From: Elusimicrobiota bacterium
GTDB lineage: Bacteria; Elusimicrobiota; Elusimicrobia; FEN-1173
Assembly: GCA_016788905.1 (NCBI GenBank)
Contig: JAEURZ010000024.1
Coordinates: 1 to 42,823, forward strand
DNA: 42,823 nt
Reading direction: 5' to 3'
Of the stretch, positions 1-42,823 are shown one piece after another. The position numbers were made by a program, and so were the translations under genes. Position 1 is the first letter of the stretch, and the number at the start of each line of letters is the position of its first letter. Under the pieces are notes generated by a model that was not told the origin of the DNA, did not search any database, and saw only the letters and a program-made list of their open reading frames with translations.

Positions 1-90
1 ACCTTGTGGATTCGGATGGATTTCCCCACCACGACCACGACCGTGGCCCAGCAAACCATAAAAGTTCAGGTGACGGCTCAGGCACCGTGA
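1..90 (+). CDS. C-terminal end of an unidentified protein (partial)
   Basis: Frame 1 stays open from the window edge to a TGA at 88-90 and encodes 29 residues ending in VQVTAQAP. The tail has a run of five threonines followed by an alternating polar/hydrophobic stretch, which suggests a final beta strand of an exported or pilin-like protein. The fragment is too short to assign to a family. It is on the same strand as the next gene, 56 bases upstream. Confidence 0.5.
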   Translation, partial: TLWIRMDFPTTTTTVAQQTIKVQVTAQAP

Positions 91-146
91 CAATAAAATC
101 CGCACATAAGTTGCCGATTTAACGATAAATTTGGCATGATATATGC

Positions 147-1292
147 GTGTATAACAGAATTATTGATTTAAAATCACTTGTTGCGAGGAAATCCTTTTTC
201 CTGTTTGGACCTCGGCAAACGGGCAAAAGCTCTCTCCTTCGCCTTCTTTTCCCTGAGGCGACCTACATTGACCTATTGGAAGCCGACACTTTTCGGGAAT
301 TGACAGCGCGTCCCGAGTCTCTTCGACAATCGTTGTTGCCCGCCCATCAATCGTTGCTTATCGTAGACGAAATACAAAAACTTCCCATGTTGTTGGATGA
401 AATTCAACTTTTGTTGGATCGGAATAAGTCACTACGGGCCATTTTAACAGGAAGCAGTGCGCGGAAGTTAAAGCGAGGGAACGCCAATCTTTTAGGGGGT
501 CGGGCTTGGAGCTGTTCTCTCCACCCTTTGGTTTCCCCAGAAATCCCGGAGGGCTCCCTGGTCCAAAGGCTGAACCGGGGTGGACTGCCCGCGATTTATT
601 CTTCTGAGGATTTTGCCGAGGAGCTCAAGGCGTATGTGGGGACTTATCTTAAAGAGGAGATTCAAGCGGAGGGATTAACACGTTCCATTGAAGGGTTTTC
701 CCGTTTTTTAGAAGTGGCTGGTCTCTCCAGTGGGGAGCAATTAAATTATACCTCCGTGGCCAATGACGCCCAGGTTCCCGCGCGGACAGTTCGAGAGCAT
801 TACCGAATTTTAACGGATACGTTATTGGGGGACGAGCTCCCCGCCTACCAAAAAACCACCAAGCGAAAACCTGTATCCACAGCCAAGTTTTACCTTTTTG
901 ACCTGGGCGTGGCGAACGTTCTTAAAAAACAGTCTAACCTTCAGCCGGGGTCTCACGCTTTTGGCCACGGGTTGGAGCACCTCGTTTTTCTTGAACTGAG
1001 GGCCTTCTTGAATTACGAACGGAAGGAAGATTCCCTGACCTATTGGCGTTCACGTCAGTCCCACTATGAAGTCGATTTCCTGGTGGGGGATGATGTGGCC
1101 ATTGAGGTCAAATCAAAAACCGCCGTTTCCCCCTCTGATTACAGTGGGCTTCTGGCGCTCAGTGAGGAGCGGTGTTTTAAAAAAAGAATAGTGGTGTGTC
1201 GGGAACCTCGCCCTCGCCATACCGATGAGGGTGTTGAAATTCTTCCCGTGGAGATCTTTTTAAAAAACCTTTGGGAAAAAACCATCTTCTGA
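147..1292 (+). CDS. AAA-type ATPase with DUF4143 C-terminal domain
   Basis: This 381-residue protein belongs to the widespread ATP-binding family (AAA_14 plus DUF4143) found scattered in bacterial and archaeal genomes with unknown cellular role. The Walker A motif GPRQTGKSS is at residues 21-29 and the Walker B stretch LIVDEIQ at about 71-77. The C-terminal third contains VDFLVGDDVAIEVKSK near residue 310, a D...ExK pattern typical of the nuclease-like fold of DUF4143. The start is a GTG at 147; no ATG is available in frame nearby and no strong ribosome site is visible. Members of this family often occur as single mobile genes, and this one has no functional link to the operon that follows. 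The family call is firm; a function (DNA processing, toxin-antitoxin-like or defence) would be speculation. Confidence 0.85.
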   Translation: MYNRIIDLKSLVARKSFFLFGPRQTGKSSLLRLLFPEATYIDLLEADTFRELTARPESLRQSLLPAHQSLLIVDEIQKLPMLLDEIQLLLDRNKSLRAILTGSSARKLKRGNANLLGGRAWSCSLHPLVSPEIPEGSLVQRLNRGGLPAIYSSEDFAEELKAYVGTYLKEEIQAEGLTRSIEGFSRFLEVAGLSSGEQLNYTSVANDAQVPARTVREHYRILTDTLLGDELPAYQKTTKRKPVSTAKFYLFDLGVANVLKKQSNLQPGSHAFGHGLEHLVFLELRAFLNYERKEDSLTYWRSRQSHYEVDFLVGDDVAIEVKSKTAVSPSDYSGLLALSEERCFKKRIVVCREPRPRHTDEGVEILPVEIFLKNLWEKTIF

Positions 1293-1370
1293 AATCCCTG
1301 CCCTATCGCGCGTCAATTCCTTCCATTGGGATCTTTTCGACGAATTCCCATTTTATCCCCCGCTGATTTT

Positions 1371-1391
1371 TTAAGAAGAAATTTTTCTTAA
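1371..1391. promoter_or_regulatory. Inverted repeat upstream of the sulfur operon
   Basis: TTAAGAA and TTCTTAA form a perfect 7-base dyad with a 7-base centre, about 40 bases before the cysteine desulfurase. It could be an operator, for example for an Rrf2/IscR-type Fe-S regulator known to control such operons, or part of the promoter. It is AT-rich enough that chance cannot be excluded. Confidence 0.3.
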
Positions 1392-1433
1392 GGCGATCAT
1401 TTACGTCGGGAAATGATAAAATTTCAGACAAAT

Positions 1434-2660
1434 ATGAAACCCATCTATTTCGATAATAACGCGACTACCCCGGTGCGGGGGGAGGTCTTTGAGGCACTGG
1501 CGCCTTTTTTTCGGTCGGACGATGGATACGGCAATCCCTCGAGCCTTCATTCGTTAGGACAAGGGGCCCACGCGGTCATGGAATCAGCCCGGGAGAAAGT
1601 GGCGGCCCTTATTGGCGCGGCGGACCCCCAGGAGATCGTTTTTACTTCGGGGGGTACGGAATCGGACAATTTCGCTTTGATTGGGGCCGCCTTTGCCCAT
1701 CGGGAGGAGGGGCGGCATCTGATCACCAGTTCCGTTGAACATCACGCTGTCCTCCATCCGTGTGATTATCTCGAAAAGGAACACGGTTTTGAAGTGACCC
1801 GGTTGCCCGTGGATTCGTTTGGCCGCGTGTCGCCCGATGACCTGCGCCGTGCCCTTCGGCCGGAAACCCTGCTGGTTTCCATTATGACCGCCAATAATGA
1901 AATCGGGACCCTTCAGCCTATTCGGGAATTGGGGGCCGTGTGTCGAGAGGCCGGGGTTTTGTTTCATACGGACGCGGTTCAATCCGTTGGAAAAGAGCCC
2001 CTGGACCTTAAAAATTGGCCGGTGGATTTGGCTTCCCTTTCAGGGCACAAATTGTACGGACCCAAGGGGATCGGCGCGTTGTATATTCGGCGCGGGGTGG
2101 AGCTTCACCCGATTTTACACGGTGGCGCCCACGAAAAGAAACGGCGGGCGGGGACGGAAAACGTGCCGGGCGCGGTGGGGTTTGGTGTGGCGTGTGAGCT
2201 GGCCTTTAAAGAGATCTCCACGGAGGGGCCACGGGTGCGGGCTCTTCGAGATCGGTTGGAGAAAGGGCTATTGGACCGGATCCCCTTTGTGTATTTAAAC
2301 GGTCATCCCACGGAACGGTTGGGAAACACCACCAATCTGGCCTTTGATTCGGTGGAAGGGGAATCCTTGGTGTTGGCTTTGGATCAAGCGGGGTTTACCC
2401 TCAAAAACGACCATGTTCCGGGGTTGGAAGTGTCCACTGGGTCGGCGTGTGCGTCGGGAATGTTGGAACCCTCTCACGTGTTGAAAGCCATTGGGGTTCC
2501 CCCGGACCGGATTCACGGGAGCGTCCGGTTTTCTCTGGGACATTTCAATACGGAGGCCGATATCGATGTGGCTTTGGACGTGATTCCTAAAGCGGTGGAT
2601 CGGTTGCGGACCCTGTCTCCCCTTTGGGAAGATCGAATGAAAGAAATAGCGGCGAAATAA
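1434..2660 (+). CDS. nifS: Cysteine desulfurase (NifS/IscS family)
   Basis: This is a PLP-dependent class V aminotransferase that takes sulfur from L-cysteine, leaving alanine, and passes it on as persulfide. The N-terminal KPIYFDNNATTP, the FHTDAVQ segment, the PLP lysine in SGHKLYGPKG (about residue 206) and the active-site cysteine in STGSACASG (about 339) are all present. The start at 1434 gives the family's usual N-terminus (MKPIYFDNN); an in-frame ATG at 1413 would add seven residues, and neither has a good ribosome site. One oddity is an insertion of about 11 residues (around TLKNDHVPGLE) just before the catalytic cysteine loop, a region that is usually contiguous. The stop shares a base with the start of the scaffold gene (TAATG), so donor and acceptor of the sulfur relay are translationally coupled. 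NifS and IscS names are both used for such proteins. Confidence 0.95.
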   Translation: MKPIYFDNNATTPVRGEVFEALAPFFRSDDGYGNPSSLHSLGQGAHAVMESAREKVAALIGAADPQEIVFTSGGTESDNFALIGAAFAHREEGRHLITSSVEHHAVLHPCDYLEKEHGFEVTRLPVDSFGRVSPDDLRRALRPETLLVSIMTANNEIGTLQPIRELGAVCREAGVLFHTDAVQSVGKEPLDLKNWPVDLASLSGHKLYGPKGIGALYIRRGVELHPILHGGAHEKKRRAGTENVPGAVGFGVACELAFKEISTEGPRVRALRDRLEKGLLDRIPFVYLNGHPTERLGNTTNLAFDSVEGESLVLALDQAGFTLKNDHVPGLEVSTGSACASGMLEPSHVLKAIGVPPDRIHGSVRFSLGHFNTEADIDVALDVIPKAVDRLRTLSPLWEDRMKEIAAK

Positions 2661-3013
2661 TGTATTCCCCTAAAGTCATGGACCATTTTCAAAACCCACG
2701 GAACGTGGGAGACATGCCGGACGCCGACGCGGTGGGCAAAGCCGGCAGTCCCACCTGCGGCGATATTTTGCGGTTGTATCTTAAATTCGAAAACGGGCGG
2801 GTTTCCCGGGCCACGTTTAAAACCTTTGGATGCGGGGCCGCCATTGCCACCTCCTCTATTTTGACGGAAATGGTGAAGGGAAAGACGGAGTCGGAATTAA
2901 AGGCCATCACCAATGTTCAGGTGGCCGAGGCCTTGGGCGGTTTGCCGCCCATTAAAATGCATTGTTCGGTGTTGGCGGAACAGGCCCTTAAATCCGCCTT
3001 GGACAGTCGATGA
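2660..3013 (+). CDS. nifU: Fe-S cluster scaffold protein, IscU / NifU N-terminal type
   Basis: This 117-residue protein is the scaffold on which Fe-S clusters are built from persulfide sulfur supplied by the cysteine desulfurase encoded just upstream. It begins with MYSPKVMDHFQNPRNVG, the classic start of the family, which is why the ATG at 2660 is preferred to an upstream start at 2624. The three cluster-ligand cysteines are Cys33 in PTCGD, Cys58 in FGCGAA and Cys102 in HCSVLAEQA; the conserved Asp after Cys33 is also there. It has only the IscU-like domain, without the [2Fe-2S] and C-terminal Nfu domains of full NifU. It overlaps mnmA by four bases (ATGA), implying that the scaffold and the tRNA thiolase draw on the same sulfur donor. 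Confidence 0.95.
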   Translation: MYSPKVMDHFQNPRNVGDMPDADAVGKAGSPTCGDILRLYLKFENGRVSRATFKTFGCGAAIATSSILTEMVKGKTESELKAITNVQVAEALGGLPPIKMHCSVLAEQALKSALDSR

Positions 3014-4128
3014 ACATCTTGGTGGCCATGTCCGGTGGGGTGGACTCTTCCGTAGCGGCGGCGCTCCTGAAAGAGCAAGGCCACCGGGTGATCGGAGCCA
3101 CGTTAAAACTTCTGCGTCAGGAAACCGGGTTTGGGTGTTGCGGCTCCACCCGTGACATCGATGACGCCCGCGCCGTGTGCGCGGGGTTGGGGGTTCCCCA
3201 CTACGTTCTGGATTTCGCCAACACATTTCAGAAGAATATTTTGGATCCCTTCGTCGATTCTTATTTGTCTGGGGAAACGCCGAACCCCTGTATCGCGTGC
3301 AATCGGTTTGTTAAATTTGACGCGCTCTTGAAAAAGGCGGTGGCGTTAGGGGCCGATGCGGTGGCCACAGGCCATTACGCGCAAATCGAGGTGGGCGAAT
3401 CGGGAGGGAAAGCGATGCGCTTTCTTTGTCGAGGCAAGGATCCCAATAAAGATCAATCCTACGTGCTCTACCATTTGGGTCAGGCGGAATTGGCCCAACT
3501 CCAATTTCCCATAGGCGGGATGACCAAACCCGAAGTTCGAGACGCGGCTCGCCGGTTTAATTTAAAGACCGCGGCGAAAGACGAGAGTATGGAAATCTGT
3601 TTTGTGCCTGGGGCGGACACGGCGGGTTTTGTGAAATTCCGAGCGGGGGAAACGCAACGGGCGGCCCCTTCCCTTTCACCGGGGCCCATCAAATCTGTGG
3701 AAGGTCGTGTGTTGGGGGAGCACCGGGGTGTGGCCTACTACACGCGGGGTCAACGAAGTGGGTTAGGGATATCTCTTGGTCGACCGGTCTATGTGGTGGA
3801 TCTGGATCCCGTCACAAATACCATGATCGTGGGGGAAGACGACGATACGGCGGTGGGCGAAGTGGAGGTGAGGGAAGTCGTTTGGTCTTTGGGCGTTCCT
3901 CCTCCCGAGCCAGTTCATGTTTCGGTTCAGATTCGGTCCCGCCATGTGGCGGCGGAGGCTCTGGTGACGCCGATCCCATTGGGCGTGCTTGTTCGGTTCA
4001 ATGAGCCGCAACGGGCGGTGGCGCCGGGGCAAGCGGCGGTGTTTTACGAAGGAGATCGTGTGATCGGTGGGGGAACGTTGTGTCGGGCGGTTTCAGGTCA
4101 ACGGCACGTGGCGGGGAGTCAAGGTTGA
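3010..4128 (+). CDS. mnmA: tRNA-specific 2-thiouridylase MnmA
   Basis: MnmA adenylates and thiolates U34 at position 2 in tRNAs for Lys, Glu and Gln. The ATP-pyrophosphatase P-loop SGGVDSS is at residues 8-14. The catalytic cysteine pair corresponds to Cys97 (in CIACNRFVKF) and Cys197 (in SMEICFVPG); the family's TGHYA and DQSYVLY segments are also visible, and the C-terminal half has the expected beta-barrel regions (about 215-360). The 372-residue length is normal. It overlaps the scaffold gene by ATGA upstream and the oxidase gene downstream. Its position right behind the cysteine desulfurase fits a direct sulfur relay; no TusABCDE genes are seen here. Confidence 0.96.
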   Translation: MNILVAMSGGVDSSVAAALLKEQGHRVIGATLKLLRQETGFGCCGSTRDIDDARAVCAGLGVPHYVLDFANTFQKNILDPFVDSYLSGETPNPCIACNRFVKFDALLKKAVALGADAVATGHYAQIEVGESGGKAMRFLCRGKDPNKDQSYVLYHLGQAELAQLQFPIGGMTKPEVRDAARRFNLKTAAKDESMEICFVPGADTAGFVKFRAGETQRAAPSLSPGPIKSVEGRVLGEHRGVAYYTRGQRSGLGISLGRPVYVVDLDPVTNTMIVGEDDDTAVGEVEVREVVWSLGVPPPEPVHVSVQIRSRHVAAEALVTPIPLGVLVRFNEPQRAVAPGQAAVFYEGDRVIGGGTLCRAVSGQRHVAGSQG

Positions 4129-5252
4129 ACCATTCCTTTGATGTGGTGGTGGTGGGCGGTGGGGTGATTGGGTGTTCCACCGCTTTCCATTTGGCACGGA
4201 AAGGCGCGAAAGTGATGGTGGTGGATAAGCGTGCCATTGGCGGTCATGCCTTGTCTTTGACGGCGGGTATTTTGGCCGCCCAAATGGAAGCGGAGGCCCC
4301 CGACGCCTTTTTCGATCTGCGGCGGGCGAGCCGGGCCCTTTTCCCTTCTTTGGTGGACGAAATCATCGAAACCTCCGGCATGGACCCGGAGTTTGAAGTG
4401 AGCGGTGTTTGGCACGCGGCCGCTTCCGAGCAGGACAAAATAATCCTTTTGGAAAAAAAACGCTGGCAGGAGGAACGGGCTCTCTCCGTGGAATGGGTAG
4501 AGCCTGATGTCCTTAAGGGAGTTCACCCTGGGATCGGCGAAAATAGGGGGGCTCTGTTTTGCCCCTCCGATGCTCAAATTGAATCCGGACAATGGGTGCA
4601 GGCTCTGGCCGAGGCTTCCCGGCGGAAAGGGGTGCGGTTTCTGGATCACGTTCCCCCTCCTCTGGAATTGGTGCGTGATCGCCGGCGGGTGGCTGGGGTG
4701 CGAACCAAGGATGATTTGATCTCGTGCGATCAAGTGGTTTTGGCGGCGGGGGCCTGGACATCGTTTCTCTTGGACCAACTGCGGATTTCTCTTCCGCTGG
4801 AACCCGTGAAAGGAGAACTGATGGTTTTGGCGGGCGTTCCCCGGGCTTTTCGAGGCCCCGTGTATGCCACGTCGGGGTATGTGGTTCCCCACCCCGATGG
4901 GCGATTGGTGATCGGAGCCACGGAAGAACGGGTGGGTTTTAACGCTCAGCCGACCTTGGAGGCCCAGCGCAACTTGGCGGACTGGGCCGCGCTTTGGTGT
5001 CCGGGGTTGAGTGGGTTGCCTGTGGTGGAATTTCAAGCGGGATTGCGTCCGGGAACGGCGGATTCTTGGCCGATCATGGGCCGGTTGTGGGACTACGATA
5101 ACCTTTTTATATCGGCCGGTCATTTCAAGTCGGGGATCTTACTTTCTCCTTTCGCGGGCCAATTTATGGCGGACGGAATTTTGGATGGACGTTGGGATCC
5201 CTTGGGAGCGCCTTTTTCTCCGGAACGGTTTCACGGCAAGGGGGGGAAATGA
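4125..5252 (+). CDS. FAD-dependent amino-acid oxidase (ThiO/DadA/DAO family)
   Basis: This is a flavoprotein of the DAO superfamily (375 residues from the preferred start). The N-terminal dinucleotide-binding motif VVVVGGGVIG begins at about residue 6. The C-terminal GLRPGTADSWPIMG and the GHFKSGILLSP segment are typical of glycine oxidase ThiO, which supplies dehydroglycine for thiazole synthesis; DadA-like D-amino-acid dehydrogenases share them, so the substrate is open. I chose a TTG start at 4125: it overlaps the mnmA stop as TTGA, has GGGGAG seven bases upstream, and gives the motif its usual distance from the N-terminus. A GTG at 4080 would add 15 residues inside mnmA. Placement in a sulfur operon mildly supports a thiamine role, but no thiG/thiS is in view. 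Confidence 0.82.
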   Translation: MNHSFDVVVVGGGVIGCSTAFHLARKGAKVMVVDKRAIGGHALSLTAGILAAQMEAEAPDAFFDLRRASRALFPSLVDEIIETSGMDPEFEVSGVWHAAASEQDKIILLEKKRWQEERALSVEWVEPDVLKGVHPGIGENRGALFCPSDAQIESGQWVQALAEASRRKGVRFLDHVPPPLELVRDRRRVAGVRTKDDLISCDQVVLAAGAWTSFLLDQLRISLPLEPVKGELMVLAGVPRAFRGPVYATSGYVVPHPDGRLVIGATEERVGFNAQPTLEAQRNLADWAALWCPGLSGLPVVEFQAGLRPGTADSWPIMGRLWDYDNLFISAGHFKSGILLSPFAGQFMADGILDGRWDPLGAPFSPERFHGKGGK

Positions 5253-6433
5253 TCTCTTTATTGGAATCTCTCCTGCGGGGAGCCGTTCAGGTTTTCTCGC
5301 GTCAGGAACTGGAGACAAAAGTTTCTCAAAACCGACCGCTCCGGGTGAAATACGGGGTGGACCCCACCGCGCCGGACCTCCACCTGGGACACACGGTTTC
5401 CTTAAACAGGCTTCGATCGTTTCAAGACGCCGGGCATACGGCGGTCCTCATTATCGGTGATTACACGGCGCGGATCGGTGATCCGTCCGGCCGTTCCGAA
5501 ACACGTCCCCCCCTGACGGTTGAAGCGGTGGCGGCCAACGCCGAAACCTATTTGGCCCAGGTGTTCAAGGTGTTGGACAAAACGCGAACGGAGGTTCGCT
5601 GGAATTCAGAATGGTTAATGCCCCTTTTCGCCAACACCGACGCCGATCCCTCCCGACGAATTTTGAGCTTGATGGGGAAGCACACCCTCCAGCAACTGAC
5701 CGAGCGGGATGATTTTCAAAAACGCTTAGCGTCCAACACGCCCATTTCGCTCCTGGAACTCCTTTACCCCCTGATGCAGGGATACGATTCCGTGGCGGTG
5801 AAGGCCGACGTGGAAATGGGGGGGACAGACCAGCTGTTCAATCTTCTAATGGGTCGAGAAATTCAGAAAGATTTCGGACAAACGTCCCAGGTGGTTCTGA
5901 CACTCCCTCTTTTGGAAGGGACGGACGGAGTGCGAAAGATGTCCAAATCCTATGGGAACGCCATTACGTTAAGCGATGCGCCGGGGGACATGTTTGGAAA
6001 GGTCCTTTCTCTCTCGGACGACATGATGTGGAAATACTTTGAACTCCTCACGGATCAAGATGTTCCAGCGCTCCAAGCGGGTCATCCCATGGAGGCCAAA
6101 AAGAAATTGGGAGAGGTTTTGGTGGACCGATTTCACGGCCCGTCGGCCGGTGCGGCGGCCCGGGCGGAGTTTGAAAAGGTCTTTTCAAAACGGGAGGTGC
6201 CTCAAGATATTGTGGAGCATGTGCTCAGTCGATCGCCGCAACGTCTTTCGGAAATTCTGGTGGAATCGAAGGTGGCTCCCTCTAAAAACGAGGCCCGTCG
6301 CTTGATTCAACAGGGCGCCGTGGAATTGGCCGGGGAGCGTGTTCCCGATGACAGGGACATCACGGTCCATGGGCCGTTGCTTCTCAAAGTGGGCAAGCGT
6401 CAGTTTCGGCGATTGGTTTCGCCGGCCTCCTAA
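5249..6433 (+). CDS. tyrS: Tyrosyl-tRNA synthetase
   Basis: This class I aminoacyl-tRNA synthetase charges tRNA-Tyr. The HIGH-type motif is HLGH at residues 45-48 and the KMSKS loop is at 230-234. The C-terminal 60 residues (LSEILVESKVAPSKNEAR onward) form an S4 RNA-binding domain. At 394 residues, with HLGH preceded by VDPTAPDLHLGH, it resembles the TyrZ-type bacterial enzyme. The ATG at 5249 follows a purine run AAGGGGGGAA and overlaps the upstream stop as ATGA; an upstream in-frame start at 5192 has no support. It closes the coupled part of the operon that contains two tRNA-acting enzymes, MnmA and TyrRS. Confidence 0.96.
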   Translation: MISLLESLLRGAVQVFSRQELETKVSQNRPLRVKYGVDPTAPDLHLGHTVSLNRLRSFQDAGHTAVLIIGDYTARIGDPSGRSETRPPLTVEAVAANAETYLAQVFKVLDKTRTEVRWNSEWLMPLFANTDADPSRRILSLMGKHTLQQLTERDDFQKRLASNTPISLLELLYPLMQGYDSVAVKADVEMGGTDQLFNLLMGREIQKDFGQTSQVVLTLPLLEGTDGVRKMSKSYGNAITLSDAPGDMFGKVLSLSDDMMWKYFELLTDQDVPALQAGHPMEAKKKLGEVLVDRFHGPSAGAAARAEFEKVFSKREVPQDIVEHVLSRSPQRLSEILVESKVAPSKNEARRLIQQGAVELAGERVPDDRDITVHGPLLLKVGKRQFRRLVSPAS

Positions 6434-6441
6434 ATTATTCT

Positions 6442-7374
6442 ATGGGTTTTTCATCTCTCCCTGGCGGTTTGTTGAATTGGACACTTCGCGCCTTTAAACT
6501 GATTCGAATTACGGTTCGACATTGGCAGGAAGATCATTGTTCCCTGATCGCCGCCGGTTTGGCCTATTACACCATCATTTCGCTTATACCTCTCTTTATT
6601 CTTGCGCTCGCCATCAGCGGGAAGATATTAGGGCCCGCCGCCTCCATGAACCAATTGGCTCCCGTTTTGGAAGGCATGATGGGAGAACAAATCGCGCGGC
6701 CTTTAGAAATGCTGGTGGTGCAGGCCTCTCAGAAACAGTTGCGCGGGGCCACGGTGGCCAGTTTGGCGATTCTCTTGTGGGTAGCTTCCATTATGTTTAG
6801 TAATCTTCAGCGCGCGCTCAACATGGTTTGGGAATGTTCGCCGAAACAGGGCGTCGGGGGGGCCCTGGTGACCCGGTTAACCTCTTTTGGTATGGTCATG
6901 GGCGTTGGTTTTTTGGTGGTGTTCTTTGCGAGTTTGAACGCGGGCTTGGGTTTGGTGCGAAGTTTTTTGGATCCGTGGGCCCCGTTCCTTGAACAATTCC
7001 CTTTTTGGTGGGCCATGAACCTTGGCCTATTTCTGGCGGCGCTCATGCTTTTTTGGGGGATGGTTTATAAGTTTCTCCCCGCTCTAAAACTTCGATGGCG
7101 GGATGTGTGGGTGGGATCGTTCGTTACGTCAATCTTGGTGACGGTGGGTGTTTATGGGGTAGGTTTTTATTTCAGCGTGATTAAATTTTGGTCCATTTTT
7201 GGGGCGGCCACATCCCTGATGCTGGTGTTGATCTGGATTTATTTCACCGCACAAATCTTTCTGTTGGGCGCCGAATTTACGTGGGCGTGGGCCCATCGGA
7301 AAGAGCTGTTGGACGGATCCGTCGTTCCACCACGACCAGGAGACCGAGGGTCCACAGGACACCCCAGAGGGTAA
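6442..7374 (+). CDS. YihY/BrkB family inner-membrane protein
   Basis: This 310-residue integral membrane protein belongs to the YihY/virulence factor BrkB family, once mis-called ribonuclease BN; its role is not established. About six hydrophobic segments are visible, including GLAYYTIISLIPLFILALAI near the N-terminus, the family hallmark SLAILLWVASIMFSNLQRALN, and the C-terminal SVIKFWSIFGAATSLMLVLIWIYFTAQIFLLGAEF. The gene begins eight bases after tyrS, so it is probably the last gene of the sulfur operon, although no clear ribosome site is present. Its last 98 bases, which encode a polar tail rich in Pro, Gly and Arg, overlap a gene on the opposite strand. Confidence 0.88.
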   Translation: MGFSSLPGGLLNWTLRAFKLIRITVRHWQEDHCSLIAAGLAYYTIISLIPLFILALAISGKILGPAASMNQLAPVLEGMMGEQIARPLEMLVVQASQKQLRGATVASLAILLWVASIMFSNLQRALNMVWECSPKQGVGGALVTRLTSFGMVMGVGFLVVFFASLNAGLGLVRSFLDPWAPFLEQFPFWWAMNLGLFLAALMLFWGMVYKFLPALKLRWRDVWVGSFVTSILVTVGVYGVGFYFSVIKFWSIFGAATSLMLVLIWIYFTAQIFLLGAEFTWAWAHRKELLDGSVVPPRPGDRGSTGHPRG

Positions 7375-7546
7375 GAAAAACGCTCGGGGGCGTGCCGTAA
7401 ACCCCATGAAGCAGTATAAGAATTCCCTTCAGTGCTTGAAAAGAGAAGAGACCCATCCCCCCCACCAGCAACCGCAGGGCCCACCGATCCCGTCGGCGCC
7501 AATCCGCCTTTTTCCGGCCCAACAGAATTTCCATGGGCGATTTCAT
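7277..7546 (-). CDS. Small two-helix membrane protein, last gene of the ECF1 unit
   Basis: This 89-residue protein has no recognised family. It is basic at the N-terminus and has two hydrophobic segments, about residues 25-45 (LLVGGMGLFSFQALKGILIL) and 55-73 (SVFLTLWGVLWTLGLLVVV), ending in a polar tail. The start overlaps the stop of the 811-residue gene as ATGA, the same arrangement seen at other junctions of this unit, and this is the main argument that it is real. Against it, the last third lies antisense to the YihY gene. If real, it would be a membrane partner of the giant exported proteins. Confidence 0.55.
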   Translation of the reverse strand: MKSPMEILLGRKKADWRRRDRWALRLLVGGMGLFSFQALKGILILLHGVYGTPPSVFLTLWGVLWTLGLLVVVERRIRPTALSDGPTPT

Positions 7547-9978
7547 GAGGGATCCCTTTTACGGGACAAAAGCCCCCATCCCCACCGAACGCCGGCCCCG
7601 ATGCCTCCCAGGAACGCTATGACCGCGAGAAAGCGGGAAACGAAGGTGAGGAGAAAGGCCCCAACAAACAAAACCACTGTCGTTCCCGCTGGGGTCTTGA
7701 GCCACGCGAGTTCTTTGGGGTAGCGGGCAGAAAGTGCCCGAAGAGAACGGAGGGCACGGGGGATGACGCGGAAAAAGAAGAACAGAAGGACGAAAATACC
7801 CAATCCTTTCAACCCTTTCACCAAGGCCGAATGGGCATGGGTCACGTGGAGATTGACCGGTTCATTTTCCTGCACCAAAACTTTGGAGAACCGATACACC
7901 TGGCCCGCGTTCGGCACCTGGATGCGGAGCGGGGCCCCATCGCCTATCCCTCCTGTGTTCTGAGGGCGGTTCACGTTACTGAAGAAATTGATTTCCCGTT
8001 CCACCTGTTGGGCGTAGGCCGTTTCGGTGATCCCTTGGGACTCGTCAAAATCGCTTTTCATGGAATACTGAGCGGATTGACGAGCCTTATGGATTCGGGC
8101 GTTTCGGGTGGCCGCGGATGCCACGGAGAAATTCTGGAATACTTCGTCCGAGGCCGTTTCCGAGAGCTGTTTCAGGACGCGCATTTTCCCTCGAACGATG
8201 GAAAGGAGCGGTTGAACGCCTTCCGCCTCTTTTTCTTTGTCCACCGAGCCACCGAAGTAAAGGACATTTCGGTTGGTGGGGAGGTAAACAGACCAGAGAA
8301 GTTGGCTGACTTTAAGATCAAGGTTGGGCACTTCCAGGTATTGGGTTCCGCCCAGGCCGGGGCGACCTAAATTGCGGTAATACATGACCTCCACTTCAAA
8401 GGGGGCTAGGGTTTGTCCCTCGATCCGGGATCGGTTGAGCGGGATCAGGGTGGCGCCGGCTTCGTTTTTGGAAGCGCGGGCCGATCGACCCTCCACGAAA
8501 ACAGACCACACTTCCGCCCCGGTGGGAAGTTTGAGTTCAACGAACTGGCGGGCGGTGTTCCGAACCGTGAGCGTGAGGTGCGTCACACATTTTCCATCTT
8601 TTTGGACCAGGGTGACGGCGTTGGCGGAATCGATGAGGGTGGACACGACCGCCACCTCTTCGTGCCGTTGGATGTCTAGCCCTAGGTGGATGGGGGGGCG
8701 GATGTATTTGAAGGCTTCCAGGAATGTTTGGGTGGACAGGTTTTTCAGGGCGTCGGGAATTTCCCTCACGTCCAACCGGCTGAGCCCCGTCTTTTCCGAC
8801 ACCTTGACTTCCCCGTTTGTCCCTTTCTCAACCAGAAGATCGCCGCTTTCTCGGACCGCGCCCAACACTTGAAATCCGCCGAACATCACGGCGTCTTCTT
8901 TCTCTTTAAGCGAGTGTTCCGCCTTCAACAGGACATCAAACCGGCCTTTGCGGGCGTAAGCGAAGGGAATGAAGAGAGTGCGATCCCCTTCTCCCCGGAG
9001 TTTCCATTCGCCCACGGCTTCGCCGGTCACGTCCCATCGGGTGTACCCTTCAGGCACAATAAGGGACAAATTATTGATGGTGTTTTGCAGGACGTCCAGT
9101 TCGATTTTAGCGGTGACCCGCACCACGTCGTCTTGGACGGAAACCACGTGGTGAACCGTGGCGTAAATTTTGGCGGGCCCTTTGGTGCTTTCCGGCTCAA
9201 CGGCGTTCCAGGAAATGTTAACGGATTTTGATTGAGGGAGGCTGGCCCGAACCCGGGTACCCCCTTCTCCGGGAGACGCCTGGACCTGGGAGGCCCCCTC
9301 CACACGGGCATCCAGGTTGGGGGCGGCCAAAAGGAGGTCGATTTGGGTGATGGGGGTCTCTGGGATATTGAAATTCAATCGGTAAGGTTCCTTGTCCAAG
9401 GAAGCGGGGAGGGAAAAGATGGCCGTGACTTGGTGGGCTCCTGGGGTGGGGGACGTGACCGAGGTCCAGCCGTTAACGTTTTCAATCAAAGCGGGTTTCC
9501 CATCCAGAAGGATATCTTCAAAAGCGATGTCCCCGGGGAAAAGGGGGATTCGGGTGGGGGTGAACACAGAACCCTCATTCATGGTTTGCAGTGAAATCGT
9601 GGCCGTGAGGAGCGCCCCTTTGCGCGTGACGCGCCCGGTGTAAAGGGCTTTGGTCAAGAAGGTTTTCGAAACTTCACCGGCGGGAAGTTTCATTCGGTCC
9701 AAGAGGGTTTTGAATTCTGTTCGGGAAAGGGAGACTTTCCCGTTTTGGAGTTGGAAAGGGGGCATTTCTTGGACCCCGGTCTGTTTCACGAGACGTTGGA
9801 ATTCGTCCCAGGTTAAGTTCACGTTGTCTTGGTCCAGGCGAAGAAGTTTTTCGAAAGCCGTCCAGGGGAGGCTTAACTCTCCAGAGCCCTCATCGCTCGT
9901 GTGGGGGACCTCATCGGGCCAAGAAGGGAGGGCCAACCCGAGAAGGCCGACCAGTAAAAGGGGTTTAAAGATGTTCAT
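7543..9978 (-). CDS. Giant exported, C-terminally membrane-anchored protein (copy 2, 811 aa)
   Basis: I do not recognise a named family. The protein starts with a signal peptide (LLLVGLLGLALPSW), has a large beta-rich exterior region and ends with hydrophobic segments near residues 715-735 and 765-795. Residues 35-105 contain three related short units of the form L-x-W/R-x-E/A-F-x-x-L-L (LPWTAFEKLL, LTWDEFQRLV, LSRTEFKTLL). The whole length is paralogous to the adjacent 795-residue gene: both have LDVLQNTIN, a KGPA-[KH]-[IV]-YA segment before SVQ[DE]D, the KY[IV]R-[PT]-P segment and LP-x-GA-x-[VL]-WS-x-FVEG. Proteins with similar segments occur, as far as I recall, as hypothetical proteins in planctomycete-like genomes. 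The start overlaps the upstream gene by ATGA. A role in the envelope response controlled by the upstream ECF sigma factor is inference. Confidence 0.85.
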   Translation of the reverse strand: MNIFKPLLLVGLLGLALPSWPDEVPHTSDEGSGELSLPWTAFEKLLRLDQDNVNLTWDEFQRLVKQTGVQEMPPFQLQNGKVSLSRTEFKTLLDRMKLPAGEVSKTFLTKALYTGRVTRKGALLTATISLQTMNEGSVFTPTRIPLFPGDIAFEDILLDGKPALIENVNGWTSVTSPTPGAHQVTAIFSLPASLDKEPYRLNFNIPETPITQIDLLLAAPNLDARVEGASQVQASPGEGGTRVRASLPQSKSVNISWNAVEPESTKGPAKIYATVHHVVSVQDDVVRVTAKIELDVLQNTINNLSLIVPEGYTRWDVTGEAVGEWKLRGEGDRTLFIPFAYARKGRFDVLLKAEHSLKEKEDAVMFGGFQVLGAVRESGDLLVEKGTNGEVKVSEKTGLSRLDVREIPDALKNLSTQTFLEAFKYIRPPIHLGLDIQRHEEVAVVSTLIDSANAVTLVQKDGKCVTHLTLTVRNTARQFVELKLPTGAEVWSVFVEGRSARASKNEAGATLIPLNRSRIEGQTLAPFEVEVMYYRNLGRPGLGGTQYLEVPNLDLKVSQLLWSVYLPTNRNVLYFGGSVDKEKEAEGVQPLLSIVRGKMRVLKQLSETASDEVFQNFSVASAATRNARIHKARQSAQYSMKSDFDESQGITETAYAQQVEREINFFSNVNRPQNTGGIGDGAPLRIQVPNAGQVYRFSKVLVQENEPVNLHVTHAHSALVKGLKGLGIFVLLFFFFRVIPRALRSLRALSARYPKELAWLKTPAGTTVVLFVGAFLLTFVSRFLAVIAFLGGIGAGVRWGWGLLSRKRDPS

Positions 9979-12362
9979 GTTTTTTCTCCTTCGGACGGAT
10001 CAAAGAGTGACAGCACCCATCGAACGAGTGCCCCTGAAAAAAAGACCAGGACGAACCAGAATAGTGGGCGGGGGCCGTAAGAAGCCCCAAGAAGTGCCAC
10101 GAGGCAAAAGAAGAGCGTGCGGGAGGGTGTTAATTGCCCGCCGTATTTTTGAAGAAATTTTTGAAAGTGAGGGGTCGTCTCGTTCAAACGTTTCCGGATC
10201 GTTTTTCGGAAGAACCAGGTCCCAAGGGCGAGCAATCCCATGGGAACGAACCAGAGGAAAGATTTAACCCATTCCGCCACGTGATAGAGGGGCAAAGTCA
10301 GAAGTGCGTTGGGTTCGGGCAGTGTTTTTGAGTAGGTGACGGAGTTCCCGATGGAGGGAACCGCAACCCGAACGGGTAAGAGTCCCACGGTGGCCGATGT
10401 CCCTGCTCCGAGGCCTTCTTTGGTTTTCCGGGAGGGCTTGTCATGGGCCGAGGGGGGAGCCACTAATGTTTGGGCCACGGAAAATTCCACCTCTTGTTCA
10501 GAGGAAATGTCCATCATCCGATTCGTTCTTTCGGAGTCTGGCTCCACCTGATTTTCCGTTGGGACGGCTGAGGCGAACCGAACGGCGCGCCCCCCGATGA
10601 ACCCTTTGGACATCTGTTTGAAAGGGGTGAAACCGGGGCGCTCTGGTTTTTCAAACTCGCGGCCGAAATAGATGAAATTTTGATCGGGAGGTGTAACGAC
10701 CGACCATTGGAGGCGGCTCACGAGAACGTCGGGAATAGGGAGTTGAAGGTTTTCGCGCCCCCAAAAAGAGAGGCGCGGTCGTTCTTCGTAGTAGACGAGT
10801 TCCACCGGAAAGGCGTTGTTCGGGGCGCGCAGGGATCGGACCAGAGGAATCAATGTTTTATCTCCATCCCCTTGAACGGGTTTGACCGGTGCCCCTTCGA
10901 CAAAAGCGCTCCAGAGTTGGGCCCCTTTGGGCAGGGAAACTTCTAAAAATTGTTTGGCGGAACTTCGCAGAGAGTAGGTGACCCGGTGAACGATTTTTCC
11001 ATCGGGCCGAATGACGCTGGTTCCTTCGGCCCGGTCAATAACAGCGGGGATAAGATTGACGGATTCATGCCGCGCGAGCGTGAGGGCTAATGAAAAGGGG
11101 GTTCTGACATATTTGTAACCGAAAAGAAGCCGGGTGCTTTGCCCCGTCAGGGTGCTGGGAAGTTCTCGGAAGGGGTCTTTGGGGTCTAACCCTTCTGTCA
11201 CGGGGGGAGGAAGTTCCGCGTCGCTGTTCAGCTCCACGCCCAAATGACCTCTCTGGCGAACGGCGCCCCGTACCGTGAGGCCGGTGAAGATTGTGGTGGT
11301 CTTTTCAACGGGAAGGACGCGTTCCAGAATAACGACAAAATCCATCCGCCCCTTGCGAGCGGCTTTAAAGGGAATGGAAAGGGTGCTTGGGGAACCTCCG
11401 TTTTCCTGCCAATCGCGAACGGCGTCGCCTTTTACATCAAGAACCGTGAATCCATCCGGAAGATCCAACGTGAGCGTGTTGATGGTGTTTTGTAAAACAT
11501 CAAGGCCGATTTGGCTGACAACGCGCAGGGCGTCTTCTTGAACAGAGATGAGGTGATCCACGTCCGCATACACATGGGCGGGGCCCTTGGCGGTGTCGGG
11601 GGCCAGGGGGTTCCAGGTGGCGGTGACCTGGGTGGAAGGAGGCAAAAGAACACGGACCCGGGTGCCTTTCTCTACGGAGGAGAGTTCCCGATGGAGGGCG
11701 GCGGGGACCGCAATATCCAAATTTCGCTCAAAAATGTCAAAAGTCCATTCTGTGATGGGGGTTCGCGCGATGGGGATGGTGATCGACTGTGAGGCGTAGG
11801 ACTCCGGAACAGGAACGGAAAAGTGAAGAGTCACTTTGTGGGACCCGGGTTCGGCGATGGTCAGGATGAGCCGTCCATTTTCAACTTCAGCTAAAGCGTG
11901 TCGGTCGTTTAGTTTGATTTCTTGGAAAGCCACGTTGGCCGGGAAGAGGTCGAACCGGATCGGGTGAGCGGGCCGCTGGGGGATTTCCAACCGAAGGGTA
12001 GCCGCGAAAAGAGCGCTGTCTCCATGGAGTTGCCCCTTATAAGAGGCCTTGGAAACAAAGGCTTCGGCGGCGGGGAGGGCGGGAGGGATCAGGCTTTGGA
12101 CCAGTCGGGTGAATTCTTCCCGGGACAAAATCACATCCCCGCCGGACATGCTGAAATCAGGAACTTTCTTGGAACTGGTGAGGCGGAGAATAGTCCGGTA
12201 TTCTTCCCAGGTCAGGCGTACGTCTTTCGCGTCGAGTTTGAGCACCCCCTGCAGGATCTCCCAAGGCAGGCGAAGTTTCGCGTTGGACGTTTTTTCTTCG
12301 GTCTGGGCAAAGGTTGAAAGACAGCTTAATACGAAAAGGAGGAGGGGAAATAGTTTTTTCAT
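9975..12362 (-). CDS. Giant exported, C-terminally membrane-anchored protein (copy 1, 795 aa)
   Basis: This is the paralogue of the gene that follows it, with the same architecture. It has a signal peptide (LFPLLLFVLSCLSTFAQ), an N-terminal set of three short repeat units (LPWEILQGVL, LTWEEYRTIL, LSREEFTRLV), a long beta-rich exterior region, and a C-terminal anchor with hydrophobic stretches FLWFVPMGLLALGTWFF (about 700) and a second pair near 755-790. Shared blocks with copy 2 include LDVLQNTIN and LPKGAQLWSAFVEG. About 100 bases separate it from the anti-sigma gene, and a sigma-E-like promoter candidate lies there, so it may be transcribed separately as well as from the sigma gene. Catalytic motifs were not seen. 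The structure suggests a scaffold or binding protein facing the periplasm. Confidence 0.85.
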   Translation of the reverse strand: MKKLFPLLLFVLSCLSTFAQTEEKTSNAKLRLPWEILQGVLKLDAKDVRLTWEEYRTILRLTSSKKVPDFSMSGGDVILSREEFTRLVQSLIPPALPAAEAFVSKASYKGQLHGDSALFAATLRLEIPQRPAHPIRFDLFPANVAFQEIKLNDRHALAEVENGRLILTIAEPGSHKVTLHFSVPVPESYASQSITIPIARTPITEWTFDIFERNLDIAVPAALHRELSSVEKGTRVRVLLPPSTQVTATWNPLAPDTAKGPAHVYADVDHLISVQEDALRVVSQIGLDVLQNTINTLTLDLPDGFTVLDVKGDAVRDWQENGGSPSTLSIPFKAARKGRMDFVVILERVLPVEKTTTIFTGLTVRGAVRQRGHLGVELNSDAELPPPVTEGLDPKDPFRELPSTLTGQSTRLLFGYKYVRTPFSLALTLARHESVNLIPAVIDRAEGTSVIRPDGKIVHRVTYSLRSSAKQFLEVSLPKGAQLWSAFVEGAPVKPVQGDGDKTLIPLVRSLRAPNNAFPVELVYYEERPRLSFWGRENLQLPIPDVLVSRLQWSVVTPPDQNFIYFGREFEKPERPGFTPFKQMSKGFIGGRAVRFASAVPTENQVEPDSERTNRMMDISSEQEVEFSVAQTLVAPPSAHDKPSRKTKEGLGAGTSATVGLLPVRVAVPSIGNSVTYSKTLPEPNALLTLPLYHVAEWVKSFLWFVPMGLLALGTWFFRKTIRKRLNETTPHFQKFLQKYGGQLTPSRTLFFCLVALLGASYGPRPLFWFVLVFFSGALVRWVLSLFDPSEGEKT

Positions 12363-12424
12363 GTGGTTTTAATCCTAATGGAGAAACGGTGTCTGTGCAA
12401 GGGCATATATTTTTAGCTCCAAAC

Positions 12425-12452
12425 TTACGACACCAGAAGGACAAAAAAGTTC
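12425..12452 (-). promoter_or_regulatory. Candidate ECF-type promoter before the giant exported gene pair
   Basis: Reading the minus strand, GAACTT at 12452-12447 is followed after 15 bases by GTCGTAA at 12431-12425. This resembles the sigma-E class (GAACTT, about 16 bases, then TC-rich). It sits between the anti-sigma stop and the 795-residue gene, roughly 60 bases before its start. It may mark these genes as targets of the ECF1 factor encoded just upstream. The match is by eye only. Confidence 0.4.
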
Positions 12453-12465
12453 TCGTGGATTCTAA

Positions 12466-13566
12466 TTATTTTTCTATGAACCGAACGGGAGTGTTGGATT
12501 GGGGGATGACTTTGATGTGGTAGGGTTGGGTCATGACGGTTAAAAATCCTATGCCACCGGACGTATTGGGTTTCGTTTCTTGGTAAGTGATGATCCATTC
12601 GTTGTTTTCCTTATGCATACCAAGTATTCGGACACTGTAACCGCTGGATCCTCGGTCACCTAGGAAAATTCCAACAACCCTATAGTTATTGAAATTGATT
12701 TCAGGGGTGGGGGCAGGTGTTCCCATGGGGGACTGGTGTTCGGCCCATAGTTCGGCCCAAGATTTGGCGTCCCTAACGACGACTTCGCGGGGAATGGTGA
12801 TGCCGCTGTATTCTCCTGCCCACTCTTGAGCGGACGTCTCGAGCGGTGAACCGTCTTTTAGGGAGAGCGCCTGTTTGTTTTTGAGAGAAAGATCACTCGG
12901 CTTTCCTCTGGCGATCCCAAGATCGACGTCTTTTTTTGAAGAGGGGGCGGGCGCCATGGACGCTGGTTGAGGCGTTTGGAGAGTCTCTCTGGTGTTAAGT
13001 CCCTTTCTAGCCATGTCCTTTTCCAATACCAAGTCTTCCGCCTCTTGCAGGGGTAATAGTGAAGCATCTTGTCCGCGAAAAGTAGATTTGTCCCATGCTG
13101 TTTTTCTTTCCAGGAGTTTTTCTTTCGGTGAATGGACATCCTTGGAAAGAATTTGATTGGACACAAGGGATTCCCTTTGGGCCATTTCCTGAAAATCCAT
13201 GGTGCTCTGCAGCATGGCGGTGGCGGGAACCTGTTTTTCTTCCTTTTCTAAGGACAACGTGGGCTTTGAATCGTGGACGACATAAACCATAAGGAGGGCG
13301 GCCGCTGCCGCCCCGAGGAAAGAGAATGTCCATGTTCCCCATGGGCGCGGGCGATGTTTCACTTTTTTCAGGACGTTGGTAAAAAACTGTTCAGGTGGTT
13401 CGGGGAGGGGGCCCGATCGCAGGAGGCTTTTCAGTTGTTTGAGGTCGGCCAGCTCCTTTTGGAGTTTGGGTAACCCAGCGAGGGCACGCACAATAGAGGC
13501 CCTTTCCCCTGGAGCAAGGGCGTCATCGAGAAAGGCGGAGAGCTGTTCGTCTGTGATGTGGTTCAT
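12466..13566 (-). CDS. Membrane anti-sigma-like protein with C-terminal PrcB-like domain
   Basis: This 366-residue protein follows the ECF sigma gene with an ATGA overlap. Residues 1-70 (TDEQLSAFLDDALAPGER, then a helical stretch) resemble the N-terminal cytoplasmic domain of anti-sigma factors, but without the zinc-binding HxxxCxxC motif. One transmembrane helix lies at about 77-97 (TWTFSFLGAAAAALLMVYVV). A polar linker of about 150 residues follows. The last 120 residues match the PrcB C-terminal fold, with a WAELWAEHQ segment, then YRVVGIFLGDRGSSGYSVRI and a final MTQPYHIKVIPQSNTPVRF. PrcB was described as a partner of a spirochaete protease complex. The architecture suggests an exterior sensor/protease-partner domain linked to a cytoplasmic sigma-binding domain. 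Function is inferred from context. Confidence 0.8.
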   Translation of the reverse strand: MNHITDEQLSAFLDDALAPGERASIVRALAGLPKLQKELADLKQLKSLLRSGPLPEPPEQFFTNVLKKVKHRPRPWGTWTFSFLGAAAAALLMVYVVHDSKPTLSLEKEEKQVPATAMLQSTMDFQEMAQRESLVSNQILSKDVHSPKEKLLERKTAWDKSTFRGQDASLLPLQEAEDLVLEKDMARKGLNTRETLQTPQPASMAPAPSSKKDVDLGIARGKPSDLSLKNKQALSLKDGSPLETSAQEWAGEYSGITIPREVVVRDAKSWAELWAEHQSPMGTPAPTPEINFNNYRVVGIFLGDRGSSGYSVRILGMHKENNEWIITYQETKPNTSGGIGFLTVMTQPYHIKVIPQSNTPVRFIEK

Positions 13567-14147
13567 AGGTCCCTCAATAAGGGTGCCAACTGTTCCTTTA
13601 ACGTCGCACGGGCTCGGGCGATCCGGGATTTTACCGTTCCTAGGGGGAGGCCCAAGAGATCGGCGATTTCCTCGTAGGTTTTGTCTTCCATTTCCCGAAG
13701 CGTGAGGGCCGCCCTCTCATGGGGATCCAGCCCGGCCATGGCTTCCCGGACGTGCCGATGGCGTTCCGCCAATTCGGCAGGGGCGTCTGTCCGGTCTTTG
13801 GGGTCGGCGATTTCCATGGGACGGGGATCGTCATCGTCCTTATTCCCGCCAAAGAGTGAGATATGTTTCCAAAAAGAGCGGCGTTTTTCATAACGCACAC
13901 GGTTCTTCCATAGATTGACACAAATTCGATAGACCCAGGATCCGAAATCCGCTTCCCCGCGGAACTGGCCAAGGCGCCGGTAAGCTGTCAGAAACGTTTC
14001 CTGGGCGAGGTCTTCCCCATCGGACCTGTTCCCGCAGAGCCGAACCGATAGGGCGTAAATACGCGCGCCGTGTTGACGAAAGAGGGGTTCGAAGTCCCTT
14101 CCTTCAAGTTTAGACCCTGCTGAGCTTGAAAAGTTCCCTGATTCCAC
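13563..14147 (-). CDS. ECF-family RNA polymerase sigma factor (ECF1)
   Basis: A 194-residue group 4 sigma factor. Region 2 is visible around residues 23-90 (FEPLFRQHGARIYALSVRLC, then DLAQETFLTAYRRLGQFRG and FGSWVYRICVNLWKNRVR). Region 4 spans about 130-190, with LREMEDKTYEEIADLLGLPL and the helix-turn-helix end GTVKSRIARARATLKEQL. The start is a GTG at 14147; a ribosome site is not evident, so the first 15 or so polar residues are uncertain. The gene is the first of a minus-strand unit with an anti-sigma-like protein and the giant exported proteins, and it is divergent from gpmA. Confidence 0.93.
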   Translation of the reverse strand: MESGNFSSSAGSKLEGRDFEPLFRQHGARIYALSVRLCGNRSDGEDLAQETFLTAYRRLGQFRGEADFGSWVYRICVNLWKNRVRYEKRRSFWKHISLFGGNKDDDDPRPMEIADPKDRTDAPAELAERHRHVREAMAGLDPHERAALTLREMEDKTYEEIADLLGLPLGTVKSRIARARATLKEQLAPLLRDL

Positions 14148-14155
14148 AGGGGAAT

Positions 14156-14183
14156 GTTACCAAAAGCCAAACAGTCCGGTAAC
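14156..14183. promoter_or_regulatory. Inverted repeat in the ECF1-gpmA divergent region
   Basis: GTTACC at 14156-14161 and GGTAAC at 14178-14183 form a 6-base dyad with a 16-base spacer, directly upstream of the ECF1 start. It may be an operator for the sigma operon. Short arms make chance plausible. Confidence 0.25.
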
Positions 14184-14215
14184 CTCACGCGCACTCCATG
14201 GGCGTCAGAAGTTCG

Positions 14216-14249
14216 TATAATAGGCCGAATTTAATACACCCTTAAGGAG
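14216..14249 (+). promoter_or_regulatory. gpmA promoter -10 box and ribosome site
   Basis: A perfect TATAAT is at 14216-14221 and AAGGAG at 14244-14249, eight bases before the gpmA ATG. The -35 region at the right distance is poor, so transcription may be modest or activator-aided. Confidence 0.55.
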
Positions 14250-14257
14250 TTTCGATC

Positions 14258-14896
14258 ATGGGAAAACTGGTGTTGGTTCGTCACGGACAGTCGCAATGGA
14301 ATTTGGATAACCGATTTACAGGGTGGGTGGATGTCCCCCTGACCGAAACGGGAGAGAAAGAAGCCCGTCGGGCGGGAAATCATTTGAAGGGAATAAAATT
14401 CAACCAAGCGTTTACGTCGGTTCTTCAGCGGGCCCAGAAGACTTTAGGGATAATCTTGGATGTGATTGGACAAAAGGATCTGCCCATTGAAAAAAATCAA
14501 GCGCTCAATGAGCGGCATTATGGCGCTCTGCAAGGACTGAACAAGGAAGAAACCACGAAAAAATTTGGGGCGGACCAAGTCAAAATTTGGCGTCGGAGTT
14601 ACGATGTGCCCCCCCCGAATGAGAAAACCGATATGAACCCGGAAGGAATCTCGGAAAGCCTGAAAGACACGGCCGCCCGAACCTTGCCCTACTTTTACAG
14701 TGCCATCCTTCCTCGGGTGAAGAATGGGGAAACCATTTTGGTGGCGGCTCACGGCAACAGTTTGCGGTCTATCGTTATGGATCTCGACAAACTGACGAAA
14801 GAGCAAGTGTTGGAATTGAACCTCGATACGGGTGTGCCCATCGTCTACGAATTAGACGAACGCGGGCGTGTGGAGAAGAAGACCGTTCTGAAGTAG
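14258..14896 (+). CDS. gpmA: 2,3-bisphosphoglycerate-dependent phosphoglycerate mutase
   Basis: GpmA interconverts 3- and 2-phosphoglycerate in glycolysis/gluconeogenesis. The histidine phosphatase signature [12 protein letters not shown] places the phospho-accepting His at residue 9; the second catalytic His is in [11 protein letters not shown] (about residue 165), and Glu86 in [11 protein letters not shown] is the expected acid. At 212 residues it is shorter than the enterobacterial enzyme (about 250), mainly at the C-terminus, as in several other bacterial GpmA proteins. The ATG is supported by AAGGAG eight bases upstream. Confidence 0.95.
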
Positions 14897-14905
14897 GGAA
14901 CCCTC

Positions 14906-15685
14906 TTAGTGGGGGCTGGTTTGGAAGATTTGTTCCGCTTCCGGTAACCATTTCTCAAGATCTCGGACGCGGGTTTCGTGGCTGGGGTGGGTGGACATGA
15001 ATTGGGGTGGGGCCTGGCCGCTTGAAGCGGCGTCCATGCGTTGCCAGAAGGCTAGGGCTTCCCGAGGATCGTAACCCGCTTGGGCCATGTAAATCAATCC
15101 CATTCGGTCGGCTTCGGATTCTTGGTTCCTACCGAAAGGCAAAACGGCTCCGAAAGTGGCGCCCAGGCCAAAGGCCTGGAGGGCCGCTTGCCGGGTTTCG
15201 GTGGGTTTCTTTCGCAGGGCGATTTCCAGTGATTCGCCGCCCAGGTTGATCAAAAGTTGTTGGGACATTCGTTCCGCCCCGTGTTTGGCGATGGCGTGGG
15301 CGATCTCGTGGCCCAGAACGACAGCCAGACCGGTTTCGGTTTTGGTGATGGGAAGGATTCCCGTGTAAACGGCGACTTTCCCGCCAGGAAGGCAAAAAGC
15401 GTTTTGGTTTTTTGGGTCATCGATAAGAATATATTCCCAGGCGTAATCCGGACGATGGGAGACCCGGGCGATCCGTTCGCCCACGCGCTGAACCATGGCC
15501 GTGGCCACGGGATCGGTGGACCGCTTCGATTGGGTCACGATGTCTTTGTAGGCGTCTATCCCCAGGGCCATTTCTTGGTCTTCAGGGACAATGTTAAACG
15601 ATCGGCGGCCGGAAATGGGGATGGTCGCGCAGGCCGAAAAAAAGAGAGGAGCCACCAGTGCCACAAGAAGAAATTGTTTTTTCAC
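14906..15685 (-). CDS. M48 family metallopeptidase lipoprotein
   Basis: A zinc metalloprotease anchored in the envelope, 259 residues from a GTG start at 15685. The signal peptide ends in a lipobox (PLFFSAC, Cys19). The zinc motif HEIAH is at 126-130 and the third ligand lies in ESEADRMG (about 189). The conserved ATIPISGRR just after the lipobox and the GGKVAVYTGI segment are typical of the LoiP/YcaL-like M48 lipoproteins that handle misfolded outer-membrane proteins. The reading frame extends upstream of 15685 without signal-peptide character, so the downstream GTG is preferred, although no strong ribosome site supports it. It converges on gpmA (9-base gap) and is divergent from the DedA gene. 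Confidence 0.9.
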   Translation of the reverse strand: MKKQFLLVALVAPLFFSACATIPISGRRSFNIVPEDQEMALGIDAYKDIVTQSKRSTDPVATAMVQRVGERIARVSHRPDYAWEYILIDDPKNQNAFCLPGGKVAVYTGILPITKTETGLAVVLGHEIAHAIAKHGAERMSQQLLINLGGESLEIALRKKPTETRQAALQAFGLGATFGAVLPFGRNQESEADRMGLIYMAQAGYDPREALAFWQRMDAASSGQAPPQFMSTHPSHETRVRDLEKWLPEAEQIFQTSPH

Positions 15686-15737
15686 AGGGTTATTGTATAA
15701 AACGCGCGGAGAGAACGAAACGGTGGGCGGCGCGCCC

Positions 15738-16409
15738 ATGATCGGACATGTGACCCAATGGATTTTGGAAGCCCTCCGTACGAACGGCGGGTGGAGCGTT
15801 TTTGTGGGAGTTCTCATCGAGCAGGTGATCGTGCCTATTCCGTCCCCCGCGATCATTATGGGCGCCGGGTTCATTTTGATCCCCGCGGAGGCCTCTTGGG
15901 CGGCGGCGTTTTTAAAGGCGTCGCTTGAAATCGTTCTTCCCGGGGTGGTGGCCTCGACCATTGGGGCCATCGGTATGTATTATCTCGGCCACTACGGGGG
16001 CAAGGTCTTTGTGGATAAGTTTCAGAAGTTCCTGGGGTTTCAATGGTCGGATGTGGAAGACATCGGTCGCCACTTCTCGCGCCGGGGAGAAGAAATCTCC
16101 CTTTTCTTTTTGCGGGCGGTACCTGTTGTGCCTTTGTCCCTCATCTCGATGGCGGGCGGAATTTTAAAAATCCCGCTGGGTCTCTTCATCGTTTGGTCTG
16201 TTTTAGGGACCATTGTGCGCTGTTATCTGTTGTCTTTTTTGGGATGGCAGATGGGGGGGAAAGCGTTGGAGTTGGCTCACGGGGTGGACCGTTTTGAAAG
16301 TCTGATTTCCATCGTGATTGCGGGAAGCGTGGTGGGGGGGATCCTTTACATTCGCCGCCGGGTGAGAAAGGGTTTATCGGATCATCAACCCAAGAGCGAT
16401 TCGAAGTAA
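15738..16409 (+). CDS. DedA family membrane protein
   Basis: A 223-residue polytopic membrane protein of the DedA (SNARE-associated/VTT) family, implicated in lipid scrambling and membrane homeostasis. Motifs seen are the N-terminal GVLIEQVIVPIPSPAIIMGA and the central FFLRAVPVVPLSLISMAGGI, the equivalent of the family F-x-x-R-x-x-P motif; several hydrophobic helices follow. The ATG at 15738 puts the start just before the first amphipathic region; an upstream start at 15591 would run through the opposing M48 gene and is rejected. Its 3' end overlaps the converging phosphorylase gene by 25 bases. Confidence 0.9.
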   Translation: MIGHVTQWILEALRTNGGWSVFVGVLIEQVIVPIPSPAIIMGAGFILIPAEASWAAAFLKASLEIVLPGVVASTIGAIGMYYLGHYGGKVFVDKFQKFLGFQWSDVEDIGRHFSRRGEEISLFFLRAVPVVPLSLISMAGGILKIPLGLFIVWSVLGTIVRCYLLSFLGWQMGGKALELAHGVDRFESLISIVIAGSVVGGILYIRRRVRKGLSDHQPKSDSK

Positions 16410-18109
16410 GTTGCCATTTCGCGGGCGGTGCGAGTGACGCTGACCTGCGGTGTGACCGCGAGAGCGGCGCGGATCATGGCGGCCCGGCGGGCCGGATCGC
16501 GATAGGTGGCGCTGAACTGTTTAAGGCCGAGTAAAAATGAGTCGGGGTCCGGTTGGCCGTTGGAATAGCTGACGCCGAACCCATTGGGTTGGCGGCCCGC
16601 GGGAGCGGAACCTTCAATGAAAACGAATTCAGGGACAGCGCCGTCCGGGTTTGCAATAACGGCCGCGCCGTTCATTTGGGCTTTCATAAAGCCAGTGGCC
16701 GAGGCTTCCCGGCCGTCGTCTGAAAGCATGATGGCTCCGTCTGTCCCGTAGAAAAGCCGCGGGGCTTCCCAGATATTAAAGTTGTGCAAGAAGACCACCC
16801 GTTCGCCCAACTCTTCGTCTCGGTTCAGGAATTCCACGAGCCCATAAACCATTTTTTCAGAGACATTGTCCCGCTGATAAATTCGCCCGCCCACAACCAA
16901 AACGACGCCGGTATCCAAAAACTTTTTGCGGCGTACGGGGTCGTGGAACATGCGTTCCAAAATGTCCAACCGTTTGTAACTGGTGATCCGGCGTGTCCAG
17001 AGAGCGATAGGGGCATGGCGCGCTTGTTTGGCCCAATGGGGCCACATCAACGCTCGGCGCCAAAGCCATTCCATGAATTCTTCTTTCAATTTTTCTTTGG
17101 CGGCGATCAAGGCTTCGTCCGACAGGGTCTCACTCTTTGTGAAAATGGGATTTTGCCAATAGGCGACGCTGACGCCATTGGTGACGTGTTGAATCTTCGC
17201 GGCCTGGGGGCGGAGGGAAGGCATGGCGCGCATGACCCGAGCGTGCTTCTCCGCCACGCCGAAAGCCCCGTCCGAAACCGCCACCAGCATTTGGGTGATG
17301 TCGATGCGACCGTCTTTCAGGAAGGGCCCATACAACGCGGGGTTCATGCGCGTCAGATCGAGGGTTTCCTTTGGCCAGATGGGGTGCGCGTATTCCAATG
17401 GGGTGTGATCGTTAAATACGGTGATCGAGGTTTCAAACAGCGGGTCCCCCGCCAGTTCGTCGTTGACCAATTTGGGATGACCAAAAAGCGTTGGGGTTTC
17501 GCTCAAGACGACCACGTCCGGCTTAAATCCAATGGCCTTGGCGACGGCTAAGGCCCCTCGTCCCACCACCCAACTGTGCAGAAGTCTTTGACGTTCCGCC
17601 CAGGCGTTGGTGTCGTTTGTGTTGGCCGGGGCGTCTTCGGAGCAGGGATAAACCACATCGCCTATTTCAGGGCAATCCAAGAAATAGACCACTCCAGTCC
17701 CGTAGGCGGCTTTCCACACCTTGAGCGAAATGGTGCGGCCGTCAAAGAGAGGTAAATCCAGTTTGAACCCAGCGTCCTTCAAAACCTCTCGAAGGTACCG
17801 GCCCGCCGGGATTCGTTCCAAAATCAAATGGTTCCAGTCGTGCCAGGCTTGGCTCCAGACGGTGTTGTAGAGGAGCGAAACCCCCACCACCCGGGCGCCC
17901 AACTCCTCCTGAGCGATGACCCGTTCCCGAAGAAGAGGGCCAATCCCGCCCACAGAGGTGGACATCCCTGCCGCTTGAGCGGCTTCCAGGCCAAAACGTT
18001 TCTCGATGGAAGAGAGAATTTCGGGAGTGAGGGCCATTTCCATGGCCACTTCCAAAATTCGGCGCGGGGGTTGTTCCGCGGGAAGGGGGAGGTCTGTTGG
18101 TGTCTTCAT
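16385..18109 (-). CDS. Short alpha-glucan (glycogen) phosphorylase, GT35 family
   Basis: The 574-residue protein matches the compact alpha-glucan phosphorylase group of GT35, which releases glucose 1-phosphate from alpha-glucans using PLP. Motifs in order: VFNDHTPLEYAHPIWPKE (about 230), the HVTNGVSVAYW block (about 310), ALWTRRITSYKRLDILERM (about 370) and EASATGFMKAQMNG (about 470), whose Lys is the expected PLP site in place of the usual EASGTxxMK. Typical phosphorylases have 700-850 residues; the N-terminal extension and some regulatory segments are missing. A related glucan glycosyltransferase activity is possible. The start follows the divergent fumC promoter region by about 60 bases. 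Confidence 0.8.
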   Translation of the reverse strand: MKTPTDLPLPAEQPPRRILEVAMEMALTPEILSSIEKRFGLEAAQAAGMSTSVGGIGPLLRERVIAQEELGARVVGVSLLYNTVWSQAWHDWNHLILERIPAGRYLREVLKDAGFKLDLPLFDGRTISLKVWKAAYGTGVVYFLDCPEIGDVVYPCSEDAPANTNDTNAWAERQRLLHSWVVGRGALAVAKAIGFKPDVVVLSETPTLFGHPKLVNDELAGDPLFETSITVFNDHTPLEYAHPIWPKETLDLTRMNPALYGPFLKDGRIDITQMLVAVSDGAFGVAEKHARVMRAMPSLRPQAAKIQHVTNGVSVAYWQNPIFTKSETLSDEALIAAKEKLKEEFMEWLWRRALMWPHWAKQARHAPIALWTRRITSYKRLDILERMFHDPVRRKKFLDTGVVLVVGGRIYQRDNVSEKMVYGLVEFLNRDEELGERVVFLHNFNIWEAPRLFYGTDGAIMLSDDGREASATGFMKAQMNGAAVIANPDGAVPEFVFIEGSAPAGRQPNGFGVSYSNGQPDPDSFLLGLKQFSATYRDPARRAAMIRAALAVTPQVSVTRTAREMATYFESLLG

Positions 18110-18168
18110 GAGCGGACTATGATAACAATTTTAGTAGAATATGCCCCATCCTAACTCCGAGGTCCATC

Positions 18169-19581
18169 ATGAATACCCGAACAGAAAAAGATTCGCTTGG
18201 AACGAAAGAAGTTGCCGCTGACGCCTTGTACGGGATTCAAACCCTGCGAGCCGTGGAAAACTTTCCCGTGAGTGGGTGGCGGTTTCCCCGGTCCTTTATT
18301 CGAGCCCTTTCCTTGATTAAAAAATCCGCGGCTCAGGTGAACATGGATCTGGGGATCTTGGATAAAAAAGTCGGGGAAGCCATTCGGGTTTCGGCGGGTG
18401 AAGTGGCTGACGGGAAATGGGACGACCAGTTTCCTGTGGATATTTTTCAAACAGGATCGGGGACGTCCACCAACATGAACGCCAATGAGGTCATTGCCAG
18501 TCGGGCCAATGAACTTTTGGGGAGCCAGCGTGGTGCGAAATCGCCGGTTCACCCCAACGACCATGTGAACCAGGGGCAGTCCTCCAACGACGTGATTCCC
18601 ACGGCAATCCATGTGGCGGCGTTGGAATCTTTGGTAAAAGAGTTGGTGCCGGCTTTAGGCGTTTTGCACGCGGCGCTGGAAGAAAAAGCCGTGGCTTTTG
18701 ACGGAATTCTTAAAATTGGCCGAACGCATCTTCAGGACGCCGTCCCCATGCGGTTGGGGCAGGAATTTGGTGGATACGCCAGTCAAGTGGCGCACAGCGT
18801 TCAGCGGGTCAAAAACTGTATCCCTCATTTGGCCGAATTGGCTCTCGGTGGGACGGCGGTGGGAACGGGATTGAACGCCAACCCCGCTTTCATCGAGGGC
18901 GTTATTAAAAAGTTGGGTGCAGAGACCGGTCTTCCCTTTGTGGGCGCGCCTTCTCGATTTGAAGCGTTGGCGGGGCGTGACGCGTGCGTGGAAACCAGCG
19001 GGGCCTTAAAAACCGTGGCGGTTTCCCTGATGAAGATTTGCAACGACTTGCGTTGGCTTTCCTCGGGGCCCCGGTGTGGTATCGGTGAAATAGAGCTTCC
19101 TTCCTTGCAACCGGGAAGTTCCATTATGCCTGGGAAAGTTAATCCCGTGATCCCTGAAGCGGCGGCCATGGTGTGCGCCCAAGTGATCGGGGCGGACGTG
19201 GCCATCACGGTTGGGGGACAGTCGGGGAACTTTGAGTTGAACGTCATGAAACCCATGATTGCCCACAACCTCCTTTCCTCCATCGCGATTTTGGCAAACG
19301 TCTCCCGCCTCTTGGCGGACCGTTGCGTCAAAGGGATTAAGGCCAACAAGGCCACTGCGGAAGGCTACATCGAGAACAGTTTAGCCATGTGTACGGCCTT
19401 GGCCCCGAAAATCGGGTATGACAAGGCCGCCGAGATCGCCAAGGAAGCTTACGCCACAGGGAAAACAGTCCGACAGGTCACCTTGGACAAGAAGATCCTC
19501 TCCGAAAAAGAGTTGGAGATCCTCTTAAACCCCCGGGCCATGACCGAGCCGGGGAGCGAGGAAATGGTTGGAGGACGCTAG
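18169..19581 (+). CDS. fumC: Class II fumarate hydratase
   Basis: FumC catalyses fumarate + water to malate in the TCA cycle. The 470-residue protein carries the superfamily signature GSSIMPGKVNP near residue 320, the TGSGTSTNMNANEV block (about 100), HPNDHVNQGQSSNDVIPTA (about 127) with the substrate-binding residues, and the GRTHLQDAVPM block (about 187). The N-terminus TRTEKDSLGTKEV matches FumC rather than aspartase or argininosuccinate lyase, although aspartase is a near relative. The ATG at 18169 is preceded by only a weak ribosome site; TAGAAT at about 18134-18139 may be the promoter -10. Confidence 0.94.
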   Translation: MNTRTEKDSLGTKEVAADALYGIQTLRAVENFPVSGWRFPRSFIRALSLIKKSAAQVNMDLGILDKKVGEAIRVSAGEVADGKWDDQFPVDIFQTGSGTSTNMNANEVIASRANELLGSQRGAKSPVHPNDHVNQGQSSNDVIPTAIHVAALESLVKELVPALGVLHAALEEKAVAFDGILKIGRTHLQDAVPMRLGQEFGGYASQVAHSVQRVKNCIPHLAELALGGTAVGTGLNANPAFIEGVIKKLGAETGLPFVGAPSRFEALAGRDACVETSGALKTVAVSLMKICNDLRWLSSGPRCGIGEIELPSLQPGSSIMPGKVNPVIPEAAAMVCAQVIGADVAITVGGQSGNFELNVMKPMIAHNLLSSIAILANVSRLLADRCVKGIKANKATAEGYIENSLAMCTALAPKIGYDKAAEIAKEAYATGKTVRQVTLDKKILSEKELEILLNPRAMTEPGSEEMVGGR

Positions 19582-19723
19582 TCCGGAGACCGAGACCGAG
19601 CCGGGAATGTCGTCGGATGGATCGGGTGGGTCACTTCATAGAACAACGGGTGGCATTTTATAGAATTTGAATTGCGGGTGAAGACCCCTTGATCGGGGAA
19701 ATTAAAGTGTTAGGAGTTGGACT

Positions 19724-20203
19724 ATGGCTGGAGAAACCTTTTTATCGCGGCAGGGGTATGAAAAACTTCGAGATGATTTGGCTCGTTTGAAAGAGCGGCG
19801 GGGGGAATTGAGCGGCGAAATTGGGGAAGCTCGGGAAAAGGGTGATCTCAAAGAGAACGCAGAATACCACGCCGCCAAGGAAGAACAGGCCAAGGTCCAA
19901 CGGCGGATCAACGAGGTGGAAGAGAAACTGCGGTCCGCGCAAATTATTGATGAGTCTAACGTTGCGGAGGGCGAAATTCGAATTGGCGCCACCGCCCATT
20001 TAAAGGAAGTGAAGTCCGGTGAATCCCTGGAATACACCCTGGTGGACGCGGCGGAAGCTGATTTTTCAAAGGGATGGATTTCCGTTCAGTCGCCCGTGGC
20101 TCAGGCGCTGTTGGGTCACAAGGAAGGGGAACAGGTGACCGTCAATCTTCCAGCGGGGCCCGTCCTTTATCATGTCACGAAAGTTTCCCGTTCACTGACC
20201 TGA
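19724..20203 (+). CDS. greA: Transcription elongation factor GreA
   Basis: GreA binds the RNA polymerase secondary channel and stimulates cleavage of backtracked RNA. The 159-residue protein has the N-terminal coiled coil (residues about 12-75) with the tip acidic residues in EAREKGDLKENAEYHAAKEE, and the C-terminal FKBP-like domain ending in GPVLYHVTKV. The ribosome site is AGGAG 8-9 bases before the ATG. A short CCCC/GGGG hairpin lies in the leader at about 19685-19700. Confidence 0.96.
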   Translation: MAGETFLSRQGYEKLRDDLARLKERRGELSGEIGEAREKGDLKENAEYHAAKEEQAKVQRRINEVEEKLRSAQIIDESNVAEGEIRIGATAHLKEVKSGESLEYTLVDAAEADFSKGWISVQSPVAQALLGHKEGEQVTVNLPAGPVLYHVTKVSRSLT

Positions 20204-20278
20204 TCCGACTTATTTCTTGTTTCATCCCTCCGCAAAATTCCGATCCGTTTATCGTTGGGAAACCCCACCCTCTCCCCG

Positions 20279-20304
20279 ACCCTCTCCCGCTCGCGGGAGA
20301 GGGT
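20279..20304. terminator. Strong GC-rich hairpin between convergent greA and the AsmA gene
   Basis: ACCCTCTCCCG at 20279-20289 pairs perfectly with CGGGAGAGGGT at 20294-20304 around a 4-base loop. It lies between two convergent genes and could terminate transcription from both sides. The CCCTCTCCC / GGGAGAGGG sequence is also a widespread bacterial REP-type repeat, so it may instead be an intergenic repeat; there is no clear U-tract. Confidence 0.6.
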
Positions 20305-20330
20305 GAAATGTTTTGACCTGAGTCGTTTCC

Positions 20331-23003
20331 TTATTGCTTTCTGAACAGTTTTTCCAAGGCGCGGGTTCCTAAGTCTTCCAACGTTTCTATGGGGGTGGGG
20401 GAAGTCGTCGGGGTGGGAGTCGCGTTTCCTTGTGTCGAAGAGCTGGAGTGGTCTGGTTTTCCCTTCCAACCGCCGAGCGTCTTTTTAAAGATATCTTTCG
20501 CGGCGCGACGAATAACGTCCGCTTTGTTGACCTTGACCTGGGGGTTCCCCAGTGGGCCTTCCAGGTGGGCTTCTATGGTGGGCCGACCATCTTCCGCTGT
20601 TAACCAATTTCCCACACTGCCCCGCACTGAGCCGGGGGGCAATTTCAACATCAAATTCAGGTTTGAATCCATGTCGCCCAAACGAACCCGTCCGTTTGCG
20701 AAAAAATCTGTTTGATCGCTGTCGAGGGTGAAGTGTTGGATGGTGGCTACCCCCTGGGTGACCTGGAAGCGGCCGGACAATTGTTTGTAGGTGATGTCCG
20801 ACCCTTCTCGCCCCATGAGTTTATTTATTTTCTTTGCGACCGGGATATCTTTGATTTCGCCGGTGGCGGCGGTCACGGTGGCGGTCCCCGAAAGGACCGA
20901 AAGGTCGGGACCCATCTCGCGGAGGCTCCAATTGAAATGAAAGTTTCTCCCCACGTAATGGGGGTGAGTGATTTCTCCAATGCGGAAGACCCCCATGATG
21001 TGAGCGATGGGGGCGCGGCCGGGAGCGGTGGCCGGTTTCGTTGGAGAAGACGGATCGGGGGACGGGGTGGCGGAAAAGACCTTAAGAACCTTTTCAACTT
21101 CCAAGCGTGCCCAATCCCCGTCTAAGGCGATGGTGGGTCGGTCGAAATTTTCAATTTGGGCGGAGAGTGTAAAAGGAGAGCCAAACGCTTTCCCCTTTAG
21201 GGATTCGATGCGGGCCCGGTCCGGGGTGAAATGGATTCGCCCGTTAAGATTCATTAAGCCCACGCCAGGTAAGGCCGTTAAAGAGGCATCTGTGAGGTCA
21301 AATCTCCCTTGAATGAGAACGTTCTCTGCGGGGCCCTTGACCGTGGCGTCTAGGGTTGTCTCGCCCCGGAAATGGTAGGGGGCGAGGGCGGGGAGTCTCA
21401 AACTCAACTGGGCCAAATCCTGTTTTCCCTTCAAAGTTAAATCGAGGCGTTTGGTGCCCTTGAGATCGGTGATGCCTCCCCGGATATCCAGAAGGCCAGC
21501 GGAGGTTCGAACCGACGCTGCGGTGAGTTGAACGGCGGCCTGGTTCCGAAGTCGGCCCATGGCGGAGAAAACCAACGTGGAGTCCGCTGGTTTTTTGAAC
21601 GATTCGCTGTAGGCGGCCTCAAGGGTGAGTCCATCCGCCGTGAAGTCAAAAGCCAAATCCGATGGGGTTCCTTGACATTCCGCGACGATACCGAGTGTTC
21701 CATTCAAACGGATATTTTTTGGCCAAGGGCCGCCCGGAGTGATCTCCAGATCGGGTACGCGAAGGTCCACAACCAATCGGGGTTCCCCTGGACCCCGGCT
21801 CTTTGCCGACCCGGTCAGAGTGAAAGGGGTCCCGGCTGGTTTCTCGAGCCACCCATCGTAAAGAAATGTCGCGTCGTTGGCGGTGAGATTCCCCGCAACG
21901 GACCAGTTCCCGCTGGAGGCGGTCGCTGTCCATTCCCCGCCCAGGGGACCGCTTCCCGTGAGAGTGGGAATCCAGGGGGGCCCCTCGAGGCGAAACGATT
22001 TTGGTCGAAGGTTAACTTGATGATGAAATCCGTCCGCTTCAGACCAGCTCCGGGCGGTCACAGATCCATCCAATTCGATGTCTGAACCTTGGGCGTTAAA
22101 AGTTCCCTCAAGATCCAGGGCCGTGGTCGAGGCGTGGACCTTCCAGCGGCCGGAAAGGTGGGTCCCTGTCAGGGCGTCAGGAAAAACCACGAAAGGGGAT
22201 AAAAGATCGGTGGTGAGCCGGTCAAGGTTTAGCGTCACGGCGGCATGGGGTAAGGGGAATGGGGATAAAACACCGTTCAGTTCCAGGGAAGTGGTCCCAA
22301 GTCCCCAACGTAAATTTTCCAGTTGGATGGCGCGGTCTCCCCAGGGGGAGAGGCGTGCCTGTAAACCCAAGGGACCTTTCCACGTGGCGGTGCCGAGATG
22401 GATCTCCAGGTTTCCTTGGGCGTTTATGCTGAAAGGGTTGGTCAGGGAAAATCCCGAAACGCGAAAGTTGAGGGCGCGGAGTCCGACCTCCATGTTCAAC
22501 GTGTCATCCCGGAACGTTAGTTCTCCTTCGGTCAGGGTGGCGTTGGAAATGAGGAACGTATTTAGGTTTGGCCCTTCCCCCTTTGGGGGCTCGGAGGAGG
22601 GGGGAGGCGGTTGGGTCAGATCCGAAAAATTGAAAACTCCCTCTGCGGATCGCTTCAGGTGGATTTGGGGTCTCTCTAAATCGATGGATCGAATGATGAT
22701 TTGGCGGGACAGCAAGGGCAGGAGGCGGAGAAAAACCCTTACCCTCTCCACGGCAATGAACGTCCCTTTCGAAAAATCAGGAGGTTCGGAAATGGTCACG
22801 CCCGTTAACTCGAGTCCGTGAAGGAGGCTGAGCCGGGCGTTGGTCATTTTAACCTGTCGGCCCAACTTTTCTCCCAGCGTATCGGCCGCTATTTGACGGA
22901 GGCGTTCCGGGGGGTATTGGGCTTTAAGCCAGAACCCGGCTCCCACAAGGACAGCGAGGGTCAATAAAAGGAGAACCAGCAGGATTTTAAAGAAGCGTTT
23001 CAT
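20331..23003 (-). CDS. AsmA family envelope protein
   Basis: A large (890-residue) protein anchored by one N-terminal transmembrane helix (ILLVLLLLTLAVLVGAGFWL). The N-terminal domain matches AsmA: LGRQVKMTNARLSLLHGLELTGVTI, then a segment giving SRQIIIRSIDLERPQIHLKR. The rest is repetitive beta structure expected of the bridge-like AsmA/TamB superfamily, whose members act in outer-membrane lipid transport and assembly. The C-terminus (after about 800) is polar and rich in Ser, Thr and Pro, then ends in a short helix. It overlaps the upstream lipoprotein gene by ATGA, so the pair is co-translated. Confidence 0.88.
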   Translation of the reverse strand: MKRFFKILLVLLLLTLAVLVGAGFWLKAQYPPERLRQIAADTLGEKLGRQVKMTNARLSLLHGLELTGVTISEPPDFSKGTFIAVERVRVFLRLLPLLSRQIIIRSIDLERPQIHLKRSAEGVFNFSDLTQPPPPSSEPPKGEGPNLNTFLISNATLTEGELTFRDDTLNMEVGLRALNFRVSGFSLTNPFSINAQGNLEIHLGTATWKGPLGLQARLSPWGDRAIQLENLRWGLGTTSLELNGVLSPFPLPHAAVTLNLDRLTTDLLSPFVVFPDALTGTHLSGRWKVHASTTALDLEGTFNAQGSDIELDGSVTARSWSEADGFHHQVNLRPKSFRLEGPPWIPTLTGSGPLGGEWTATASSGNWSVAGNLTANDATFLYDGWLEKPAGTPFTLTGSAKSRGPGEPRLVVDLRVPDLEITPGGPWPKNIRLNGTLGIVAECQGTPSDLAFDFTADGLTLEAAYSESFKKPADSTLVFSAMGRLRNQAAVQLTAASVRTSAGLLDIRGGITDLKGTKRLDLTLKGKQDLAQLSLRLPALAPYHFRGETTLDATVKGPAENVLIQGRFDLTDASLTALPGVGLMNLNGRIHFTPDRARIESLKGKAFGSPFTLSAQIENFDRPTIALDGDWARLEVEKVLKVFSATPSPDPSSPTKPATAPGRAPIAHIMGVFRIGEITHPHYVGRNFHFNWSLREMGPDLSVLSGTATVTAATGEIKDIPVAKKINKLMGREGSDITYKQLSGRFQVTQGVATIQHFTLDSDQTDFFANGRVRLGDMDSNLNLMLKLPPGSVRGSVGNWLTAEDGRPTIEAHLEGPLGNPQVKVNKADVIRRAAKDIFKKTLGGWKGKPDHSSSSTQGNATPTPTTSPTPIETLEDLGTRALEKLFRKQ

Positions 23004-23395
23004 TTATTGTTCGTCCCATACCGCTGTTCTATTTCTCTTAAAAAACGAGTGAGCTCCGAAAGGGTTTCGTGGAAATCGGCCTGGGCTTGGGGTTGATCGT
23101 GGACATCCACGCTATTGAGGGCATCGAGTTTTAAACGTGCCGCGGTCAAACGTTCCTGAACCCCGTCCCAATCGGCTTCGGCCTTAAACCGGCTGTGGGC
23201 GGGGGCGGATTCAAGTCGTTGTTTAAATCGGTTCACATCGTTTTGGCGGGCGTGAAGTTTGAGGCGGAGAACGTCCAGGGATTCGAGGCCATCGGTGCGG
23301 ACGGAATGATCGCCCTGTGGGCCGCAGGCGGTCAGTGAAAAAAAAAGACAGGCCATCGGAGCGAATCGTATTTTCACGGTCCTTGATTTTAGCAT
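23000..23395 (-). CDS. Small lipoprotein, partner of the AsmA gene
   Basis: No family recognised. This protein of up to 131 residues has a signal peptide ending in the lipobox SLTACG, then a charged, probably helical region of about 105 residues (coiled-coil-like, rich in Arg, Leu, Glu, Gln). A GTG at 23377 would also fit; the ATG at 23395 has AAGG five bases upstream. The ATGA overlap with the AsmA gene suggests a joint envelope function. Confidence 0.7.
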   Translation of the reverse strand: MLKSRTVKIRFAPMACLFFSLTACGPQGDHSVRTDGLESLDVLRLKLHARQNDVNRFKQRLESAPAHSRFKAEADWDGVQERLTAARLKLDALNSVDVHDQPQAQADFHETLSELTRFLREIEQRYGTNNK

Positions 23396-23401
23396 TTGGC
23401 C

Positions 23402-23430
23402 TTGACTTGGTAACTATACAAATGTATCGT
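23402..23430 (+). promoter_or_regulatory. Promoter with embedded TACA-N2-TGTA dyad
   Basis: TTGACT (23402-23407), a 17-base spacer and TATCGT (23425-23430) form a sigma-70-type promoter. ATACA-AA-TGTAT at 23416-23427 is a perfect dyad overlapping the -10 box. TACAnnTGTA is the core of sites bound by BlaI/MecI/CopY-type repressors; no such regulator gene is in view, so its binder is unknown. Confidence 0.5.
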
Positions 23431-23491
23431 ATTTTTGCTTTTCGCCCTTGGGTGATGTACCCCCGGGAGCACGGAAGCGAAAGGGGGATCC

Positions 23492-24184
23492 ATGAGTTGG
23501 TTATCGGATCAAGTGGTACAAGCGGCCCAATCGGTGGAAGCGGCAGGGGGCACGGTTCGGGGGTTTCGACAAATTGTTCGACAACGGTTCGAGGAGTCCC
23601 CTGTGACCGATTGGGAACTTTTGTTTTGGACCCGAGGGATCAAGCGGGGGTTGATTCAATTAAACGGTCATTGGTTTCGGTTGGGGTCAGGTCGCCAATC
23701 TTCGTTCAGTCTGTTTGTGCGGAACGAAACCGGTTTGATGGTCGGTTTGCGGCGGGAGTCCATAACCCAGGCGGCCGTCTACGTTGCCTTAGTGACCCAT
23801 TACGGTTATCACCGCCGTCTGGTGCGATTCGAACTGGATTCCCTGGATGTGGCTCTTCAAGAGATGGATGGGCGCGTCCGTCTTTACGCGGAAACCAAAG
23901 CCTCCGATCGCACCTTAGAACGATTGGTGAGTGAACTCTCTTCAGGGTTTGCGGAGGGGCTTCCCTTTTTAGAATTGGTGGAGGGCCAAAAGCCCCCCGA
24001 CGCCTTTCAAAAGGCCGCCCATATCCTGCGCCATCGACCGACCCTTTTCTGGGCGGTTTCGCCCAACCAACGGTTGGCGTTCACGGTTCACTATCATTCC
24101 GTGGGGTTCCGTTTGGAGGCTGTCCCCGATATCCCCTTCCATGAGCATTCCGATCTTTTTTCCGGAGCGCAAGCCCTCGTGTAG
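23492..24184 (+). CDS. Unknown protein with a possible PD-(D/E)XK nuclease core
   Basis: This 230-residue protein is of unknown function. Residues 90-136 have an acidic/lysine layout of the restriction-endonuclease fold: Glu90 in RRESITQA, Asp119 in DSLDVALQEMDG and E-T-K (Glu134, Lys136) in RLYAETKAS, with hydrophobic strands between. That fold is common in uncharacterised nuclease-like proteins, but the match is from motif reading only. AGGGGG precedes the ATG by four bases, a strong start. It is preceded by a promoter with an operator-like dyad and appears to be a single-gene transcript, which suggests conditional expression. Confidence 0.55.
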   Translation: MSWLSDQVVQAAQSVEAAGGTVRGFRQIVRQRFEESPVTDWELLFWTRGIKRGLIQLNGHWFRLGSGRQSSFSLFVRNETGLMVGLRRESITQAAVYVALVTHYGYHRRLVRFELDSLDVALQEMDGRVRLYAETKASDRTLERLVSELSSGFAEGLPFLELVEGQKPPDAFQKAAHILRHRPTLFWAVSPNQRLAFTVHYHSVGFRLEAVPDIPFHEHSDLFSGAQALV

Positions 24185-24245
24185 TGTTTCCCCAATCGAA
24201 CGGTGGCCAACCGATCATGAAAAAACCGATAACAAGGATTTAAAT

Positions 24246-25217
24246 TTAAAATCCTACGTAAACGCCGACGCCCAAGTAACGAATTTTTAGGTCAAAAAAT
24301 TGACCGTAGGGGGAATAGCCGTCGTAAAATTCCAGCAAGAGGCGCAAATGACGGTCTCGCATGGCGGGTTTTCCCATCTCAAGACCGGCTTTTGCGCTGA
24401 CATCAAATCCGTCCGGATGCTGTTTTTTCCACATCAGATCGAGACCCGCCACTGGTCGGAAGAAGGCGGGGGAGGCGCCTCCGCGCAATTCGGCGCCCGA
24501 ATGAATGTTCCATCTTTTTAAATAGGTGGGATCCCGGGACACCAGATACTCCGCACTTCCGTAAATTCGGTAGAGAGGGGTTTCCAAGGCCAAGACATTT
24601 TCCAACGCCTCGTAACTATAATTCAATCGTGGGATGGGATTGTGGAGGAGGAGTTCGTCACCCAAATGAGAACTTTGGTGGTAATATTGGAGACGTCCCG
24701 TCAAACGGCTCCATCGGTGGGTGGCCGCGACCCCAAAGGTGAAATCGGTGTTCAGGAGATCTTTTGAGGGGGTGCTCCAATCGAATTGGGAAAACACGCC
24801 GGCCAGAAAGCTCAATTGGGATTGGAAAGATTGTCCATCCCACCGGACCAAGCCCAAACTTTCTCCAAAACCAACGGACCAGGCGGTGTACGAATCGGTG
24901 GGGGTCTTCACACTGAGCATGCTCATAAAAAACTGTCGTTCTTTGGGGTCGGCCAGCAGAGGGCGGAAAACGTCGTTTGAGGGGAAAAAACGTAAACCAC
25001 CAGCCACTTTTGGAGGTTCCACGTCTGCCACAATGTCCGCCTGGATGGGTTGGCCGAGCGCTATGATCAGCATGAGGAGGGCGCCGAACAAGAAATTTCG
25101 GTTGCCCTGAGTGGGGAGACTTCGGTCGCGACGGGCCAAAACAAGAAACCCTTCCCCCCTCTGTCGTCGGAGATGGTCTGGGGAGATGAATGAGAGCCAA
25201 TTTTTCGTTGATAACAT
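24246..25217 (-). CDS. DUF1207-type outer-membrane protein
   Basis: A predicted outer-membrane protein of the DUF1207 family, 323 residues from the ATG at 25217. A hydrophobic signal (FLFGALLMLIIALGQPIQA) begins about 42 residues in, so the real start could lie further downstream, near residue 25-30. The C-terminal FYDGYSPYGQF and the final GVGVYVGF with a terminal Phe are typical of beta-barrels in this family. The ATG at 25217 is preceded by a purine-rich GGAGGAAGAAGAG; an extended TTG start at 25274 is less likely. One of three copies of the proposed ECF2 promoter lies upstream. Confidence 0.78.
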   Translation of the reverse strand: MLSTKNWLSFISPDHLRRQRGEGFLVLARRDRSLPTQGNRNFLFGALLMLIIALGQPIQADIVADVEPPKVAGGLRFFPSNDVFRPLLADPKERQFFMSMLSVKTPTDSYTAWSVGFGESLGLVRWDGQSFQSQLSFLAGVFSQFDWSTPSKDLLNTDFTFGVAATHRWSRLTGRLQYYHQSSHLGDELLLHNPIPRLNYSYEALENVLALETPLYRIYGSAEYLVSRDPTYLKRWNIHSGAELRGGASPAFFRPVAGLDLMWKKQHPDGFDVSAKAGLEMGKPAMRDRHLRLLLEFYDGYSPYGQFFDLKIRYLGVGVYVGF

Positions 25218-25301
25218 CTCTTCTTCCTCCCCCGCTCCCTCTCGCGTGAAAGGGAACCCCTTCCGTCGGCTCAAGAGTTATGTTTCAAAAAAGACGTCAT
25301 T

Positions 25302-25331
25302 GGTAAGACGCGAAAATCGGAAAAAGGTTAC
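25302..25331 (-). promoter_or_regulatory. Proposed ECF2 promoter before the DUF1207 gene
   Basis: On the minus strand GTAACC begins at 25331 and CGTCTTACC follows at 25310-25302, a 16-base gap after GTAAC. It matches the two other sites (25381 and 28879) in both blocks. It points toward the DUF1207 gene. Confidence 0.55.
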
Positions 25332-25380
25332 AAAGATCCGGAACGGTGACGGAGGGCCCTCTTTCTGGTGTTCATCAGGA

Positions 25381-25408
25381 GTAACCCTTTCGTCATGGTC
25401 TGTGTCTC
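25381..25408 (+). promoter_or_regulatory. Proposed ECF2 promoter before sodB
   Basis: GTAACCCTTT at 25381-25390 and TGTCTCA at 25403-25409, 17 bases after GTAAC, share the form of the other two sites. It lies about 40-65 bases before the superoxide dismutase start. Confidence 0.55.
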
Positions 25409-25446
25409 ACTAGAGTCCGCATCCATGAAGTCCAAAGGAGAAACCT

Positions 25447-26100
25447 ATGAATGACACAAGTTCCAACCCGTATGCCACGTACAAAGTAAGACAAGATCTA
25501 AAGCCCAAGGATCTTGATGGCTTATCGGAGAAAGGGATCGATCAGCATTGGAAATTGTATGAAGGGTATGTGACGAACACCAATCTGCTCAATAAGTTGG
25601 TCTGGGATACGGCGGAGGCTGGCAAAGAATTGAACAATGCCGAGCACTCTGAGATCCAACGAAGGTTTGGCTTTGAATATAATGGCATGGTTCTGCATGA
25701 ATATTATTTCGGTGCGTTAAAGAAAGGGAGTGAATTGGCCCCCACTTCTCCGTTGATGACAAAACTGTCTGAGGATTTTAAAGGGTTTGAACGTTGGAAA
25801 AAACAGTTCATTCAGATCGGGAAATTTCGTGGCGTTGGATGGGTCGTCTTGAGCTATGATCCGTTGTTGAAACGATTAAATAACTTTTGGATCTCCGATC
25901 ATGAAGTGGGAAACGTGGCGGGGTTTGTGCCCATCCTTGTTATGGATGTGTGGGAACACGCCTACATCCTTGATTTTGGGGCCTTAGCGGCCGCCGGAGT
26001 TGGTCGGTCCGCCTACATTGAGGCTTATTTCAAAAACGTGAATTGGTCCGTGATCGAAGAAAGAATGACCAATGCCCTGACCCTTAAATCCAACCGATAA
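25447..26100 (+). CDS. sodB: Fe/Mn superoxide dismutase
   Basis: Converts superoxide to oxygen and hydrogen peroxide. The four metal ligands are His34 (IDQHWKLYEG), His84 (MVLHEYYFGA), Asp167 and His171 (VMDVWEHAYI). At 217 residues it has the usual two-domain length; metal choice (Fe, Mn or cambialistic) cannot be decided by reading. The start has GGAG eight bases upstream. The proposed ECF2 promoter ahead of it links oxidative defence to the sigma locus downstream. An 8-base dyad over its stop codon may help end transcription before the convergent regulator gene. Confidence 0.95.
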   Translation: MNDTSSNPYATYKVRQDLKPKDLDGLSEKGIDQHWKLYEGYVTNTNLLNKLVWDTAEAGKELNNAEHSEIQRRFGFEYNGMVLHEYYFGALKKGSELAPTSPLMTKLSEDFKGFERWKKQFIQIGKFRGVGWVVLSYDPLLKRLNNFWISDHEVGNVAGFVPILVMDVWEHAYILDFGALAAAGVGRSAYIEAYFKNVNWSVIEERMTNALTLKSNR

Positions 26101-26105
26101 GGGTC
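26079..26105. terminator. Dyad over the sodB stop, possible weak terminator
   Basis: GACCCTTA (26079-26086) and TAAGGGTC (26098-26105) are perfect complements with an 11-base loop, lying across the stop between convergent genes. There is no clear T-run after it. Confidence 0.3.
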
Positions 26106-26131
26106 TGGATTTCTCGGTTTGACGCTTTGGG

Positions 26132-26842
26132 TCAGAAAAGTTTAATAATAATCAATTCGCCGTTTGGTTCGTTATCTTCTCCGGGTAAGATGGTGCGGGT
26201 ATAGGTGATGGGGGCCGAACCGTTGGTTTTGGTTTTAAAGGAACCAGTTCCTTCCGATCCAGCGGGGGGGATGGGTTTCCCCTTTTCCTCTAACAGGTAA
26301 TCGGACAAGGGTTTGCCGAAAAGAGCGTCGGGGGTCCAGCCGGTCAATGTTTCGGCTGCCTTATTTATGAAAATGATCCGGTTCAGTCGGTCCGTGGCCA
26401 TGAGGGCGCCCGGCAAACTATGGAGAACGCGGGCGTGCCAACCGTCCATCTCGCTGACCACGCTTTCCATCATGTGGCGATGAATGGCCAACTCAAGGAC
26501 GGCTTGAAGGGATCTTGGTTCAAAGGGTTTTAAAATGTAGCCATAGGGCATTGTGGCTTTGGCTCGGTCCAGGGTAGGGGCGTCCGCAAAAGCGGTCAAA
26601 TAACTTACGGGTATGTTGTATTCGGCGTAGAGGTGTTCCGCCACTTCGATGCCGTCTTGGGGCCCTTGGATCCGAATGTCCATCAAAACGAGGTCCGGTT
26701 TTTGGCTTTTGACGCTCCGGAGGGCTTCTTCGCCGCTGGCGGCGATATCTGTCACCCCATACCCCATTTTTATTAACAGCCGTTTTAGGTCTTCCGCCAC
26801 GATGCGTTCGTCTTCCACGATCAAAATCCGTTTTCCCGTCAT
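26132..26842 (-). CDS. REC-PAS response regulator
   Basis: A 236-residue regulator with a receiver domain (residues 1-125: acidic pair Glu10/Asp11, phosphorylation Asp55 in LVLMDIRIQG, Thr83 in YLTAFAD and Lys105 in YILKPF), followed by a PAS domain (about 132-236). It has no DNA-binding or enzyme output domain, so it probably works by protein contacts or phosphotransfer. It overlaps the kinase gene by ATGA and is the last gene of the ECF2-kinase-regulator unit. Confidence 0.9.
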   Translation of the reverse strand: MTGKRILIVEDERIVAEDLKRLLIKMGYGVTDIAASGEEALRSVKSQKPDLVLMDIRIQGPQDGIEVAEHLYAEYNIPVSYLTAFADAPTLDRAKATMPYGYILKPFEPRSLQAVLELAIHRHMMESVVSEMDGWHARVLHSLPGALMATDRLNRIIFINKAAETLTGWTPDALFGKPLSDYLLEEKGKPIPPAGSEGTGSFKTKTNGSAPITYTRTILPGEDNEPNGELIIIKLF

Positions 26843-28101
26843 TGAATTCCTCCGTCATTGGGTGATCGTCCTGCGGGTTCTCTGAAAGTGAGGGTGAACC
26901 GAGTGCCGGGGTTGGTCTCCACCATTATTTTACCCCGCAATTGCTCCGTTAAAATTTGGACCAAGCGAAGTCCTAGGGATTCGGGAGAGTCAAAATCAAT
27001 GGGATGAGCCAACCCCACGCCTTCGTCCGCCACCGTGAGCTCGTAGCCTTCCCTTGGGAGAACCCGAAATTTCACAAAAATCGTTCCCTGCCGGCCGTCA
27101 GGGTAGGCGTATTTTAGTGCGTTGGAGACCAGCTCTGTAAGAATAAGACCGCACGGGATGGCGATGTCCAGATTGAGAGGCACCTTGTCCACGTCAAGCC
27201 GGAGCTGGATTTTATCCATATGGATGCTGTATGTGCGCAGCAGGTTATCGGTTAGCTTGTCGACGTAATCAGCGAAATCCATGCGCGCCAGGTCCGGTGA
27301 TAGGTAGAGACATTCGTGAATGATCGCCATGGACCGAACGCGGTTCTGACTTTCTAAAAAAATGGAAATGAGAGCTGGGTCTTGTATATTTTCCGACTGG
27401 AGACGGAGGAGACTGGAAATCATCTGCAAGTTGTTTTTGACCCGATGGTGGATTTCTTTCAGCAGGGCTTCTTTTTCGTGCAAAGACGCGGTCAGAGTGT
27501 CTTGTTCCTTTTTGCGACGGGTAATGTCTCGAAGCACCTGGGAGAACCCCAACAGCCCATTGTTTTTGTCCGTTAAAGGGGTTGTCACCATTTCTGCCCA
27601 AAAAAGGGATCCATCTTTTCGCGCTCGCCATCCTTGCTCTTCGTAAAAACCTTGGCGCGTGGCTTCCATAAATGTTCCCTGTAATTTCCCGGTCGTTTGT
27701 TCCTCAGGTGAGGAAAAACGCGAAATAGGATCGCCCAAGACTTCATCCGCTCGGTATCCGAAAATGTGTTCGGCGCCCGCGTTCCACGTGAGGATGCGGC
27801 CAGCCGGATCCACGAGGAGGACGGCGTGGTCTTTGAGGCTATTTACAAGAATGGTGTAACGGTCTTTGCTTTCGTTCAAGGACGTTTCAATGCGGAGGCC
27901 AATGACCGCGGCGCTTCGAAATGACAAATACAATATTGCAATCAGGGAGAGGAGGAGAATCAGCGAAGTGGAAAGCAAAAGAAATCTGTTTCCCAGGAAG
28001 AGGGGCGTCTTGTTGAGGGCGTAGAAAAAAAAGGCTCCGTTTATGAGAATCGATAAAAAAGCCAGTCCGCTGATCCATTGATTCAAGTGCCGTCCGCGCA
28101 T
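26839..28101 (-). CDS. Membrane PAS sensor histidine kinase of the HisKA_2 type
   Basis: A 420-residue kinase from the ATG at 28101, preceded by GGGGGAG; an upstream in-frame start at 28179 is less likely because it runs into the sigma gene. Two transmembrane helices at about 9-28 and 40-60 are separated by a short loop, leaving almost no exterior sensor. A PAS domain (about 80-198) is followed by HisKA_2 with the phospho-acceptor in KEIHHRVKNNLQM (His218/219) and a HATPase domain with TELVSNALKYAYPDG (N box) and DEGVGLA. HisKA_2/HWE kinases drive general stress signalling in some bacteria. It sits between the ECF2 gene and the regulator, with a 50-base gap to the sigma gene. Confidence 0.92.
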   Translation of the reverse strand: MRGRHLNQWISGLAFLSILINGAFFFYALNKTPLFLGNRFLLLSTSLILLLSLIAILYLSFRSAAVIGLRIETSLNESKDRYTILVNSLKDHAVLLVDPAGRILTWNAGAEHIFGYRADEVLGDPISRFSSPEEQTTGKLQGTFMEATRQGFYEEQGWRARKDGSLFWAEMVTTPLTDKNNGLLGFSQVLRDITRRKKEQDTLTASLHEKEALLKEIHHRVKNNLQMISSLLRLQSENIQDPALISIFLESQNRVRSMAIIHECLYLSPDLARMDFADYVDKLTDNLLRTYSIHMDKIQLRLDVDKVPLNLDIAIPCGLILTELVSNALKYAYPDGRQGTIFVKFRVLPREGYELTVADEGVGLAHPIDFDSPESLGLRLVQILTEQLRGKIMVETNPGTRFTLTFREPAGRSPNDGGIQ

Positions 28102-28150
28102 GAAATCTCCCCCTCTGCTACTGAGTGGGACGCGTTTATTCCTCTGAAGG

Positions 28151-28819
28151 TTACTGGGGGGATTCAAGGGAACCCCCAAAGTAAGTCGCCTGGAGATGTT
28201 TACGCGCGCGGTGGAGGTACACTTTCACTGTTCCTAGAGGTTTTTCCAGCTGTTGGGCGACCTCTTTGAGCGGCACGTGTTGGTAATAATGAAGAACGAA
28301 AATGGCGCGAAAATGGGGCGGAAGAGCATCGACGGCGGATCGAAGCTTCTCGGAATCTCTCTGCTGCGCCACGACTTCTTCAATGGGGGGGCCTTTCTCC
28401 GGGAGTTCCCAGCGGTGGGTCCCTTCCTCCGGAACGATGTCTAACGAGATGATGCGTCGTTTTCCGCGCCGTCTGATCTGGTTTCGGACACGGTTTAAAG
28501 CGATGGTGTAAAGCCAGGTGGAAAGCTTTGATTCGCCGCGAAAGCGGTTGAGATGGGCGTGGACGCTCATAAAAACTTCTTGCAGGACATCTTCCGCTTC
28601 CTCCCGCTGACCCAAAATACGACAGGCCATTTCCAAAAGAGGAGGTCGGTATCTTCTGACCAAAACGGCAAAGGCTGCCCCGTCACCAGCGAGGGTGGCC
28701 GTGATAAGTTCCTCATCCAGGGGTGGAACGGCCTCATTAAAATCCAAGTTAATCTCCCGGTGTTGCCACCAGGCTATTGGCCAATTCCCCGGCGCAACAC
28801 TGGTATCTCCTCTCATCAT
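28151..28819 (-). CDS. ECF-family RNA polymerase sigma factor (ECF2)
   Basis: A group 4 sigma factor of up to 222 residues. Region 2 is clear (FAVLVRRYRPPLLEMACRIL, then AEDVLQEVFMSVHAHLNRFRG and STWLYTIALNRVRNQIRRRG) and region 4 (LPPHFRAIFVLHYYQHVPLK, with GTVKVYLHRARKHLQ). The ATG at 28819 has no ribosome site; a TTG at 28747 preceded by GGGAG would remove 24 residues and is an alternative start. No anti-sigma gene is next to it; instead a histidine kinase and a REC-PAS protein follow. It is divergent from the barrel/OmpA cluster. Confidence 0.92.
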   Translation of the reverse strand: MMRGDTSVAPGNWPIAWWQHREINLDFNEAVPPLDEELITATLAGDGAAFAVLVRRYRPPLLEMACRILGQREEAEDVLQEVFMSVHAHLNRFRGESKLSTWLYTIALNRVRNQIRRRGKRRIISLDIVPEEGTHRWELPEKGPPIEEVVAQQRDSEKLRSAVDALPPHFRAIFVLHYYQHVPLKEVAQQLEKPLGTVKVYLHRARKHLQATYFGGSLESPQ

Positions 28820-28878
28820 AACTTAATGGTGTCATCCAGAACACCTGAAGCGTCGCAAATGTTTCATTCGTCCAGGGT

Positions 28879-28909
28879 GTAACCTTTCAAGAGGTTACGA
28901 CGTCTTATC
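28879..28909 (+). promoter_or_regulatory. Proposed ECF2 promoter before the barrel-OmpA cluster, with dyad
   Basis: GTAACC at 28879 and CGTCTTATC at 28901-28909 are separated by 17 bases after GTAAC, the same layout as the sites at 25331 (minus) and 25381. GTAACCT and AGGTTAC also form a perfect 7-base dyad at 28879-28898. It faces the outer-membrane gene at 28967. Confidence 0.6.
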
Positions 28910-28966
28910 AGCCAGGGGTGGGGAAAGACAACGCCCTAATGGATTGAAACTAAAGGAGCACCTGAA

Positions 28967-29455
28967 ATGAATTCAACTTTATTCAGACGTTCGACTTCGC
29001 TGGTTCTTCTCCTGGGGATGGTGGGGGCGGTTTGGGCCGCGGGTCCTCAAGCGGGAAGTGCCGGGGATCTTGGTGTGGGGGTGATCGTAGGCGATCCAAC
29101 GGGTTTTTCAGCTAAGTATTGGTTGTCACGCACACGGGCGGTGGACCTCGCTCTGGCTTGGGATTTGTCCGGGAGCGAAGACCGGTTCGAGATCCACGCG
29201 GACCACCTTTGGCATTTTGACTTAGATCTATCGCGATTGCAGGGGCGAATGCCCCTCTATGTCGGGGTGGGTGGTCGTCTTCTGACCGGTCACGACGCGC
29301 GGTTGGGCGTACGCATTCCTTTTGGGGTCAGTTATATGTTCCCTCGGGTTCCGATCGAGTTGTTCGGAGAAATAACTCCTTTGGTTGACTTTACGCCGGA
29401 TACCGAAACTCGCGTAAATGCTGGGGCGGGCGTACGTTTCTACTTTAAAGGTTGA
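28967..29455 (+). CDS. Small outer-membrane beta-barrel protein
   Basis: This 162-residue protein has a signal peptide (LVLLLGMVGAVWA) and a body of short amphipathic strands, with DPTGFSAKYWLS near the start and a C-terminus GAGVRFYFKG. It resembles the DUF3996-like small barrels. GGAG lies eight bases before the ATG. It is the first gene of the cluster behind a proposed ECF2 promoter. The exact family is uncertain. Confidence 0.7.
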   Translation: MNSTLFRRSTSLVLLLGMVGAVWAAGPQAGSAGDLGVGVIVGDPTGFSAKYWLSRTRAVDLALAWDLSGSEDRFEIHADHLWHFDLDLSRLQGRMPLYVGVGGRLLTGHDARLGVRIPFGVSYMFPRVPIELFGEITPLVDFTPDTETRVNAGAGVRFYFKG

Positions 29456-29467
29456 AAAGGAGGGGCC

Positions 29468-29620
29468 ATGCTCTGGACAGTGTCTGTGGTATTACTGGTT
29501 TTATGGACGCTCGGTTTTGTAAGTTCAACCACGATGGGTGGATACATCCATATTTTGTTGGTGGCGGCGATCCTTTTGGTTCTTGTTCGCCTCATTCAAG
29601 GGCGCCGGATCGTGCAATGA
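29468..29620 (+). CDS. lmo0937-type small membrane protein
   Basis: A 50-residue protein: MLWTVSVVLLVLWTLGFVSS, then TMGGYIHILLVAAILLVLVR and a short basic tail. Two hydrophobic helices around a glycine turn match the lmo0937 family of tiny membrane proteins, often stress-associated and of unknown function. The ribosome site AGGAGG lies just upstream, so the start is sound. It begins 12 bases after the barrel gene stop. Confidence 0.85.
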   Translation: MLWTVSVVLLVLWTLGFVSSTTMGGYIHILLVAAILLVLVRLIQGRRIVQ

Positions 29621-29678
29621 TGAAAGAAAAGCACGTATTGAGTTTATGTTCTAAAAAACAAAAAAAGGGGTTCGTCCT

Positions 29679-31229
29679 ATGAATAAAATGTTGCTTGTCC
29701 TAAGCATGACCATCGTGTTCTTGACGTTTCAACATCAAAGTAACGCCGCGGAGGCCACCACAAAGCCGCTTTACAACGTCACGGTTGTACAAACACCCGC
29801 TCAAGCCATTAATTACCGGAATCTAAAAGGATCCGTGAAAATTGATTTCAAAGGCACGGTGCTTCTCCCCTCTGCAAAAGGCGAGGCCAAAGTTTGGAAC
29901 AAACGTGGTGAGACGAATATTAAAGCATGGTTTGAGAATTTGACACCGCCCCATCAGTTCGGGACCGAATACTTGACCTATGTCTTATGGGCGATTTCAC
30001 CGGATGGCAGGGCGACCAATTTGGGAGAGTTGATTATCGATGACGGAGAAAGTTCCTTGAGGGCGAAATCCTCGCTTCAAACATTGAGTCTGCTTGTGAC
30101 AGCCGAACCGTACTTCGCTGTTTCCCAGCCCAGCGATGTCGTCGTTTTGGAAAACGCCATCAAGCCAGACGAGGATGAGAAAATCTCATTAACAGAGGCG
30201 AAATACGAGTTGCTTCCCAGAGGACAATACACGAAAAACAACTCGGCCACGGACCGCCCACCGCAAAGGATGGACAAAGAGACACCTTTCTACGTCTACC
30301 AAGCCCGTAATGCCGTCCAGATTGCCAAAGCGTCCGGGGCCGAAAAGTATGAGGCGGATGGGTTCAAAAACGCCGAGAGACTTCTGACCCTATCGGAAAC
30401 GAAAGACGGCGGAAGAAAACACAGAATTAAGACAGCACGCCAAGCCGTCCAGAGCGCGGAAGACAGTCGTTCCCTTAGCCTCAAACGCCAATCCGCAGAG
30501 GGTTTAGCGACAGAACGGACACAGTCGGCACAGGAAATAATGAGCGCGAACACACAAGCCGCCAAAGCCACCGAGAGTCAGGCCCTAGCGGAAAAGGCTT
30601 TGGCCAAGGCGGAGCAAGCCATAGGGAAATCGGACACGGAACGGGCTGCGGCTATGGCTTTAGCAACGAGTGCCACCGCCTCCTCCACCAAAGCTCAAGC
30701 CGAAGCGGTCTCCGCTCGGGCCGCGGCTGAGGAAGCCAAAGGCCAGGCTGTGGATGCCAACAATCGGGCCGAAAGGGCTGAAGGGGATCAGGCTGTCCTT
30801 CGTGCACAGCTCTTGGAACAGTTAAACTCCGTTCTTCAAACACGAGATTCCGTTCGGGGTCTCATCGTCAATATGTCGGACGCTCTTTTCGAAACGGGAA
30901 GTTCGACGTTGGGGCAGGCCGTTCGAGAAAAATTGGCTAAGGTGGCGGGAATTGTCTCCTCTCATTCTGGTTTAAAATTGAATGTAGAAGGACATACCGA
31001 TAGCGTGGGGAGCCAAGCCTACAACCAGCAATTGTCAGAAAAAAGAGCCGAGTCCGCACGGGCTTATCTCGTCAAACAAGGCGTGGCATCGAATTCCATC
31101 AAATCCCAAGGATTTGGTGAATCCAATCCTATCGAATCCAACAAAACGACTGAAGGACGGCAAAAAAATCGCCGGGTGGAGATCGTTGTCAGCGGTGAAG
31201 CGATTGGGATATTGGCGCAAGCTCGTTAA
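29679..31229 (+). CDS. OmpA-like outer-membrane/peptidoglycan-binding protein
   Basis: A 516-residue exported protein. A signal peptide (LLVLSMTIVFLTFQHQSNA) is followed by a beta-rich region (about 30-160: INYRNLKGSVKIDFKGTVLL and FGTEYLTYVLWAISPDGRA), an alanine/glutamate-rich coiled-coil region (about 210-385), and an OmpA C-terminal domain (about 390-505) with VEGHTDSVGSQAYNQQLSEK and GQKNRRVEIV-type ending (GRQKNRRVEIV). The OmpA domain binds peptidoglycan and the coiled coil could span the periplasm. It closes the cluster and is followed by a strong terminator. Confidence 0.9.
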   Translation: MNKMLLVLSMTIVFLTFQHQSNAAEATTKPLYNVTVVQTPAQAINYRNLKGSVKIDFKGTVLLPSAKGEAKVWNKRGETNIKAWFENLTPPHQFGTEYLTYVLWAISPDGRATNLGELIIDDGESSLRAKSSLQTLSLLVTAEPYFAVSQPSDVVVLENAIKPDEDEKISLTEAKYELLPRGQYTKNNSATDRPPQRMDKETPFYVYQARNAVQIAKASGAEKYEADGFKNAERLLTLSETKDGGRKHRIKTARQAVQSAEDSRSLSLKRQSAEGLATERTQSAQEIMSANTQAAKATESQALAEKALAKAEQAIGKSDTERAAAMALATSATASSTKAQAEAVSARAAAEEAKGQAVDANNRAERAEGDQAVLRAQLLEQLNSVLQTRDSVRGLIVNMSDALFETGSSTLGQAVREKLAKVAGIVSSHSGLKLNVEGHTDSVGSQAYNQQLSEKRAESARAYLVKQGVASNSIKSQGFGESNPIESNKTTEGRQKNRRVEIVVSGEAIGILAQAR

Positions 31230-31261
31230 TATCACCTCAGAACGCATCGTCTCGGATTCAA

Positions 31262-31302
31262 AGCGCCGCACCTGGTGTAGGACTGGGTGCGGCGCTGTTT
31301 TT
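31262..31302 (+). terminator. Rho-independent terminator after the OmpA gene
   Basis: AGCGCCGCAC (31262-31271) pairs perfectly with GTGCGGCGCT (31287-31296) around a 15-base loop, followed by GTTTTT. It ends the proposed ECF2-driven cluster. Confidence 0.9.
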
Positions 31303-31463
31303 AAAAGGAGATCTATGAAGACAGAGTCTTCGATACCGATCGAATTAAAATGGCGCCCCGAGGGGAAACGGGGCATGGGCCTGAAAATAGGTCGATCCCC
31401 ATTTGGTAGAATTGAAGCAGGTAGAACAAAAGGGCCGTTATTTTTTCCTTGGGAGGAATGCTT

Positions 31464-31937
31464 ATGTTCGGTTTTTCACAAGCCGCTCCAAAAGTGGGAG
31501 ACAAAGTACCCGACTTTTCCGCTCCTCTGAGCGACGGGACAACGTTTCATCTTCAGGAATGGCTTTCCAAAGCCCCTCTCGTTCTTTATTTCTATCCCAA
31601 GGACGACACGCCGGGATGCACCACCGAAGCCTGCGGCCTTCGGGACGATATCGCCGCGTTCCGGGGGTTAAAGGCGACTGTGGTTGGGGTCAGTTACGAC
31701 TCCATCAAATCCCATCTAAAGTTTATCGCCAAGTATCAGTTGCCGTTTCCCTTGATCTCGGATCGCGAGAAAACTGTTTCAAAAGCGTTCGGCGTCTCGG
31801 GCCTTTTGTTCCCCAGCCGGGCCACGTTTATTATTGGAAAAGATGGCACCTTGCTTTACGCGAATCTTTCCGTGAATCCGAAAACCCACAGTCAAGAAAT
31901 TCGGGACGTTCTGGCGACGATTCAAGTGAGGCCTTAG
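31464..31937 (+). CDS. bcp: Thioredoxin-dependent peroxiredoxin (Bcp/PrxQ type)
   Basis: Reduces hydrogen and organic peroxides with thiol electrons. The 157-residue protein has the Bcp motif DDTPGCTTEACGLRD with the peroxidatic Cys52 and the resolving Cys57 five residues on, the atypical 2-Cys layout. The ATG at 31464 follows GGGAGGA by six bases; the alternative TTG at 31449 lies in front of that ribosome site. It is a single gene that converges with the lactate dehydrogenase gene. Confidence 0.94.
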   Translation: MFGFSQAAPKVGDKVPDFSAPLSDGTTFHLQEWLSKAPLVLYFYPKDDTPGCTTEACGLRDDIAAFRGLKATVVGVSYDSIKSHLKFIAKYQLPFPLISDREKTVSKAFGVSGLLFPSRATFIIGKDGTLLYANLSVNPKTHSQEIRDVLATIQVRP

Positions 31938-31947
31938 AAGAGGGGGG

Positions 31948-32883
31948 TTATTTAAACCCGAGCTCTAGAATTACGGATTCCAAGAAGTGGGCGCTCTTGA
32001 GGAGTGCTTGGTTTTCAGAGAAAGAGAGGGTTGGCTTTAGGGTGGAAATAATCCCTTGGGAACCAACCACCCGCGGAAGGGATAAGCAAACCGGGGGAAG
32101 ACCGGAGAGTTGGACATCCCCGTTTGAAACAGTGAAAACCGCCCGTTCGTCGTCCCGAAGGGCCCGGACCAAACGAGCGATGCCGGCTCCGATCCCGTAA
32201 TAACTGGCCTGTTTTCCCTCAATAATGCGAGCCGCCGCCTGCCGAACGTCCCCATCAATTTTAGCTTTCACATCCGTCGTGAGGGGTTTTTGAATTTGGG
32301 CCGCAAAGTCTTCGATGGGAAGGCCTCCCACCTGGGCGCTGGACCAACAGAGGACCTCCGAATCTCCATGTTCCCCGACCACATAGGCTTGAACCGAATG
32401 GGACGTTACACCCAAGGTGTCTCCCACCAGCGCCCGGAAACGGGCCGTATCCAAAATAGTCCCCGAACCCATCACGCGTCCGGGAGGCCGGTTGGCCAAA
32501 CGCGTGACGATGTGCGTCAACACGTCCACCGGGTTGGAGACCACAACCAATAGGGCTTCCGGGGCGTATTTGAGAACTTGGGGGATCACGTTTTGAAAAA
32601 CCTTGACGTTCCGATCTAAAAGCTGAATACGCGTTTCTCCGGGTTTTTGAGCCACCCCGCAGGCCAACACCACCACCTGGGTCCCGACCAAGTCTGGATA
32701 ATCGCCCACATCGATTCGCGCGGATGGCCCAAAGGGCGTGGCGTGAAGAATATCTTCCGCTTGGGCCTGGGCCAACTTTCGGTTGATGTCAATCAAAACA
32801 ATCTCACTGGCCGCGCCTTGAAGCACCATCGCGTAGGCTCCCGTGCTGCCCACAAAACCCGCTCCGATCACGCCCACTTTCAT
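31948..32883 (-). CDS. ldh: L-lactate dehydrogenase
   Basis: NAD-dependent reduction of pyruvate to L-lactate. The 311-residue protein has the dinucleotide motif GAGFVGS (7-13), the specificity loop CGVAQKPGETR with Gln79, which favours pyruvate (malate enzymes have Arg here), GTILDTARFR and the catalytic His172 in GEHGDSE. Malate dehydrogenase is the alternative but the Gln argues against it. A ribosome site AGGAGGAATG-type run lies just upstream on the minus strand. The gene converges with bcp. Confidence 0.92.
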   Translation of the reverse strand: MKVGVIGAGFVGSTGAYAMVLQGAASEIVLIDINRKLAQAQAEDILHATPFGPSARIDVGDYPDLVGTQVVVLACGVAQKPGETRIQLLDRNVKVFQNVIPQVLKYAPEALLVVVSNPVDVLTHIVTRLANRPPGRVMGSGTILDTARFRALVGDTLGVTSHSVQAYVVGEHGDSEVLCWSSAQVGGLPIEDFAAQIQKPLTTDVKAKIDGDVRQAAARIIEGKQASYYGIGAGIARLVRALRDDERAVFTVSNGDVQLSGLPPVCLSLPRVVGSQGIISTLKPTLSFSENQALLKSAHFLESVILELGFK

Positions 32884-32933
32884 TGGTCATTCCTCCTTGT
32901 GATTATGGCTCCGGAACTTGTAAGAAGGCATCG

Positions 32934-33821
32934 TTAGTTCTGCCGATAGACCTCGGCGAAGGTTTTGGCGAACTCCTCGATGGACGTGGGTGTGGTGCTT
33001 ACGGTAGATCGGGGTTGGGTGGGTTTCACGATGCCGTTGTTAAAGGCCTGGTTCATTTCGATGAGAGATTCCGACACGTTCTGGGACAACCCCATGGTGA
33101 TCATGGCCTTAAGGGCTTCGTCATAGGGAAACTGTACGTAGGGAAGATCGGGTTTCCCAATCGCTTTTCCTAGGGCCTGGGTGGCTTCTGTCATGCTTAG
33201 ATCTCTTTGCCCGTGAAGCTCCATAACGGTGTGGCCTTTGAAATCTCGTTTCGCTAGTCGATCCGCCGCCACGTGGGCGATGTCCTGAGTGGCGATCATG
33301 GGAATCGCGAGGTCCGGTTTCAGTGGACTGCCGTTGATCCCCTTCCCCTTGATGAGTCCCAGGTTCACAAAGAGGTTCTCCATGAAGTAGGGGGGGCGTA
33401 GGTGAAGTATATTTACTTGGCCCAGTTGGTTTAATTTTTCCTCCACCTGGTGGAGCCCTTTCATCGGACCCGTTTTGTCCGGGAGCTGGGCGCCGATGCT
33501 GGAGAGATTGACCACGAATTTAACTTGGGCGTCTTTCAGCGCGTCAGCGTAAACCTGCCCGATTCTTCCATACTCGGCCATCAAGTTCGAGGCGGCGTAG
33601 TTAGGGGGAATCAGAGTAAAAACGGCTTCAGCCCCTTGAAAGCTTTTCTTCACCGCTGCGGAATCCGTCAAATTTAGTGCCAGGATTTCCGCGCCGACGT
33701 TCTCCAGGGGTTTCAGTTTTTGAAGATCCCGACCCAGGGCGCGGACCTTTTCTTTTCGCCGAAGTAGTTCTTCCACCAAGACCTTCCCAATGTGGCCGGT
33801 TGCGGCTGTGACAACGATCAT
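32934..33821 (-). CDS. NmrA-type NAD(P)-binding epimerase/quinone reductase-like protein
   Basis: A 295-residue atypical short-chain dehydrogenase of the NmrA/HSCARG group. The N-terminus MIVVTAATGHIGKVLVEELL holds the dinucleotide-binding GxxGxxG. The NLSSIGA stretch and LRPPYFMENL are characteristic of the group, which includes NAD(P)H:quinone oxidoreductase 2 and redox-sensing proteins. GGAGG five bases before the ATG at 33821 fixes the start over an upstream ATG at 33842. The substrate is unknown. The start of the adjacent ldh gene lies 50 bases downstream, so a joint transcript is possible. Confidence 0.85.
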   Translation of the reverse strand: MIVVTAATGHIGKVLVEELLRRKEKVRALGRDLQKLKPLENVGAEILALNLTDSAAVKKSFQGAEAVFTLIPPNYAASNLMAEYGRIGQVYADALKDAQVKFVVNLSSIGAQLPDKTGPMKGLHQVEEKLNQLGQVNILHLRPPYFMENLFVNLGLIKGKGINGSPLKPDLAIPMIATQDIAHVAADRLAKRDFKGHTVMELHGQRDLSMTEATQALGKAIGKPDLPYVQFPYDEALKAMITMGLSQNVSESLIEMNQAFNNGIVKPTQPRSTVSTTPTSIEEFAKTFAEVYRQN

Positions 33822-33938
33822 ACAAACCTCCTGAAGGGGCATACTCCCTTATTCTCTCAAACAATTCAATGACACAAAAGTTCCGAGAGAGGCCGATCCC
33901 AAATACAAATAAGAAGGAGAGGAGGCTGTTATCAACAA

Positions 33939-34034
33939 ATCAATAAATTATTGTCGTAAAGTCGGGGGAATTTTTAGGGGAGAGAAAGGACTATTCAACT
34001 CACGGTTGCGGACGTCAATTAAGCAAACATGTCC
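33939..34034 (+). repeat. Imperfect direct repeat, copy A
   Basis: This approximately 95-base stretch resembles 38801-38898 in the same orientation. The last 47 bases differ at only five positions, including a common AATTAAGCAAACA block; the first half is more diverged with small indels. The two copies bracket the HAMP gene, the sulfatase gene and the group II intron. Its identity (insertion element end, gene remnant or target site) is unknown. Confidence 0.7.
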
Positions 34035-34091
34035 CCTCTGATGTCCCTCGTGGGCTGTCTCATGCAATCGTTCGAAACGCTGTGGAATGGG

Positions 34092-34703
34092 TTACTCCAC
34101 CTCTGGAGGGAGCTTAAAAAGGGAGGGGTGATTCTTTTCTTCTAACAATAGCCGTTCGGTTTCCTTCATCCCGTCCACTACGCCTGCGGAACGAGCGAGA
34201 CCAGACAATCGTTCAAGTTCAATGCCCAATCGTTTGCGACGCGAAATTTCCAAACCTGCCCTGGAACGAATTTGCTCAAGAGCCCCATTGATTTCCTGGG
34301 CCAGAGTTTGAAGTTCATCATAGGGCCTCATCGTGACACGATGCGAGACGTCCCCCATTTGGACCTTACGCATAATCTGCTCAAAACGATAAATCGGGCT
34401 CGCCACAAAATGAGAAAACAAAAGAGCGAGTCCAAACACCAAGATCCAGGAGAGGATGCTGTTCCGAACAATCACATGCACCATCACCTGCATGTGTGTC
34501 GCGACTTCTCCTTTTTCGATTAAACCTGAAGATGCCAAATGGTTCACGTAATGATTTCCAAAATACCAGGAAATGACCATGAATAGCGTCATGAGGGAAA
34601 ATACCGCTAGGGAAAACTTTAATTGAAACCTGGATTTCACCAACTGTCGGCGGACCCAGCGAGACGCGTCCAAACATTGAGGTTCAGATGAATGATCATT
34701 CAC
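34092..34703 (-). CDS. HAMP-domain membrane protein without a kinase domain
   Basis: This 203-residue protein has two transmembrane helices (about 28-48 and 82-102) around a short exterior segment, then a HAMP domain (about 103-150, with SPIYRFEQIMRKV and GDVSHRV) and a short cytoplasmic helical tail. It has no histidine kinase, chemotaxis or cyclase output domain, so it is not a complete sensor. It follows the sulfatase gene by 12 bases and probably shares its transcript. It may modulate that enzyme or be a shortened sensor; the sequence shows no frameshift. Confidence 0.75.
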   Translation of the reverse strand: MNDHSSEPQCLDASRWVRRQLVKSRFQLKFSLAVFSLMTLFMVISWYFGNHYVNHLASSGLIEKGEVATHMQVMVHVIVRNSILSWILVFGLALLFSHFVASPIYRFEQIMRKVQMGDVSHRVTMRPYDELQTLAQEINGALEQIRSRAGLEISRRKRLGIELERLSGLARSAGVVDGMKETERLLLEEKNHPSLFKLPPEVE

Positions 34704-34715
34704 GGAGGTTATGCC

Positions 34716-36743
34716 TCACTTTCCTCTTAAATGGGGAGGATAAATTCGGTTTGTTAAGAGAGTCCTGTCAAAAGCTTCTTGCGCTTCCTCAGCAAAAGCC
34801 TCTAGGTACGTTCGTCGGGTCTGGTCCAATAATTCAAAGTCACCCTTTTTAAAGGACTGAAACAAGTCGATTTTGGAGTGAAAAAATAGATGATCAATCC
34901 GTTCGTTCTTTAAGAATTTCTCCATATCCAGGGTTGAACCCAATGGGTAATGGCTCAAGAAATACTCCGGACCTGTGTCATAGGCGTAATCGTTTCCCCA
35001 ACGGAGGTTCCACCGATTGTCATGGTTCATGAGAACGTAGCGGTCCGGGATATCATTGCGAAAAAGAGAGGATCCAATAAACGCGTTGGGAAGACGAATG
35101 TTCAATAAATCCAGGAGTGTCGGTGTGATATCGATTTGGCTTCCAAGAACGTTCACACGTTGGGGTTTCAGATGGTCCGGGGACCAGAACACCAGAGGAG
35201 ACCGAAAAAAAGCCTCCTGCCTTAATACCATCCCATCAAAACGCGGGTCCTCCGGAAAAATCCATACACCATGATCTCCCGTAATTATAAAAACCGTATT
35301 ATCAAAAGCGCGGTTGGCTCGAACTTTATTGAAAAAATCTCCCACGGCGGCGTCGGTGTAATAAATTCCACGGCAATATTTCTGATACATCTCTGACCCA
35401 TGGGCTGCGGGGGCCTGTGAATCCGTTGGATAAGAGGCAAAAGGATAATGATTGCTGAGTGTCATAATCTCCGCAAAATAGGGACTTTTTTGTTGCAATA
35501 AAACATCCAGGGCATAATCCACCAGATCTAAGTCTGCCGCCCCCATGCCAATCGGGGGATAGCGTGGCGTAAATTTGTAATGGAAAGAGTCTATCCCATG
35601 GTTGGAATGAAATTTGATTTTGTTGTCAAACGTTGGGGGATGGGACCCGATCCAATGGGTCGAATAGCCTTGGTCTTTTAAGACCATCCCAAGAGTTTTT
35701 ACAGCTAATTCCGGTTGGTCAATAAAAACCTGCCCCCCGCGCATATTTGGGACATACGAGGCATGAATCGCAAATTCTGCTCGGATGGTTTGGGCGCCAT
35801 TGGCGTAAAAGTTTTTAAAAAGAATACCTTCACGCGCAAGACGATCAATATTGGGAGTGAAGGACGGGGTCCCCCCGTAAGTGCCTGATTCAAAGGCTCT
35901 TACGGATTCCATGAGTATCAAGACAACGTTGGGTTTAGAGGTGAAGGCGAATGGGAGTGGGGGTGGGGCGGCCACAGGGATTTTTAAAAAAGGGAAATAG
36001 GGATCCTTGCCGGGCATATACAAGGATGGACTATATTGGATAAAATCCGAGCGTTGGAATGTCAGAAAATCATTACGACCCGAAAAATATCCCCCATAGG
36101 TCAGTTGCATTTGGAAAAGCTTTTGTCTTATAACAAAAAACAAAGGATTTTGTTCAGCGTATCCGTTACTCTTTTCGGTCAATTTGTAATGACCTAAAAA
36201 TAAAGCGATGCCCAGAAATAGGAGGGAACGACGAAATTTACGAAAGGATGTTGCAGGTTGGGTCAGGCTTATCTGCCATAGGCACAGGGGAGTTAGGAGG
36301 CCGAAGATGATATCTCCTGGTGTCATCAAAGATATTATCCCACTCCAAATCGCAAAAATGTCTTCCCACTGCTTTAGTGCATCCATTTGACCCCAGGAAT
36401 TAAAAAAACGGAAATTGAGATTAACAAATAGATAAAAGAGGGCAGTCGCTAATACTAATGAAAAACTTAGAACCAAACGCCACAGAAATTTGGGAGCGGA
36501 AAGGATGAATCCATACACCAAACTAAAGACCAGCACAAAAAGGATGTGGTCCAAATAGCCAGAGAACCGGACTCGAGTGTGCATCGACACGAGAGAATAA
36601 ATGGTAAGAGTCGTCGGAATTAAGAGAGGAAAAGCGAAGCCCTTTATGGGGATCCAACCTGAACTCTCACTGAAATTGCGCAGGAGTTTTGAAAACATCA
36701 TCAGGGGCTTGGGCATATTTTGTTTGGTCACAGTTTCAATCAT
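34716..36743 (-). CDS. LTA-synthase-like membrane sulfatase (alkaline phosphatase superfamily)
   Basis: A 675-residue protein from the ATG at 36743. The N-terminal third (about 1-210) has several transmembrane helices; the rest is a sulfatase-fold domain facing outside. Motifs are NVVLILMESVRAFESGTYGG (metal site Glu), GAQTIRAEFA with the presumed catalytic Thr, and FIITGDHGVWIFPED near the end. Family members transfer glycerol phosphate or phosphoethanolamine to surface polymers; the substrate here is unknown. No strong ribosome site was found, and other starts (36716 or about 36700) are possible. The gene looks more AT-rich than its neighbours and lies inside the block bounded by the direct repeats. 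Confidence 0.82.
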   Translation of the reverse strand: MIETVTKQNMPKPLMMFSKLLRNFSESSGWIPIKGFAFPLLIPTTLTIYSLVSMHTRVRFSGYLDHILFVLVFSLVYGFILSAPKFLWRLVLSFSLVLATALFYLFVNLNFRFFNSWGQMDALKQWEDIFAIWSGIISLMTPGDIIFGLLTPLCLWQISLTQPATSFRKFRRSLLFLGIALFLGHYKLTEKSNGYAEQNPLFFVIRQKLFQMQLTYGGYFSGRNDFLTFQRSDFIQYSPSLYMPGKDPYFPFLKIPVAAPPPLPFAFTSKPNVVLILMESVRAFESGTYGGTPSFTPNIDRLAREGILFKNFYANGAQTIRAEFAIHASYVPNMRGGQVFIDQPELAVKTLGMVLKDQGYSTHWIGSHPPTFDNKIKFHSNHGIDSFHYKFTPRYPPIGMGAADLDLVDYALDVLLQQKSPYFAEIMTLSNHYPFASYPTDSQAPAAHGSEMYQKYCRGIYYTDAAVGDFFNKVRANRAFDNTVFIITGDHGVWIFPEDPRFDGMVLRQEAFFRSPLVFWSPDHLKPQRVNVLGSQIDITPTLLDLLNIRLPNAFIGSSLFRNDIPDRYVLMNHDNRWNLRWGNDYAYDTGPEYFLSHYPLGSTLDMEKFLKNERIDHLFFHSKIDLFQSFKKGDFELLDQTRRTYLEAFAEEAQEAFDRTLLTNRIYPPHLRGK

Positions 36744-37381
36744 ATATAAGACTAATGTGAAAAAGAGAAAAATGCAAGGGTGACAATCGTGCAACAGCGG
36801 AATCCCAAAATGAGCGGCGTTGAGCAAAAATCCCCATTATGCGTCGTTGAAAGGCGATAAGGGGACGTTCTCAACGTGAGCCGAGCGAGCTGACAGAACC
36901 GTAACGGTGAAAATCCGAAAGGGCAAGGTCTGAGCCGGGCCGCCCGAAACCGAATTCCGAGCGGCGTAAGGGAACGAGCGCCGTGATTCCAGGAGGCGGG
37001 AGTGACCAGGCCGCAAGGCGAAAGCGTGAAGGTGTTGAGCTCCGAAAACGTCGCGTAGGGAAGGCCGACCGCATGTTGATGACGGGAAGGCCCCATCGCC
37101 CTGGTCGGATGATGGCCAGACCAAAGGCGACTTCCCCGGGGTCAAAGGCCGTGGCATGGTGACAAAAGCGGAATGTCGGAACCTCGGGAGATCCACATCC
37201 TCCCCCCACGGGGGTAGGGGCGAACAACCTGAAGAAGGGAGGACGCACCGAAGGGGATGGGGAAGTCGGACTGGCTCGTAGTAGAGGAAAAGCCGGCGTA
37301 ATGGCCGGTGAGCCCGAAAGGGCGCTCGAAGGGGCCAGAGGTGGAACGTAGAGGGAAGGGAAGTCAGCAGCCATACCAGAG

Positions 37382-38695
37382 ATGGAAAACCTGTTGGAAA
37401 CAAAACTGGACCTCATAGCAAAGCGAGCCAAAGCGGAGCTGAAGACCCGGTTCACGACGTTGGCGCACCTGCTGAATGAAGAGACGTTGGCGGATTGCTA
37501 CGGCGAGCTGAAAAGGGGGAAGGCTCCTGGAATAGATGGAGTGAGCGTGGCGGAATAGGGGGAGGACCTTGAAGAGAAGCTGAAAGGGTTGGTGCGTCGG
37601 ATGAAGGCAAAGCAATACCGACCGCAAGCGGTGCGTCGAGTGTTTATCCCAAAAGGCAATGGAAAACTTCGCCCGTTAGGAATTCCTGCGGCGGAAGAAA
37701 AAGTTGTACAGAGGGGACTGACGCGAATCCTGGAAGCAATCTTTGAGGGGGACTTTCTGGACGTGTCCCATGGGTTTCGACCGGGGCGCGGGTGTCATGG
37801 TGCGTTGCAAACGTAGGACCGAATGGTCATGACGAAGCGCGTCAGCTACGTGATCGAGGTGGACATCAAAGGGTATTACGACCACCTTGACCACGGATGG
37901 TTGATGAAGTGCTTAGAGCAACGGATCGCGGACCCGAGCTTCTTAAGCCTGATTGTGCGAACGTTGAAGGCCGGGGGGATGGAGGAAGGAGTGCGGGGTG
38001 AGACGGAAATGGGGGCTCCCCAAGGGGGAATTGTTTCCCCGATTCTGTCGAACATTTACCTACACCACATTCTCGACCTCTGGTTTGAGCGAGAGCTAAA
38101 GAAAAGGCTGAAGGGGTATGCACAGCTCATTCGGTACGCCGATGACTTCGTCATCGGGTGCGAGTACGAATGGGAAGCGCAGGGGATCCTGGTGGAGCTA
38201 AAAGAACGCCTGAAGAAGTTCGGTTTGGAAGTGTCTGAGGAGAAGACCCGGATCGTAGAGTTCGGTCGGTTTGCCCAAGAGCGCGCTGAAAAGCGTGGCG
38301 GGAAGGCGGGCACGGTCGAATTTCTCGGGTTCACTCACTACTGCACGAAAAGACGGAGCGGGCGGTTCCTGGTGGGACGACGGACAAGCGGAAAGCGGTT
38401 GCGAGCGAAGCTGGTGGCCATGAACGAATGGCTGAAGGGCGTGAGGAACAGTCTTCCGTTGGCGGACTGGTGGAGGATTCTTCGCTGGAAGCGGAACGGG
38501 CACTCCCAGTATTATGGGGTCACGGGGAACTGGCGTGGGATCAGCCGGTTCCATCAGGAAGTGTTGAGGATGACCTGTAAGTGGTGGAACCGGCGCAGTC
38601 AGAAGCGGAGCGGTGACTGGGAAGAATTCCAGCGTCGCCTCCAGTGGAATCCGCTACCCCCACCGCGTCTTGCGCACATCCTTCGATTGGCCTAG
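37382..38695 (+). pseudogene. ltrA: Group II intron reverse transcriptase/maturase, broken by two in-frame TAG codons
   Basis: One reading frame of 438 codons runs from ATG 37382 to TAG 38695 and encodes a reverse transcriptase with no frameshift, but it contains TAG at 37556-37558 and 37814-37816. Around them the protein is well conserved: GKAPGIDGVSVAE, then [13 protein letters not shown]; and GCHGALQT, then TAG, DRMVMTKRVSYVIEVDIKGY. By family comparison the first TAG sits at a usual Tyr (single-base change) and the second at a usual Leu. The catalytic RYADDFVIG is intact, and the X domain and C-terminal NRRSQKRSG segment are present; an endonuclease domain is absent. TAG ends normal genes nearby, so this reads as a decayed gene rather than recoding. 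Confidence 0.88.
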
Positions 38696-38715
38696 ACTTT
38701 GTGAGTGACACCAAA

Positions 38716-38749
38716 GAGCCGTATATGGGAAAACTGTACGTACGGTTCT
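38716..38749 (+). ncRNA. Group II intron catalytic domain V
   Basis: The segment starts GAGCCGTATATGGG and ends ACGTACGGTTC; the two halves fold into the 34-nucleotide hairpin typical of domain V, with the catalytic AGC triad at 38717-38719 and a GAAA-like tetraloop. A domain VI-like hairpin (CGTC-TACG-GACG at about 38767-38778) follows. Confidence 0.85.
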
Positions 38750-38800
38750 GGGAGGGGATGTTGGATCGTCTACGGACGACAGATACATTCTACTCAACCG

Positions 38801-38898
38801 ATCAATTAACTCTTGTTGGAGAGCGGGGGAGTCCTTCACAGGGGCGAGAATGGACTCTTCAACTCAAGTTTGCGGAAGTCAATTAAGCAAACAGGTCC
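38801..38898 (+). repeat. Imperfect direct repeat, copy B
   Basis: The partner of copy A at 33939-34034, lying directly after the group II intron. In the last 47 bases only five differ. Reading one frame gives a short peptide ending LQLKFAEVN before a TAA, and copy A gives a related ending, but the similarity continues beyond the stop, so it is not obviously coding. Confidence 0.7.
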
Positions 38899-38933
38899 TC
38901 CCTCTCTTTCCGGAGAGGCGAGGGCGGGCGGGG

Positions 38934-39527
38934 TTAGGGTTTCTTCCCCACGATCTGAATAACAGACCCCATTCCGTTGTGAAACTTTCCCTCAATGACG
39001 GGGCGATTTTTCTCAAGGGAATGAACAAAATTTAGGCCCGATAATTCTAAACGGACTTCAGCTAAATCCATGAGGAGGGATAAGTCTGGGGGCCCCCCGG
39101 TTCCTTTTCCCAATTGTTGAGGGCTATAGGCCTCCAAGAGGAAAAGCCCTCCGCTGACTAACCCTGCCACGGAACGTTTGTGCAAATCGTCTCTCATCAA
39201 CCGTGGAATATGGGCCCAAATGGAAACGATTCCTTGCCAGTCCCCGGGTTGAATGACAAAATCTTTAAGGTCGGATGCCGCCGTTTTGATTTCAACGCCG
39301 TTTTCGGCGGCGAGAGTTTGTGCTTTCGCCAATCCCACGCGGCTTTGATCCACGGCTGTGACTTGATACCCCTGTTTTGCAAGAAAAACGGCGTTTCGTC
39401 CTTCGCCTTCCGCTAAGCACAACACTTTTCCCATGGGAATCAGGGACCAAAATTCTTTGAGGAAATCATTTGGTTCTTTGCCGTAAGCAAAGGGTTCCCT
39501 CGTGTATCGTTCGTTCCACCATTCCAT
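38934..39527 (-). CDS. Class I SAM-dependent methyltransferase
   Basis: A 197-residue methyltransferase from the ATG at 39527, with AAGGAG seven bases upstream; an upstream in-frame extension is not supported. It begins MEWWNERYTREPFAYGKEPN, a start common to a group of small methyltransferases (TehB-like and others), followed by the SAM-binding VLCLAEGEGRNAVFLAKQG (motif I, about 35-53) and VTAVDQSRVGLAKA (motif II). A substrate cannot be named. Its position upstream of the arsenic-type genes on the opposite strand allows, but does not show, a role in metalloid methylation. Confidence 0.85.
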   Translation of the reverse strand: MEWWNERYTREPFAYGKEPNDFLKEFWSLIPMGKVLCLAEGEGRNAVFLAKQGYQVTAVDQSRVGLAKAQTLAAENGVEIKTAASDLKDFVIQPGDWQGIVSIWAHIPRLMRDDLHKRSVAGLVSGGLFLLEAYSPQQLGKGTGGPPDLSLLMDLAEVRLELSGLNFVHSLEKNRPVIEGKFHNGMGSVIQIVGKKP

Positions 39528-39757
39528 GCTTGTCTCCTTGCCTCCCTGGGGCCCATGAATACGAACCGCCAGGGTCAGCCCCGCTCTTGGGCTTCCGAAA
39601 GGAAAAATGGATTGATGACATTCCAAGAGACATTGAGAATAGCATTCCTTTAACCCACCCAGTGGCGAATCCGTTCGTGCACAAGAAGAGGGATACCATC
39701 CATTTGTCCCCCAAGGTGTCTGAGCCCTTCAAAGGAATGGGGGAGCAAGTTCCATCC

Positions 39758-39805
39758 TTGACAGAAGATTTTCGTTGGACTAATATATGCTATATGACGC
39801 ATATA
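39758..39805 (+). promoter_or_regulatory. arsR promoter with overlapping operator dyad
   Basis: TTGACA (39758-39763), a 17-base spacer and TAATAT (39781-39786) form a near-consensus promoter. The dyad TATATGC-N8-GCATATA at 39784-39805 covers the -10 box, the start point and the first codons, as expected for autorepression by an ArsR protein. The predicted transcription start, at about 39793, lies at the ATG, so the message is probably leaderless. Confidence 0.8.
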
Positions 39806-40162
39806 AGAATATCCGACATCGTCTCGTTTCATGGGGCACTCAACGAACCGTTGAGGCTCCGGATCCTGCGGCTCCTTATGGAACGGGAATTGTGTGTGTG
39901 CGAGATGATGAGGGTCTTGAAAACACCCCAATATAAAGTTTCCCGCCATTTGGGGATCCTTAAAAAAGCTGGCCTTGTCCGCGATTGGCGTGAAGGGACA
40001 TGGATCCATTACGAAATTGCCCCGACCCTTTCCAGTGTCTTGAAGGAAACCTTGGCTTGTTTAAGGGCGTTATGGGACCAGAGCCCACTTATTCAAGAAG
40101 ATTTGCGGTGGCTCAACCGTACGTCCGTGCGGAAACCTGGTGCACCGGTTGTAAACGGCTGA
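39794..40162 (+). CDS. arsR: ArsR-family metalloid-responsive repressor
   Basis: A 122-residue winged-helix repressor. The metal-binding motif ELCVCEMM (residues 32-39) has Cys34 and Cys36, as in As(III)-sensing ArsR proteins; the recognition helix follows at about 46-58 (QYKVSRHLGILKKAG), then the wing. The ATG at 39794 lies immediately after the predicted transcription start; an upstream in-frame start at 39470 would run through the promoter and is rejected. It probably represses itself and the permease/thioredoxin pair downstream, because a second copy of its operator precedes the permease. Confidence 0.9.
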   Translation: MTHIRISDIVSFHGALNEPLRLRILRLLMERELCVCEMMRVLKTPQYKVSRHLGILKKAGLVRDWREGTWIHYEIAPTLSSVLKETLACLRALWDQSPLIQEDLRWLNRTSVRKPGAPVVNG

Positions 40163-40176
40163 TTTTTTTACCTCTT

Positions 40177-40195
40177 TATATGCGTTGTATTGCAT
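40177..40195 (+). promoter_or_regulatory. Second ArsR-type operator before the permease
   Basis: TATATGC-N8-GCAT at 40177-40195 repeats the first seven bases and the spacer of the arsR operator (39784-39805), with a shorter right arm (GCATGAG rather than GCATATA). It lies about 130 bases before the permease gene. A promoter there could not be fixed. Confidence 0.6.
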
Positions 40196-40326
40196 GAGAG
40201 AAACCGTGGCAGATGGGGGGCCTTGACGGGCAAGTCCCGCGGTGTTGAAAAGACCTTTTTATTGTGGGAGAGATGACGGACCCTTTAGGTTTTTGTTGAG
40301 ACAGGTGTTGATTTGAGGAGATTCGC

Positions 40327-41625
40327 ATGGAATGGAAAAAGGAATTAAAGGTTTTGGGGTGGCTCGGTGGGGCTTTTCTTGTCGCTTTTTTTCTCCCCGT
40401 GGGGTCGGCCCGATTTGATGGGTCGGTGATGGAGGGATTCCACCTGGTGAGGTGGTACGCCCGGGAGCATGTTGTTTTGTGTCTTCTCCCAGCGTTCTTC
40501 ATTGCCGGAGCCATTTCGGTCTTTATCCGTCAGGCGTCTGTGATGAAATACTTGGGAACCAAGGCGCATCCGGTGATGGCTTACGGTGTGGCGTCGGTGT
40601 CAGGGACCATCCTGGCCGTGTGTTCCTGCACTGTGTTGCCCTTATTTGGTGGAATTTACAAGCGTGGGGCGGGATTGGGGCCTGCCGTGGCTTTCCTGTA
40701 TTCAGGGCCGGCCATCAACGTGTTGGCCATCGTTTTGACGGCCCGCGTTTTGGGATTGGAAATGGGACTAGTCCGGACGGTTGGGGCGGTCATTTTTAGT
40801 GTTGTGGCGGGATTGGCCATGCACCTGTTTTTTCGGAAGGAGGAATCGGCCCGGGCGGCGGCGCAAGTCCTCTTGCCGGAACCGGTGGACAAACGGCCCC
40901 TGTGGCAGACAGCCGTGACTTTTGCCGCGATGGTGGCCGTTTTAGTGTTCGCCAATTGGGGAGCGCCGAAAGGGGACGGTGGTTTCTTCGGGGCCGTTTA
41001 CGCTTATAAGTGGATCATCACGGCGGTGAGCGCCGTGGTGTTGGGTGTGGGTCTTGTGCGGTGGTTTCAGTTGAAATGGATCAAGTTCTTCGGCATGGCC
41101 CTTTCCACGGGGGCGGTCTGGGCCCTGTTCCCCAAAATGCCCGTCTTGGTGTTTGCTGTTGGCCTTGTGGGCTTGGGGATTTCCACGGCGACTTCGGAGG
41201 GAGAATTGGGTGACTGGTTTGCGTCTTCCTGGGATTTCACCAAACAAGTCACGCCGTTGCTCCTGGTGGGTGTTTTGGTGGCCGGGTTTTTGTTAGGGAG
41301 GCCGGGGCATGAGGGGTTCATCCCCTCATCGTTGGTGAGTTCGTTGGTGGGGGGGAACGGTTTTTTTGCCAATCTCTTTTCGTCCGTGGTGGCGGCGTTT
41401 ATGTATTTTGCGACGTTGACCGAAGTCCCCATCTTGCAGGGGCTCATGGGCAGTGGCATGGGGAAAGGGCCTGCGCTAACGCTTCTCTTAGCGGGGCCGG
41501 CCCTTTCCCTCCCAAGCATGTTGGTCTTGCGGCAAATCGTGGGGACGAAAAAGACGATGGTCTATATCTCCATCGTTGTTGTGTTGGCGACGTTCACAGG
41601 CTGGGTTTATGGATTTCTGTCTTAG
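40327..41625 (+). CDS. arsP: ArsP/DUF318-type permease
   Basis: A 432-residue membrane protein of the UPF0718/DUF318 family, which includes ArsP, an exporter of trivalent organoarsenicals. About ten hydrophobic helices are seen, with VSGTILAVCSCTVLPLFGGI carrying the conserved cysteines (Cys99, Cys101), GPAVAFLYSGPAINVLAI, and the second-half repeat FATLTEVPILQGLM and KGPALTLLLAGPALSLPSML. GAGGAG lies seven bases before the ATG. The gene is followed by a redox thioredoxin, the usual partner of this family. The substrate could be another metalloid or thiol compound. Confidence 0.85.
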   Translation: MEWKKELKVLGWLGGAFLVAFFLPVGSARFDGSVMEGFHLVRWYAREHVVLCLLPAFFIAGAISVFIRQASVMKYLGTKAHPVMAYGVASVSGTILAVCSCTVLPLFGGIYKRGAGLGPAVAFLYSGPAINVLAIVLTARVLGLEMGLVRTVGAVIFSVVAGLAMHLFFRKEESARAAAQVLLPEPVDKRPLWQTAVTFAAMVAVLVFANWGAPKGDGGFFGAVYAYKWIITAVSAVVLGVGLVRWFQLKWIKFFGMALSTGAVWALFPKMPVLVFAVGLVGLGISTATSEGELGDWFASSWDFTKQVTPLLLVGVLVAGFLLGRPGHEGFIPSSLVSSLVGGNGFFANLFSSVVAAFMYFATLTEVPILQGLMGSGMGKGPALTLLLAGPALSLPSMLVLRQIVGTKKTMVYISIVVVLATFTGWVYGFLS

Positions 41626-41637
41626 GAGGTTCGACCG

Positions 41638-41874
41638 ATGAAAAAAATTCAAATCTTGGGCACCGGTTGCCCGAAATGTAAGAAGTTGACGGAAGCGGCG
41701 GATCAAGCTGCCCACGCGCTGGGGATTGAATACGTCCTGGAAAAAGTGACTGATCTTAATCAGATCATGAACTTCGGGGTGATGGCCACGCCGGCCCTGG
41801 CGGTGGACGGTGTGGTAAAGGTGTCGGGCCGAGTGCCGGGAATGGAAGAACTTAAATCCATCTTGGGTGTCTAG
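41638..41874 (+). CDS. Small redox-active thioredoxin-like protein
   Basis: A 78-residue thioredoxin-fold protein with the active site GTGCPKC (Cys11, Cys14) and the cis-proline segment VMATPALAVDG. It resembles the small MTH895-type redox proteins that often accompany DUF318 permeases and ArsR. AGGAGG eight bases before the ATG supports the start, 12 bases behind the permease stop, so they form one transcript. It could keep the permease cysteines or the substrate reduced. Confidence 0.88.
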   Translation: MKKIQILGTGCPKCKKLTEAADQAAHALGIEYVLEKVTDLNQIMNFGVMATPALAVDGVVKVSGRVPGMEELKSILGV

Positions 41875-41902
41875 CCCGGGTTCCCTCACAAAGAGATTGT
41901 CC

Positions 41903-42328
41903 CTAGCCGCGTTCTACCCACTCTTTGATCTTGGCATCGATTTGGTTTCTGACCTCTCGGGTTTTTGTTATTTTTTCTTCCATGGATCCTGTAAAACTCG
42001 AAGGATCGGGGAAACCCCAGTGAATTTTTTTTGCATTCCCTGGGAATAGGGGACAGCGCTCTGATTGGGATTCATCACAAACGGTCACCACGAAATCGTA
42101 AGGTTTCCCTTGCTTGTAAAACTTAAAGACGCTCTTGGTCCTGTTTCGGGAAATATCAAACCCGACCTCTTTCATCACGTCAACCACCACCGGATTGAGT
42201 TTTCCCGGTTCGAGTCCCGCGCTTTCCACCGCATATCGGTCACCGCCGTATTTCTTCAAAAAGGCTTCTGCCATCTGGCTTCGAGCCGAATTGTGAATGC
42301 AAACGAATAGAACTTTGATTTTATCCAT
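41903..42328 (-). CDS. arsC: Thioredoxin-coupled arsenate reductase (LMW phosphatase fold)
   Basis: Reduces As(V) to As(III). The 141-residue protein has the P-loop CIHNSAR (Cys10 to Arg16), the acid in FPDPSS (about residue 108) and the redox cysteines Cys84 and Cys92 in [11 protein letters not shown] that relay electrons to thioredoxin, marking the ArsC class rather than plain tyrosine phosphatases. The ATG at 42328 follows AGGAGG; a longer start at 42361 is not needed. It overlaps the stop of the ACR3 remnant by eight bases and converges with the thioredoxin-like gene. Confidence 0.93.
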
Positions 42329-42746
42329 TGAAATACCTCCTCTTAAAAAACAAAGACACATGGACTAACCCCAAGACCACTGGCACCTCGACCAATGGAC
42401 CGACAACCGTCGCCAGTGCTACCCCGGAATTTATTCCAAAAACCGATACCGCTACAGCAATGGCAAGTTCAAAGTTGTTGCTGGCCGCCGTAAACGAAAG
42501 AGTCGCCGTTTTTTCGTATCCGGCCCCCATTTTCTTGCCCATGAGAAAGGAAACTAGGAACATCAACACAAAATAGATTATGAGAGGCAGAGCGATCCTT
42601 ACCACATCCATTGGAAGACGAACGATGAAATCTCCCTTTAACGAAAACATGACGAATATGGTGAACAAGAGGGCACCGAGGGTGATGGGGCTGATCTTTG
42701 GCAGAAAAACGTTTTCAAACCATTCTTTGCCCTTGGCCCGAATCAA
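42321..42746 (-). pseudogene. acr3: 5'-truncated ACR3 arsenite efflux pump
   Basis: The 141 residues match the C-terminal part of ACR3 (family length about 350): [53 protein letters not shown] (a hallmark) and [21 protein letters not shown]. The frame upstream is closed by a TAA at about 42767-42765 next to a run of eight A, only six codons before the TTG used here as start, and the 77 bases left to the window edge show no ACR3 sequence in any frame. The gene is thus truncated or rearranged, unless a frameshift or sequencing error in the A-run is responsible. Confidence 0.7.
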
Positions 42747-42823
42747 GGAGGCGCAATCTTTTTTTTAGTTGAAATTGGCCACGGTTTTCACGCTGCTTGT
42801 TTTACCCGTGCATCCTGAATATT

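Follow-up and report, generated by a model that had tools for sequence, protein, structure and literature searches.

A putative stress and envelope regulon around an ECF sigma factor linked to a sensor kinase and a PAS-bearing regulator in Elusimicrobiota

The ECF2 locus and its promoter-like sites

The window analysed here is a stretch of 42,823 nucleotides on contig C24 of the genome of an Elusimicrobiota bacterium (G000; 2.5 Mb, 78 contigs, 99.85% complete). At its centre of interest lies a leftward operon-like set, in which the gene for the sigma factor ECF2 is followed by those for a sensor kinase and a response regulator (Table 1). The set is flanked on the left by sodB (+) and a DUF1207 gene (-), and on the right by plus-strand genes for barrel-like, lmo0937 and OmpA-domain proteins. 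ECF2 carries sigma-70 regions 2 and 4 only, the domain content of an ECF (group 4) factor, and scores 109.5 bits against TIGR02937 (cut-off 42.9). PhyK is the top NCBIfam match of the kinase, and the motif HHRVKNN can be read in the kinases of the window and of two related genomes (G045 and G009). In the regulator, the receiver is N-terminal and the PAS domain follows it; domain searches detected no DNA-binding domain. No NepR-like candidate ORF was seen at the locus between the sigma gene and its neighbours, an Rfam scan of the locus returned no RNA family, and the count of sigma-70-type promoters was not above that in shuffles. Elsewhere in the window, at 37823-38695, an ORF resembles by eye a reverse transcriptase of the group II intron type (YADDF motif).

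Table 1. Promoter-like sites and genes at the ECF2 locus (window coordinates)
Feature	Position	Strand	Elements or supporting evidence
Site 1, before DUF1207	25304..25331	-	-35 GTAACC, -10 CGTCTTA; GTAACCTTTTTCCGATTTTCGCGTCTTA
Site 2, before sodB	25381..25409	+	-35 GTAACC, -10 TGTCTCA; GTAACCCTTTCGTCATGGTCTGTGTCTCA
Site 3, before barrel-lmo0937-OmpA	28879..28907	+	-35 GTAACC, -10 CGTCTTA; GTAACCTTTCAAGAGGTTACGACGTCTTA
Site 4, before kinase	28126..28154	-	-35 GTAACC, -10 CGTCCCA; matrix scan; GTAACCTTCAGAGGAATAAACGCGTCCCA
DUF1207 protein, putative target	24246..25217	-	PF06727 4.9e-50
sodB, iron/manganese superoxide dismutase, putative target	25447..26100	+	PF02777 4.4e-22
Response regulator, PhyR-like receiver + PAS	26132..26842	-	Domain searches (Pfam, NCBIfam)
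PAS-HisKA_2-HATPase sensor kinase	26839..28101	-	PF07568 5.3e-30; HRVKN motif; hydrophobic N-terminal segments
ECF2 sigma factor	28151..28819	-	Sigma-2 and sigma-4 regions: PF04542 3e-18, PF08281 8.8e-16
Probable small outer-membrane barrel, putative target	28967..29455	+	ORF; no Pfam match
lmo0937 family small membrane protein	29468..29620	+	NF033488, 57.6 bits (cut-off 30)
OmpA-domain protein	29679..31229	+	PF00691 2.3e-24; orthologue-like proteins in G009 and G004

Four promoter-like sites are present at the locus. The initial annotation had listed three of them, and direct reading together with a pattern search found all three in place before the DUF1207, sodB and barrel-lmo0937-OmpA genes, the identities of which, the barrel gene apart, are confirmed by Pfam and NCBIfam matches; the list was nevertheless incomplete, as it missed a fourth site on the minus strand before the kinase gene. 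The form described for the first three also holds: they share GTAACCYTT and YGTCTYA, and the YGTC element follows GTAAC after 16, 17 and 17 nt in sites 1, 2 and 3, respectively. With an AAC-containing -35, a CGTC-like -10 and a gap of about 16-17 nt, the sites would class as ECF-type two-part promoters. The DUF1207 ATG (25217) lies 86 nt past the -10 of site 1, and a Shine-Dalgarno sequence and an ATG are found 37 nt downstream of site 2 and 59 nt downstream of site 3. The -35 of site 4 overlaps the TAA stop codon of ECF2, and a Shine-Dalgarno sequence precedes the kinase ATG, 24 nt past the -10. Among sites with a Shine-Dalgarno start within 80 nt, the start lies 23-66 nt past the -10.

Part of site 3 (28879-28898) forms a perfect inverted repeat, GTAACCT-TTCAAG-AGGTTAC, which puts a -35-like element facing the ECF2 gene. 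Autoregulation of the sigma gene through site 3 was considered and rejected, since the minus strand has no matching -10: no YGTC occurs there 16-17 nt past the inverted GTAACC, and the sigma gene is therefore left without a site of its own.

Frequency and position of the motif

A strict pattern, GTAACCN{14,17}YGTCTNA, was drawn from the first three sites. It has three matches in the window and none in 100 dinucleotide shuffles; the whole genome has four, three of them at the locus and the fourth on contig C19 within a 201-aa ORF. As the sites themselves gave rise to the pattern, such counts carry little weight alone, and tests in other genomes were used instead; the circularity is answered by the replication of the motif in those genomes. 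A broad pattern, GTWACCN{15,16}NGTCYNA, which was picked after some of its matches had been seen, has six matches in the genome, four at the locus and two in ORFs. Its genome totals are not above a reversed-pattern control in G000, G009 and G045, with G004 as the exception, so that the case rests on position. These totals speak for a chance resemblance in intergenic DNA, as does the selection of the motif by eye after the sequence had been seen. Nevertheless, we regard chance as extremely unlikely, given that not one shuffled window holds even a single strict site and that the motif returns at the orthologous place in independent genomes.

The initial annotation had proposed a genome-wide search for the motif. 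Three of the four strict matches fall at the locus; nine of the ten further matches to the looser GTAACN{16,17}YGTCT in G000 lie within long ORFs, and thus no wide regulon was found. One position on another contig (C17:8787-8812, L003; GTAACCCTTGCCTTTCATCGCCGTCT), in apparently non-coding DNA, is followed after 113 nt by a secreted-like ORF of 183 aa; its -10 is weaker, and it may be a fifth regulon member located away from the locus.

The preference of the sites for positions before genes over coding DNA, on which the initial annotation had staked its reading, was seen when genomes with and without the ECF-kinase-regulator module were compared. Relatives without the module hold 18 scattered strict matches, of which 16 are within ORFs longer than 150 aa and one is followed within 80 nt by a Shine-Dalgarno start, whereas the module genomes hold eight (G000 four, G045 two, G004 two, G009 none), five of them with such a start. 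The difference between module and non-module genomes, 7/8 against 2/18 non-coding, has a Fisher probability of 4e-4, and that for the Shine-Dalgarno start 4.5e-3; the numbers are small, ORF length stands in for coding and the contigs are incomplete.

Recurrence of the module and the motif in related genomes

Orthologous ECF-kinase-regulator clusters are also found in G004, G045 and G009, with ECF2 identities of 67% (same family), 49% and 46% (both other families), respectively. In a phylum-wide search with a five-sequence sigma alignment, G000, G004, G045, G009 and G019 scored 276-305 bits and the rest at most 153; the high scores are partly due to construction because the alignment contains the same five, and a search with a single sigma sequence ranks the same five genomes as the top five. 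Regulator orthologues (E<=1e-45) occur in 5 of 235 genomes of the class: the four strongest are in the four cluster-bearing genomes, and a weaker fifth is in G042. A contig search with ECF2, of limited sensitivity to distant copies, returned only relatives of at most 36% identity and no further copy of the module.

A matrix trained on the first three sites alone was run on ECF loci, with the 95% level taken from shuffled maxima. In three genomes its best match falls where the ECF gene ends, ahead of the kinase gene: G045 (17.0 versus 14.7 at the 95% level), G009 (17.5 versus 15.1) and G004 (16.0 versus 13.1). Site 4 is the top non-training match in the window (18.7 versus 16.5), and no match at the ECF locus of G019, G046 or G013 rose above the 95% shuffle level. 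In an alignment of the four genomes, the -35 either overlaps the end of the ECF gene or follows it closely in every case, reading GTAACC in G000 and G045 and GTTACC in G009 and G004. Between this site and the kinase gene, G009 and G004 hold a short frame with LP.WPYS..W.Y (L075 about 7120-6970 and L073 about 3810-3660, both on the minus strand), which by eye looks similar to the small membrane family DUF3309; it has no NCBIfam match, and no such frame is present in the window.

Beyond the kinase gene, the motif is found before further genes of the putative regulon. Both strict matches of the 1.9-Mb genome G045, found with the pattern made from the window alone, sit at the ECF-kinase-regulator cluster (chance about 1e-5), one before the kinase gene and the other before a gene for a 60-aa basic protein, followed by one for a 411-aa secreted protein. 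The broad pattern adds two matches that diverge from each other, ahead of two genes for small proteins; a match on contig C17 of G045 (L141), which falls within what resembles a cobalamin riboswitch leader upstream of a TonB-receptor-like gene, was read as a false positive. All five broad matches in G009 lie within 20 kb on one strand of the contig that also carries its ECF gene, and precede lmo0937-OmpA, Dps-like ferritin, TPR, GGDEF and kinase genes; the OmpA protein resembles that of the window by eye, and a weaker match precedes DUF883-ferritin-DUF1207. In G004, one site lies before a beta-barrel gene and then a PA2779-family gene, with Dps and OmpA-like genes further on, and other sites precede, among further genes, those for a BON-domain protein and a transglycosylase-associated membrane protein. 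The regulon is less clear in this genome because several matches have GTCC in place of GTCT and some lie inside ORFs; its genes are also split over contigs. The recurrent neighbours of the motif across genomes are DUF1207, lmo0937, OmpA and ferritin/Dps, and we use the name stress and envelope regulon because of the protein families involved.

Several of these sites have features of their own. At L127 (G009 C92:53885), L129 (G009 C92:57386) and L125 (G004 C22:4390) the next ATG is only about 3-7 nt past the -10, and the messages would be leaderless or nearly so if the sites are promoters and this ATG is the start. Back-to-back divergent pairs, like sites 1 and 2, precede genes for small membrane or secreted proteins at L140 4642-4701 and L142 5236-5366. 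Another site in G004 (L146 2276, minus strand) precedes the gene for a 249-aa protein, the start of which looks by eye like a diverged sigma factor; its first 130 residues have no Pfam match.

In all four genomes the two-part form, with its 16/17 spacing and YGTCYNA, is found upstream of a start codon. This bears on the alternative that the sites are operators, bound by an activator or repressor through a GTAACC-type half-site. Although the palindrome of site 3 is plain in the sequence and favours such a protein, the palindromic form is limited to that site and domain searches detected no DNA-binding domain in the linked regulator; together with the fixed spacing, this makes operators a very improbable explanation.

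A proposed circuit and its relation to known systems

The locus is very probably a real and so far undescribed regulatory circuit, because three related genomes show the pattern at the same position; the literature searched held no report on ECF factors of this lineage, nor on DUF3309 with sigma factors. Clusters of sites follow one ECF gene in four genera, and that ECF is therefore their likely reader: we infer that the sites are read by ECF2 itself and that transcription starts at them. The local ECF2 regulon proposed in the initial annotation thus gains in silico support from the motif at orthologous clusters in three other genera, with ECF2 as the presumed recognition factor. The sites might instead be promoters for another ECF of the genome, with ECF2 only a neighbour. 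G000 has five ECF-type matches, so at least four other ECF-like genes, and a GTAAC-type -35 is used by several ECF groups, e.g. that of Caulobacter sigma-F (PMC3511200). However, in four genera the site clusters track the ECF-kinase-regulator module, relatives with other ECFs lack such clusters, and no site lies near the ECF gene at 13563-14147; we therefore consider this explanation unlikely.

Our preferred reading is that ECF2 recognizes GTWACC-N15/16-YGTCYNA and, under the control of the kinase and regulator, transcribes the clustered genes and the kinase-regulator pair, which we hold to be highly likely. A stress signal would pass through the linked kinase and the receiver-PAS regulator and leave ECF2 active. 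Active ECF2 would then transcribe the superoxide dismutase, DUF1207 and barrel-lmo0937-OmpA genes and, from the site that overlaps its stop codon, the kinase-regulator pair. Since a site precedes the kinase-regulator pair and none precedes the sigma gene, feedback would run through the sensing pair and not the sigma gene, and could be either amplifying or damping. Many ECF genes are self-transcribed, and the lack of such a site before the ECF2 gene counts against the explanation. The regulator would act through protein contact, with either ECF2 or an unlinked anti-sigma factor as its partner; contact is favoured because the regulator has no detected DNA-binding domain. A more tentative suggestion is that the regulator touches ECF2 directly, and that this control involves no DNA binding, no sigma-mimic domain and no NepR-type anti-sigma factor; the sigma factor would in turn drive the kinase and regulator genes.

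A defined promoter motif would thereby be assigned to the sigma factor of an uncultured lineage, together with a list of targets, both testable in a heterologous host. Furthermore, the motif would join functionally uncharacterized small stress proteins such as lmo0937, DUF1207 and DUF883 into a single cross-genus stress regulon. As no anti-sigma factor was seen linked to the module and its regulator has no recognized DNA-binding or sigma-mimic output, the mechanism by which it is switched on is directly testable.

The module is a variant of two-component-controlled ECF systems, and it may work in a way related to PhyR-NepR-EcfG of Alphaproteobacteria or to SigE-CseBC. As in PhyR-NepR-EcfG, the ECF is linked with a HisKA_2/HWE-class HRxxN kinase, the receiver of the regulator is closest to that of PhyR in all four genomes, the putative targets are of the stress type, and the regulator genes appear to stand under the sigma factor's own promoter type. 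The first difference is in the regulator, which lacks a sigma-like domain and carries a PAS; only about positions 137-256 of the 258 in the PhyR model PRK09191, the receiver part, are matched. The second is in the promoter: the EcfG type is GGAAC..CGTT, whereas the sites here are GTWACC..YGTCYNA. Moreover, no NepR-like gene was seen near the locus, and the sigma gene has no site. EcfG systems show self-amplification, and their stress-response kinases have been described as carrying HRxxN (PMC8103513).

In the Streptomyces SigE-CseBC system (ECF39), the sigma gene is transcribed under a two-component system, and the ECF has no linked anti-sigma factor and is accompanied by a linked kinase and regulator (PMC8999054), the arrangement seen at the present locus too. 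Unlike in that system, the sites point from the sigma factor to the kinase genes and not to the sigma gene, and CseB-like action is implausible for a regulator without a DNA-binding domain. Lacking this domain and a sigma-like one, the regulator places the module neither within PhyR-NepR-EcfG nor with SigE-CseBC-like systems. The Caulobacter crescentus sigma-F promoter, GTAACC-N16-CGAA (PMC3511200), has the identical -35 and closely similar spacing, but the -10 here is YGTCYNA rather than CGAA, the regulators and targets are others, and the sites do not class as sigma-F promoters. The next best sigma relative, in G019, is 43% identical to ECF2 over most of its length; however, it is followed not by a kinase and a regulator but by an ORF whose start shows, by eye, a zinc-finger pattern like that of anti-sigma factors (HxxxCxxC).
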